The notes beneath the pieces are model-generated. The model saw only the letters and a program-made list of their open reading frames with translations. It was not told the origin of the DNA and made no database searches. Positions 1-64,000 of a stretch of 64,000 nucleotides of DNA are shown in pieces. Position 1 is the first letter of the stretch; the number at the start of each line of letters is the position of its first letter. This DNA is from Colletotrichum lupini (Eukaryota > Ascomycota > Sordariomycetes > Glomerellales > Glomerellaceae): the NCBI RefSeq assembly GCF_023278565.1, contig NC_064678.1:4650001-4714000 (forward strand). Direction: 5' to 3'. The translations under genes were made by a program, and so were the position numbers.

Positions 1-1777
1 TCGGCGCGCTACCAGGTAGTTCGCTGATATAGGCCGCTGGCGGCGGGGCCATGACCCTCTTACGGGCCGTAGTAGAGCTTACGGTCGACGCAGGAGCAGC
101 TGGGCGGGGTGTCGATGGCTCAGGAGGAACCTCATCTATCGGCGATGTCGGGCCCCCAGTGATCGACCGACGTGCGCTATGCGCGTATCCTGAACTCAAG
201 GAGTTCATCGTATTCGATCTCGTTAGGGTCGGCGAATCTGTTGCGACGGTTGGAGAGGACGCGGTCGGTTTCAACAGCGAGTTGGCAGCCTCTTGGCGTT
301 CGGCCTTGAGCTTCTTTCGTTCATCCTTCGTCTGCTCGCCTGGGCAGTCGGCTGGGACCTTCATCTCGCACTTGTTGTGACACGTATAGCCACAGTCCCT
401 GCAGTCAAAGCCTTTGGCTGATAATCCCCATATCCTTTCACCGCAAAGGTCGCAATTTGTTGGAATCTTGAAGGTTTGCGCCTTGAAGTTATGGTTCTTC
501 GCTCCAAGTGTCACATCTCCCACAGCCGAGGTAATGGTGGACGTCTCGACTTCAGCGGTCACTCTCCGCCTGTCGACGGCGTGGAGATCTTCCTGCAAGG
601 CGAAAATTTGCGTAACCACAAGAACTTCATCCTTCTTCTCGGTGCCCTCTCGTATTCTTTGCTTTATACGTTTGATACCCTCAACCTCCCGTCTTTTCTT
701 GTCAACCTCTCTGCGTAGGTCTCCGAGATGAGCTTTCGATTTACTGAGTACGTTACGGAGATAGATCTTGGCGGATTCGTCTACAATCATCAAGTCGTCG
801 TCATGCCATACGGGACTAGGCTCAAAAACCTTGTCTGGTGGCTCGTGGAATGCGCCGAGGTTGTGACGGATATACATCATAGAGTCGAGGTGAGGCTGGT
901 TTCTGGAAATCTCGGTTGCTAGCTTTTGCATCAATCCTTTACTGCTCTCCAGCATAGCCGCTTCCAATTGGGATGCGACCGTCCACAGACCATTCAGCTT
1001 CATGGTACGGAACTCAGCCAAGTCCTGTAGACTGTCCATGACCTCGGGAACGTAGTCATGGTAGTACCGCTCTTTTTGCTTGTTAGTGACATTGATTGCG
1101 ATCAAGTATGTGTTCTTGACGTTATTCATGTCTAGAATCTGCTGCTGATAGGCGCTCTGCGCTTTGGCCTTGTCAAAGGACGATTCAGACTTTTTGCGCT
1201 TGCTTTCCACTTCCTGACAAGCAGCATCGTATTTGGCCTTTGTCTTGCGCAGGTCCGCGTATTGAGAGTCCCTTTCGTGTTCGAGTTTGCCGGCATAGTC
1301 GGCATGGCGCTTGCGCAGCTCTTCGAAACGGGTGCCGAGGAACTTGAGGGGTTCAGCCACTTGAGAGAGGAGGTTGTTGCCGTATCGATCGTGTTCGTCG
1401 GCTCGGGATTCGAGTGTAGTAAGCTGCGTAGACCAGGTAGTCAAGGAAGCGCTTTCGAGAGAACCTGGTGTCATGGCGGGGGTGTCGCCGACGCTGAGAG
1501 GCGCTGACTTCTTGTTTTTCTTTTCGAAGTACTTCTTGGCCAAGGCATTGAGCTTCGCAGCATATTCCTTTTCGATGGCACTCCTTTCGCGGTAGAATTG
1601 CTGTATTTCGTCGAGCCAGGATATGCCGTGAGCAACCCAAGTGTTGGCGGGCTTGAAGCCATCCTAAAGGACATGTCAGCGTCTGGAGGGGCCAAGCCAA
1701 GCCGCGGGGGAAACTGCGCGCGGAATACGGACCTTGAGCTCAGCGCCGAAGGTCGGCGCAACATCTACGTCCGCCAT
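1..1777 (-). CDS. BZZ1: BZZ1-like F-BAR/C1/SH3 actin-patch protein (3' end outside window)
   Basis: Cytoplasmic membrane-curving scaffold of endocytic actin patches; in yeast Bzz1 binds Las17/WASP. Exons are 1733-1777 and <1-1663, with a 69-nt intron. The first exon gives MADVDVAPTFGAELK; the donor is the weak GTCCGT and the acceptor TTTAG. Exon 2 continues DGFKPANTWVAHGISWLDEI, a typical F-BAR start, followed by a long charged helical region to about residue 270. At about residues 400-455 there is a complete C1 finger: H-x12-C-x2-C (TNCDLCGERIWG), then FDCRDC, then HNKC and a final C. A Ser/Thr/Pro-rich linker runs to base 1 without a stop, so the SH3 domains expected at the C terminus lie outside the window. 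Domain order F-BAR then C1 is diagnostic of the Bzz1 family. Start choice rests on the single in-frame ATG before the intron. Confidence 0.92.
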
Positions 1778-2538
1778 TGTCCAGACTTATGCTGTTGAAA
1801 CAGCATGCAAAGGTTGGGGATCCAACAGGTCAGTCTAAACTGAGTGCGGCGGCCAGAGGTGTTGTTGGGAGGAGGCGGGAGAGGGATTCGTGATGGAATC
1901 CTCCGAAGGAGCGAGAACAAGAAGAGGACAAACCGCCAACGGTGGGCTGCGGCCCGAGCAGGAGGTCGGCGGTGGGGGAGCAGTCGTATAAGGCTAACCC
2001 CGCCAAAACGGTTAAAACTGGGAGAAAACTGGGCAGAAAGAGTAGATGAATGCTAGCAGGAGGCGCAGGCCGCCCGAATGATATGTACAGCGAATACCTG
2101 AGATAAAGGTGTATGCCTCACCTTGGTGACACGGGTGGGTAGAGGTTCGGCGAGACGATGATCTTCATCAGTGACAAAGGGACAGAAGAGGTCAGGCTGT
2201 GCTGTGCTGCACTGCTCACACAACCAAACCTTGGAAGAATTTCGATGTATCACTGGCGAGTGTATTGGCTGTAGAGGTACATTGAGGTCGGATGCTTGGG
2301 GGCATTGACATCGGACGGAGACGTCGTCAGCTCTTCCCCTTGGCCAACTGGAACCTTCCTTTGCTGCACTGGTGTGTTTCTCCGGCTGCTCGGTCCACTA
2401 GGTAAGGTACCTGGAGGCTGGAGGTTTGGAGGGGGCGCAAATGCTCTGGGTGTTCTTGCACGCTGAAGAGGCCTGTGGTGGGGTAGCGGACCGGTCGCCT
2501 GCTGCGAAATCCACTCATTGGTGCCATTGGTGCCTGAG
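1778..2538. other. Intergenic: BZZ1 upstream region
   Basis: Holds the BZZ1 5' flank and the left flank of the transposon. ORFs on both strands here overlap each other, have no family signature and are judged chance. A GGTAAGGTACCT motif at about 2401-2412 is one of several TACCT/AGGTA motifs in the intergenic DNA of this window. No RNA gene was recognised. Confidence 0.6.
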
Positions 2539-2540
2539 TA

Positions 2541-2587
2541 AGTCGACCCACCCCCTTTTGGCCACCCCCCCCTTTTAGCCACCCTAT
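2541..2587 (+). repeat. Left terminal inverted repeat of the Fot1/pogo-like element
   Basis: About 45 bp, C-rich. It contains two imperfect copies of a CCCCCTTTTGGCCACCC-like unit. The second copy reads TTTTAGCC, where the right end has TTTTGGCC on the same strand, a single G-to-A transition consistent with RIP. Confidence 0.88.
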
Positions 2588-4377
2588 CAAAACATAGTAT
2601 CAAAATATCGCCACTAACTACACTTAATTAATTAACTATCTTCTATTACTATAATAATATTATTATTATTCTCCCTAAGTAATTCGACCCCTACGAGTTA
2701 ACTAGGACTAACTAGACGGTTATTAAAGTCCTCCTAAGCTCTTTATATATCCTAAATATTTATAAACTTAGTATTTAAGTTTATTAATATACTCTTTTTT
2801 TTCCGTAGCCTTAGTTAGTTAACTTTAGCTTTTAAAACTTAAATATAGTACTAAGATATTACTAGATAGTAGGCCTATTTACTAAATACCTTTTTTACTT
2901 TTCTAAATAGTAGTCGTTAAGTATTATAATCTAAACTAAGCTCTATAAATAACTTTAACTAATTATAAAGCTTACTAGCCTTTTTAAATATTAACTAGTT
3001 AATAATAGATATTACTAATACCTAGTTAATAACTTTTCTAATATTACTAATTATTTACTTAGTATTTACGGTCTTTTTAATTAATATAACTAGGTTAAGT
3101 AGGACTATTAAATTAGTAAGTAGTCTAGCTATATTAAGGAGATATAGTCTAGTTACTTTCTATTTATTTTATATATTTAACGATATTAGACTAGCTAAAC
3201 GAGCTTTTTAGTAATAGCTTAAGAAGTACCGCTTTTTAATAATAATAGAATTATTTATTATATCCTCCTTACTAAGCTCCTTTTTATACTTAGACTTAAT
3301 AAGTTTAAAAATAGTTATATTTAATAATTAGAGGATATAGGAAATATATAGTAATAAGAATAGTAAGTAGACGTTATTTTTATAGTATTTTTATATAAAT
3401 TCTATTGTTATATAACTCTTATAGCTATTTAAAATTAATAGTCGAGGCTTATTAAATATACTAAGCCCCCTAAGGGAGGGGGTCTTAGTTTATAATAAGA
3501 ATACTATTTTTAACTACTTAAGGGTAGTCTTATCGGTCGTCTAGCTATTATTTATTATTATAAACTCCTAATTAGTATAAGGGTTAAGTTTAAATAGAAA
3601 TTACTACTATTATACCGACTTTTTTTTATATATAATTAGTAGTTTAATAGTTCGATTATTAATAAAAATATACTTAATTATAAATACCTAAGTACGCGAA
3701 CTAAGCTCTTTTTTTTATATTATTATAGTCTCTACTTTACCTAAAACTAGGCTATTAAATCCCTTACTCTCTAAAATACTAATCTTATTTATATTATACT
3801 TATTAGCTTATTTAATATTACTAATCTCTAGTATATTAAGTAATCTAAACTATAACTTAATTATATTAGTAATAGCCCTATTTAGATACCTCGAATTAAT
3901 AATACGACTTTTCTAAACTTTAATTAATAAGTTCTTTTTTAAAAAAGCGTCTATTTATCTCTTTTTAAGAGGATTTATATCCCCCTAGGATCTTAGAACT
4001 TACTTAGCGAATTTTATAAGCTATTTATAAGTTAGTATAACGCCTAGATTATATTAAATACGAACTTATTAAGCTAGCTAGTCTTCTTATTATAAAAGAA
4101 GCCTCTAGAGGTTTATAAATACTATTACCCTCGTTTAGTAGCCTCTTTTATAGTTATAAAAAGTTAACTTTAGAACTCCGAACTTAATTAAAGCCCGATT
4201 AACTAAGAGACCTCTTTTAATAGCCTTAAGAGCTTAAATAACTTTATTTTTAATATATAAAACTATTATATATTAATAAATAAGTATATAAAAAAGAATC
4301 ATATTTAGACGATTTTTGTAATTGTTATAGTAGTTTAAAAATCGTGGGTAGGGTTTTAATGCGGTGGCTGGGATGGA

Positions 4378-4427
4378 GAAATGGGGTGGCCAAAAGGGGG
4401 GGGTGGCCAAAAGGGGGTGGGTCGACT
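4378..4427 (-). repeat. Right terminal inverted repeat of the Fot1/pogo-like element
   Basis: Reverse complement of the left end. It starts at the TA duplication (4428-4429) and reads inward through two GGCCA-containing units, then AT-rich DNA. Confidence 0.88.
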
Positions 4428-4429
4428 TA

Positions 4430-5367
4430 CGGAGTACAGGGGTTTCGGATTCGGGTTCCCCAAGCTGCACGAAAGTCTACTGGGTTTGCTATGCTCGATG
4501 GATGCGCCGGAGATTAAATAATTCCATGCCGTGTGCTGGTATTCACCTCAAGGCTCAATCAACATCACACACTGCTGATTGCATGAATGACGTCGTACTC
4601 CAATGAAAAGAATGGCCCGTGGACAGGGCAACCCCAATGACCTGAAGCTCTTGGGCTCAATTATGTGTTTGGCCGTAGCAGATTGGAAGTCATGTCACGT
4701 GCTACGCCCAAAAACTATGGAAGGTACATCAATGATCAGGTACCTTACCCAAGGTAGAAGAAGCCATGACTTCTGGGTTCCTTCCTTTTGCCTTACCTCA
4801 GCCACCTACCTCCAACTTCAGCTAAGGTAGGCGCACTCTTGAGCCACCCTTGCCGGTTAAATGTCGGTAGGAAGGTGAGCTTTCCGTTCCTGATTCAGGC
4901 CTTGGTTGTTAGGCGACAAAAATGCCCCGCGTAGCCCCGCCATCGGTTTGGAGTGCTCAGTCACAGGCAGGAGTGACAGACGACGTAGCTTCCTAGAATT
5001 AATTTTGGTTTGGAAGCTCCAAATCCGTCATCGCAAAACAAACTAAATTCCCCGACTGAACTGCCCGGTTTACACAACCACGCAAAGAAAGACCAGCCTA
5101 ATCGCATGTAAGTCAATTCATCGTTCTGCTTCCGGCCTTCTCTCTCCCCAATTGAGTTTCCTCTGCAGATTCGTGAAGTTGCCATTCGCTAACCTGCTGT
5201 TGAAGCCGCACAGGTGAAGGCTGACCATACCGCTACTTCCCTTTGACTGCCACCAACCCTCGACAAACCGCCAAGTAAGACTTTCGACTATTGCAGCTGG
5301 CTATATAGTCGATTTTTAATGCCTCTCCTTTAGAACTCACACTTGACCGCGCCTATCCTCAGTCACG
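4430..5367. other. DBP5 upstream region with probable 5'-UTR intron
   Basis: No protein gene was recognised. TACCT/AGGTA-type motifs cluster at 4739-4757 and 4803-4830. A plausible 59-nt leader intron lies at about 5275-5333 (GTAAGA donor, CCTTTAG acceptor) just before the DBP5 start. This is inferred from splice-site match only. Confidence 0.45.
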
Positions 5368-6966
5368 ATGGCCGACCTTGCTAGTCGCATCACAGAGCCA
5401 CCGGCCGAGGGCGCGGCCCCGGAAGCTACTCAGGCAGTCCAGGAAGCCCAGGAAGCTGAAGTCCCTCAGGCCGACGGAGCTGCAGACTCTGGCCTTATCG
5501 AGAATACCTACGATGTCGACGTCAAGCTGGGCGACCTCCAGTCCGACCAGAACAGTACTCTCTATTCGGTCTCAAACTTTTCCGAAATGAACCTGTGAGT
5601 GCACAGTCGAGTCGAATACTTACAGGTTTCTAATACGCGATTGTACAGTCGCGATGAGATTCTTCGTGGTCTTCTTTCCCTCAACTACCAAAAGCCCTCC
5701 AAGATTCAGGAGAAGGCCCTTCCCTTGATGCTGACCGATCCCCCTCGGAACATGATTGCCCAGTCGCAATCTGGAACTGGCAAGACGGCTGCCTTTGTCG
5801 TTACTACCCTGTCGCGAGTCGACTTCTCACAGCTCGAGCAACCTCAGGCACTGATGCTGGCTCCCAGTCGCGAACTTGCTCGTCAGATTGAGGGCGTTGT
5901 GCGCAACATCGGCAAGTTCTGCGAGGGTCTCAACGTTGCTGCAGCTCTTCCTGGTGCTTTGGAGCGCAATGCCCCTGTCAGAGCCAATGTCATTGTTGGA
6001 ACACCTGGTACCGTCATGGACATCATCCGTAGACGTCAGCTGGATGTCTCCAAGCTTCGGCTCCTCGTTATTGACGAGGCCGACAACATGTTGGACCAGC
6101 AAGGTCTGGGCGAGCAGTGCCTCCGTGTTAAGAAGTAGGTTGACCTCTGAATATGTCTATTGAGAACTGGGCTAATGATAACAGCATGCTGCCCCGCGAC
6201 ATCCAGATCCTTCTGTTCTCCGCCACTTTCCCTGACAAGGTCATGGGCTTCGCTGAGAAGTTTGCGCCCAAGGCTGATCAAATCCGTTTGAAGCACACCG
6301 AGCTCACCGTCAAGGGCATTTCTCAGATGTACATCGATTGCCCTACCGAGCAGGACAAGTACGAGGTGCTGGTGAAGCTGTACGGTCTCATGACTATTGG
6401 CTCCTCCGTCATCTTCGTCAAGGTAAGACCGACGTAATCTTGGAAGCTTGAGCCTGACTAACCGCACAATGCAGACTCGTGAAAGTGCGGACGAGATTAA
6501 GCGCAGAATGGAGGCAGACGGCCATCGTGTTTCCGCCCTCCATGGTGCCAAGGACGGCCCAGAGCGCGATCGTCTCTTGGAGGAGTTCAGAACCGGCCAG
6601 TCCAAGGTTCTTCTCACCACCAACGTGTTGGCCCGCGGTATCGATGTGTCTAGTGTTTCCATGGTCATCAACTACGATATCCCCATGAAGGGACGTGGAG
6701 ATTCGGAGCCTGACCCTGAGACCTACCTGCACCGCATTGGCCGCACAGGACGTTTCGGCCGTATCGGTGTGAGCATCAGCTTCGTCTACGACAAGAAGAG
6801 TTTCTATGCCCTCAAGAATATCGCAGATTTGTACGAGATTGATCTCGTCCAGCTCGATGCCAACGACTGGGACCAGACCGAGGAAGACGTGCAGAAGGTC
6901 ATCAAGTCCAACCGCGCCAAGGCTGCATTCGCACCCAGCGCGACCGATGCCAGCGTCAAGTCTTAG
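5368..6966 (+). CDS. DBP5: ATP-dependent RNA helicase DBP5 (mRNA export)
   Basis: DEAD-box ATPase that remodels mRNPs at the cytoplasmic face of the nuclear pore (with Gle1/InsP6 in yeast) and aids translation termination. Exons are 5368-5594, 5649-6134, 6185-6422 and 6475-6966, giving 480 aa; yeast Dbp5 is 482 aa. All motifs are present: Q motif ([14 protein letters not shown], about 88-101), motif [11 protein letters not shown] (113-122), Ia PSRELA, Ib GTPGT, II DEAD (218-221), III SAT, then in the second RecA domain NVLARGIDV and [10 protein letters not shown]. Each exon join preserves frame and conserved residues (MNL|RDE, RVKN|MLP, IFVK|TRES). The acidic N-terminal tail of about 75 residues is typical for Dbp5. 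The ATG follows TCACG and is the first of the frame. The next gene downstream is more than 2 kb away. Confidence 0.96.
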
Positions 6967-8984
6967 TACTGATTGATCGCTCAATGGGTCGTTGAGGGAA
7001 AGGTAGTGCGTGATATGAACGGAGGGCCGCGGCGGATAAATCTGGCACTTCAGACTATGGAGGGCCCGTTTTAAAATGGTTGTCAATCTGGGACAGGGTG
7101 TAAATGTGGAAGGCCTCAGGTGAGGTCATAAGCCTCTCAGCAGAGGCTACGAAAAATGAGATACCATGAACGGAGACAATGGAAATTCCTGAACACTGAT
7201 AATGATCTTCAGGCTGATCATTCTGATCAGCTGACTTGCACCCTTCGACCCTGTGTACCTGGTGGCTTCGCTAGAAATCAGCTAACAAACACCAATAGAG
7301 TATGCGGTTCTTCTGGAAACGATATTCACTGCAATCATGCAGTGGTCTGATATCAGCGGTTATAACGGGACCATACATTAGACCTTCGGAATGGTCGGTA
7401 GGATGCGAGGTTGCGTTGGGGGTGGCTAGCTTGCAGCAGTTCGCATCACTACTCGGCCGCCGCGATGCTGCGTTCTACTCAGAAATGTAAGAGCTGAGTT
7501 AGACAAGTGCAGCGACCCCGAGAAGGCTTGGGGTCTATATGTGACTTCAAGTCGGTATGTCGCATCAATGCCTCATGGCGGATGTTTACGTTGGAGGAGC
7601 GTGTCAAGCTCAGTCGTGGTACCCAGTCATGAGCAGCAGGACTCGCTCACGTTGCATGAAGAACTCTTGTTGTCTGAGGACTGCAGAGTCAATCACATCC
7701 ATCAATCTCAAAGTTGTGATTTTCGAAACGAAGGAGGCAGTCACACCATGGGAAGGGTATCGAGAAACAACTGGCCAGCGACTACATCTGACACTTGGCT
7801 ACTGTGTCTGGCTAAGTGTGATCATTCATTGGTCTGCGATGGCTATGACCTGCATCACGTGATGTAATCGGCCGTTTTGGCGCCCGTTTTCGGGGCGGTT
7901 CGCTTCGACGTCTTTTGGTTTCTTGTTCGGCCTCCGCGCTTAGGAGGAGACTGGGCGCTTAAATTCGGGGGCGATGTGGGAGCACCTCAGCCACTCAATG
8001 TACATGCATCTGTTCAACAAGTGCATCTTCATTGGGTACTCGACTTTCTCGGTCTGGTATGATGGTATGCAGCAGGGGTTACATTCTGGCCTGGACCGCC
8101 ACACAACTCTGGATCTTAGATGCAACTTGCAAACCTCCCCCCAGAACGAAAATAGAGCGACTCGCCCAACCAACCAGCTGGGGTGTCACCCGCCCGAAAC
8201 GGAATCGGATAGGTCCCGAATTGTCTGGCCTTCGTCATTTCAACGAGATCTCCAGCAGCGGCTCGCGAGCAGACCGGGCCGCTGTGGACGTGACTGCAGG
8301 AACCGCATCCAACCCTGCAGGTTGGCGGCATAGTGAGGCAGGGCATTGGACTACCTACCCGTCGTCCACTTTCGTCGCAACGAGATTATGGCGTTTCCGG
8401 ATGAAGTCACAGGAAAAGCGAAGCGAGGCGCGGTCGAAGTCGAGAGCCTCCAAGTGAGCGGCAGCGTGTCTCTTTGGGGTATGACGGAAGAGGCACCAGT
8501 GTTCCCTTCTGCCCGCGTCAACCTTCTTTCTCCTTCTTTCTTGGGACCGCCTCCATTCATGTATGAACAGTTACATGCCCGCTGCTGAGCCCCCAAAGCC
8601 GTCTGTTCTCAATTTTAGCTTTTGCTCAGCTTCTTCTTTTACACACTTTGCTTTTTGGTCGCATGGAATAGCCTCTTTCTTTTCTTGTCTCTTCTTCTCG
8701 GCTGAATCTTTCCGCAGCTGATACTCTTGGAATAATCGGGTGATACTCTATCCACAGTACTTTCTTGACTCTCTCATATTCTATACGATCTTGAGATGCG
8801 GGTCGTCTCTTAATAACCTAATAAGGACACACTCTCAATAGGTTCGTTCCCCAGTTTGTCGATCATCCCAATCAGGCTCATACACAGTCTACTCTTGAAG
8901 CTGTTGATTTCCAGACCTTTTTGTCTACCCGCATCTACCATTCACTGACGCCTCTTCAGACTTAGTTGGTTGTCAACAGACCGT
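6967..8984. other. Intergenic between DBP5 and the CFEM gene
   Basis: About 2 kb containing the DBP5 3' flank and the CFEM-gene promoter/leader. Several 60-140 codon ORFs overlap on both strands (for example 8032-8457), without domains or splice support. From about 8600 the + strand becomes rich in CTTTTCTTCTT pyrimidine runs, as in long fungal leaders. No tRNA or other RNA gene was recognised. Confidence 0.6.
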
Positions 8985-9062
8985 ATGAAGGATGGGACCT
9001 TCATCCAAGTAAGCAACATTTTGTCTCTTCTTACATATAGCGACGCTGACTTGGCTTCTTAG

Positions 9063-12000
9063 ATGTCCTCCCGTACAATGGCCCTCAAGCCTCTTCTTTG
9101 GACACTCTCACTCATACTACCGGCCTCCCTCACCACGGCGACGTCGTTTAACCTGTCGAGCGAGATTACGCGTTTCGTACCAACGTGTGCCCGCGAATGC
9201 TTCCGTTCTCATTTGACTGCCAACTACGACCTCTCCACCTGCGGCAGTGCTCCCACTCTACAATGTCTGTGTGCCAATGTTGGCTTCTCAGGCCTCACTT
9301 TAGGGGAGGGTGCTGTGCAGTGTATCGTCGCAGAGAAGGGCATAGGTTTCTGTCGCGAAAGTGATGCGCCGCGTACGTAAATCGCGTTCTTGATATCGAT
9401 CATGGCACGAACTCTAACAAGCAGTAGAGACTGTGATCGACGCAGCATACCTGATGTGCTCGAACCAACCGGGAGCTGTTCAGCCCACACACACAGCCAT
9501 CATTGCAACGTTGATTATTCCTTCCTCTGGAGGTATCATCCTCGTTCCCCCAAGGACAACCACAAGGGCCACCTTATCAACATCGACGAGCCATCTCACG
9601 ACTTCGATTCCGACGACTCTTATCTCGGCAACAGGCACACCGTCCATCCCAAATACGTCTACGACGTTGACTACCTCAACTGTACCTCAGGCTTCTACTA
9701 CGGATAGCATTGTTACACCACCGCCATTGCCGTCATCCTCCACAGCGACACCTTCCGCATCCGCAACTGTAATCCCAGGAGCTGAGGGCGCTGACGCCGG
9801 CACCTCCAAGAGCTTGGGCACCGCTCAAGTGGCAGGTCTCGCAGTCGGTATTGCAGCTGCCCTCGGGATTGCCATCCTCGCCATATGCTTCGCCCGCCGC
9901 AAGCGCAGAAAGGACTATCCGGATGAAAAGACGGGCTTCTTCCCCGTGCGAGAGAAGGACTCTTGGGAATTCCACCCGCAAGAGGGCCCCGCCAATATCT
10001 TTCACATTTCCCCGCCTGTTCACCATGCGCAATCCCCTTCTCCGCCACCGTTACGCCAGCCCCCGGCGGCGCGTACCCGGACAAGCGGTCGCATGAGCTG
10101 GTGGCCCGGCGCGATCGGCCTTGCCGTCTCCCGGCCTGAGAGCACATCAGCTGCCTACCGTCCATCACCTCAGGCGCAGAACCGCCCAACGTCACGTCTC
10201 CTCCCAGCCAAGCCTTCTCTCTCGTCGCCAAAGCCGGTACTTTCCCTCAAGATTCCCGAGATAGACCTCACACCGTCATCGCTCCCTCGGGCAGACCAAA
10301 GCGGATCTGCACCGACAAATTCCCAAATTTTCAAGACGGCCAAGCTCACAGCGCCTCCAAAGAGCCACTACAATGCCCGCGAAAGCACAATGACGGAATT
10401 TGAAGAGGACGGCGCTATCACCTCGGCGCGCTCGGCTCGCTCAAACAACATTTGGAGACCGCCCTCGGCAACAGTGGGAAGCAATAACAACGTTCCCAAG
10501 TCTGCCACGTACTACGTAGCTGACAAGAACGGCAATTGGGTCCTAGGGGACCCCAAGAGCGCCACGCACATGGCACAGATCGCCGAGCTCGATGCGTCGG
10601 GTGCGAGCCAGGGTGGTGGCGCCAAAGCGAAGCCCTCCTATGCTGAGTCTGCCATGCTCGCTGCCACGGCCACGACTGCGGGCATGGGCCACGGAGCCGG
10701 AAGCCCCGTTGCTCCCTCCGGTCCCCGGATGATGCCACCACCCCCAGTTCTTCTTCCGCCTGTCGAGATCGCTCGAACCGGTGCCCTTGCCGCCCCGCCC
10801 GCGGCTCACCAATCCCGAACCTCGAGCGTCTACTCGCCTGCCACCACGAGACCCAATACAGTTATCCAGAACAGCGCTCTTCCCCCGTCTGCTGGAGCTC
10901 CCCACCCGGTGCCGAGCATGTCGTTCTCTCATCCCGAACCTCCACGCCGCCGGAGTAACTCTCTCGGCCGCCGCAGCTCATCAAAGTCGAAATCCACAGG
11001 GTCCGCCACTGCTCCTTTCCCTCCTCCCGCTGCATCAATATCTACAGGCGCTGGGAACCCACCGCATCGGTCTGACAGCCATGACTCCCACGCGTCAGCC
11101 ACGACAATCGCGTCCTCCGTCGCGAGCGAGGCCGAGCCCGTGATTGAGCAAAGCGGTCTCTCCCCTGTCGTGGAGTCACCTGCCTCAAGGGGATCCCCAA
11201 ATGTCGGACACTCACCCGTCTCCTACCCCGTCATCCCCGGCCGCACCAGCTCCAAGCCTGGCTACAACAACCTCCGCCTGCTGGCTCCTCCCGCTCGGCC
11301 TTTTGCTGCGTTTCCCGCCGGACAGCCCAGTCCCACGCTCGGGATGATGCAGCAACAGCAGCAGCAGCAACAGTCCCGAAACGGACTGTACATGGCCAGC
11401 CACGACGTCCCCCGTAAACCCGTCGGCCCTCGCCCCCGCCCAGCCGGTCCCGTCACCGACCCCAGCAGGATCGCCACCGGGTCGCCCTCGCTCCGCCTCG
11501 TGACCCCGTCTCCTCCCCGTTCTTCCTCCTCCGATAACAGGAACAATTCCCAAGGCCTCCAGCAAGAGCCCCACTGGGAGCCCGCGCAAACCCAGAGGCC
11601 GCCGCAGATGAGACCCCTCTACCCGCCGCCTCTGAACCCCAAACGGCCCAGGCTCGAGCGCAACGACGACATCCACCCGCAACCGCAGGCCGCGCAAGTC
11701 CAACAGGCGCCATTTCTTAACCAGGAGCCTCAGTCGACTTCGGTCCATAAGGCGCTCTGGGGGAACCTCCCTCCTCGAGCCCAGCAGCAGCAACAGCAGC
11801 AACAGCAGCAACAGCAGCAACAACAGCAGCAACAACAGCAGCAGCAGAAGCCAGCTCCCTACTCTGGTCTCCCATCACAGCAGCAGCCTCAACCTCCTCA
11901 GCAGAGACAGCAGCAGCCCCAGCAACAGCTGAACCAACAATCCTTCCAACAACGTCAACGCCGTCTCTCACAGCAACAACCAAGCCGCCAATCCATCCAA

Positions 12001-12498
12001 CAACCCCTCCCCCCCAAATCCCCGCCCCCAAAACAGCCCCTGCCCGAAAGACCATCCTCCGCCTCCCCATCACCGCACCACATCGCAACGCAAGCCATCC
12101 GACCAACCTCGACAATCCTACAACCACCACCACCGCCAACAATCCGCCCCCCCTCCGCCTCAACAACCGCCTCCCCCACCGTCGCAACCCCCTCAACAAC
12201 ATCCTCCCTCCTGTCCAAACGCCTCGGCTCCGAACGCGCCGCCGCCCTCATCCTCCCCAACGCCGGCCTCCGCCACAGTCCCAACTGGAGACCCGTTCGC
12301 CCAGGGGGTAACGGAGACGGAACGGATATGCTCCTCTCCCCCGACGCCGCTCTCTTCCCTACACCTCCCGGGTTTCCATCCCGGACTGGCGGTGGTGGCG
12401 GCGCCGGGCGCGGTGGTCACTTGCCTGCTACGCCGACCTGGCAGCCGAGGCTGACGCCTACTCGACGGGGCGATGACTTGTTTTTAAATGTGCAGTGA
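9063..12498 (+). CDS. CFEM-like single-pass membrane protein with polyQ/Pro-rich cytoplasmic tail
   Basis: Exons 9063-9372 and 9425-12498 give 1,127 aa. Residues 1 to about 28 form a signal peptide (LLWTLSLILPASLTTATS). A CFEM-like module follows with eight Cys in the order PTC, REC, STC, QC-LC, QC, FC, LMC; the intron falls between the seventh and eighth Cys. Next is a Ser/Thr-rich stalk of the kind that is O-mannosylated, a transmembrane helix (VAGLAVGIAAALGIAILAIC), a basic stop-transfer RRKRRK, then about 900 residues of low-complexity Pro/Ser/Gln-rich tail with two glutamine runs. CFEM proteins act in fungal surface sensing, adhesion or haem uptake; which applies here cannot be told. A second intron may end exactly at this ATG (9009-9062). 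With it, translation could start at 8985 and add MKDGTFIQ, but the signal peptide fits the 9063 or 9078 ATG better. Confidence 0.85.
11350..11373 (+). repeat. Short polyglutamine tract (8 Gln, CAG/CAA)
   Basis: Mixed CAG and CAA codons inside the cytoplasmic tail of the CFEM protein. The tract follows MM and precedes SRNG. Confidence 0.9.
11782..11847 (+). repeat. Long polyglutamine tract (about 22 Gln, CAG/CAA)
   Basis: Uninterrupted Gln codons, CAG and CAA mixed, followed by further Gln/Pro-rich sequence to about 12000. Such trinucleotide runs are often length-polymorphic. Confidence 0.9.
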
Positions 12499-12982
12499 TT
12501 AAAGGTTGACAAAACTTGCATTTCGTGCCACCTTGGACGAGAACTACAGGAAAGGATTGTAACCATCATTTTTTTCTTTTTTATACGTGACGAAGACAAA
12601 GAACCATCTATACCCACACTCTCTACGATATTTATCGACATTTTCTTTTGCATATCTGTATCCGTAGCACTTTCCTTTTCACTACTCTCCTTAGATCTGA
12701 TAATATTGATAAGATGGACGGAGGGCGAATGTAGATGAAGATACTAGGCAGATGGGCTTGCATTACCGGAGTTGGTTTCCGAAAAAAGGATTTTCATTCT
12801 AGCTCTTCTACCAATATTGTGTATACTAAGGTACATTGACTACGAACTTTTGGTCTTTCTTCCCTCAAGAGTGTCTGCTCGTCATTGTAGGTGCCCTCAT
12901 GCAATACCGTCCTGGTGACGGCCTCTTCTGCTCGTAGGAAATTCTACATTTATCTCATACCGAAGCACTCCAATCTTGTCTC
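12499..12982. other. Convergent 3' region between the CFEM and MFS genes
   Basis: 484 bp between two stop codons facing each other. It must hold both polyadenylation regions. T-rich and A-rich stretches occur at 12567-12582 and 12780-12800. No gene was seen. Confidence 0.6.
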
Positions 12983-15900
12983 TCATTCTTCCTTGACCAT
13001 TTGACCTCTGAGGCATTCTCGTTCACTGTAGACATCCTCAGGCAATCGGGGCCGATGCCCACCTGACATGATGTCCTCCAAGGAGGTCATCTCAATAGAA
13101 GAGTGTCCACTTCCATCGCTTGTCGCACTTCGATGGTTTCGCCGCGAACGTGAGGTCCGGTTATGCTGGCTTCGCTGGCTCCGCTGACTCCGTTGGCTTC
13201 TTTGACTCCTCTGACTACCTCTTCTCACAAGGTCTTTGACATCGTCAACGATATCACTCATGACATCGCTGATTTGGTCGTCAAGTGCATCTATCCCAGC
13301 ATCGAAAGCTGCTCGGTTCAGGTGCTGGTTAGCGTCTATGAGTTTGTTCCTCTTCCTGATCTCCGTGAAACGTGACAGACTACCGAGCTCGAGGACGTTG
13401 ACTCGTCGTGTTTTGCTGGTGGGATTACCAACAATAAACGGACGCCATGGCTCTTCTTCAGCGATGACATCTTTGTCGTCCATCACCCCAGTTGGCATCG
13501 AGTCGCGGCGTTTGATAGATTCTCTGCGCGCAGCTGTCCACCTATCCATCGCCTCGGTCTTGCTCTCCGGAATGATCGTGACCTCCTTGAAACGAATCAG
13601 AGTCAATGTCAGTAGCATTGTCAAAATGAACAAGATTCCAGCTACAACTCCCGTTGCTGCTCTCTGACCGAGGTTACGCTGGGCCATACCGCCTAGTGCA
13701 GTTGCTCCAGCAGCGAATATGAACCCCAGGGTGTGACAAACGGCAAATCCTGCAGTCACGCGAGGGTAGGCGGAGTAATTTTTCCTCTTCTGTGCGTTGT
13801 CTGAATTCCCCCGAGGCCGACCAGTCATACCAGACTGTAGATCCGAAGTGTCAAAGGTTTCCATGATGAGTCCATTGCATTCTGAGATTGCCAGGCACGA
13901 AAGAAAGCCGATCGCAGCGGCGACAATGGCAGGCGCAATCGGATGCATTGGTGGGCCAGTCGAAACCAATGTGTAGACGATCCCAGCCAGTGGGAGGCCA
14001 ATGGCGAAAATGGATCGGCGAAGAAGGTGAGATGTCCATGTTACTTGTTTGTCGAATGTCATACGACTGGTGTTTACCTGGGTGTGTCTCGCTCTGGAGA
14101 AGTAACTGGCCTTCTGGAATGGGATAGCAGCGAGTGCGCCAAATGCTATCGCAGATACCATGAGCCCGACAAAGGGTGACCGCATTCGGTAAAATCTTGA
14201 AGTCAGGGATCCCAGCAAGACGATGATGAGAACCACCTGGGCGTAAATCCAACCAGAGTAAATGGCCATGACAGCAAAACCGGGTTGTCGAAGCATCTCA
14301 AAGCAGAGTGCGACACCATGATACAATTCCTCGCCCCACCACTTGGGTCCAGTTTTAACACGATGCATCATGATTTCGCCGCGAGCAACACGCCGGGAGA
14401 CATCCGTGCCAGTTCTGACTTCCACGACTGATCTTCGGAACGCCGAACGACGCACCTCTGGACATAGAGTGTTCAGCAAAAGGGCTATGGCGGTCAGGGC
14501 GATACTGATATAAAACCCGGAGTCTGGTGGGAGTTGATCGATCACCGCGGCGCCAATGAGGAAACCAAAGCCAAGGGATGCAATGTAGCAGCATGTCCAG
14601 ATACCGAGCCAGACACCCATACCACCTCCGTGCCTCCTTACATCAAAGTCATCCACAACCTCTTGATGAGGATTGCTGCTCATGAGGGATGCGCCGAAAA
14701 GGTCTGTAAGTATTGAGTGGAAATTCATGCTTGCGAAACCGAGGCAGATACCCATGAAGCCTCGCGGAACCAACAACACCATTCTCTATCCAGTGAGGCT
14801 GTAAAATCTTTGAGCGCTGACAGCCAAAGCCTGAGGGAAAAGAAGTGGCATGGATAGAATCAGCCCAGTCGTGATGTATGGCTTGCGCCCATGAACCAGA
14901 GGAAGTGGCCAGCAAAAGAATGTGGGAATTGCCATCCCAAGAAAGCAGCCCACATTGCCGTTGATGATCGAGTGGCTTGTGTCTAGGATGTAGTATTGCA
15001 GTGAGGGTACTAGGCCGGCATAGATACCGACAATCATACCGATCAGGGCCGTACTGATGCAAGCCACAGCCGCGATGGCTCTCTTTCGGACTGGTGACCA
15101 GTCCCGAGCAATGGGTTGACGTCGTTTCGACTTGGCTAGACTGAATGCTTGTATACCACGGAGACTGACATGAGACTTGCCTCGTAGGCTGATCCCTCGT
15201 GGATTGCGGATCGGACGGCCGCCCAAGTCCTCCTGAGGAAGATTGTCCTCGCCTGTGTTGCGGGATAAGAAGGGTACCCGTTTCGTGCTTGCTCGAGGTC
15301 GAGTTGGCTCGCTGCTTCCTTGAGCTTGATTTCGAGTCGGGAAGTTGACTGCAGAGGAGTCATTGGATCCGTCCATGCTAGACTCTGAATCTGTCGGGAG
15401 TTGATCGACAATCTGCTTCGGCTTTGTGCGCTTCGGTTTCTTTACGCCCTTGTTTCTCTTCCTGCTCGAAACTCTGTCTGGCACAGGTCCAGCTTGCCGG
15501 GATCGCGATTTGCGTCTACGTTTGGTTTTCTTGACAACTGAACTCTTCTTACGACCAAGCATGCTCTCGAGCTCTACGGTCTGCGGAGTGAGAGAAATAG
15601 TACGGTAGAGATTGTCTACCGCACGGATTTCAGGCCGCCCGGAATGTGGAAACGTAGCAGCGCGTTTGTTTTGTGGTCCTTTTGCTTTACCGTCATCATC
15701 CAAGTCGATGTCAGAGAACTGAGAGGCGTAATCATAGGGTGCCGCTTCCTTTGAGACAGCATGCGGAGATTGTATAGCCTCTGGAGATTTTGCCTCTTCG
15801 TCGTCAGCAACCCGAGAAGCCAGTGCCAAAGCTTCTTGAAGGAGACGTTCTAGCTCCCCGAAAGTGCTTTGGAAGAAATTCTGCTCAACTTCGGTAGTTG

Positions 15901-17485
15901 GAAGCGTCGGTTGACGGGTCATCTTCCGCGACGCTGGACTTTGTTCCTGAGAGTTCTTCAAAGAAGCATAGGACGCTCTTTTTGCCTTGGATGGTCTTTC
16001 CGTCAACTTGGCCGTATGAGATTCGGGATTCTTCAGTAGATGCCGGAGCCACTGAGCAGTTCGCTTGTAGTCTATAGTGCTTGCTCGGGAGCGAGTTGTA
16101 CTCTCCAAACGTGGCTTAGTGACTCTGCCGGGCCCCTCGGTTGCCGACTCATCTGATCCGACAGCAAAATAGGCATCCTCGTCTTTTTGGTTGCCGTTAT
16201 CAGATTCGTCACTGAAGGGCCGAACTTTTGACACTCTTTGATGTCCAGCATGATGATTCAGCTCAGGGGGTTCCTGGGCAAAGGGTCGGACTTTGGAGAC
16301 CGGTATATTGGTTAGCTTGTCCTTGCTCTCTTTGATTTCGATTTCTGTCGGTCCATTGATATCCCCTTCGGGCAACAAATGTTCCTTGGCTGGGTCAAAC
16401 GGCCGGACCTTGGAGACTCCAGGAGGAGATTGCTGTTGGCGACGTATATTGGGGTACTCAAAGGTTGGTAGATTGAACGCTGGCCGAACTTTCATGGCAT
16501 GGCTGTGTCCATCGTGCTTTGGGACAGTGACTTCGACTGTAGAGAGACAAAGATCATCTCCAGTCATAGCTCTGCGCACCTTGGCAAGAACAATTTCAGC
16601 CTCCGAAGAGGGAGATGACGAAGCAGAAGAAGAAGAGCTAGATGTCCTGTTCTCAAGTTGCTGTGGAACAGGTTGTCCAGGCACACCGGTGTCGCAGAAG
16701 TCAGCACCTTTGAGAATACCACGGTGGTGAACCTTAGTATGTGACTCATCCGGATGGATCAGAGGATCAACGCAGATGGTTTCCCGGGGAAAGTAAGGGT
16801 CGACGTTGGTCGTGGTCTCCATGAGACGTTGACTGACAGTAGGTGCAGGATTGTCTTGCATCTGGGAAGGCGAGTACTTTCTCGATGGAATGGCAATCTT
16901 TGCCTTGTTCTCAAAGCCTTTTATGTCTTCTCGTGGGTTCTGCAATTGGCTTTCGCTGACTTGTCGACTAAGGACCGGGGGCACGGGTAAATCTTTGTCA
17001 ACCAACAAGGGGCGCCCGGAAGCGGTCTTGAGGAGTGCATGTCGAAATTTACAACTTTTCGCCGAAGAAAAGCTTGAAGCGACGTCCTTTTCGGGTTTCT
17101 TCAGGGATATGTCCATCATAGAAGGTCGAGCGCTAGGAAGAGGTGTGTCCTCGAAGTCTCCTCTGGTTGCGTTGGATGGCTCTCGATTTCGATGTACGAT
17201 ATCTTTGGTCGGATGGAAGAAGTTGGATAACATCGCAGGCTTCTCCTCCTTTGGTTTGGGATTCAGTGCAAGCTCGGCCTGTGAGGGGCAGCAGAAACCG
17301 AGTCGGAAAGTGGTCGGCGGCGAATCTGAAGATCGAGAACTGACACTACGAGGTCTGCTGCCAAGCTTTTCTGCGGAATTGTAGCGTCGCAGAGCCGTTT
17401 GCTTGTAAGTCGACGTTCTGGGGTCCGTCAGCCGCTGGACTTCGGTCGGTGGCGTCAGAGACCGAGTCCTTGTGGCCTTAGACAT
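12983..17485 (-). pseudogene. Giant MFS transporter gene interrupted by one in-frame TAG (pseudogene or edited gene)
   Basis: A single 1,500-codon frame starting ATG at 17485 (MSKATRTRSLTPP), broken only by TAG at 14786-14788 (codon 900). Residues 1 to about 795 are disordered, Ser/Lys/Arg-rich and probably cytoplasmic. They carry a repeated KVRPxF/SKVRPF motif at about 330, 356, 395 and 415. From about 800 comes a 12-helix major-facilitator core. Helices 1-3 end ...LLFPQALAVSAQRFYSLTG, then the stop, then RMVLLVPRGFMGICLGF (helix 4) and LFGASLMSSNPHQEVVDDFD, a strong signature of the fungal MFS family. The C-terminal cytoplasmic tail has RSQ repeats. In that family a Trp-Arg pair precedes helix 4 (from memory), so TGG-to-TAG is the likely change. 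There is no other disablement in 4.5 kb. Substrate is unknown. Without rescue the product would have only three helices. Confidence 0.8.
13166..13215 (-). repeat. Tandem 9-nt repeat encoding (RSQ)n in the MFS C-terminal tail
   Basis: Five to six near-perfect 9-nt units encode RSQRSQRSQ in the cytoplasmic tail after helix 12. The units have diverged at third positions. Confidence 0.8.
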
Positions 17486-19772
17486 GAAGTTCAAAAAATG
17501 GGATGCATGAGCATTTGATAAGCGCAGTAATGATAAATCCTCCGTGTGGAGGGTGGCGTGATTCTAGGGAAGTTCCTTTTGATAGGAGGTCAAGGAACTG
17601 GGGAGGTTGTCGAGAGGATAATGGTGCTGACGACAAAATCGGAGGGCCGATCTATTGACAGCGCATGTAGTCATTGTCACTCTTCCTTGTGCCTTCTGCA
17701 AGCACCGAAATTTGGTCGGGTAGGCTCCTTCCGCCAAGTAAAAATGATGACAATCTGAAGACGAGGAGGGGGTACCTGTTGAACCGTACCTTCCATCCCC
17801 AGCGTTTGAATCATGTTGTACTAGGTACCTATCTTGCTCCAAAGATCTGGACGTCAACGAAGTACATGTATGCTTTTCTGGAGATTGAAAGTACATGGAT
17901 ACATTAGGATAACAACCCTCATTGCGTTCTGCTGTTGTGTTCCGCTGATACAATACATGTATGCTGTTGTTGATCATGCACTACGTTTTCACCCGATGAT
18001 GAAGGTGCTCGGTGATTGTCATCTCGCAACCTCTGATGGCAACAATAGACGTGGGATAGCCTTGCTTGGACAGACGAGCATTGGTTCGTTGACCGGTTGA
18101 CTCATATGGCGAGCCCCTTGGCTCCCGGATCCGACCCTCCACCAACTATTCAAGTCTTAGTTTACTGGCGATACCTCAAATCAACCGGGAGAGCTTGTGA
18201 TGTAGCCACATGGACAGTCACTTATATAAAACGCCTTCACAGCGCACCTTTGACATGAAAATTACGAGGGGCACAGCAATGAGTCCATCGAAGAAGTTAT
18301 TGAGAAAGGTTAGTGAGCCCCGTTCCCTGACCATACATGAGATACTCCAAGAGATGATGATAATGGACATTCACTCGCCGTACTGAACTTACAATGAGGA
18401 TATCGTCTATGGTACCGGTTTCGCCTCTAATCTGATTTCCTGGATATTCAGACTCTGTACTACTTAGGACATGGCTGTATAGGAGATTGGTCGCTGACTT
18501 GTCTTCAGGTTCTGCTTCAAAGAACACTCAAGGCTCGGCATAAGCCTTACTAGTATTGAACAAGCAGCATATAGCAAAACTTGTGTAAGTAATCATTTCC
18601 TCGAGACTTGGCTCTAGTACTTTGTCCAACCTCCCTCTTCATTTCCATATTCCAACACGAGGACTCTTATCAAGGCCATCGATGTGAGGAGACGGCCTCA
18701 AATATTGTTGTGTACATCCTATAAAACGCCAAGCTATTGGTGGTTTGGGGTTGCAGCGTGAGTCATCCGGCCAGAACTCCCACCCAGTGATGTAGTGCGA
18801 GCCGACTTGGTGAGGGGCTGAGGCAGTTTGGCACCCCTAGAAGGCACTAGCATGGTTGATGACTGCGGCTTGACTTGTTCACGTCGTTTATTCATCCTAG
18901 CAGATCAGTTCGAGGATGATACAACGCAATGGAATCCAACGAAGCTTGATTTCTGGTTAAGAGATGCCCAGCAAGATCCTTTAGCTGAGCCCGAAAGGTG
19001 AAGTCAGCCGCGCAGATCGGACAACGAGACTTGTTGGTAGATGAGCCGAGAGCCAGAAACCAACTATGACTTGATAATCAGATCAAATGATGGGCGAAAT
19101 CTTCTCATTCTAGAGGGCGCGACGCTCATCGCCTCGAGAAGGCCGATTGAGCACAGCCGATGTTTCGAAGCCGAGATATAGAGAAGACTCACACACCCAG
19201 GAATTCGCTCCGAATGAAACCATTCACCTAAATCAAAAGATCCATTGACACCTGAGTTGAGATCCCGCCTCGAACAGCAAGAGACCTCGAAATGTGTTCA
19301 TTACATAAGATCACTTTGTGTTGTCAGAAGCAAAAAAAAAAAAAGAAGTGCAATCAATAACCCCACCCCGGCGTGTGTAGCGTTTACCCCAGATCAGGCG
19401 GGGCCACCCCTCGGTCGGGTCGGGGAAAACGCCTGCGAGACGTGCCTCGGCAACTCGGCCAGCCCCCCGTCCAGTCAGCCTCTTCGAAACTTCATCATTG
19501 CATTCGCAACATCCTGTCATCTGTACATTTGAGTGAGATTCACTGTCAACTCTACCACGCTCATCCTAAGCATCGCCGGGCTACGAACTCAGGCATACTC
19601 ACATAATCACCCTGGCCATTTGCGTACCTTGATTTGAACATCTTCACATTGGTAGTCTCATCCAGCTCTCCGCCTCACCCCTCACACCACGAAAACCTCA
19701 CCAAAGGCAAACCCTTCCGCTCACTCACCTCACATCACACATACATAGGCCTACATACAAACAAACAACACA
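17486..19772. other. Divergent intergenic region between the MFS gene and the isomerase gene
   Basis: 2.3 kb that must hold both promoters. It contains a strong TATATAAAA box at 18233-18241 and a second TATAAAACGCC at about 18720. Neither lies next to a recognised gene. An A12 run lies at about 19330. The last 130 bp before 19773 are C/A-rich, like a leader. Confidence 0.5.
18233..18241 (+). promoter_or_regulatory. TATA-box-like sequence without a recognised gene
   Basis: TATATAAAA lies about 45 nt upstream of an ATG at 18279 that opens a ten-codon frame (MSPSKKLLRK) ending exactly at a GTTAGTG donor-like site. A possible acceptor (CTTCAG) near 18508 would add VLLQRTLKARHKPY and a stop. The product would be tiny and unrecognised. 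Noted as a promoter candidate only. Confidence 0.3.
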
Positions 19773-20921
19773 ATGGCACCCTTCAAAGACTACACCTACA
19801 CCCACTTCCTCGTCACCTCCCCTTCCCCCTTCGTAGCCCACGTCGAGATCAACCGCCCGCAGAAGCTCAACGCCTTCTCAGAGCCCGTATGGCGCGAGTT
19901 CGCCACCGTCTTTAACCGTCTCAGCCATGACCCGGACGTCCGCGCCGTCGTCCTCTCCGGCGCCGGTGACCGCGCCTTCTCCGCCGGCCTCGACGTCCAG
20001 GACGCCGTCAACAGCCCCCTCGGCGCGGACCTCGGCGGCGACCCGGCCCGCTACGCGACGAACATGCGCCGCCACATTACCGAGTTCCAGGATGCTATCG
20101 CTGCCGTGGAGAAGTGTGAGAAGCGTATGTAACCTTTCTATTTATTGTGTTTGCAACTCTGAGTTGTACCTTTTATGGCACAAGGTTTCTTATTCTGCTC
20201 GTTCTTGATATGGCCTTGATGGTTCTCAATATGAACGTGGACATGCTTCATAATACCCAAATCCAAATCCACACCAGTCTATGAGAACGATAAAACATTT
20301 AAGCTAACACTCACCCCCCAGCCGTCGTCTGCGTCCTCCACGGAATCTCAATCGGCATCGCCATCGACATCTCATGCTGCGCCGACGTACGCATCGCCGC
20401 GCGCAACACCCGCTTCGCCGTAAAAGAAGTCGACATCGGCCTCGCCGCCGACCTCGGCACTCTCAGCCGGCTGCCCAAGCTCGTCGGGTCCACGTCGTGG
20501 GTGAAAGACGTCTGCCTCTCGGCGCGGGACTTCTCGGCCGACGAGGCGCTCGCCGTGGGCTTCGTCAGCCAGGTGCACGACTCCAAGGACGCGGCCGTCG
20601 CTGCGGGAACGAAGTGGGCCGAGTTCGTCGCCAGCAAGAGTCCTGTTGCGGTGCAGGGTACCAAGGAGCTGTTGAACCATGCGAGAGATCACTCTGTTGC
20701 GGAGAGTAAGTTAACATTCCATTTGGGGGGATGGCTATGCCCATTTATATTCTCCACTACCCTGAATTGGGCTTTGTTTCTTCATTGACTTTGCTGACTG
20801 TTTGGCTCTAGACTTGCGGTACACTACTATTTGGAACGCTGCCATGCTTCAATCAAGCGATACCAAGACTGCCCTGATGTCCGGGTTGCAGAAGAAGAAG
20901 CCTACTTTTGAGAAGCTCTAG
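19773..20921 (+). CDS. Delta(3,5)-delta(2,4)-dienoyl-CoA isomerase (enoyl-CoA hydratase/isomerase superfamily)
   Basis: Crotonase-fold enzyme that shifts double bonds of unsaturated fatty acyl-CoAs during beta-oxidation. Exons 19773-20124, 20322-20705 and 20812-20921 give 281 aa, usual for the family. Residues seen: NRPQKLNAF near 30 (CoA site), FSAGLDVQD (oxyanion hole), HGISIGIAIDISCCADVR (124-141), and KEVDIGLAADLGTLSRLPKLVG. The last block is characteristic of dienoyl-CoA isomerases. By alignment with rat ECH1 the acidic triad is Asp133, Glu153 and Asp161. The C terminus is EKL, which is not a canonical PTS1 (SKL-type), so peroxisomal or mitochondrial location is open. Introns carry good signals (GTATGT with a GCTAAC branch, and GTAAGT with a CTGACT branch). 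Confidence 0.92.
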
Positions 20922-21261
20922 TCAGCTCCCTTTAGGTAGACAAACGTGTGTCAACCCTTCCCTTTTGTGGGACTGCCACAATGATGCAGCCTCGTGTGAG
21001 GCAATTTGGATTCCATTCCTATAGACATTCCCGGGTCAGGGGACGGATCATGATCCCCTCCTACAAACCATACATTATACACGCGCCATGATAGTCAAGA
21101 TGACATGACCGAATGCTGCTGCGGCGGCGAAAAGCACAGCGATAGGCACATGGCAGCCAGAATTTGGGAGACGATTGTCTCTAGGACACAGTGGAAGAGC
21201 AGTCGGAAGCAAATGAAGGCATGTACAATAAAGACAATTGATACACCGACTCCGTGGGCGC
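20922..21261. other. Convergent 3' region between the isomerase gene and TFB5
   Basis: 340 bp with both 3' ends facing. Nothing else was recognised. Confidence 0.6.
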
Positions 21262-21661
21262 TCAATCAGAGTCTGAACTCTCATCGGGCTGCTGGGTCTC
21301 TTTTAACCTCTGCAAGTTATGTGTGTCAATGCCGTATCTGATATATACACATATGATATATTTGTGTGTATGTAGAACAATAAAAGGGGTCACTAACCTC
21401 ATCAAGCTGTCTCTTGAGCAAACCAACCATGTTCTCCTTGACAACGACGTGCTGGTCGTCGAGATCCTCAATGATGTAGTCGTGGTTGTTGGAGTCGATA
21501 TTGACGATGATGGACTTGATGGAGGGGTCGCACTCGATGAGTACTCCTGGAAAGGCGGGGCGGGAATGTTAGTAGGCCAGGGGATTATCTGGGGAAGGGC
21601 GGCTGGGCAGAGAGGGCAGGCATGTGGTGGGAGACATCTTACCTCTGATGGCGCGGGGCAT
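21262..21661 (-). CDS. TFB5: TFB5, smallest TFIIH subunit (transcription/nucleotide excision repair)
   Basis: 71-aa protein from three exons: 21643-21661 (19 nt), 21398-21546 and 21262-21309. It begins [20 protein letters not shown], matching yeast Tfb5 (72 aa) in length and in the CDPSIK signature. EELDD-like [16 protein letters not shown] follows, then an acidic C terminus PDESSDSD. Tfb5 binds and stabilises Tfb2 (p52) and stimulates XPB ATPase in repair. Splice joins: AGAG|GAGTA (GTAAGA donor, TTCCAG acceptor) and GATGAG|AGGTTA (GTTAGT donor, TTGCAG acceptor). The first exon codes only six and a third residues, which makes this gene easy to miss. Confidence 0.93.
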
Positions 21662-24600
21662 CCTGGCGGTTTCGTTGGCGAGGTAAGCAAGGGGTGAAGT
21701 GAGTTATGTGCCGACGGAGTGACGCTATTCACACATATCTGGGTTGAAGCGGGCCTAACGTGATGTATCCGTAATTACCTGCTTCGCTGATGAGGTGGAC
21801 GAAGCAGTGACGATGAGTTGCCTGGAGTTGGCGATGACATTTGGAAGAGAACAAGTGGGGCATTGGTCGACCAACCAGGTGTCTTGCTTCTGGTGCCTGG
21901 TTTGCCCAGAATCCACCAGTGTGCTTGCCTCACAGCAGCCTCAGGCCGTCGAATCCAAGCCAAGCTCTCCATCCGGTCCTGATGTGCAAGGGCCAATTTA
22001 AGCACCCCTGTCCGGACCCTTGACACCTCATCTGAACCCTCTTTTCTCTAGGGTCGCGTGAACAGAAGCAATCAAAAACTTGACTTTGACAGATTTTCTT
22101 GCGAGTCGCCAGACAAAGTCTTTTGGAATTGACAAAGAGGGCAACTGATTCCTGGAATGCAGGAGCTGACTGTTGGCCGAGTATGCTTGCAAATTTTGCA
22201 TCCAGTGACTGACTGTAAGCTGCAGCTCGCCGTCAATCGAGAGCCTTTTCCTCATCGAATGCTCAACGGTCAACCGGGCTCAACCTGGCCACTCTAATAC
22301 ACATTTCCCAAACGGAAATACCGAGGCGAGTTTAATGAAGAGGCTTGAAGCTTCGGGTCGCAGGCAAGACAAGGTATCGTGAGTGCGTTTGCTGTGTGGT
22401 CTTTTTGTCCCTCAACTGTCTACAAATTCCCGAGTGCGAGTCGGTCGAACTGGATTTGAGCCTGCGGGCTGTGGGCTGCGGCCGCCCCCATCCCAGTCGA
22501 ACGGATGTTTACGGACTCTTGAAATAATGCTAATAAGGTAGAGGAACTCCTGCATGTGTTTGTGTTTGCATAATTGTTTGCAAAAGTTTAGATTTTTTTG
22601 ATTTTTTTTTTTGCCTTTCCGTTTGACATGCGGTAGGATATGCGATTTGGAACGAAGCGAGGAGTCTCTGAAACAGCCGCGATGTGCGAGGTGTCAGCGA
22701 GTCACGATGGAGATTGTGAGAGTTTCCTTATTTTGGCCGACGCAGCACGCTGAAGGAAGGCGTCCGAGGAAGGGAAAGTGGGAAAGCCAAGTCCGACGGG
22801 ATGCACCAGCTGCTGCACCTGGGAGGAGACGGAGAACCTCGGATGTGGGTACCTCACAGAGCCGCCATGCAGGGCGGGCAGAAGAGGTACCTGTCCCGAA
22901 TCTCGTCCTGGGATCCCAAACTTCCAGGTCCTGCAAGCATCCAACTGCAAGATGTGAAGGGCCCGAGGAAGGTACGAATGCCTTCGCAATGGCAGAACAC
23001 GTAAGCAGCCGACGTATCCGTGCCCGTCAGATGCAAGAGCGACTCTACACACACCTTCCTTACCTAAGGTATGTTTCTCTGTTTCGCCGTTTCGCACTCG
23101 GCCGGTGGACACGTTCATCTCTTCAACAATCGATGCAGACGTTGCCCTGCTCAACACGATACTGCGACCATGTTGCTCATGACGTGCGATCCCCAAAAAA
23201 GTAGCCAAGGCTGCCCCTAAGGATTGGCATCGCGTCCTCAGGGGTGCCTCCTGTTTGACGGGGGGTTGAAATCTTGACTTGCTTGACTGGCTCCTCGTCG
23301 TCGCAGCCCCCGTTCTCCAGAGGACATGCAACGCTGATTCCCGCGTCCACATTTGGCATTGCACATGCAGCTGTCCACTGGTTACGGAGTAAATTATCCT
23401 CACCAGCTGCATGTAATCACCCTCGACACTACACTTGACACTTGACGTGCAAATATTTGCGCGGCCACTACGAAAGCATCCGTAGTCATAGCTTACGGAA
23501 ATACGCACATAGCATCGTGAACGGTGAATCCGTAGCTCATCAATAGAGTCCAGCCGTCGCATCCCTTCGTCCCAAATACATCCTCCCATCTGCTCCCTCC
23601 CTCCCTCCCTCTTCTTTTCACCCCATCTTTATCCCTCGGCTGTCGTCTCTTGAAGTCCTAAACCCTTGGTTATCCTGTCTGGTTTTACCTTTTTATGCAG
23701 TGCAGCCGCCAGTAACGCACCCTTCGCAATCGCACACGGGAGCCGTCCGCATTCGCACGCCGTTCCCGAGGTCGTCGGCCATTCCTCTTGCGCCCTAGGC
23801 CCATCGCCGTCTCGTCTTTTTTATCCATTCCCAGGGCATCGTTAGCCTACTCCTCCTCGGCCCTCCTGTGCCTGGCTACCGTTCTTTAATTAAAAGTAGC
23901 TTCCCTCCGACCTTGTATCCGCGAGCTATCGGATACGAAAATCGCACATACCTGGCCAACCTTGTCTCGCCCTACAGAATAACCACAACCTAACCTTGGA
24001 ACACCAGCCATTTCCCGGCCTCACCACCACGACACCACCACGCATTTGGACATCCAGCCAGCCTGCCTTGCCCGCCCGCGTTGCTTCATTTCTCGGGTCC
24101 TTCCTTCCAGCCCCTGCCTAGCTGGAATTCCCACTTTCACCTACTCCGCTATTGAGTCGTGTTTGGCATTTTACAGCCAAATATCCAATATCTCCCCCCG
24201 CCACCATTTCTTCTCAGAAAACACTCTTCTCTCCCTTCAACTTTCGCTCTGCTTTCCCTTTCTTTTCTTTCCAATCTTTTGTTACGCTGTCTCTCCCTCC
24301 CTTGAACGTCAAACTTCCAACCAATCGATCTCTCTCCAGACATCGACAGTGCTGCAACGATCTGCATTCCCCCGGCGACCTGTAATCAAGACAAGAAAAG
24401 AATTGGACCCGACTTATCCACCAACCAGTGGCGATACGAACCCCATTAGATCATCATAACCCGCAAGCTCCCTCCTTGCTTGCGTCAACCACCAACCCAT
24501 CAAGCGCCCGATCTCCCCGAACTTCTCGAGTCCAGCTTCCACGTCTTCCCACCAGCTCGTCACCTTCCCGTATCTCCCGGCCTGGCTCCTGCAGCTTGTT

Positions 24601-25046
24601 CCGTTCAATCCGCTCCACCGCACCTGCCATAGGCTCACCAGCTGTCAAAAAGCTTGCTGGATCGAGACAGCACTAGCGAATTCCCGCCAAATCTGAGCCA
24701 CGCTATGATGACGTGAAAGACCAACGTCTCGCCCTTGCACCACCATAGCTACCTCGACTATTTCCCTGTTTCGACATCTACGCCTTTGTAGTTCCGTTCA
24801 ATACGGCGCCAAGGATCCTTCCCTTCGGTCCCAAGAATAGTCAACGACGCAAAGTCATCTCGGCATATCGAGCGAAAGAAAAAAAAACTCTCGTTCACCA
24901 CAAAACCCATCGATTGGCAGTCATCGCTCCTGCCACGCCTACTTGAACCCTCCAATCGCGGATCTCCGAGCTCGACGATCTCTGGTCATTCGCTCTCTTC
25001 TACTCAGCCAACCCCTCATTCGCTTTACCAACCACCAACATCCATC
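21662..25046. other. Intergenic: TFB5 upstream and long leader of the PPxY gene
   Basis: 3.4 kb. ORFs of up to 295 codons on the minus strand (22702-23589) and 197 codons on the plus strand (22611-23204) overlap each other and show no domain, so I treat them as chance. TACCT motifs occur at 22850, 22888 and 23057-23072. A CCCT repeat lies at about 23594-23612. From 23590 to 25046 the + strand is strongly C/T-rich, suggesting an unusually long 5' leader for the gene at 25047. Confidence 0.5.
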
Positions 25047-25580
25047 ATGTCTTCTTCTGATGGTTCCCTCGGCAGTACGGGCAGCTCATACTCGCTCTCC
25101 AACATGCCTTACACTTGGATTCTCACGCCGCTCATCGTCTTCCTCGCCCTCGGCATCATCGCAACTCTTGTTCAATTTCAACGCCGCCGCCGTCTCCGCA
25201 AGCTTGGCCTGCAACGTCCCTGGCCCCGCCGCGACTTAGAAGCGAATCGCCAAAGAGGTCAGCGGTCGTCGAGAAACGGCCGCTGGGCCTGGACCACTCG
25301 TAGCGATGAGGGCCTGGACGAGTTCGGTGAAGCCCCTCCAGCCTATGAGCCCAAGGCGAAGCCGGGTCAGGCTTATGCTCGTGAGGGTAGCTTCGAGATG
25401 GCACACCACGTCGAGCACACCGCGAGAGGTGCCATGCCTCCGCCCCCGCCCATCGGCGGCACAACAGGCGTCGGCCGTGGCTCTCTGCCTCCGGATTACG
25501 GCACAGCTACCGGCTCCACGTCTTCTTCGACTCCGCCGCCTGCCGTTACCAGCCCGCCTACGGCGATGACTAGGCACTAA
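25047..25580 (+). CDS. Small single-pass membrane protein with two PPxY motifs (possible Rsp5 adaptor)
   Basis: Intronless, 177 aa, no recognised name. A short Ser/Gly-rich N terminus (1-20) is followed by one hydrophobic helix at about 23-43 (WILTPLIVFLALGIIATLV) and a strongly basic RRRRLRK immediately after. By the positive-inside rule this puts the C-terminal 130 residues in the cytosol. That tail contains PPAY (97-100) and PPDY (148-151), the core ligand of WW domains such as those of the Nedd4/Rsp5 ubiquitin ligase, plus a PPPPP stretch. Known yeast Rsp5 adaptors (for example Bsd2, Tre1, Ear1) have membrane spans and cytosolic PPxY motifs, so an adaptor role is inferred, not shown. The start is the first ATG of the frame, in CATCATG context. 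Confidence 0.75.
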   Translation: MSSSDGSLGSTGSSYSLSNMPYTWILTPLIVFLALGIIATLVQFQRRRRLRKLGLQRPWPRRDLEANRQRGQRSSRNGRWAWTTRSDEGLDEFGEAPPAYEPKAKPGQAYAREGSFEMAHHVEHTARGAMPPPPPIGGTTGVGRGSLPPDYGTATGSTSSSTPPPAVTSPPTAMTRH

Positions 25581-28500
25581 TACCATCACGCACCCACCAC
25601 CACTGGGAGTTATCAACACCGATCAGCTCCCACTTTTCACCACTTCTTTCTTTTTACTCATCGGCGTTACAACGAGGCACCAAAAGGGGCGTTTAAGGGA
25701 AAGCACAGCAATGATACCATGTTTGAGTTGGGAATGGGTCCTATTTTTTCATCAAAGTCACAGAGCATACAAGCGGGGGGAGGAGAATCACAAACATCAT
25801 TGCATCGATTCATTACGAGAGACGTTCGACGTCAAGGATACGGGCGGGAGGAGGATTGGGGGATGTTAAAACAGACCAGTCTGTTGCGTAGGTTTTGAAG
25901 CCCGCAAAGGATCTTTGGTGAAACACCATCCATTTGCAGACAGAATGCCACAGTTGTTGATACTGAGGCTTAATGCTGCATATTTCATGTCTATTGTAGC
26001 CACTACAGCATTGGTAGCCAGGACTCGAATAAAAAAGAAGTCAAATCACAGTCGTACTATGGCGTTCGTGACCATGTCCTCCCTGTGCTTCATGTTATCG
26101 TTAACCCTAAGTCGGAATAGTACTGAGTCTTTTGCGTCACGCAGGGGAAGCTTGAGATTGAGGGCCCCTGGGATGCTGTTTGCTCGGGCATAGACTTGAT
26201 GCGTCCCGCCTGGTGCGAACAGTTGTGTTGCCCGGTTGCTTCCAAGGGCTGAGATCGAAGAGGGAGGCTTAGGCAATTTGGTCTATGGAATCCATGCTGT
26301 CTCTGAGGGGGGACGGGCCTTCCTACTCTGCAAGCTCAAGCCGTTATATGTTTAAAAGTGCGGAGGCTTCTCGTGACTTGGCCGTTGCAGGTTCCGTGGT
26401 CTCTTAGTGGCGGTGTGATCACATGTCTAAACGAGGAGTGCTTGAGAGGGGGAGGGGAGCGAACAGAGAGAAATGACTGGTAGAGGGAGTCAGGTATCGA
26501 GTTTGTTCTGTTCCAGGAGGCGTCTTGACTTCCACTCGCAACGTATCGAGGTATTCGCGAATAGAGAATGACGACGGCTGGGGCAACGCAGGATTCACAA
26601 TGAGTATCTTGAAGGGCTACGGGGACGAGACAGAGAGACCAGTAGGCCCGTAGGGTTTTCTCTAACTGCAACCTTGCGGTGGAGGAGAAACGACTCATGA
26701 GGGGTATGAATACATTTACGAGATAGCCATCGACGAGTTGTTCGCTCAACTAGTCCAGATTCTTAAGCATCCCGGCAGTGATGACAAAATTCGCATGTTG
26801 GGTGGTCTGTCTGCTCAAGCAGAGGATGTGGCTCCAATGAAACCACAGAGAGCGGGGAAAGAACATGATATCAAGCCAGTAGGTCAGTTTTCGTTGCCCA
26901 TGGTTCATTGATTATTCAAGAGGGAATATAAAGTGAAAGGCAAATGAGAAGGAATATTGGGTTATATATAGGTAGGTACATCGTCAAGCAATGTCACAGG
27001 ACAAGTCGTTGGCTCTTGAGACAGCCGGGCCTCTTATCTATATCAAACCCAGGCCGCAACTCTCGCTTTTGCGGGCATAATAGCCGGGCGGCCTGGGACT
27101 GTGTCCAGGACAAAGACAGATGGAGGGCGAGATGTAGAATGGGTACGGTAGGGCTCATTATATAGTATCCTTTTCGAGACGAAGAGATACAGACGAGTTG
27201 AAGAGAGGGAACTCATTAATTGCGAGGCTATGCTCCTTCATCATAGATACCATAGAACTGACGCGCTTGAAAACTGTGTGGCATCGCTGTTGAGGCTCCA
27301 GGCGCTACTAAAGAGTTCGAAATCGTAGCTATGCTTGCGTTTCTGTTGAAGCAGACAATGCGATACAATACCATACGATTTGCGAGTTAAGGTAACTTGG
27401 TTAACTGAGCTCTCGCACCTTTAGTGTCTGATTTGTCTCGAAGTACTGATAGGCAGGCAGTGAGCTTCAAGAGGCCGGTTTGTAAGCCTCTCGAGTCAGC
27501 TTGTCTTTTTGATATTGCTAATCGCAAGGATTGAAGGTTTTGGAATTCAACCAACGGATACGTCCGATCAGCTCGTAGGCCTTGTCTTTTCCAAAGAAAA
27601 CAAGTGATTTTTGTAGTTGACCAGAACCACAGAGCAGTCAATAGGTATTGACGGTATCAAACGTACTATTTAGCTCCATCTGCCATTTATTTCTGATTCC
27701 GGGGTTAATGCAATGTTAGTACTGATTATAGCCTAGAGCCATCGCAGTGTGTCTTGCACTTATCTCAAAGAGATTGGACAAGGTCCGGTCCCTCGTCTGG
27801 TTGGCCGGTTGTTCCTGTCAACGCTTGACGATTCCCTTCGCAAGCTGTCCGAATTACGCCCACACTGGACCGAGAGCATTGAGAGAGTATGAAAGAAAAT
27901 GAAAGCAACCACAGCTCTAGGCGGCAGTCGTTTGTTCTATGTTGTGATGTCACAGGTGGGCGAGTGGGTTTAGGAGCTGAAATGCTGGATTGTTTCGTAG
28001 CGGCGTACCTCCACCTCGGATTCCAGTTGAACTTACTTCGTGATTAAGGAAGTGGTGTACGGTAACAGGAAAAGGGGGAGGATGCGCGAGCAACGAGCAA
28101 CGATACCAGAAGAACATGCAGCTGAATTGTCGATCTCAATGGGACTAGTTTTACGAAATGGCCAAAAGTGTTCGTTGGAGCCGTGTCAACTTATGCCCCC
28201 AAGATATAGCCTCCTGACCCCGAACACGCGCCGCCGTTGTCGTGAGTTGTTTTCCGTGATGCCCTCTGGTCCATGAGGTTGCCGTAAGACGCCATTCTAT
28301 CGACACGACCAGAGGCGGATTCCAAGGGGCTGGCTTTAAGTTCTGCCGTTCATTGCCCCGATTCACATCCTCAACGTGATTCAAAGACGGACGAGGGTTA
28401 TGTCTTCCCGTGGGATCTTGCTCAGCATCAACAGCGATGAAGACTCTGCCCTGCTTTTTAGGTCAGAGAGCAAGGAATCATTGAGCGTAGTCGCAACAGC

Positions 28501-31500
28501 TTAACAAGGCCCTCTTGACCTTAAATGTCTCCTAAAATATCTGTCTTAGCTATGTTTTTCGCGATGGATGCATTCTCGGAGAACAATCGGGCAGTCATAC
28601 TTGTAAACGGACATATTAGAATGATGGTATTGCGATAGGTCTCTACTAGTTGGTTCCGTGTAGCCCACTGGTTTAAATCCATGGAGCCAATACTAGGAGA
28701 GGCGTAGCGAGTTCTTAGCATGGATGGAATCCGAGTTCCCATCTTCGTAGGCTTTAGGAGTGGCCCTGTCGGGCCAGTGACAGTAAGTGGTTGACCCCTG
28801 CATAGCCTGGCGAGAATCCCTGTAGAAAAGCTGTCCTCGTTTCTTGGATCCAAAAATTCGAATTACTAGACCAGCTCCCGCATCGTTGATGGTGTCTGCC
28901 CGGGGAGAGTGAGGTCACTCAAATGTCTATACTATTTCAAGCTACGTTCTTCTTCACCACTTCTGTTTTATACTCCGAGGCACAATACGGCAAGCGGTAC
29001 CTGAAAGGCATGGAATGACTGTAAGAGGGTTGTGTTACGAGAATAGAGCAATGATACCGTGTTATCCCAACGGTTCGGGAATCGGATATAAGTGTCGACC
29101 ATAGAGAGGCAGCGGTTCGTGAGACTGGAGGTGAAGTCGCCGTCCTGGTGAGTATATTCACTCGTGTTCGAGCAGAATGCCTCCATTCTGGGAGACTCAA
29201 GCCAGTTTCGACTGCCGAGTCTCTAAGTTAAAACATGAAATCCACTAGATCGCTGCTCATCCCTTCCTCTCCGTCACTCGCTTTCGTCTTAGGATTATTC
29301 GACCAAGAATACGGACAATGTGACAAGTTACTCTAGCTTCTGTACCCTCACCTCAGCCCCACAGCCTTGTCTCAATTACCTCTCAAGCAGCTCAATAGGC
29401 CTGTGGTACAAACTCAACAAATGACTACGCAGACTGGGGGCGGCCTGAGGGTCGTGGCTCTGGAATTCCGGGAGAAATCACTGAGGTGTAACTACACTTG
29501 CACTTTCTACCGGACGTAGGAACATATCTAGCAGTCATCCCTTTTCATCCAGCTCTTGCCTGTAATTAAACAACGAAGGATAGCAATAATCAGCCTTGAG
29601 AACGAAATCGACATGTTTTCTCTCTCTCTCTCTCTCCTGAGGAGACAGCTGCCACACGTCTCGGCGCTAATAGACTGGACTAGCGGCTTAGGTCCCTTTG
29701 TTTATGACTTGAAAATGAGGAAAGAGTCATCTTCGGGAGAGTCAAAGGAACTTAGCATGGTTAAGAAGAAGGAAAAGAAGGATAATAGATAAAGGCTATA
29801 GAAAACCACAAGTCTTTCATATCAGGAATTCAAAGCTGCTACACGTCAACGACAAGTGGTTCTTCGCGAACCTCATTGTGGTAGCAATATGGCCCTTTTT
29901 CGTAGAGAACTCATGGGTCCACGTATCTTAGTCTGAATACCGGCTAGGGCGAGAGCGAAAGCCTACGTTCACGGGATGCCTCAAGCTGCCGCTCCCTCGA
30001 ATTCATGAGGTGCATCGAGCAGAGGGTTTACTGGTCATGGATTCGAAGGAGGGAGCACTTCCCCGGTGCGGTTCGAATCGGCCGTGGCCACGTAGCCTGG
30101 TAGTTAAACGGGTAGTGAAGAAAATGAGGCGCTGGGTTTTCGTAGGGATAGGGTTTGAACTAAGGCCCGAGACCTTTTACTGATTTTCTCTAAGTGTTAA
30201 TTCTCTGAGACTGGAGGTCGGGAGCATCTGTTCGGGAAGTGTCAAGACGTTGTCGATTATCGAGCCTCCACATCACAGCTTCAATGATGGAGGGGCGCAA
30301 GAAAAAGCTCAGTGGTATGTAGTAGTATTGAAGCGACTCGTACTTTTCCCAGTGGAGCGTTGGTGCATCTATACCAAGACGGGTGAGGTTAATTTATCGG
30401 CAGCGCTCGTATTTGACACCTTTTACTTCCTTCCATATTGGGACGTATTCTGGCTGCGTCAACCATCGTAATTACCCCTTATTCTGCGCGGTATATGTGG
30501 AGGCGCTATATGATTCAGGGAAGATACGTTTTGTTTACATAGTCCCGTAAAGGTGATCTTGCCCAAAGCGGCCTGCTAACGGCCTCTGAGATGCTCTCGA
30601 CGCGGAAGCTCATGACATCGGCGAGAAATGTCGGGTATTACAATGCTCCAGGTCTTCAGGTTGGCCCTTGTCACTCAAAGGTAAGTGGGCTGGATAGGCC
30701 AGATATTCATTTACTGACCGTTTCCTCTCAACATGAGTAACCTGCTCCGGTGGGTTTGTGAGGCTGTCAAGTCTGAGGAGGGCACGTATGGGCATACCGC
30801 AGACTGGCTAAGACACTCACAGTTTTTGCCTCGGTTAAGTACAGGCAGTTCGTCATCACCCGCACCTCTGAGTTTCCACACATCAAGATGAAATGACCCT
30901 ATAGGTTACTGGAAAGATTGACCACTGGACCACAAGAGAGAGGCGCCGCGAAACATATTCGCCAAGCTTCGGAGTCGGTGCGCCCGTAGATCATATAGAC
31001 GCCGATGTCCTACTAGCCGTGGCATGACCAAAGCCCCATAGAAACAAAATATTTAAGAGCAAATATTATCGACAGGGCCGTGCAGACGAGGAGGCGGGCG
31101 CAAATGAGTGTACTTATGTACTCTGTACTGACCACCGTTGCAGATCCATATGTGAGGTCTCTTAAGAAGGTCCTCCGTGCTTCAGATTTTCGTGTTTCTT
31201 TTGTAGATCTGCCGGGTCCGGGGCCCCTCGGACATCCATGTGACCCGTGTCGAGTGGAAAAGCACCGCAGCGTCCGGGTCTCCTCCCCCAGAGAAAGAGG
31301 GGAGGCCCACGCGGGATTCGGTTCCCGGCAAGATGAAGAGAGAGAGACAGAGCCAGTTCTTTCTGAAACCGGCGGCGAACAAACCAGAAGAGTTGGGCCG
31401 CATGAGATTTTCGGATTCGGGTACGGAGCTGAACCTTCGGATGTGAGTACTCATCACGGCCGAATACTTTGACGAATCGCAGACCAGGGACTCAAATCTT

Positions 31501-31951
31501 TCATGGTAATAAGTCCAAAGAGGAGTGGGCAGATAGTTGGAGTGGCAAGAAGACTGGACACGTTTGTTGGTTCAAGCTCATCTATACACGCACTCTCCTC
31601 GTGTGATCGTTTACAATTTGTCATTCACAAAAACAAAAGGTACAATATGATACATGGCGAGATTTATATACGCCCATGGACGCTCGCTTGCTCGTGAACC
31701 CCATCTCACAGGACCGCTTTCTATACACAGGTGGCATGCCAAGGATATCGATGATTTGTAAAGGAAACATGAGACTCGAAAGAGAGTCTTTGCACGGCCA
31801 GCGTAGCAAGGAGTTGGTTGAGCCCGCAAAGAAAAGCAGAGGTTTCCGCCCCATCCTGTCCCATCATGCGTCGTGAAATGGTCGTCAGTACAAATACATA
31901 ACAGTAACACGATTTGTACAAAAGCCAGTGAGCCGCCCATTCATTTTCCCT
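25581..31951. other. 6.4-kb gene-poor interval
   Basis: Base composition is ordinary, unlike the RIP-decayed element, yet no ORF above 140 codons and no convincing spliced gene was found. Short ORFs at 26046-26276 (-), 26336-26749 (-), 30250-30471 (+) and 31080-31472 (+) match nothing I recognise. A (CT)9 microsatellite lies at 29619-29636. It may hold non-coding transcripts or decayed genes. Confidence 0.5.
29619..29636 (+). repeat. (TC)n microsatellite
   Basis: Nine TC/CT dinucleotides in a row within the gene-poor interval. Confidence 0.9.
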
Positions 31952-32807
31952 TCAGTAGATGACCGTTACTCTCTTCCGCCGACGAGTAGGCTTCTGCTCG
32001 GCGCCCATCATGGGGGGTCCGGGCATGGGGTAGTCAAGGTTATCCTTGTAGATGTTGAACTTGATGCCCTCATCGTTGGCCTTGTACAGCTCCGTCGCCT
32101 TGACGCCGGGGGGCTTCTCGGACCCGCCGCCCTGGACGTCAATGTTGAGGCACTGTGGATAGTTCTGCGCGCCGCCCTCCCGGCCGGCCTCATGCAGCGC
32201 AATCGTCTCGTGGCGGAGAACGTACTGGCCGGGTGCGATGCTTGCCGGAATCGTCATCGTCCACGACTTGTTGTTGGATAGCATGTCGTCCGAACCCCAC
32301 TTGCCGGGCGCTTTGGCACCGTCGACGACGCCGACGGCGTCAATCTTGAAGAATTGCAGATCGGCCTTGTTGACCTTGGCGCAGTCGCCATTACAGGGGG
32401 CCAGATAGTCCATCATCGGCCCGTGGTGCGACTCGGGCCAATCGGTCCAGAAGACGGTGACGTTGGAGCCCGCTGTGACTTTTGCGGCGATCGGTGCCGG
32501 TTCCGCGCCGACGTGGCAGATGATGTCTGCGTCTGCGTACTTGTCTACGGCGACGAAGCCGTTGGACAGATCCTTTGGGATGGACCATCCTATGACTTGT
32601 GGCGGGGGCTTCTTGTACTGCATCTGAGGGCTGTAGCCTTCATAGCTGGAGGGGGAGGAGCGGGTCAGCGAGGATGGACTAAAAGTGACTGAGATATCGA
32701 ACCCGGACTTACAAGACTCCATCTGCCATAAGGCCGTTTACTGTGCCATGGGCACTAACGGTGTGAAGAGCGGCCGAGGCCAAGAAGGCATACTTCAAGG
32801 CGGACAT
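31952..32807 (-). CDS. AA9 family lytic polysaccharide monooxygenase (secreted, copper-dependent)
   Basis: Exons 32713-32807 and 31952-32645 give 262 aa. Signal peptide MSALKYAFLASAALHTVSA ends before His20, which becomes the N-terminal copper-ligating residue of the mature enzyme (HGTVNGLMADG). The second copper ligand is His105 in PESHHGPMMDYLAPC. The second-sphere His183 (ALHEAG) and Gln192-x-Tyr194 (QNYPQC) complete the AA9 active site; Cys75 and Cys197 fit the conserved disulfide. AA9 enzymes cleave cellulose or related beta-glucans oxidatively. There is no CBM1 and no GPI signal. The C terminus ends in a basic stretch (PTRRRKRVTVIY). The 67-nt intron has GTAAGT and CTCCAG ends. It stands alone, not in a CAZyme cluster in this window. 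Confidence 0.94.
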
Positions 32808-34266
32808 GATAGAATCCTTGCGCGTATTCGTGATGTGTGGCTTCTTCAAAGTTCCGAGGTTGCGATTTGGACAAGTCTGCGAGATGGAAAAACTAGGGTT
32901 ACGTTTTAAGGATTGTTGTGACTTATATGTTCGTTATCAGCGAGGGATCAGCGACTGTTTGTGGGGGAAAAGGAGCGTAATTAGTCGACCAGCGCACTAG
33001 AGTATTATCAAAGAATGTGTAAGTTGCTTCCCAGACGTGACATCGGTAGCAACGGGGAAGCTCTTGGGATGACGGTTGTTATATCACACACCAAGAAAGC
33101 CGCAGGGAACGCCGCGGCTGGGGAGTCTCCCGGTCCCGATTCATCCGTTCAAACAAACAAAGTCTTCAGCTTTCCCCGTGCGCTGATGTTGAGACCACCC
33201 ACAGCGCAAAAAGAAGGTGCAAAACATCAGACACAGAGAGTAGACGATGACCTCAGGTACCGGCCGGGATTCGAGCTACGATTGGCGGAGATCGGATCTT
33301 CACCATCCAGAACGTCGGTTCAGAGTATCACTTGGTCATGTTCCCTGTTTCAAGACTGGGATAATCCATTGTTCCATTCGGCGTCTCTTCTATAGGAGCG
33401 TCCGTGCAAAGCACCCTTCTCAGCCTCATAGAGTTATCTTCCGACGACTCTTCACGTTTTCTTGTCTGTTGTGGGGGAGGAAAGTTTTGTTCCGAGCTGG
33501 GACTGCATGGCCATCCTGGACGAAGTCGGGATATCCTCTTAGTCTATTGTGCTCTTTTGCGAGTCGACTCTATACAGTTGCCCGGCTTCGTCTCAATGAT
33601 TTCCCGATTCGGTAGTGGCCTCGGCTCTTTCGTCCAGGCCTTTCAGCCCTCGTTTTCATGCGATAGTCCTGAACTGATATACGTCCCAAACTTTGCGACC
33701 GTTTCATCCGTCCACAAAGTGTTCATCTGCTCGCTCAAGGCAGCGCAAGCCCGCAGCATGACGTGCTTCTGCGACGAAACCTTGAGATTGGCTGCAGAGT
33801 CTTCGCGATTCATTCGTATTTCATCAGTATACTTCGGATCTGATGAGCTGACAGAGTCGAAAATAGGTATCGGTTGATTCATTTGGAGGTTGGGTTCGCC
33901 AAGGAACAACCTCAAATGTAGGAACCTTCGTCTACCTACTTGTCGACGAAATGTAATTGCGGCTGATGGTCTGTTCCGAGGACGTCGCCACATGCGGGTG
34001 AGTGCCAGCTGTCCGAGTTGTTTGATCTTTGCGCATCGGGCAATATGCCAGCAAAGGGATTTCTCCCGATATCTCTGCCAGTCCAGATCGTCTCCTAAGC
34101 CTCAAAGCTGACTCAAGGCCCGCCACGCAGACTCTGCGGAATGCGATAGGTCAGATGTTTTCTTTCCCCATGTCCAGCCCCCTAACTCCATAACACCTCC
34201 AAATATTGCACAAAGCCAAGTCCCACCATGACGGCAAGCCGGTCATCCGAAAGTGTATCGTCCCGT
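32808..34266. other. Intergenic: LPMO upstream region
   Basis: 1.46 kb upstream of the LPMO and downstream of IMP3. Opposed ORFs at 33404-33877 (+) and 33643-33993 (-) have no domains. The minus one (MNQPIPIFDSVSSSDPKYT from an internal Met) has a slightly protein-like composition, but no splice or homology support. Confidence 0.5.
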
Positions 34267-35128
34267 CTACAGCAACTCGAAGTCGTCCAACTTGTCGCGA
34301 TACTTCATGATGTTTCTCTTGACCTTGCTGCCCACGGTCCATGTAACGAAGTCCTCCATGCTGCGAGTAACCAAGAACGCGGGATCGACACATGTTTCCG
34401 TGCCCACACGAACATGTCCCTGTTCGATGAGCTTCGTTGCTGCCTGTACGGTCTCGGCCATGCTGCGACATCTACATTAGCATTATGCCCAAAGAAGCAA
34501 GCTGTGAAAGTCTCCTTTTCCATACCGAAGGCGAGTCATGACGACGGGGAGACGTCGTCTTGCAAAAGCGCTGACTGTGACATTGTGTTCGATGGCCGAG
34601 AGCTTCGAGGCCGAGGAGAGAACACCCATGTCATACAGCTTGTCGAGGAGCAGTTGCTCGTGCTTTCGGCGGGCCGCGTTTTCCGGAGGCATCAGGCTGA
34701 TCCTATGCGCCAGTTGACGGATGGACTGCGCATCCGTGTCAATTTACGTCTCGATGTGTATTCGACCGCAAACTCGGGGAGATATTCGGAGAACTTACGC
34801 CGCATAGCCTGTTGTATTTGTGCTGTCAATGTTAGCGGTGGTTCATGATACGGGCGTCAACTGTGTAACTCACATAATCCTCGGGCTTCTGAATCATGTA
34901 TCTGCGCACCTGTTCGCATGTTAGATTGTGTCGCGCACATCTCTTCTCGTGGAGTCTGCCATACCACTGCGGCGTCTCGGTGGTCGCCATCCTGGTAATT
35001 CAATGTTAGCACATGCGCCTCGGGCCACTGCGCGGGCGAAGTGCGGTTGATCACGGTACCTGCTTGTATGTGATGAAGTCGTGCTTCCGCAGGAGCTTCT
35101 GCTCGTGATACTTGAGTTTGCGGACCAT
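34267..35128 (-). CDS. IMP3: U3 snoRNP protein IMP3 (18S rRNA processing)
   Basis: S4-domain protein of the small-subunit processome that helps U3 snoRNA pair with pre-rRNA. Six exons (35060-35128, 34965-34991, 34874-34909, 34799-34822, 34526-34725, 34267-34462) give 183 aa, exactly the yeast Imp3 length. It begins [18 protein letters not shown], then [40 protein letters not shown], and the S4 region [52 protein letters not shown]. Exons 2-4 are only 27, 36 and 24 nt, each a whole number of codons. They were placed by canonical splice ends plus conservation with yeast. It is head-to-head with the mitochondrial bS18 gene, with 244 bp between starts. Confidence 0.94.
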
Positions 35129-35372
35129 GCTGGGCTATTGACGTCGCGGGTTCCCAGTTCGGTTTGGCGATTGACTCCCGTAACGAGTGGTCGCGGCAGA
35201 AGAAAAAGTTCTGGAGCTGGCGGGACAAAATTCCTTATCGCCGCCAACGCTTATCGGACGAGTGGGGCGGGAGGTTCCGTCGGCCTACCAAAAAATTCCC
35301 GTGACAGCTTCAACATCTCGCGACAGATCACGACTCGCTGGGATATTCCAACAATTCCTCACAAAACCAGCA
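35129..35372. promoter_or_regulatory. Shared divergent promoter of IMP3 and mitochondrial bS18m
   Basis: The only DNA between two start codons pointing apart. It must carry both 5' leaders and core promoters. No TATA box is obvious. Placement is by gene structure; no specific factor site is claimed. Confidence 0.7.
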
Positions 35373-36122
35373 ATGCCTCCCAGACTACCACTCATTTCGG
35401 CCATCAAGGCACCGAGCGCCTTGATGGCCCGGGTCGCGCGCCCATTCTCGTCAACTCCCGCAGTCGCCCGTACGTCAATGACCCTTTACAGCTAGCTCCC
35501 TTATCCCCGTGGCGCGAAAGCTAACGTCAAGCTTTACAGAGTCCTCCAGCTCCGATCCGATCAAGAACCTCCTGAACCTCGACGAGAAGCCCAAGGTGCA
35601 CTCTGCCGACCGTATCCGTGGTCTCATCAACAATGGAAGCAAGGCCCGCTTGGAAGGAGCTGCGGCTCGGAAACGCACCATGCTCGAGTCTCTCCGCGAG
35701 AAGAAGGTTAGCGACGACTATGTCAAGCAAATGCCGCGTCGCTGGCGTACCGGTGAGGTATACGCGCCGCACGATCTCAGTCCTCTTGAGATGGAGAAAT
35801 GGCGCAGGCAAAAGACCGTCACGGTCGATGTCGTTGACTTGTTGGGGATCAACCCCCTGGACCACTACAGAGTATGTTTCACCGGTACCTTCAAAACGCT
35901 CTGTCTGCTAATTCTGTGTTGCAGAACTTCTCGATGATTTCCGAGTATATGACAAACTTCGGACAGATCAGGCACAACAAGGAAACGGGACTGAAGCCGA
36001 CGAACCAGAGGAAGATGGCAAAGGCTATCCGGAGAGCGATTGGTATGGGTATCCACCCTAGTGTGCACCACCACCCCGAGCTGTTGAAGAAGAGATTCCG
36101 CCTCAATGCATCGTGGAAGTAG
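35373..36122 (+). CDS. RSM18: Mitochondrial small ribosomal subunit protein bS18m (RSM18)
   Basis: Exons 35373-35469, 35540-35871 and 35925-36122 give 208 aa. Residues 1 to about 33 are Arg/Ser/Ala-rich without acidic residues (MPPRLPLISAIKAPSALMAR), a mitochondrial targeting peptide. The S18 domain is at the C terminus: VVDLLGINPLDHYRNF, then GQIRHNKETGLKPTNQRKMAKAIRRAIGMG, the family signature for rRNA binding. A basic middle region (RKRTMLESLREKK, MPRRW) is typical of fungal Rsm18. Introns: GTACGT...TTACAG and GTATGT...TTGCAG, both frame-preserving. It is convergent with the PPR gene (156 bp between stops). Confidence 0.92.
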
Positions 36123-36278
36123 AGACTTTGGAGAGGCTTAGTGTTTGGAAAGGCTCGCAGGGCCTGTGGATTTGTCTGCGGAAATTGGGAGTCTCTCCCG
36201 TGTATGAATTGTACAATATCTTGGCGTCTATTATAAATGTACAGATACAAGAAGCTCCTCCAGTACTTATTGTACACA

Positions 36279-38704
36279 TCATGCCTTCAGCACACGCTGT
36301 AGCTTGAACTTCTTCAGTTTTTCGGGAGTGTAATAGTAGCGGAACTTCTCCACCTCCGCCCACTCCTCTGGGAACTGCTTCTTGGCCCACGCCTCGAACT
36401 CCCGCTGCAAGCCTTGCCCAGGCAACGCGTTAAATGGAATGCCAAGCCTGTACAGATGTTAGCTATGAAGTTTGACAGATTGGAGGGATGAACTCACGTC
36501 ATGGCATCAGGCCCATACCCAACAGCTCGCTTCATGGTTCTGATCGTGCTCTGGACCTCCTGCAGATTGCCATTGCCTGCCAGGCCACCGCAGTAGGAAG
36601 CAAAGACTGCCGGTGGAACATCGACCTCCATCTTCTCGATTTTCTTCCAGATATCCCTGGCAATCTGGTCGCCAAAGGCCTTGATTTCGCAGAGCGAGAA
36701 CACAATCTCGAGACTGTTGTATGAAGGGCCTTCCGAAGACCTGACAATGTCCTGCCAGTACTCCAAGGCTATATTCGGTTTCCTGCATGCACCATAGGCA
36801 ATCATCAAAGCGTTGAAAATCTTCGTGCTGGGCTGGATTTTCGTGTCCATCTTCAGCATGTTATGGACCAACTTCGTGCTGTCCAAGTCGGGACACCTGC
36901 CCATGCCTTCCAAACATTGAATGTAGGCTTCGCTCTTGGGGTGGAATGTTGGGTTGACATGCTGCCGCATGTGTCCGAATACGTGGACGGCCATGTCGGA
37001 GCGGTTGCGGTTGAAGAATGCGTCCATGAGTAAGAGACGGCTCGCAACACTGGTCTCCTGGAAGAACTGACGAAGGATGCAATAGGCGTCCCATACTCTC
37101 GCGGTACTGTTTTTCTTGTCCAAACAGTACGCCACAAATGCATCTCTGATGGATCGCCGTTGTTCGTTGCTGTGTTGAAATACATTCAGCGACAGTGTGT
37201 CGATAATTTCGAATTGCTGGTCATTCTTGAGGAAGACCGTGCATAATGCGACCACTGTCTCTGGGTCTAATGTGACAATTCGGTCCTCCAGAATATCCAG
37301 CATCTCGCGTATCGCCGTGGAATTCGGGGTTGCTTGGTAGCATAGCGCTTGGAGATACTTGTTGATCAGGGGCAAGTCGTCTTCTCCGTTCAGCTCCGCC
37401 TTGGGGAGCTGCATGTATGCCGCCCTGGCCCCTGACAAGTCCTTTGCCCGGATCTTGAAGTCCATTTGGAGAAGGTATGTTGTTGCATCAGGCCGGATGT
37501 CGAGCTCGCTTGCGAACGAGACAAGCCTGTCTGCCAAATAAGGGTCGTTCTTCTCAATAGCAACCTCCAGCAGCCCATTGATCGTTTGGGTGTCTGGTAG
37601 AAAGGCGCTGTCGTCGGGGTTGTGGCGAGCAACAACATCAAACATGCCTTTGATGTCATCAAGCCCTTTGCCCATGGACAGTACTGCCCACTGATAGATA
37701 ACATCCCAATGCTCCTTGCTCGGGTTGGCGTCAACGAGCTTCTTGAAGATCGGCGCTGTCCACCCGCGTTGGTTGTTTCTCACTGAAAAATGCAAGATTT
37801 CTTTGAAAGACCTGGGGCTTGGATGCTCGGTGTTGTGAGCTGGCCTCAGGAACCACTTCTTGGTCTCCAAAACGTTGTCCTTCTTGGCGAAGAAAGTTGT
37901 CATAACCTCATGAAAATTCGCCGTGAAAGGCAAACCAAGTTTCTCGGCCTTTTTGACAGCTGCCACAAGCTCTGCCTCACGACCTTCCTCCGCCAGCCCC
38001 TGCAGGACATTGACCCAAAGATTCTGCGCGCCAGGTCGCTCTGCTTCAGATAATTGGGCCCAGTGTTCCTGCAACGCGATAAAGGCTTCGGGAGATGCTC
38101 CAAATAATGTCAAGGCAACCAGGTACGACTCGAAGTCCTCCGATGCCCCAGGATCTGCGGGATCCAATGCCCGTTCTTCCTTGATCGCATCGTATAAGAG
38201 CCTGGAGAACTCCAGGTGGTCTTTGGTATCCTCTTTCGGCAACTTCAGCAGCGCTTCCCGCGCGTTGGTCAACTCTGACAGAGTCAGACCTGGACCCGGC
38301 TCGTCATCCTTATTTTCGAGCAGGTATTTTAACAGATTACGACAGTGCAAGGCCTGAGTGCTGTTGACGACGATGTTGAAGCGCACTTTGTACGAAAACA
38401 AATCCCTAAACGCCTCGACCAATTCTGTTCTAGACGGCGGTCGAACGCTCTCCAAAAGGCGATTTCTCCATGTCAAGACCGTTGTCCACCCAGGCTCATA
38501 CTCTGGCTTCTTGATTTGTCTCGGGGGCTTCTGCAGGATACCGAAGAACGTCCTTCGCTGGGACCGTCGAGAGAGGGATATCGTCGAAGGTACCGGGAGC
38601 TGTGTATGGCGACACGCTGGGCGAGAAAGAATCGAACAGGCAGGGACGCTGCCCCTAGGAACAAGGACCCGTCGGCAGACATGGCGGGCTAATTGCGCCC
38701 TCAT
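36279..38704 (-). CDS. cia84: Mitochondrial PPR protein, probably complex I assembly factor CIA84
   Basis: Exons 36498-38704 and 36279-36447 give 791 aa. The N terminus (MRAQLARHVCRRVLVPRG, then RRSQRRTFFG) is Arg-rich, with RRTFFG as a likely presequence cleavage area. The body is helical with pentatricopeptide-type repeats, for example NVLQGLAEEGREAELVAAVK, FNALMIAYGACRKPNIALEYW and YCGGLAGNGNLQEVQSTIR. It ends in a conserved charged block (EEWAEVEKFRYYYTP, LKKFKLQRVLKA). Length, RRTFFG start and repeat layout resemble Neurospora CIA84, needed for assembly of the complex I membrane arm. The name is from memory, so the PPR/mitochondrial assignment is firmer than the exact orthologue. The small second exon is joined ATGAC|GCTTGG through an intron with a GCTAAC branch site. 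Confidence 0.75.
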
Positions 38705-40159
38705 GGTGTGGGTTCAGTGCTTTGCGCGAAAGGTTCTTGATGGCGATCAGTTTGGAGATTATTGACACATGGCTTCAATTAAGCGTACCTGGGCATCTCC
38801 AGACCAAATCAAAGTAAGCGCGGCATGTGGTGAAGCGCAATGCCGATATTTGAAGCTCCAGAGATTTGCGAATTGGAATTTGGGGACACTGGAGCTCCCG
38901 GGACTTGGAAATCGCGGTAGCTGCCACCAAAATGCGACCCGCGCTCGTGGAGGACCCGCAGATTACCCGTGCTTAGTCATAATTTTGTTCACACCCGGCA
39001 ACTTCGGTGTCAATGACCTCAATGACATTTAGAACCTCAAGAATCTCTCTTTCGTCAATGGAACTTGAAAGCTACTCCTGTTTCAAATTGACATTGCGAT
39101 CACTATAGTCTACAAACTCTCTTTCAATTCTCAATTCGAAAACTGCGTTCTGTAGCAGAGTGTGAATTACACAATATGGTAGTTCCCTTCAGTTCTTGAA
39201 CCAATCATACTTTACCCAATTCCAAGCATCATTATCGTCAACAGTGGATCCCAACGTTGATGGTTATCCAGATTGATCTGGATCACTTTAAAACGACCGG
39301 CATTTTATTTCAAATTGCTTAGCAAGCGAGTTAATATCACGGTCCTAGTAGGCTTATAGTGACTAGAACCAAAACGGGATGGGAGCTAACAGCGATATCC
39401 AGACAGACCAAGACCACCGAGGGACCATTCGGCGCTGAATGGCAGAATTGGAAACTCAAAACGGACCGTTTGTGAATGATGATGAGACTCTCATGTTATG
39501 GCAACCGTTGTTGTACCGTTGCTCTCTGTGAGCGGCAGGAAGATGCCGATGGGAAGAGTCCAGACGACGCAGAGAACTAATCCCCCTGCTCATGAAGCAC
39601 GAGAAACGAGCGTGTGTGCGCTCAAATCCGGGTTATGGCCAGAGTTGGCACCTCGGTGTCAAGTGTTCTTTTTCCATTCTTCTTTCTTCGCCGGGCCGCA
39701 TGAAGCACAAACACGCTCAGACCCACGACGAAGTCAGTGCGGAACCTGAGCTTAGCTACGATGTCATGGCAATTGGTTCATTCAAACTGCTTGAGTGAGA
39801 AGCATTTAGAGTGCAAGTGCGCCCTGCGAATTTGTTTTCGAAGGCATCAGCTTTCACACTCTGCAGTTGCAAATTGGTTGTAGAAACAGAAAGATCAAAA
39901 CGACGACGAACCTTGAACCGGTAGTTAGCTCAAGACGTTTACGTACCGTTTTTGTAAGTCCATGTTAGCGCGAAGGTATGCCTATTGACCATTGCTTACC
40001 AAAAGTAGGATACCTGAGAAGAATTCGGTACTTTTTATCCCGCTTCGGAGTGTAGTCCGACCTAAGCCGCCGGGCGGGCTGATACCCCGATAGCTTGACG
40101 ACATACCGCCCAACTGGCCATTGAATCCTCTGATCTGCGCACTTTAGACCGACGGCGAT
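38705..40159. other. Intergenic: upstream of the PPR gene
   Basis: About 1.5 kb with no recognised gene. It includes a moderately A+T-rich section around 39100-39400. No RNA gene was recognised. Confidence 0.5.
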
Positions 40160-40390
40160 ATGTCAAGATCTCGTAGCTCCAGCCGCGGGTCTCTTGCGAA
40201 ACAGACAGCAACACCGCCGCAAAGGACGCAACAGCCCAAAAGGAAAAATGGTGGCAGAGATGTCCAGTGCTACTTCTGTTGCTGCTGGTGCTGTTGGATA
40301 GTCCTCACCTTAGTCGCCTTATCCTGTGGCTCCGTCCTCCTGATGGCTGCCTCTCTTCCATTGCCGGATTCGGAGCCGCTCACCTCTTAG
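40160..40390 (+). CDS. Possible small Cys-rich membrane protein (76 aa)
   Basis: ATG-initiated, intronless, unrecognised. A hydrophilic N terminus rich in Ser/Arg/Lys/Gln (MSRSRSSSRGSL...PKRKNGGR) is followed by a cysteine/tryptophan cluster CYFCCCWCCW at about 37-46. This runs straight into one hydrophobic helix (IVLTLVALSCGSVLLMAA). Such a Cys cluster at a helix edge is seen in palmitoylated or CYSTM-type small membrane proteins. The layout is too ordered to dismiss, but there is no homologue in mind and no splice evidence, so it may be chance. Confidence 0.35.
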   Translation: MSRSRSSSRGSLAKQTATPPQRTQQPKRKNGGRDVQCYFCCCWCCWIVLTLVALSCGSVLLMAASLPLPDSEPLTS

Positions 40391-40658
40391 AACGGGACCG
40401 AAAGCATGAAATCCGATAACTCCAGTTTGCCAACGACCAGCTTCATGGCGGTTATCCTCAAGTTGTAACGCTGTAGGATTCCTGCCTCGGTTCGGCAGCC
40501 GTGAAGGGCCTTTCGTTGCGTTCCAGCCCCCGACACAACCACTTGAGCTCAAGGAGGATGTAATTAGTTGTTGCCCGATCAAGTTGACCTTGGACCTCCG
40601 CTCATCCAGCAGCGTTTCCACAGGCCCTTCTTTTCCAATCTCTTTCCATCTTCCTTCG

Positions 40659-41755
40659 ATGAAGATGTCCACCATGCCAGACTTAATCAAGGCCGTTTCT
40701 CAGGTCGTTTTATCCCTCGTCGTTATCGGAAAACCCCTTCCGGCGATGGGTCAATCAGTGCCCCGTCCTGGCCCAGGAGAGGTCTTGATCTGCGTCGAAG
40801 TCACTGGTCTTCTAGCCCTTGATCAAAAATTCCGCGACTTCGGCGTTTTCAATATTGCCTCTCGCCTTCCCTTGGTGCTCAGCATCGATATCGTCGGCAT
40901 GGTCGTCGAATACGGGATTTCGATCGCTCCAAGTGATGTCCCTTTCCCACCTATCGGTACGCGTGTCCTCTTTCAGGGGAATCTTCGTCGACCGCATGCC
41001 GGTGGCTTGGCCCCGTACGTTCTCGCCGATCCTCGACTTCTGCTTCCCGTCCCAGTGGCAATATCGTCCCTTCAAGCTGCAACGCTAATCACCAACCCCT
41101 TCACTGCGGCTCTTTCTCTGTTCCACTCATCTGGCCTGGAGTTTCCCTTTCCTAACACTGATACGACCTTCGAGTACCAAAAAGCCCATCTCATCGTCCT
41201 TGGCGCGGGCACAAACGTCGGCACTTCCATCGTTCAACTTGCGGCGATTGCGGGCATCGGAACTCCAAGGCCTCCTTTGCAAAACTCCGAACCCTTGGGG
41301 CAACTCATGTCATTGACCGGTTCTCCTCTTCTATTCGGTCCGATGTTCAGACCATCCTCGGCTCTCCTCCTTTGCATGTCGTGGAGGCATATGCGTCTGG
41401 CCATCCCACTCTAGCCGCCTCTCTTTTCGTTCCCACCAATGTTTCGAAAGCCATCGTCATGTTGTCCTCCTCGACCGGTGCCGACATTGATGCCTTGGCT
41501 GAAAGGGGCATTTCCTTGCGCAACATCTATGGCTCCTTCGAGGCTCATCCTGATATGTTCCGATCCTGGGCCTCGACTCTTTCCAGGTGGTTGTTGTCTG
41601 GCCAGTTGGAGGCACCCTCTCATGTCGTAATCCTCAGTGCCGACCCGCACCTCGTCAACGCCGCACTCGATGACATCGGGAAAGGTAGTGGGGTAAGGTA
41701 TGTCGTCGACATGGGAAGAGAGGATGATGTAGGGGAGGACAGAGGAGATATATAG
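40659..41755 (+). pseudogene. Frameshifted zinc-type/enoyl-reductase-like (MDR) dehydrogenase
   Basis: Medium-chain dehydrogenase/reductase family. The first frame from ATG 40659 has the GroES-like start (IGKPLPAMGQSVPRPGPGEV), LDQKFRDFGVFNIASRLPLVL, IDIVGMVVEYG and the nucleotide-binding LIVLGAGTNVGTSIVQLAA. At about 41264-41271 the reading shifts by +1/-2: the continuation ASFAKLRTLGATHVIDRFSSS lies in another frame and runs to 41755 (VVEAYASGHPTLAASLF...). The first frame instead runs into unrelated sequence and stops at 41414. No intron fits the gap. The end (GREDDVGEDRGDI) is low-complexity and not family-like, so the original C terminus also seems lost. Either a true pseudogene or a one-base sequencing error plus divergent end. 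Confidence 0.72.
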
Positions 41756-44700
41756 ACGAGAGAGCGGAGGCAGATGGGGTGGACAGCGGGGGGGCAGACC
41801 AGAGGCACAGCAAGCTAAGATGCCGGGGGGTTGTACGAGATCCGTCACTCTACGGACGATCTTGTCCCATCATCGCCTAACCTGCTGCCGTCGTATATCG
41901 GACGACAGCTCGAGCTAGGATGTATATCCCTCACTCTCTCTCGGTTAAGAAGAAATCACCCGATGACCGAGAAGACCGGCCAAGAGAAAAGAAGGAATGA
42001 AAGGACGAGGGAGTGCATAGCAGGGGGCTCAGAAAAGAAGACGAGAGATCACCGACTTACCGCAATATAGTCACAATATGCTTCTTCGACCCCCCCGCGG
42101 GATTCATGTAACACTTTTCTAGTCCTCCCCTCTCATTTGTCCAGTTTGCTAGCGACAGAAGTCCGTTCTAGACTTGCATTGGCTCCTGGCTCCGCCTCTC
42201 TCTCTCTTCTCCTCTCGTTGCCCTGCTTCTCTTTACCCCAGCCCGTGCCATGAAAGAGTCTAGTTGCTTTACTTGCTTGAAAGCTCTCTTTTGACTTGTC
42301 TGTGTTTCGAGTCCGCGCGGCATCGTTGATCACGGGGGCGTGTATCAGAGTCCTGTATGGCTGGATGAATACGGTTGATTTTCATCAAGTCCCACGGCGG
42401 CAGGACAAAGTGGGTGTGGGAGAATGCCTCCTGAGGCGTTCACGTCTGCGTTTCAGAGATGCAAGTGCAGCTCGCGCTGACTGGCTCTGGTCGACTTTCG
42501 GCGCACCCTCTATCTCAACCTCATAGGACGCCGGCCAGCTCCGCGCTCTATGTTTCTTCCTGGCGCCGGCCGGCCCCATCCAGTGACGGGTCTCAGATTG
42601 ACGTCGCGTTTGCGTAAGGCTTCTCTGAGGTCTGATATCGGGCGAAGAGATCCTGGAGTTCGTCGGAATGCATTTGTCTGAAGAGAAAGAAGAACAAGAA
42701 CAGATGGAATCAGAATCGAACGCCGAACAGGAAGATGATCAGAGGGGGTTGCACCGGGGAGACAGAAGAGGGGGATTGGAAGAGGCTAAGCCTAGTGCTG
42801 CCATCTGAACATCATCCTGATGTCGGTGATCCGAGGGACATTTGATTGACGGTTGACGTCTCGACCGTGCGTCGTCGTCCACGCTCTTTCCAACACCCCA
42901 CGATGGAGCTAAAGGAAGAGTTCGGGTACGGACTTGCCCTCACATCACCGAGTCGACAAGGCAACCGGCCCACGCCAAGGAACGCAGCTACCGGACGAAA
43001 TAATAAAGTGCCAACCGGATTCATACGAGATTTTCGAATGGCCCGGCAATATTACCGGCCAGGATCATCACCAGATGGGACCAGGTTGTCGGCGGCCCGG
43101 AGAGAGTTCTATTTTCAGTCTGCTTGAACTACAAGCTGATATACTCTATACACGGGTCAACACAGAGACGGTGTGTCAGGAAAGGATCCAAGGAAATGCG
43201 GATAACTACCGTGGTCAACTGCACGCGCGTGGCACGAAATACACAACTCCGGAACACCGCACCGGGGCCTGCTTGCTGCAGTTGAGAAGAAACAACGACC
43301 ATGTTGCCATTCACGCAAACCCTTCCCTTCTCAACTGTCAGCCGAATGGCGTTTCTCTTCACTGCGTCAGATCAGGGGAACCAAAAGGCAGGAACAAGGT
43401 TGACAAGGAGGGCCAGGCAGGGGACAGCTTCTAACCCCCGTTCCCCGGAGCCGGGGTGGTTGCAGGTGGACAAGATCGCCCAGGCGACGGACAGGAGAGT
43501 AACTCAATGGATTGAGATCCTAGGAGGTGTGTGATACACTTTACAGACATTGTTGCCCAAAAGAGTGAGAATGTAACAAGAAAGACGCTTACTGGCACGA
43601 TAGATTGGTCAACTCGGGCACGACATCTCGACCATGACCGACTGCGGACTTGGGAACGTCTAGGCCGTAGTCGTCTATAGTGTCATGTCCGGACAAAAGA
43701 GATCTTCAGTATGAACGCGTTGGTAAGTATTGGTTTTCGGGCAACTCAAGTAACCGATGTTTAGAATACAAGATGTAGTGTCACAACTAGGAGCCTGGCT
43801 CAACTCCGGACTGCATCGCCTGCTCAAATCTGTATCGAAGACAAGCTGTATTACAGACACGTTACTTCCAATAATCAAGAGGCCGTTCTGAACAGAGATC
43901 CCGGTTCTTTTGAAAACAGGCAATCTACGAAGAGAACCCCTACTGAAGGATTCAGAGTTGGTATTCTATCACCTGGTCCTATAATCACCGGACGCCGTCG
44001 TCCGGCCCTGCAAGAAGCAGCAGAAGGAGCACTGCGCGCATAACGTCCGTCCGGAGGCGGCACTATTCCTACCCTGGACGTCCCGTTGTTGATATTGCGG
44101 CTCCTAGGCCATGCCCCAGACCTGACGATCAGCACGTTACCGAGCCGCGTAAGGCTTGGCCTCTTTGGAGGTACAATGACTGTCAAGCTTGCTTGATGTC
44201 TTTTCTTTTCTCACACGGACACTTTATTATTATTTCCGAACGTCGTGTATGTGAGTGTTCTTTGAGCCTATTTTCCATGATAGCTGTCAACTCTGAATCG
44301 TAGCCTGACTGACAGTCGTCACTTAGGACAAACTTGAAGTCGACGTCCATCGGAGACAACAACACTTCCAGACAGTCAAGACTGTAAGCCAGGGATAATA
44401 GACGGGAGTGCGGGATAAGCGTACAAACTTCCCGCTGTGCATGAACGACTTGTACAGGCAAACCGTGGGGCGTGTTGAACCTCCACCACCGTCGCCCGAC
44501 GATGCAACAGTGAGATTCACCTTGCCCATCTTGTGTCTCCCGCAGCTAATGTGACAGTCTATCCGGACGTCGACAATTTAGACAGACTGAACAATAGAAA
44601 AAGAGACAGGATTTTGGGAACTTTGGTGGCGTTTGTTCGAAGCTCTGCTCCCCCTCCGTCCGAAGCGCAACGACCCTTAGTTGGGGGTCCGAAGTTGTCA

Positions 44701-45029
44701 ACTCCGTCGAATTGTCCGTGGGACACTACCGCACCGCAAGACAAGGAATAACACGGACATTTCGAACAAAACCTATCCCTTGATCTGCAGAGAGCCATTC
44801 CTTTCAACTTTGAAAAGAAAATTGCCCAATCAATTCGTGCTGCAGGTACTGAGATTCCAATTCTTCGCCTGGCTGGGCGGTGGTGGGCAGTCTCCCCGCC
44901 CTTTGAACGACGTCGTTTCCCGCTTTCCAATATTTCGGTCTTCTCGGGCAACTCCTCCAGAGCCTCGCACCCGGCGCCCCGGCAGGAAGAAGGAAAACTA
45001 TCTAGCAAGGGGACCCACCTCATCGGTGT

Positions 45030-45060
45030 CGGTCGGTCGGTCGGTCACTTTCGGTCGGTT
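45030..45060 (+). repeat. GGTC/TCGG tetranucleotide repeat
   Basis: Several TCGG units, interrupted once by a short ACTT-containing stretch. Confidence 0.8.
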
Positions 45061-45378
45061 TCCTCGGCGACCCTAGCAACGCGCACTTGCATCATCGCTC
45101 GATGGAAGAAAGGGGACGTGGTGACGGATGGAAAGAGAAGAAAGGGCCTACCGAAGTCTCCCGCTTCAGCCTTGCGAAAGACGAAAGATCCAAATCGACA
45201 GACGCTTGCTCTCGGACGGGGTTCTCGTTCGGGGCATCAGAAGTCAAACAGCCCAACCCAGATCGAGCCTTCATTACCGACACGATGGGCTTTGACAAGA
45301 GATGGAAGACCAGCTGACAGCGGCAGGACGGTGGGAACAGACCTCAGCTTCTGTCAAGCCAAGTCAAGGCCATCATGA

Positions 45379-45402
45379 TACCTGTACCTGTACCTGTACC
45401 TG
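45379..45402 (+). repeat. TACCTG hexanucleotide repeat (4 copies)
   Basis: Four perfect tandem TACCTG units. The same TACCT core is found singly in many intergenic parts of the window. Confidence 0.95.
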
Positions 45403-46288
45403 GCCTGGCCTGTCGTTATCTCCCAGTCATTCAGGCTGCCCTCGTCGAAAGGATGCTAAGCCCTGAGCTGACATCCCCATCCATTCATCCATCCATCACG
45501 ATGACCCCATCACCAGAAAAGACCCGTAGGGCTGGGCTTAGAATTGAAAGCTGACGTGGGCAGCTCCCAAGGCTCGAACTGGGGTAACACAACACCAAAG
45601 GCCCAAAGATTTCCAAAATCCCAATAGACCAACGGAGGAACCTCACACAAGCGTACTGTAGCCCGCTCACCCGCCCGCCATCCCGCATATCCTTCGGTAC
45701 GACCGTTACCCAAAGATTGTAGCGCCCCGTCACGCACACATCCATGCACACCATGCCGGCCTCGGTCGAGCGAAAAAATACGCCTCTGCAGAACACGCCG
45801 TGCATCGCCCTTCTGCACATCTGTACCTGTGCGGGTGCCACCACTGCAAAATCCAAAGAAAACGAAATCCGTCCCTTCGCGATCTCGGTACATGTTCTAT
45901 TTCGAGAACCTCTTTCCTCTTTCGCGACGCGACCAGATGACGAGCTGACGAAGCGAGGCAAGGCGAGGTACGGCGCGGCACGGGACAAGGCAAAGGCAAA
46001 GGCAAGGCATCTCGGGACTGGGGGGCATGGGACTTGAGCGTCAAGTGCATGTATGTAAGACACGAGACGAGTCAATTACATCAACGCACATTTGAGTATC
46101 CAAATGGACGACGCAAGAGAGAGGGAACATGCGGCGGGGGAGAATATGCCTTACGATCTGCTGAAAAGCTCCTCATGCTAGTCAGACGAAATGGGCCATC
46201 CCTTAACGGGCTTCAAGTTGACTTGCCCGCATCCGCATATGCAATCTTTCGCAATTGATCGAGTCTATACGATAGGCAACCACAGATT

Positions 46289-46310
46289 GGGGGGGGGGGG
46301 GGGGGGGGGG
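46289..46310 (+). repeat. G22 homopolymer
   Basis: Twenty-two consecutive G. A second interrupted G-rich block follows about 75 bp downstream. Confidence 0.95.
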
Positions 46311-46383
46311 TGTTGTTTTTGAGGGCTGGTGGTGTGGAAGAGAAACTATCTTGTGGGGAAAAATTGTTTTGGTGGCGTGAGGT

Positions 46384-46433
46384 GGGGGGGGTATGGGGGG
46401 GGGGGGGGTGGGGGGGGGGGTGGGGGGGGGGGG
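46384..46433 (+). repeat. Interrupted poly-G block
   Basis: G runs of 7 to 13 broken by single T or TAT. With four or more G runs close together it can form G-quadruplexes. The length is likely uncertain in the assembly. Confidence 0.9.
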
Positions 46434-47344
46434 TTGTTACTTGCTAAGACCGTTTGCGATGAAAGACGCAATCCATTGAGCTCAGCAATAGTTTGGATGC
46501 CTAATGTGTGCGGGATCATAACGGGATCTTTGGTATTCAGGGACCTAAGTGGGCAAGGGGCATAGGGATCCAGGCCCTTCTCAGGATCTAGATAGAGTCG
46601 CCAAAGTGGCAATATGTCAGATTCTCTCCAATTACGGCAATATTGAGTCTTTAACGAGATAAGAGGAATCACGGCTGAAACTAAACCTCCATCCATATCA
46701 AATCCTTTCCTCTTCACAGCCCACACTCAAAATCCACAATGCCATTGATATTTCCACTTGCCAAAGTTCCAATGTCGATAACTGATTTTCTTCACTGTGG
46801 GGAAGTGAAAAGACGTTATCATTCTGCTCACAACTTCCTACCCATCCACCCACCCATCAGCCCCAGTTGTCGTCATTGCTTATTCTGCATGGCCGACCGA
46901 GGTGGTCAGCTTTCGAGACATGGTGCCCTGTTGGGCTGCGAGGGCTGCTAGCTTGCAAAAGCCCCGCGGCGGGTGCATTCCCCTCCCAAATCTCACTCAT
47001 CTCTTAGCACGGGAGACATTTTGGATCCAGAACTTCAAGAAGTCCTCACCGACAAGCGAACGAGTAGGAGGGTCTTCCGCTGCGCCCCAAGCACGCAAGT
47101 CTCGGAAAACGCAAAGCGTGCGCGGGCGATCCTAGTAGGAATCCCGGTAATGCGGGCCTCGGTATTAGAGCACCCCGGTTTGGGTGATGCGGAGCCATTT
47201 GTTTGGTTTACGTGTTTCTCTGGGCGCCTTTAGTTCGTACCACGTACCCAATTGTTGTAGATGTTCCTCACAACCCTGGCTTGGGCCAGCGGAGACGGCA
47301 TAATGAGATGCGGGTGCGACATCTTCGTAAGACCTCGGTCGTGT

Positions 47345-47361
47345 CGGCCGGCCGGCCGGCC
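47345..47361. repeat. CGGCC tetranucleotide palindromic repeat
   Basis: Four GGCC units in a row, fully palindromic (contains overlapping GGCCGGCC sites). Confidence 0.9.
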
Positions 47362-50300
47362 ATAACTTCGTTTTTGGGTTGTGTCACAACCAGAGAGAGT
47401 TGTCACACAACCAAAAGACAACCTGTCACCAAGCTGTCTCCAATCCAACGGAAACATTGACAGGAGTCAAGTTGGCAGAAGAAATGGCGTCAGACTTCTC
47501 CTTGACACCACCAAAATAGGCAACCCCCCTTCAAGTATCCATTGCCACACCGTATCATGTGGTGTCGCTGATGGCAGCATTGTCAAGCTCTTGGGATGAC
47601 AGGCCCCGTCTCTACACTCTACCGTGTCGAGCGTGTCTACCTTTTCCCACGGGGGGCACTTGGCACCACGCACGCTCGCATGGAGAAGTCAAAAACGGGC
47701 AGATAATCGCGCTTGTCGACAGCCTCTCCAAGGGTCCAACCCTGACGGGTTTTGCGAGCCGAGTACGCGCGCCGACGTTTGACGTGGTCCACGCAATGGG
47801 CGGATTATCGTGATCCATCCAAGAAAAAAAAAGCCAATCAATTCTAACTTTCATCCTTTGCGATGCTCACTAATCCCCAACTCGCTTCGAGGTGCTTGGT
47901 CGAGTCGCACGCCCTACATCTTTAGCCTAACATATAAGTAAAGTGCTTGCAGAATTGCTGAAAACCCGTCGTTTGAAGTCCACGCTACTGTGCGTGTCTG
48001 CACGCTCAGCCCAAAAAGACTCATTATTCCCTCTCGCTGGTGGGATGAGGTTTTTGCTGGATTCTTTCTTATGAAGTGTGTGATCCGTCATTACGGGCCT
48101 GGAACCAGTCCACTGCGGATGGCATGGACGTCAACTTTTGGACGTGCAGGACGAGCGCTGACAACGACAAGACGACATCGTCAGTGAGGTCGCCGACTCA
48201 TGCATCCAACGACTTCCCTTCCTGCGATGCCCTGCGAAGTAGCACGCACCATCATGATACCGTAGCGTATTCGTACGTACAATTCTCGCAAAGACAGGGC
48301 AGACACAGCAGAAATTCCAGCTGTTGGCGGCCTGGTAGCAGGGATAGATCCGTGTTGTTTCGTTTCAGCTGAAGTCCTTGCCTGGTAGCATCCGATCAGT
48401 GCCCACCCTCGTGTCTTCCAAAGTATTTCCCTGCTAGGAAGGTCAAGCACAGAACGCAGCCATCAACGGCGTCCAAAGTGTTTCGACGTCTCTTGCAATT
48501 GCCCTATACGGCCTGTGACTGTGTCGTGATCGTAACTGGAGACAAGTGGCGGCTGTCACTTTGTCTGCTGGCCTGCCAACAACTTGATGGTGTACAGCTG
48601 TCTTGTCTAGGAAGTCGTTTGACAGAAAGGGAAACACTCGTCTGAGCGGCTCGTAGACTAAATGATCTATTTCCTCTTTGGGACACTAAGCCACAAAAAG
48701 GGTTTGGTGATAGCAACCCGGGTCGCCTGAAGCAAAGTCGTGGAGACCGGGAAGCTCGATTCAGTTGACGGAAGACGTTACTGCTAAGCACAAGTGGATA
48801 AGAAAATAGGCTCGAGCTACTGGCCAGGTCGATTAGCTTAGGTAGATCGTAACCTGACACGCCGGCGAGGAGACTTAGGGTGATTAGTGGGTCAAATTAT
48901 TTGTAGAAAGAAGGAATTATGTGGCTGGAAGGTGTCGAGAAGCGTGGCTCCGCGCCCAATGAAGATTTGGCGACAAACCAACGGTCGCAATGATTTCGGC
49001 GGCGTAGCATGATTGAAGAAGCCACCGGGCTTACCGGAGTCAAGATCGGCGCCGGGCTGAAGTTGGGCGTCAGGATAGCCAAGTTCCCGCCGATGGTTTG
49101 TGGATAGGTGAAGCCGCTGTGCCGAGTCCACCGAATATACGAACCAGCTCCGCGTAAGTTGATTGGATGTTGTTGTTTCGTGAGGATGAAGTTGAATGTT
49201 GTAACTCGGCAGTCGGATCAACAACCTGCAGGACGGGCAAGCCACGTTTGAACATGCAACGGAACGAGATGCGACGAAAGATTACGATGCTGCAAGACTT
49301 GCAAAGCCGGCACCGTAAGGCGGGATTAGTGACGGCAGTGGCTGGCAATGGCTCATGGGCGCTTCGCAGTCTCGGGGACGAAGAAGACTGCGAACGTGAA
49401 GAGTAACGAAACGCTTCCCAAGGGTGCGTGAAGGCGGGTTAGGACATCATCGGATCTTCGTTATCTGAGAAAACGGGGCTGCCGATTCCACATCGAGATG
49501 GATGCAGCGATGAGCGCACATCAGAGCGGCCGTGTCGGATACGGGAGAGTCCCCGTGGAATGGACGAGATTACGGCAGTTGAGTTGATAATCATTTGGGA
49601 ACCGCAAATGCTTGCAGCATGGTTCAGATTGCATGGCTTAGAAAAAAATGGGAACGGCGGCTTCGTACTCAATGTTGTGCAATCCTAGGTAACGATGAAA
49701 CGGTGTCTGACAGAGAGCCAAAGTTTCTGTCTCTATCGCGCGCTGAGAGCTCGCATCGCATCAGGCCGAAAATAGGAAACAAGAATTGGTAGCAGCTTGC
49801 CTATTGAGTCGTCCTTCAGGCGTAGCAAGGTCACCGAGAGTGAACAGTGCAACCAAGTAGGTTGGCAAGGAACGGCCGACTCATGAGCGGCTCAATCGCC
49901 GCTTGTGTCCCTGTCAAGCGAGCCTAGGGAGGCTGACGGAAGACTGGTTGCCAGGGTTGACCTGGGCCCTCTAGGCCTCGCAAAATGCTGGCAATACGAA
50001 ATCGCCGAGTCACCGTTTCGACCGTCAACCTGCTGTTCTGAGGGTCCTCCCTGGTGTGCCTGGTTCCTCATTTTCATTAGACGACCGTCCGAGCGGCGGT
50101 AGGCTCTGGCGTCATGGTGCAAGCGCTTCTCTTGGAACAGCGCGAAGAAGAAGGTGAGGCAGCCGTCGTGAGCCCGTGAGCTGCTTGAGCTGCTTGAGCT
50201 GTGGAGCGATATGGTCGGAGAATAACTCCTCGTCCCAGGAAGATGCCTGCGAAGTGCACCATGATTCGCCCGCTCGGTCCAAGGCGGGGGAGACGTATCT

Positions 50301-53300
50301 TGTCAAGAGGCGCCGAGCCCGACATGGAAGAACCTTGCCTACAGGTGTACAGTGGTAGGGCGACAAGCGGCCCTGGTAACCCCAATCGTGCCCACCCCTG
50401 GGCGGATCAGTGGATACGACATCTATCTTCGCGTGCGGTGGGTGGACTATGGATCGTGGTACGGATGGTAATACGGGTGGATGATGCCAGAATAGGGGTC
50501 CAGACATTCGGTCTCGGATCAATCGTCTGTCGTTCGCAAATAACTCGGGAACGAGAACAAAAGACATTTGCCTGACCAACTCTAGCTCGAGCTGGCAAAA
50601 ACGCAAAGCTGGGAATTGTCCCACAATGCCCCTGCGAGTACTCACATGCGCCAGAACTTCTAGCCGCATAGCAGTCGGGAGCGAGATAGGAGCGCGCTAG
50701 TAACGACAGAAATATCCAATCCCATCGCGAGGAGCTTATTTTAAGCGTGTGGTGGCGGCGGATAGCTGTCGCCGCTTTCTTTACTTGCTCGTCGAGGTTT
50801 TGCGTCTGACATGGCCTTTCTTATTCCTGGAGTGGTGACATGTAGACTTTGACTAGACTCTAGACTTTGGAATAACTCAGAGTTGGGCCGATGTTGAAGG
50901 CACAAGTAGACCGAATAGAGGACTCTTGCGAGTTGCTACTTAGATGCTGTTGGACTGTGCTGCGACATTGGATCTCTCTTGTCTGGGCTATCGGGCTGCA
51001 GATGGCAAAGCAGGTCTGCGGCGTTTGATGATTGTTGTTATCATTGTTCCATATTCGGGTGCAGAAACACGACTCTCGCTGATTAGATGCGCACAGCCAG
51101 GGCTGGTCTGTGGAGATGTTTCTCGAAGCCGCTGCCGTCGAAGTGGCGTCTGTGGATTCAAGCTGCACTAGGCAGACATTTGAGTATGGGACCACGAGGC
51201 AACGCCATCGAGGATTCTTTGTCCTACCCACCGCCAAGCGAGCGGTTGTAGGGAGCCACGATCAAAGAAATGCAACTCGGTTGCCTGACAGGGAGGTGAG
51301 CCTCTCGAAGGATCTTTGGAGGTCCAGAGATGAAATAGAAGGAGGTGAAGAAGACTGGCCACTTCAAGAGTGGAGATGTGAGTGGGCACGAATCGAAACA
51401 GGTTGGTAAGGCGTGCCGCGTGTTGTGTGTGGAGGGGCCGGGGAGGATGTCCTAGATCTGATCTGACTGTGTGTGTTGACACGCCTTGCGCCTGTATTGA
51501 AATATCGATGGAGCATTCCTGAAAGACCACGAAGGTTTTGTACGGGTTGTGCGGGTTGTGCAGCTCGTGGCTCGAATGCCCCCCCCCGGCTTCCTTTTTT
51601 CAGCTTGTGATGATGGCTATCTTGATGTTTGGGTGGGTTCTGATCTGGGTCTCGAGCAAATCTCTTTCCGAGATAAGGTGAGATGGAGGAAGCTTAGCTG
51701 GCTGTCCCGATGGTGTCGAACATGGATGAGATGGCTCCAGACAAGCCTTGGATAAGCAAGGAGGAGGCTGAGACGAGGAGACACGGCAATGCACAAGTGT
51801 GATGCTTTGACTGGCGGATGATTTGTTGTTGTTGTTGCCGCTGCTTGTTGTTGCTTGAAGTCGTCGTGTAGGTGGTTGATCATAATTCCCACAAAGTGTG
51901 CACGGATCTCTTCTTCTCCTTCCATCTCTCGAAAATGGGAGGGAGCACCACCGTCAGGCTTAAGCCGATGTGTATTATGTCAGCTCGTGGCTGAGTAAGT
52001 TGCAGATGTACTCCGTAAAAGGGGACCCCTCCATTCTCCACTTTTAGCTCGATAGATACGTTCCTTGGGAAGCACGACAGATCAGGACGGCCCGGCTTTC
52101 GGGAGAGGGCGGATACGTACCGCTAGACCCTCCTCCTTCAACTTCCCACACCCATTGCTCTGTGTCTCTGCTTTCCATCTTCAAACCCCATTGCCTTTCT
52201 CCAATCCCTCTCACCAATCCCGCTCGTCCACCCACCATGATCCATCTCTGTCGACTTCATCTCATCTCACACCCTTCGGCGCGGCCGTAACGACACACAC
52301 CATCTCACTCATCTCCCCCATCCCCCTTGCTTATCCTTCTTCGCCGCGGACCTTTCCCTGCCTTAGGTGCGACCCTAGCGTTTCCTCCCGTTCTCATGGC
52401 TTGTCCCGTCTCCCGTACTATCTGCACCACAAATGAAGGATCGTCGTCAACCCGCAGGTTGATCGTTCACCGTTGATACCATCACCGAACCTTGCAGTAT
52501 TAGCGCAGCCATCGTCGCCCGAAATCGATTCGATTCCTTGGCGCAAATACGGCCCCCTTGAATAGCCTGCTATGTCCGTCAACATCAACTTCTATTCTTC
52601 ACCAAATTCACGTCGAATTACGATGTGCAACGCTTGTCATCAATGACAGCGACATCTGCTTAAGCATCTGGTCCAACTCGAGTTATCGACGCCAGTCTCT
52701 CGCTTCGCAGCCAGTGGTAACTCGTTCAATGCCTTTCTTACATACAGATGTGTTGGCTATCGATTCTGACGGCTCCATAACCTTGTCGTGGCTTTTCTCC
52801 GGCAATAATCTGTCCAAGCACATTGACTTACGCATCTATCGCCGCACCAAGGCTCCCGCGCGCGATTTGGTTTACTAACCTTGAGACCAGCACCATCCTG
52901 CAGTCTTTCTTGGCTTCAGTTCTTCCCGCTGGTGACTGTGCTGCTGCCCGCTGCAATGCTTGAGATAGTGTCTGATGCTGGACTCTGCGCCAACGTCTGC
53001 GCCAGCGTCTGATACTGCCTTTGCGCAGCCTCAGAAGCAGCATGATGCGGCTAAGCAGCGCAGACCACCCCTCGGCTTCAACGGCAGGGCCAGGTATTGA
53101 CAAACCCCCCCCCCCTTTGTTTAGTGCTGTCAAATATCCATTTTAGGAAACAGCGGCGCCATTCCCGCGGGTGGAACTGAGGTAAGGTAAGGCAGGCCAT
53201 CCCACACACTCACATACACACATATACATGATGGATGGGACTAAGGGAGACACACAGGCTCAGCCCAGCCTCCCACACGAACCGTGACGACATGTCTCCC

Positions 53301-55445
53301 ACTTCATTTGCCTTTGCCTGGGATCCGATTGTCATGCCAGTTGGCACAGACCTGTCGAGTGTCGAGGCAGAAACAGATGGCACGCGCCAATGGCCACTCA
53401 GTCCTGGTCGATCTGCCCCGTGCCTTGAAACCCGGCAACCCGCAGCTTTCAGAGATATCCCGGCCAACCTACATGTTCAAAAATCCATGCCTCGGCCGGG
53501 TCTAGCCAGCAGCGTTCAAGCCCACCATGGTCGACATGGCTCTAGCATGGCTGTCTCTCACAGCGACTGCTCCAAGGTGTTCCCTAGCAAATCAGTTGGA
53601 TGTTGTGGCCCAAGTGTCGATGACTCTCTGTAGACATTTCTTGGCTCCCTCTAACCTTGCTTTTTCGTACTCGTTCGGCCGGCAAAGACTATCTCTCCAC
53701 CCACCCACACGCTTCAGTTAACCTTCTCTGACATTGTCTCTCATCTTCATCTCTTGTCTCGTTCTCTTTCGCTTTCTCTAACCACCCTGAGAACGTTCAT
53801 GCTTACTCGGTTGTTGTCATCTTCTCTTCCACCTTCTCGACTCTTATTACTCGTTGTCTATCATTCTGTTTAGTCCATCCACAACTGGGTTGACTCGCAA
53901 GGTATCCCACCTCCCCGACTGCTCCTTCGGGATCATCCCATTTCTTGTCTGTGCCCTGGCGTTTCTGTTTGATCTCCCACCCCCTCCCTCTCCTAGTCTA
54001 GGAACTCCCACATTCATCCTCACGAATTTGTACGCCGTATCCTCACCGGCTCGCCGAACGCTCTCTCCCCCCTCCACCAAGACCCCCATGGCCGTCCTTT
54101 CTCTCTCCCCGTCGCCGCCGCCACGGCGCCGCGGCCCCTGTCAAACATAAAGCTTACTCAACTGGGTTAATCAGTACGAACGCACTACTCAGGTACCTCG
54201 CACCGTTCCCCCGCCGGTCTTGGCCGTTTTATTGTTGGACCTGGCTAGTGTATGGCTCCAATGTACCTACGCAATACGAAAAGCCGTGGTCTGCTTCAAG
54301 CAGAAGTACACACATACGCATACCACAGATCCCTCTTGATCCCATAGCACGCACTACTGTATCCTGTTATGCAACCTGGTGCCTTGCGTGCCTTTGTCCA
54401 CCTCATCACCATGGTCATTCATGTCCATGTTATGCCCAGGCTGACCCAAAGAGTGTTGTGTGCGCCGGCCACAGACCTCATCGACTTGTGGTAGGTATCC
54501 ACTCCAAGCATTACTATCTCTTGCTATGCTCTACTTCCAAGACCGATTCCATGGCGGCTGAACACGCATCGGCGCCGTTTCCTTCCTCCCCTCACAAGTC
54601 CCAGTGGAGTGCTTGATACCAAACATTCAGAGCCAGTGCCGGGCCACCAAGTAGCCTTGTACCCTCGCTCAAGGATCCATGTTGCACATCTCCATGTGCT
54701 CCATTGTCTTGCGTTAAACGACTGTGCGTGCTCAGTCTGCTTTTCGTCCTGAAGCAGGCACCGCCTCGGCCTCCCAAGATCCCATCGCCCGTCACCCACA
54801 CACTATTACCAACCCTATCCATCCAAGCTATTCCCACTCTGCTGGGAAGAAGCTGATGCCATGCCCAGACCGCTTCCGTATTCGCCGAGCTGACGGGTCC
54901 CATGCAACCCTTGCTCGCTGCGCCCGGCCCTGGTCCATACATTATTCCTTTCTCTCCTCGACTTTGCTTCCGCGATATATTTCAAAACCGTCCACCCTTT
55001 CCGCCTGCTTCGTACCGATCCTGGAGGAACTCTTCTCTCTTACTACTACTCGTTCATCTTATCGCTGTTACCAAATTCGTAGACGCAAGTTCGTCCAGAA
55101 CTATAATCCGCAGCGTCATTGCCTTATCGAACCCTACGCCTTAGACCATTCCGTCGGGTCCCTTCTTATTACACGGCAACCGCTCCCAATTCAGAGCCTC
55201 CCCTTCCACCTCTTCAAATTCGATACACATTTCTAAATTTATTTGATTGTCCCTACCTCGTATACATCATCGAGTACGTAGCATCGTGTGCCTCACCAAT
55301 TCAAGCACATCGAACTTGATTACCATCACAACGACAAAGTCTGGCCAGGACATCGCATCATTCGCTTGCAGCTTGATGATAGCTCCTGTCTAGTAACCTC
55401 ACATCAAACTCGATCGCTTCAGAGCGATCCAAAATTACCGTCACG

Positions 55446-58400
55446 ATGGTCTTCTGCGCATACTGCGGGAAGTCCTTCACCAGAAAGGAACACCTAGAGA
55501 GACATATCCCAAGCCGTATGTTGATTCTCGTGCTGGAAATGGTCGAGACCGAGCAAAAACTGACTGTCCTGGTATAGACACCAACGTAAAGCCCCACCGC
55601 TGCAGTGCCTGCCAGCTTTCGTTCGCACGACGGTTAGTTCAATATGGAATCTCATCGACAGACATCCACTGACACACCTATGACAGAGACCTTCTGCAAA
55701 GACATCACTCAACATACCATGAGGCGCGGGACCCCATGGAGCCGTTGCCTGGCGGTGTTCCCACAGTAGCTGGCCGGACACCAATCGCTTGCCAAAATTG
55801 CGCCAACGCAAAGACGGGTTGTGATAAGAGAGTACCTTGCTCGCGTTGCGCAGAGAAGAATCTGCCCTGCGCAGCGAGATTCGCCCGGAGATCATCAAAG
55901 GCCGCGGTCAGAGCTGCCCAGGCCAGCGCGGCTTTCCAACAACAAATGATGCCGACTGTGCCCCAACCACCACAGCCAGCTCAGCCTGTTGCATTCATGG
56001 ACCTCGATCCAACCATGCCCAAGCAAGACTCACCTGGCAAGATGTCAACTGGGTCTCCAATTGCGACCATGGACCCTCGCATGATGGAAGGCCCTGTGAA
56101 GAAGAGCTCGCCAGCACAGTCACATCCCAGTTCTGATGACTTCCCATCACCACACAGCCGGGTAGATGGGCTCGACGAGTTCATGCAGCTCAACAGCGAT
56201 TTCATCACACCTGACACGAACTACCAAGATATGATGGTCTGGCCTGAGTACCCTCTGGAGCTCGACATGTACTCCAGTCAGCTCCCGATGTCGCGGCCCG
56301 ACATGTCTATGCCCAGCTTCACAGAACTGAGCGACATGTCGTCAAGCTCAGCATCAGAGCCAATGACTGCCTCCTCTTCACGAGGATCTATCCACACGCG
56401 AAGTACCAGCATCATGTCCACAGCTGATTTTGACACTACAATGAAGCCAGCTGAGCAAACCGTCGGTATGCCGAGTGAATCAGCGATTCCAGAGTTTGAA
56501 GTTGTCATTGCCGCCGAGGACTCCTGGCCACTCGCTCGATGCAATCCGCCCATCTATTCAGGAACGTGCCCGAGGACGGCGATCGTGCACTTGGAATGCC
56601 TGGAAAGAAAGTCCAAGGAAGATGGTACCTGGAGCTCGCTCGAGAAGTACCTGGAGAACGTCGATTGGGACACTACCGATGCCTCCGTCGTTCCTCTCAC
56701 ATCTCGTACTCGCGACCGCATGCTAGCCATTACGCAGTCATTCCTCCAGAAGGCGCTTGACATTCACCGAAGCGGGCTCAGCAATGGGTACTCCAAGACT
56801 GGATACGCCACGCCTAGCGAGTTCAACTTCATTGTTTTGCCGCCTACAAAGATTCTCGAGTATTTCCTCCGCAGTTACGTTCGCAGCTTGCAGTACTACT
56901 ACCCCCTCATTGTCGCAGGATGCGTTGACCCCAATGAGATGCTGCTGAACAACCAGGCGTCGACATTGCTGCTTCTGTTGATGATCGCACAAGGCGCTGC
57001 GGCAGTGCCGATGGCTGAGGCACGGTACCTCGCTGCAGGTCTGACGGAAACCTGTCGCATCTCACTCTTCGATATCATCGAGAAGGATGTCGAGCTGTCT
57101 GCGGACCCCGTCGCCTTGAGATGTGCACTTCTCTTCACCCTCCAAGGTGCTTGGAGTGGTGACAAGTGGTTGATGGATATCTCGATGGGACAACGGGGAA
57201 TGTACTTATCGGTAAGCAGCCACAATCCTCCCAACATGCTAAGGATAAGTTCACTGACGTAAAGCAGATGCTCAAACACGCCGGCATGTTGGAGCCTCAA
57301 CCATCCATGATCCCCACGTTGAACAGCACAACAAGCACCGAGCTTCAGTGGCGGGCTTGGTTGCATCGAGAGATGCAGAACAGGCTTGTATACAACTGGG
57401 TCATGTGTGACCAAGAGCTCAGCCTGTTTCATGATACCCCGCCGCAGTTGGCCATCACCGACCTACAGTGCCCGCTCCCCAGCCCCGAGGCCCTTTGGCT
57501 TGCGTCCAACTCGGAGCAGTGGTTCGCAAATGTCCAGAATCTCTACGGTTGCACCGCGAATGTCAACCCGCAGCTTCTGTCCAGCCCTTCCCTCACTCCC
57601 TCTCTGTGCGAGCTATTCCAAGACTTCCTCCACGACAACCTCTCTCGCCGCCAAGCCGGCCTGTCTCCTCAACAGCTTCGCCTTCTCCTTCACCCCCTCC
57701 AGTCCCTTCTCTGCCACCTGAGGCAAATGCTCTCCTGCTTCTCCGATGTTCTTTCTACCCGCCGCGCGACTTCGAGGACTGTGACCAAGTCAAGCACCAT
57801 GCTCCGCCTGGAAGAGGTTCAAGCACTTCTCCAGAAGTGGTACGAGCTCACCATGCTGTACTACAAGAGTAACCCCAACTGCACGACCACGCGCTGCAAC
57901 CTGGTTCTCTACCACCTCATCTCCCTCAACGCCGTTACCAACTTCCCAGAGATTGAGCGTCTCGCCCGCCGCGACGGCTTCGATGGCTCCTACTGGGAGC
58001 TGAGCCTGCGCCACAAGCGCTGCGTCTACAACCGTGAGGAGGCCATCTTCCACTGCGGCCAGGTCCTGCGTCTCTTGCGCTCCATGCCTGCCGACCGCCG
58101 CCCTTGCTGGTGGGCCGCCGGTGTCTACCGCGCGACCCTTATCCTCTGGGCTGACAGCGTCGCACGCCTTGACCCCAACTTCCAAAAGGCCCAGCAGGCC
58201 CACCAGCAGTCATCGTCCCCGTCATCTCAGCACCAGGGCCAAAGCCCCGAGCATCTTAGCGGCGCTGGCGCCTCTAATGCTGCCGCGGGCGGACAGCACG
58301 GTAGCGGAAATGTCGTCGCGATCGACCAGGTCACACCGGAAGACCCGTCCGTCATCTCCTACCTGTGGAGCGGGGGCGACGGAATCGCCGTCCTGACGCG

Positions 58401-58572
58401 CCGCGACGGCACCACGCTTGGCTTGGACAAACCTGCCGAGGTGATCAACTACGGCATCATGGCCATCGAAGAAGGCGTCACATGCCGTGTCGGCGATGGT
58501 ATCAGACGCAAGCTCATCACCCTCAACAACAACTGGAACGTGGACGGCCTCGCCAACACGACTACCGCGTAA
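55446..58572 (+). CDS. Transcription factor with two C2H2 fingers and a Zn2Cys6 cluster
   Basis: Nuclear DNA-binding regulator, 984 aa from exons 55446-55515, 55578-55632, 55687-57211 and 57268-58572. Finger 1: Cys4, Cys7, His20, His24 (FCAYCGKSFTRKEHLERH). Finger 2: Cys32, Cys35, His48, His53 (HRCSACQLSFARRDLLQRH). Zn2Cys6: C77-x2-C80-x6-C87-x5-C93-x2-C96-x6-C103 (ACQNCANAKTGCDKRVPC). A Ser/Pro/Met-rich linker follows, then a fungal-specific TF domain from about residue 380 (EYFLRSYVRSLQYYYPL, QGAWSGDKWLMDISMGQRGMY) to the end. All splice joins keep frame and complete fingers (PS|HTN, AR|RD, YLS|MLK). The combined C2H2 plus Zn2Cys6 layout is a known Pezizomycotina class; targets are unknown. 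Confidence 0.93.
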
Positions 58573-61500
58573 AGAGAGGTCCATTGTCCCTCGTTCTTAC
58601 TCTGAACATCCTTCGAACTCAACCAAAAAGTATTTTATCTTTCTTGCTATGTTGTTTCTCTCATACACACTTGGATATATGGATCTTGTGGATAACCGTC
58701 CTTAACTCTGTACAATCTTCTCTGTGCATTTTTTCCAATCGGCGTTCATGGTTTATGATGACGGGTACATTGGGGAAGGACGCATGAACATGATGGACGA
58801 GACACATTCTTCGTCAACAAACTGGCACAAAGGCGATCCAGTATGATAGGGTTTTGCTTTTTGGGTATATTTGTCTTGCTGTTCTATACGATCTTGTCCA
58901 TTATTTAGATACCTCAGGCCGCTGGTCATGACATGGAGGGCCTTCACTTCTTAGCGACATGTACTTTAGTCACTTAACAATTACAAGCTTTAACTTGGAC
59001 ACACAATCTTCTCATAATTAAATCGAACCAGTGTATCGAGTTGAGGAGTTCAACTACAGGAAATGGTATGACTTCGAAGTCTTTAATTACGCAACGCTGC
59101 AGATGAGATGAAAAGTCGCATGAGTTGACAAGACATTGACCTTTACACCACTTCCTTCCACAATCGGACGGAGGCATGTGATGTTGAGATATGACAAGCA
59201 GACATAGGACACACCTGAGAAAAGCAAGCAACATGATCCTCGTGATTATGATGCTCTCGATAAGATTTGTCGCTCGCATGTGAGAACACCCAATGAACTC
59301 GCGCAATCTCATGTCTCATGTCTCATGTGTTCCTTGTACAGACTTGATCTAGAAATCCCTCACGACGAGACGGGAAGTCAAACCTTAGTTGGAAGTAGAG
59401 GGCGGAAGGTGGATGGTAGGTGGACGGGTAGGTGGGCATGCAGAGCAAGGACAATAGCAAGAGTTGCTTCTCTGCTTGGTACTTGGACAAGAAGGTCCTT
59501 GCTCTCGTTCACCGCTGACATCATCTGTGCGCATCAAAAACTTGTTTGGACAACGAACACAGGTGAAAGCGATTGGGCCTTCATCCTACGACCCAGCAGA
59601 TTGGGTGCCGTGAGAAAGGAGGATCGGATGATAACTCCGCGGCACGGAGAGGGCGAAGCTCTCCCTCTTTCTTGTAGATGTTTGGCGGCGCCGGCGGAAT
59701 TTGGGAGTGTATTGCCAAGTCAAGACGCCAGCGAGACGTGCAGGGCACACCGCTTGCAGACTCGATACGGCGATAATGAGCAGAATTTCGATGCGTGAAG
59801 GATTGAGGGTTGTTAAGCTCGTTGTCAACAAGGTGTACCCTTCATCCCACGCCTCGTCATACCATCGACCCCCCATGCTCGGTTATAGATGAAGAGTACG
59901 AGGCATACTCTCGCATTATGAAAACGGGAGATCTACGATGCATAGCATGAACCATCATTGTATGGTATCAGAAAAGATGTTGGCGTTTCAATGGAAGAGT
60001 CGATGTATGATGATGTTTGTTATGTCTTCTTGTGACCGCAGATAGACACCACTTCAGTAGCGCCAAGGGTCTTTCAAGAAACCCATCATGAAAGTGGACG
60101 CAACCTTCTCGAAGATCAAAAAGCTTGCTTCTCAATCGGTCGAAACCCGCGGGCGATGACTACCCATACGTTTCCAACGTTACGCGGCAGGCGTGGAATA
60201 TTGGATGCAGTACGAGCGGAAACTCGGACGGAGGGGGGCAGAGGCGCAATCACGGGGTAACGGACTCATGTTATGGAAAGTCAGAGTCTACAAAGCCTTG
60301 AGAGACAAGCGCCCGTGCGAAATTCTTCCCCGAGACCGAGGGTAGCTTTCAGAGAGTAACGGTTCACGACAGCAAATGCGAGTTTCCGAAGAATGCTCCG
60401 AGTTCGAGTGGACAGGCTACGAGGAGGAGGGGTCATGCTGTGTTTCACAGCGTCGTGGCTGGTAGACTTCCAGCCCCTCTCTTTGATCAAGAATAAGACG
60501 ATACCGTTCTTCACGGAGGACCTGAATGCAAGAAACGTTTGTGGGAGCGCTTTTCCAATGCGGTGCTCGCGATCGACAGGGCAAGGGGAAGGTCGTTCCA
60601 TACGGTCCAATATCCCTACAGGGCGAGGGCTGTCCTTGCTGGTAGAGTTACGAATGTTTCCCATGACAGACACCTAGCGTTTTGCTGGTCCCTTTTTTGA
60701 CATGAGGGTGTGATGGAAAGACAGAAATTGAGTAGTCTGAGCGGACTTGCCAGGGAATCCGACCCGAGGTCCCCTAGATGAGGTGGCCGAGTCGGAACTC
60801 ACTCCGGTAAGGGGTCGTCCTTGAGAAGCATAGAGAGAAGAAGGAGGGGAAAGCGGGAACCGATGATTTACTGCTCGAATCTTATTTTCAGCAAGCGTGT
60901 GTATGTGTGTGGTGTTCTTCGAAAGAGTGACGCGCAAACCAAAAGGAAAGAAAAAAAGTCATCTTAACTTCTGAAAGCCGTTGAGTTTGACATTCCGACT
61001 ACGTAGCCAAGTTCTCTGCCTTGGTCTCTCGAGAGGGTGTGCTGGACGGAAATTCCACAGCTTGCCGACGGGCGGGCGAGCAGCGTTACTGGGAACGAGG
61101 CGACACCGGATTCTTCGGGAGGCAAGCCTTGTTCGCTTTCGGTGTTGGGCTCTCGGACGACTTCTTGTGTACTTGTTTGATCAGAGAGGGAGTTTGACGG
61201 GAAATTACCAAGATCCGCCTTTCACACCGGGATGGCGGGGAGTTCGGTATGAGACGGGGGCAAGGGGCCGAGATATCTATCCGAGTCGGATGAAGCTTGT
61301 TGGAAATGTTTTGCAATCGGAAGAAATGCTGCTTACTCACCCAGTATTTACTGCGATGTGTTAGTTTTGTTTACCTCCAAACGCCAAAAAGAGAGTTTGG
61401 CGGTTCGCCCGGTCCATTGCTTGTTTGATGGTTTCTTGTCAAGGGATCGTGGTCTACCAAAACGATAGCGGACCCGAGAGTCTTCTTCTGCTTTTGGGCT

Positions 61501-64000
61501 GACTACTAGAACATCGCTGCAGCGGTGGATCGTCGGAGGCCGCGTTTTTTCGGCTGATCTAAAAGCCATGTTATCGGCCTCCGATGAATGTGAGGCCGTT
61601 ACTTTTGGCTTTGGGCTCGGCTCCATGGAGCGGTCGGTGCCCTGCCGGCGCCGACATGGAGACCGCACCGCGAAAGATTTGGACCGCGTTGACGATGTTT
61701 GCTGTCTCGCTTTCTTCTCATCTTCTTGCCTCGTTGAGTCTAGTGTTCAGAGGCAGTGCTTGATCTCTCAACATGGCTAGGTAATCGCCCAACCAAGCAT
61801 CGTCTGAACAAGCTGCATTGATCGGGCACGTCCCGAGAGCCGAGGCAGTAAAAGGCGATACCCAATGCCGCCATGTACCTAGGGATATTGATATCCGCAA
61901 GGTAAACATACATCCAATCAGGTTTGAAACGGACAGAAATATAGTTCTGTCCTACGATAAGAACGTGTGGTCAAGACCTCTTCCTGACGCCGAGGAATTG
62001 AATCTCTCGTCTAAAGCAGACTTGGTCGCTGTTTATCAGCTGCAAAGCAAGCCGACCATCTGCAACAATTTGTATGAAGATTCGAAGCCATGACCAATTC
62101 AGAGCAGCAACACACGATGTACCAAGCCGGGTTGTCAAGAGCCCAGACCTTGCGTTCCCTTGACCCCGAGCATGCGTGTCATGCCGGGGCTACCAAACGC
62201 CAGTCAAAGCTCCAGACCCGAGGCTGCGGATCTATACAATTCACCTCATGAAGTATTACCGAAACCTTGTCATCCTGATACCGAAGGCATAAACTGCTCA
62301 TGCTACGGGTATAAAGGTGCTTGGAAACCTGGTTAAGTTGCGGTTTGCCGCACAATGCTTGTAGTAAGGCCATGTAAATGACTCAATGCGGCATGTTCAG
62401 CCAGCGCAAAAGAGGCAGTTTATTGCGCGGGACCTCTTTTGCGCGGGAGTCTAAGTGTGAACGCATTGAGAATAGTTGTACGAATTTCAAGGTCTCGCAC
62501 TTCGCTCTATTGGAGATTCTATCCCAATCTTCAAAATTTGCTCCTGTCGGCATTAATCAAAGAGGGGGTGAAGTTATGGAAAAGCCGGCCTGTACTGTAG
62601 CATTCAACCTTGGGCCGGTATAGAAGATAGATGAAAAACGCATGGGCTTTTGCACATTGAATTCGCATTCCTTGAGTCTTGATCAGGCATTTGCAAGAAG
62701 TGTATTGAAACCCCCGGTCTGGCCCTGTCTCTCGTGGATTGAGTAGGGCCGTCAGTCCTGGCCGATCTGGTCATTAAACTAGGTTTTTCATCAGGTGATA
62801 GATTATATGTCAGTTCTAGTTCATCTCTCCTGTGTTCCCTCTAGCTGCCAGCCTATCTTGACGTCTGGCACGCTAACGGTGGGAAGTTTGGAGGGATCAG
62901 TGACCTTGAATGGCAACGAGAGAGTGGTACTAAGTCAATTCCGAAACCACAGCTCTATGAATTGCATTCGATCTAGTTGAGAAGTGTATCTATTCTACAT
63001 TATCTACTGTCTTCCTCTGAAGGCATTCCCTGGGAAAAAGGTGAAAGGCGTTACCTGAGGACGGGAAGAAACACCTATGCCGGCTCCTTCTCGACTGAAG
63101 CTATTGTGATTTCTGCAAATCCTGGAAATTTTACTACAAAACTGCCACAGCTAGAGATTGAAACTATGAAACGTTGACCTGGTTCTCGTCTTGCTCCAGA
63201 GACGTCGTCTTTATTAAAGTCGTTCGTGAGGGAGCATCACGGGAACGTGTGGATACTCCCGGGAGACCCACCCACACACCCCTCAGAGCATGGTGACTAA
63301 GCAAGCCATGTCTTTAACATGACAACTGAAAGGCACATTGCCGTATACAGTTGGCCTCCACGATAGGATTCGGACCTTCGCGTTTATGACATTCAGCGCG
63401 ACTCGACACCCAGCTGTCTCTGATGATATTCACAGCAACGGACGACCGTTGAATGTCACGGGATTTCTGCGTGGGATTATGGATGACATCCTTTGAGAGT
63501 AAGGTAAGCTGTGGTACGCTGGACCCCTAAGGGTACGTACCGATTTTACGACCGGACCTCCGTTGGGGGTTGGGGCCCCGCCGTGGCGGCGACGGGCGAG
63601 GGGCACCGGTTCCTGGCGCCGCGCGACCGCCCTGACATGGCTTTCGCCCGTAGGGCCGCTAAACGCGACGCTACCGCCGTTTTAGTCGTCGGATCACCAT
63701 TGCGGGTTCAGTTGGAGCGGGAACTTCGTACGTGCGAGTGCTACGGCAACCAGGGGCGGACGAGCCTTCGGTGCTCCCCTTTCATGACCTAAAGATAGCC
63801 ACAGGAGAGTATACCTTACACAACGAACAAGGCTAGAGAGTGAGGAGGATCTGGTGCCATGCTATGCTCATGGTTTCCCACAACACAACCCGCTCTTGTT
63901 GAGTCTCCTCCAACACTCCGGGGGTTGACTCCGGGCTTCGAGGAGTTCCGACTTCAGAGTACCGATGAACTGTTATACTGCCAACCAGTGAGGATCTGGA
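58573..64000. other. 5.4-kb gene-poor interval to the right edge
   Basis: Contains the 3' flank of the transcription factor gene, then short overlapping ORFs without domains (59280-59798, 60281-60673, 61348-61668). A GC-rich patch at about 63515-63790 has an open frame of about 93 codons (RWTPKGTYRFYDRTSVGGW...) without an ATG start. It could be an exon or fragment of something not visible. Confidence 0.45.

What the first reader, a model, noticed from the sequence alone, without database searches (positions are those of the whole stretch)
14786..14788. Single in-frame TAG at a conserved Trp position in a 1,500-codon MFS gene: candidate A-to-I mRNA-editing rescue
Seen: the minus-strand frame is open from 17485 to 12983 except for this one TAG, lying between helix 3 (...LAVSAQRFYSLTG) and helix 4 (RMVLLVPRGFMG). 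Both halves are intact over 899 and 600 codons, so the lesion is either very young or tolerated. No intron fits: the only upstream GT would give about 36 nt, with a poor donor. Known: Fusarium, Neurospora and Sordaria edit A to I in mRNA during sexual development with preference for U before the A, and some genes with a premature UAG are restored to UGG (Trp) this way. Inference: this gene is such a case, making full-length transporter only in fruiting bodies. Alternatives are strain-specific loss, a sequencing error or stop readthrough.
Basis: partly seen in the sequence, partly recalled or inferred. Interest (0 to 1): 0.82.

Follow-up and report, generated by a model that had tools for sequence, protein, structure and literature searches.

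The report
Conserved in-frame stop, probably RNA-edited
A transporter gene of an anthracnose fungus has a stop signal in its middle that relatives in its genus appear to share while keeping the rest of the gene intact, which points to correction in the messenger RNA, a process known from related fungi, rather than to a broken gene.

Summary
In detail: one in-frame TAG (14788-14786, minus strand, codon 900) in an otherwise open 1,500-codon MFS gene. The genome is a Colletotrichum of the acutatum complex, by size probably C. lupini. The lesion is not young: all 17 readable rows of the Colletotrichum clade, 12 named species among them, end before this codon or skip 36 nt ending on it. Most other relatives have Trp there. 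Sequence after the stop is as conserved as in stop-free relatives (134 of 137 conserved columns kept). Other lineages have models that end exactly at the same Trp or at a Trp two codons on; the fewest state changes on a weakly resolved tree are 9-11. The family is probably that of Fusarium graminearum AMD1, whose UAG, elsewhere in the gene, is edited to UGG in 97.6% of perithecial transcripts (PMC5496914). Sexual-stage A-to-I editing is the best explanation (0.8). Missing: RNA evidence, relatives' DNA, a direct comparison with FgAmd1, and a sexual stage (C. lupini is described as asexual). The predicted hairpin is no better than chance. New member of a known kind, in a new genus at a new site.

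The parts
12983..17485 (-). whole MFS gene frame, 1,500 codons plus terminator, one internal stop
14786..14788 (-). in-frame TAG at the position of a conserved Trp (W1); the A is at 14787
   Evidence: only internal stop of the frame; Trp in 152 of 203 rows
14789..17485 (-). N half, 899 codons: long region without a confident Pfam domain, then helices 1-3 (from about residue 800)
12986..14785 (-). C half, 600 codons: rest of the MFS domain and a C-terminal tail
   Evidence: MFS_1 E 9.1e-07, 28.5 bits, below the curated cut-off of 33.4; one match in the whole genome, itself
14786..14821 (-). 36-nt stretch GTCAGC...TAG that gene models of six Colletotrichum species leave out as if it were an intron

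Best explanation
This is the Colletotrichum member of the AMD1 family of ascomycete MFS proteins, with a long-maintained premature UAG in place of a conserved Trp between helices 3 and 4. In ascospore-forming tissue the ADAT-type mRNA-editing complex (Tad2-Tad3 with Ame1 in F. graminearum) is expected to turn the A into inosine, so that the codon is read as UGG and the full-length transporter is made; elsewhere only an 899-residue product with three helices would result. Shown here: the stop, its Trp position, its apparent conservation across the genus, constraint after the stop, recurrence of stops at Trp codons of this loop. Inferred: that the bypass is A-to-I editing, that it belongs to the sexual stage, and that the protein serves ascus maturation and spore discharge as FgAmd1 does.
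For: 17 of 17 readable rows of the Colletotrichum clade are in the stop class: 10 database models and the window end there, 6 models skip exactly 36 nt ending there. The window keeps 134 of 137 conserved columns after the stop. With a strict anchor, 38 of 220 proteins end within 95 residues of it: 14 before W1, 21 before W2, 3 elsewhere. UAG at Trp is the stop that A-to-I editing can turn into the conserved residue. The kinds of mis-annotation (end at the stop, small false intron, start at a later Met) are those described for the edited gene CHE1 (PMC11169179, passages). Context fits 4 of 6 preferred positions: U at -1, purines at +1, +3, +4 (PMC9600606, section 6; site). AMD1 precedent: UAG to UGG in 97.6% of perithecial transcripts, uneditable allele does not complement (PMC5496914). 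Length and helix-1 position of the F. pseudograminearum homologue P0095 fit AMD1.
Against: No RNA data. C. lupini is called asexual with no sexual morph observed (passages). At the +/-30 nt used in the literature the A is not in a hairpin loop; it is at +/-15, 20 and 25, where 57%, 50% and 40% of random A's of the gene are too, and in +/-60 and +/-100 folds it tends to be paired. -2 A and +2 A are non-preferred. U at -1 and G at +1 follow from any UAG. The FgAmd1 sequence was not compared, its UAG is at codon 211, not here, and helix 1 at 618 in both the 1314-aa P0095 and the published 1386-aa protein agrees only if the published numbers refer to the uncorrected model or the extra length lies elsewhere. 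In relatives the stop codon itself was not seen as DNA. RID-type methylase and SPO22 matches of this genome have no internal stop, although their F. graminearum orthologues are edited premature-stop genes (PMC4817773).
Confidence: 0.8

Rival explanations
1. Ribosomal readthrough of the UAG, programmed or leaky, gives the full-length protein without any RNA change.
For: It would also explain an open, constrained downstream half and would need no sexual stage.
Against: The codon is followed by AGA AUG, not by the CUA or CARYYA contexts that I recall for efficient readthrough. Stops sit at Trp codons (35 of the 38 near ends), although readthrough would allow other codons. Caution: if nonsense changes arise only by transition, 4 of 9 possible ones around the loop are at Trp anyway.
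Confidence: 0.08
2. In this clonal species the gene is now unused: the stop was once corrected in sexual ancestors, and the intact frame is inherited with too little time for decay.
For: C. lupini is described as asexual. The stop is shared with C. salicis, for which homothallism is reported (P0003).
Against: No second lesion in 1,499 codons. It explains the present use only, not the conservation across the genus.
Confidence: 0.06
3. A 36-nt intron ending in this TAG is spliced out in frame, removing the stop.
For: Six database models in the Colletotrichum clade are built this way, and the stretch is GT...TAG and in frame.
Against: The 11 residues so removed resemble those that Trp-bearing relatives keep, and they are nearly constant in the 10 models that end here. 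36 nt is shorter than fungal introns that I recall, and the donor GTCAGC is poor. False introns over edited stops are documented (PMC4817773 and PMC11169179, passages).
Confidence: 0.04
4. Two separate proteins are made, the second from a later Met.
For: Databases hold split models side by side, e.g. CTA2_4092/4093 and CCHL11_05333/05334.
Against: The first Met after the site differs between lineages. Reinitiation after 899 codons is unlikely (general knowledge). Many relatives encode one continuous protein.
Confidence: 0.02

Closest known systems
AMD1 (FGRRES_10094) of Fusarium graminearum
   Same: Large MFS protein with a long N-terminal region; a UAG inside the frame, mis-annotated as intron, edited to UGG in perithecia; orthologues reported across Sordariomycetes, Dothideomycetes and Leotiomycetes (PMC5496914, parts 1-3 of 5 and passages)
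   Different: Its UAG is at codon 211 in the N-terminal region; here it is at codon 900 between helices 3 and 4. Orthology is inferred through P0095, not by direct comparison
PUK1 / NCU03242 / FVEG_01191
   Same: An edited UAG at Trp codons that lies at different neighbouring codons in different species (PMC4817773, section 16)
   Different: A kinase gene; its orthologue in this genome was not identified
CHE1 of F. graminearum
   Same: A conserved UAG and the same kinds of annotation error in relatives (PMC11169179, passages)
   Different: A zinc-finger factor edited in hyphae; conservation shown in closely related Fusarium species

Membership tests
Premature-stop-correction (PSC) edited genes of Sordariomycetes | In-frame UAG in an otherwise intact conserved frame | tested here: met
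Premature-stop-correction (PSC) edited genes of Sordariomycetes | Position is Trp in relatives without the stop | tested here: met
   Trp in 152 rows, against 8 rows with another state (7 Tyr or Phe, 1 model lacking the stretch)
Premature-stop-correction (PSC) edited genes of Sordariomycetes | Constraint kept after the stop | tested here: met
   134 of 137 conserved columns kept; 86-89% identity after the stop within Colletotrichum
Premature-stop-correction (PSC) edited genes of Sordariomycetes | U at -1 and purines at +1 and +3 | tested here: met
   18 of 1,148 A's examined have this; U and G are given by UAG itself
Premature-stop-correction (PSC) edited genes of Sordariomycetes | A in a predicted hairpin loop (a preference: over 62% of sites at +/-30 nt, PMC9600606) | tested here: inconclusive
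   not at +/-30 or 40; yes at +/-15, 20, 25, with controls of 57, 50 and 40%
Premature-stop-correction (PSC) edited genes of Sordariomycetes | A-to-G in cDNA of sexual tissue, A in DNA and hyphal RNA | not testable with these tools
   no RNA reads held
Premature-stop-correction (PSC) edited genes of Sordariomycetes | Editing machinery (Tad2, Tad3, Ame1) present | not tested
   not searched for in this genome
AMD1 orthologues | Sequence orthology to FgAmd1 | tested here: inconclusive
   FgAmd1 not held; P0095 fits by length (1314 against 1386) and helix 1 at 618, with the numbering caveat
AMD1 orthologues | MFS domain | tested here: inconclusive
   MFS_1 at E 9.1e-07 but 28.5 bits, under Pfam's cut-off of 33.4; relatives such as P0079 pass it (36.7 bits)
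AMD1 orthologues | UAG at the same codon as in F. graminearum (not required of an orthologue) | tested here: not met
   the only stop is codon 900
Readthrough genes | Efficient readthrough context after the stop (motifs recalled) | tested here: not met
   UAG AGA AUG

The most novel reading that the evidence does not exclude
AMD1 is a recurrent editing lock: in separate Sordariomycete lineages a UAG has become fixed at Trp codons of this one gene (codon 211 in F. graminearum, W1 in Colletotrichum and three other lineages, W2 in Coniochaeta and Sordariales relatives) and is kept for long periods, because a transporter that is off outside the ascus is favoured or costs nothing. The intact lock in a supposedly asexual C. 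lupini would then hint at cryptic sex or at editing outside the sexual cycle.
Probability: 0.35. Interest if true: 0.75.

Novelty: new member of a known kind. Interest (0 to 1): 0.6.

Why it matters
Six papers of the library hold both 'Colletotrichum' and 'A-to-I RNA editing'; no title or abstract start among them reports editing in that genus, and I read passages of one (PMC12884345). A site conserved across the genus gives a one-amplicon test for editing there. Repeated stops at Trp codons of one gene bear on the open question whether such editing is adaptive or merely tolerated. The case also warns that gene models of this family are often split or given false introns.

Tried and rejected
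Sequencing error or strain-specific null: rejected, the same end point occurs in independent genomes. Recent decay: rejected by conservation after the stop. Hairpin as evidence: tried with a control and dropped. Further premature-stop genes in this genome: methylase (4 matches) and SPO22 (1 match) had none inside. Of 136 kinase matches, 7 held a single TAG and no other stop; I looked at 6 of these 7, and each TAG sits at an exon edge, which I read as intron acceptors. Kinase rows with several stops were not inspected and the PUK1 orthologue was not identified. DNA of relatives: one scan of viral contigs gave none; the metagenome cap was zero and no scan was tried. The first conserved-column count used a faulty filter (1 row) and was replaced (then 54). 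Key papers on restorative editing (PMC10776026, PMC10041177) are not held, so an earlier notice of this site there cannot be excluded.

Left out of counts: each protein search lists only the best 120 (of 544, 440 and 585 hits), so all counts are for 293 listed proteins. C. orchidophilum P0016, C. plurivorum P0017, C. karsti P0120 and C. orbiculare P0125 have no readable site. P0072 ends one codon before W1 and was put in no stop class. The looser anchor gives 22 models ending before W2; the strict one gives 21.

Full report
WHAT IS THERE. The minus-strand frame from 17485 to 12983 is open except for one TAG at codon 900 of 1,500 (14788-14786); the terminator is TGA. The N half (899 codons) has a long region without a confident Pfam domain and then three membrane helices. 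The C half (600 codons) matches MFS_1 at E = 9.1e-07, below Pfam's curated cut-off, and has one match in the whole genome, itself. The window is G000:C5:4650001-4714000 of a 63.44-Mb assembly in 12 contigs. The closest listed protein is from C. paranaense, 98% over residues 640-899. C. lupini assemblies are reported at 54.5 to 63.4 Mb (PMC11645255, passages), so C. lupini is likely but not proven.

THE STOP IS OLD. Among the best 120 of 544 relatives of the N half, models of C. paranaense, C. fioriniae, C. salicis, C. incanum, C. tanaceti (two models) and C. chlorophyti, and three without a name (P0005, P0007, P0013), end exactly at the residue before this codon. Models of C. sublineola, C. 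navitas, C. falcatum, C. caudatum, C. shisoi and C. truncatum run on but lack exactly the 11 residues before it and the codon itself, as if a 36-nt intron ended on it. Such an acceptor needs AG at the end of that codon, so TAG is implied there, not read. On the tree the 17 rows of the Colletotrichum clade (SH-aLRT 97), window included, are all in the stop class. Four more named Colletotrichum models could not be read.

IT STANDS AT A TRYPTOPHAN. Of 203 aligned rows, 152 have Trp at the position, 21 are stop class at W1 (14 models, 6 skips, the window), 21 are stop class at W2, 8 are other (7 with Tyr or Phe, 1 model lacking the stretch) and 1 is too short. The residues just before the Trp resemble those of Colletotrichum, which argues that the 36 nt are coding.

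BOTH SIDES ARE CONSTRAINED. In 118 Trp-bearing relatives, 137 columns after the site are at least 97% one residue. The window keeps 134 of 137, six Colletotrichum models keep 134 or 135 of 137, and twelve separate C-half models, 11 of them paired with an N half that ends at the stop, keep from 105 of 110 to 136 of 136 aligned columns; Trp-bearing rows themselves keep 73% to 100%, median 100%. Within Colletotrichum (eight species) identity after the stop is 86-89%, in helices 1-3 before it 85-95%, in the C-terminal tail 69-84%, in the N-terminal region 52-65%. This is protein-level evidence; no dN/dS could be made.

IT RECURS. Outside Colletotrichum, P0074, P0100, P0107 and P0279 (no names) also end before W1, and 22 models, among them Coniochaeta ligniaria, C. 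hoffmannii, Apodospora peruviana, Rhypophila decipiens and Cercophora species, end before the Trp two codons on, W2. With a strict anchor, 38 of 220 proteins end within 95 residues of it: 14 before W1, 21 before W2, 3 elsewhere. Split halves lie side by side: consecutive locus tags in C. tanaceti, C. chlorophyti, C. ligniaria and Cercophora sp. LCS_1, and equal contig lengths, which suggest but do not prove one contig, for seven more pairs. The fewest changes of state on the tree are 4 for W1 and 7 for W2, or 4 and 5 when branches under SH-aLRT 90 are collapsed. The tree has 135 columns for 203 rows and cannot tell gain from reversal. As a chance yardstick, 22 of the 479 single-base nonsense changes possible in the gene are at Trp, but 22 of 115 if only transitions count, and 4 of 9 transitions in 140 codons around the loop; concentration at Trp is therefore telling but less so if transitions dominate.

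WHAT IT MOST LIKELY IS. F. graminearum AMD1 encodes a 1386-aa MFS protein; its UAG at 631-633, in a wrongly predicted intron, is edited to UGG in 97.6% of perithecial transcripts, the uneditable allele does not complement, and the protein sits on the ascus membrane and is needed for spore discharge (PMC5496914, parts 1-3 of 5). The F. pseudograminearum homologue of our gene, P0095, has 1314 aa and helix 1 at residue 618, where the published Amd1 MFS domain begins, and lacks about 60 residues near 155-215 that F. equiseti has. I take it as the same family with the stop elsewhere, codon 211 there and 900 here. One tension remains: if the missing residues lie before helix 1, the full-length protein should have helix 1 further on, so the numbers agree only if the paper numbered the uncorrected model. 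Shifted stops within one edited gene are known for PUK1 (PMC4817773, section 16), and the mis-annotations match those of CHE1 (PMC11169179, passages). The machinery named here is from PMC11156358 (parts 1-2 of 3) and PMC11087585 (passages). Fungal editing favours U at -1 and purines at +1, +3 and +4 (PMC9600606, section 6); the site fits 4 of 6 positions. Against conservation of single sites in general, PMC5381528 (passages) reports that individual editing sites are rarely shared between F. graminearum and Sordaria.

AGAINST. There are no RNA data. The hairpin preference is not supported at +/-30 nt, and where the A does lie in a hairpin loop the control shows that to be common. C. lupini is called asexual, so editing may not happen in this species now; C. 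salicis, reported as homothallic, has the same end point (P0003). I found no second such gene here but looked at few, and two orthologue types edited in F. graminearum showed no stop in the matched domain. Relatives' stop codons were not seen as DNA.

VERDICT. Observation confirmed. Editing is the best explanation (0.8), ahead of readthrough (0.08), disuse in a clonal species (0.06), a 36-nt intron (0.04) and two proteins (0.02). It is a new member of a known kind: new genus, new site, and an unusual degree of recurrence.

Noticed in passing
window 9418-12498 (+): Open stretch of 1,026 codons, neighbour of the gene, with a long run of glutamines; several overlapping frames beside it are low-complexity shadows.
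   Followed up: no
window about 13165-13220 (-): Serine-glutamine-arginine repeated in tandem in the C-terminal tail of the MFS protein, absent in some relatives.
   Followed up: no
P0072 (617 aa, unnamed): Ends one codon before the conserved Trp; a different stop, a contig end or a neighbouring edited codon cannot be told apart.
   Followed up: no
P0128, P0155, P0167, P0185, P0188 (Verticillium albo-atrum, Metarhizium rileyi, Neonectria punicea, Fusarium fujikuroi, Stylonectria norvegica): C-half-only models starting at a Met after the site; their N halves were not seen, so they may hide further stops or be mere start errors.
   Followed up: no
P0074 and P0078; P0116 and P0160; P0097 among Coniochaeta-like rows: Near relatives that differ in having Trp or a stop at the same codon, useful for telling gain from reversal.
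   Followed up: partly
P0190 (Podospora aff. communis): Model lacks the stretch around the site, much like the 36-nt skip of Colletotrichum models.
   Followed up: no
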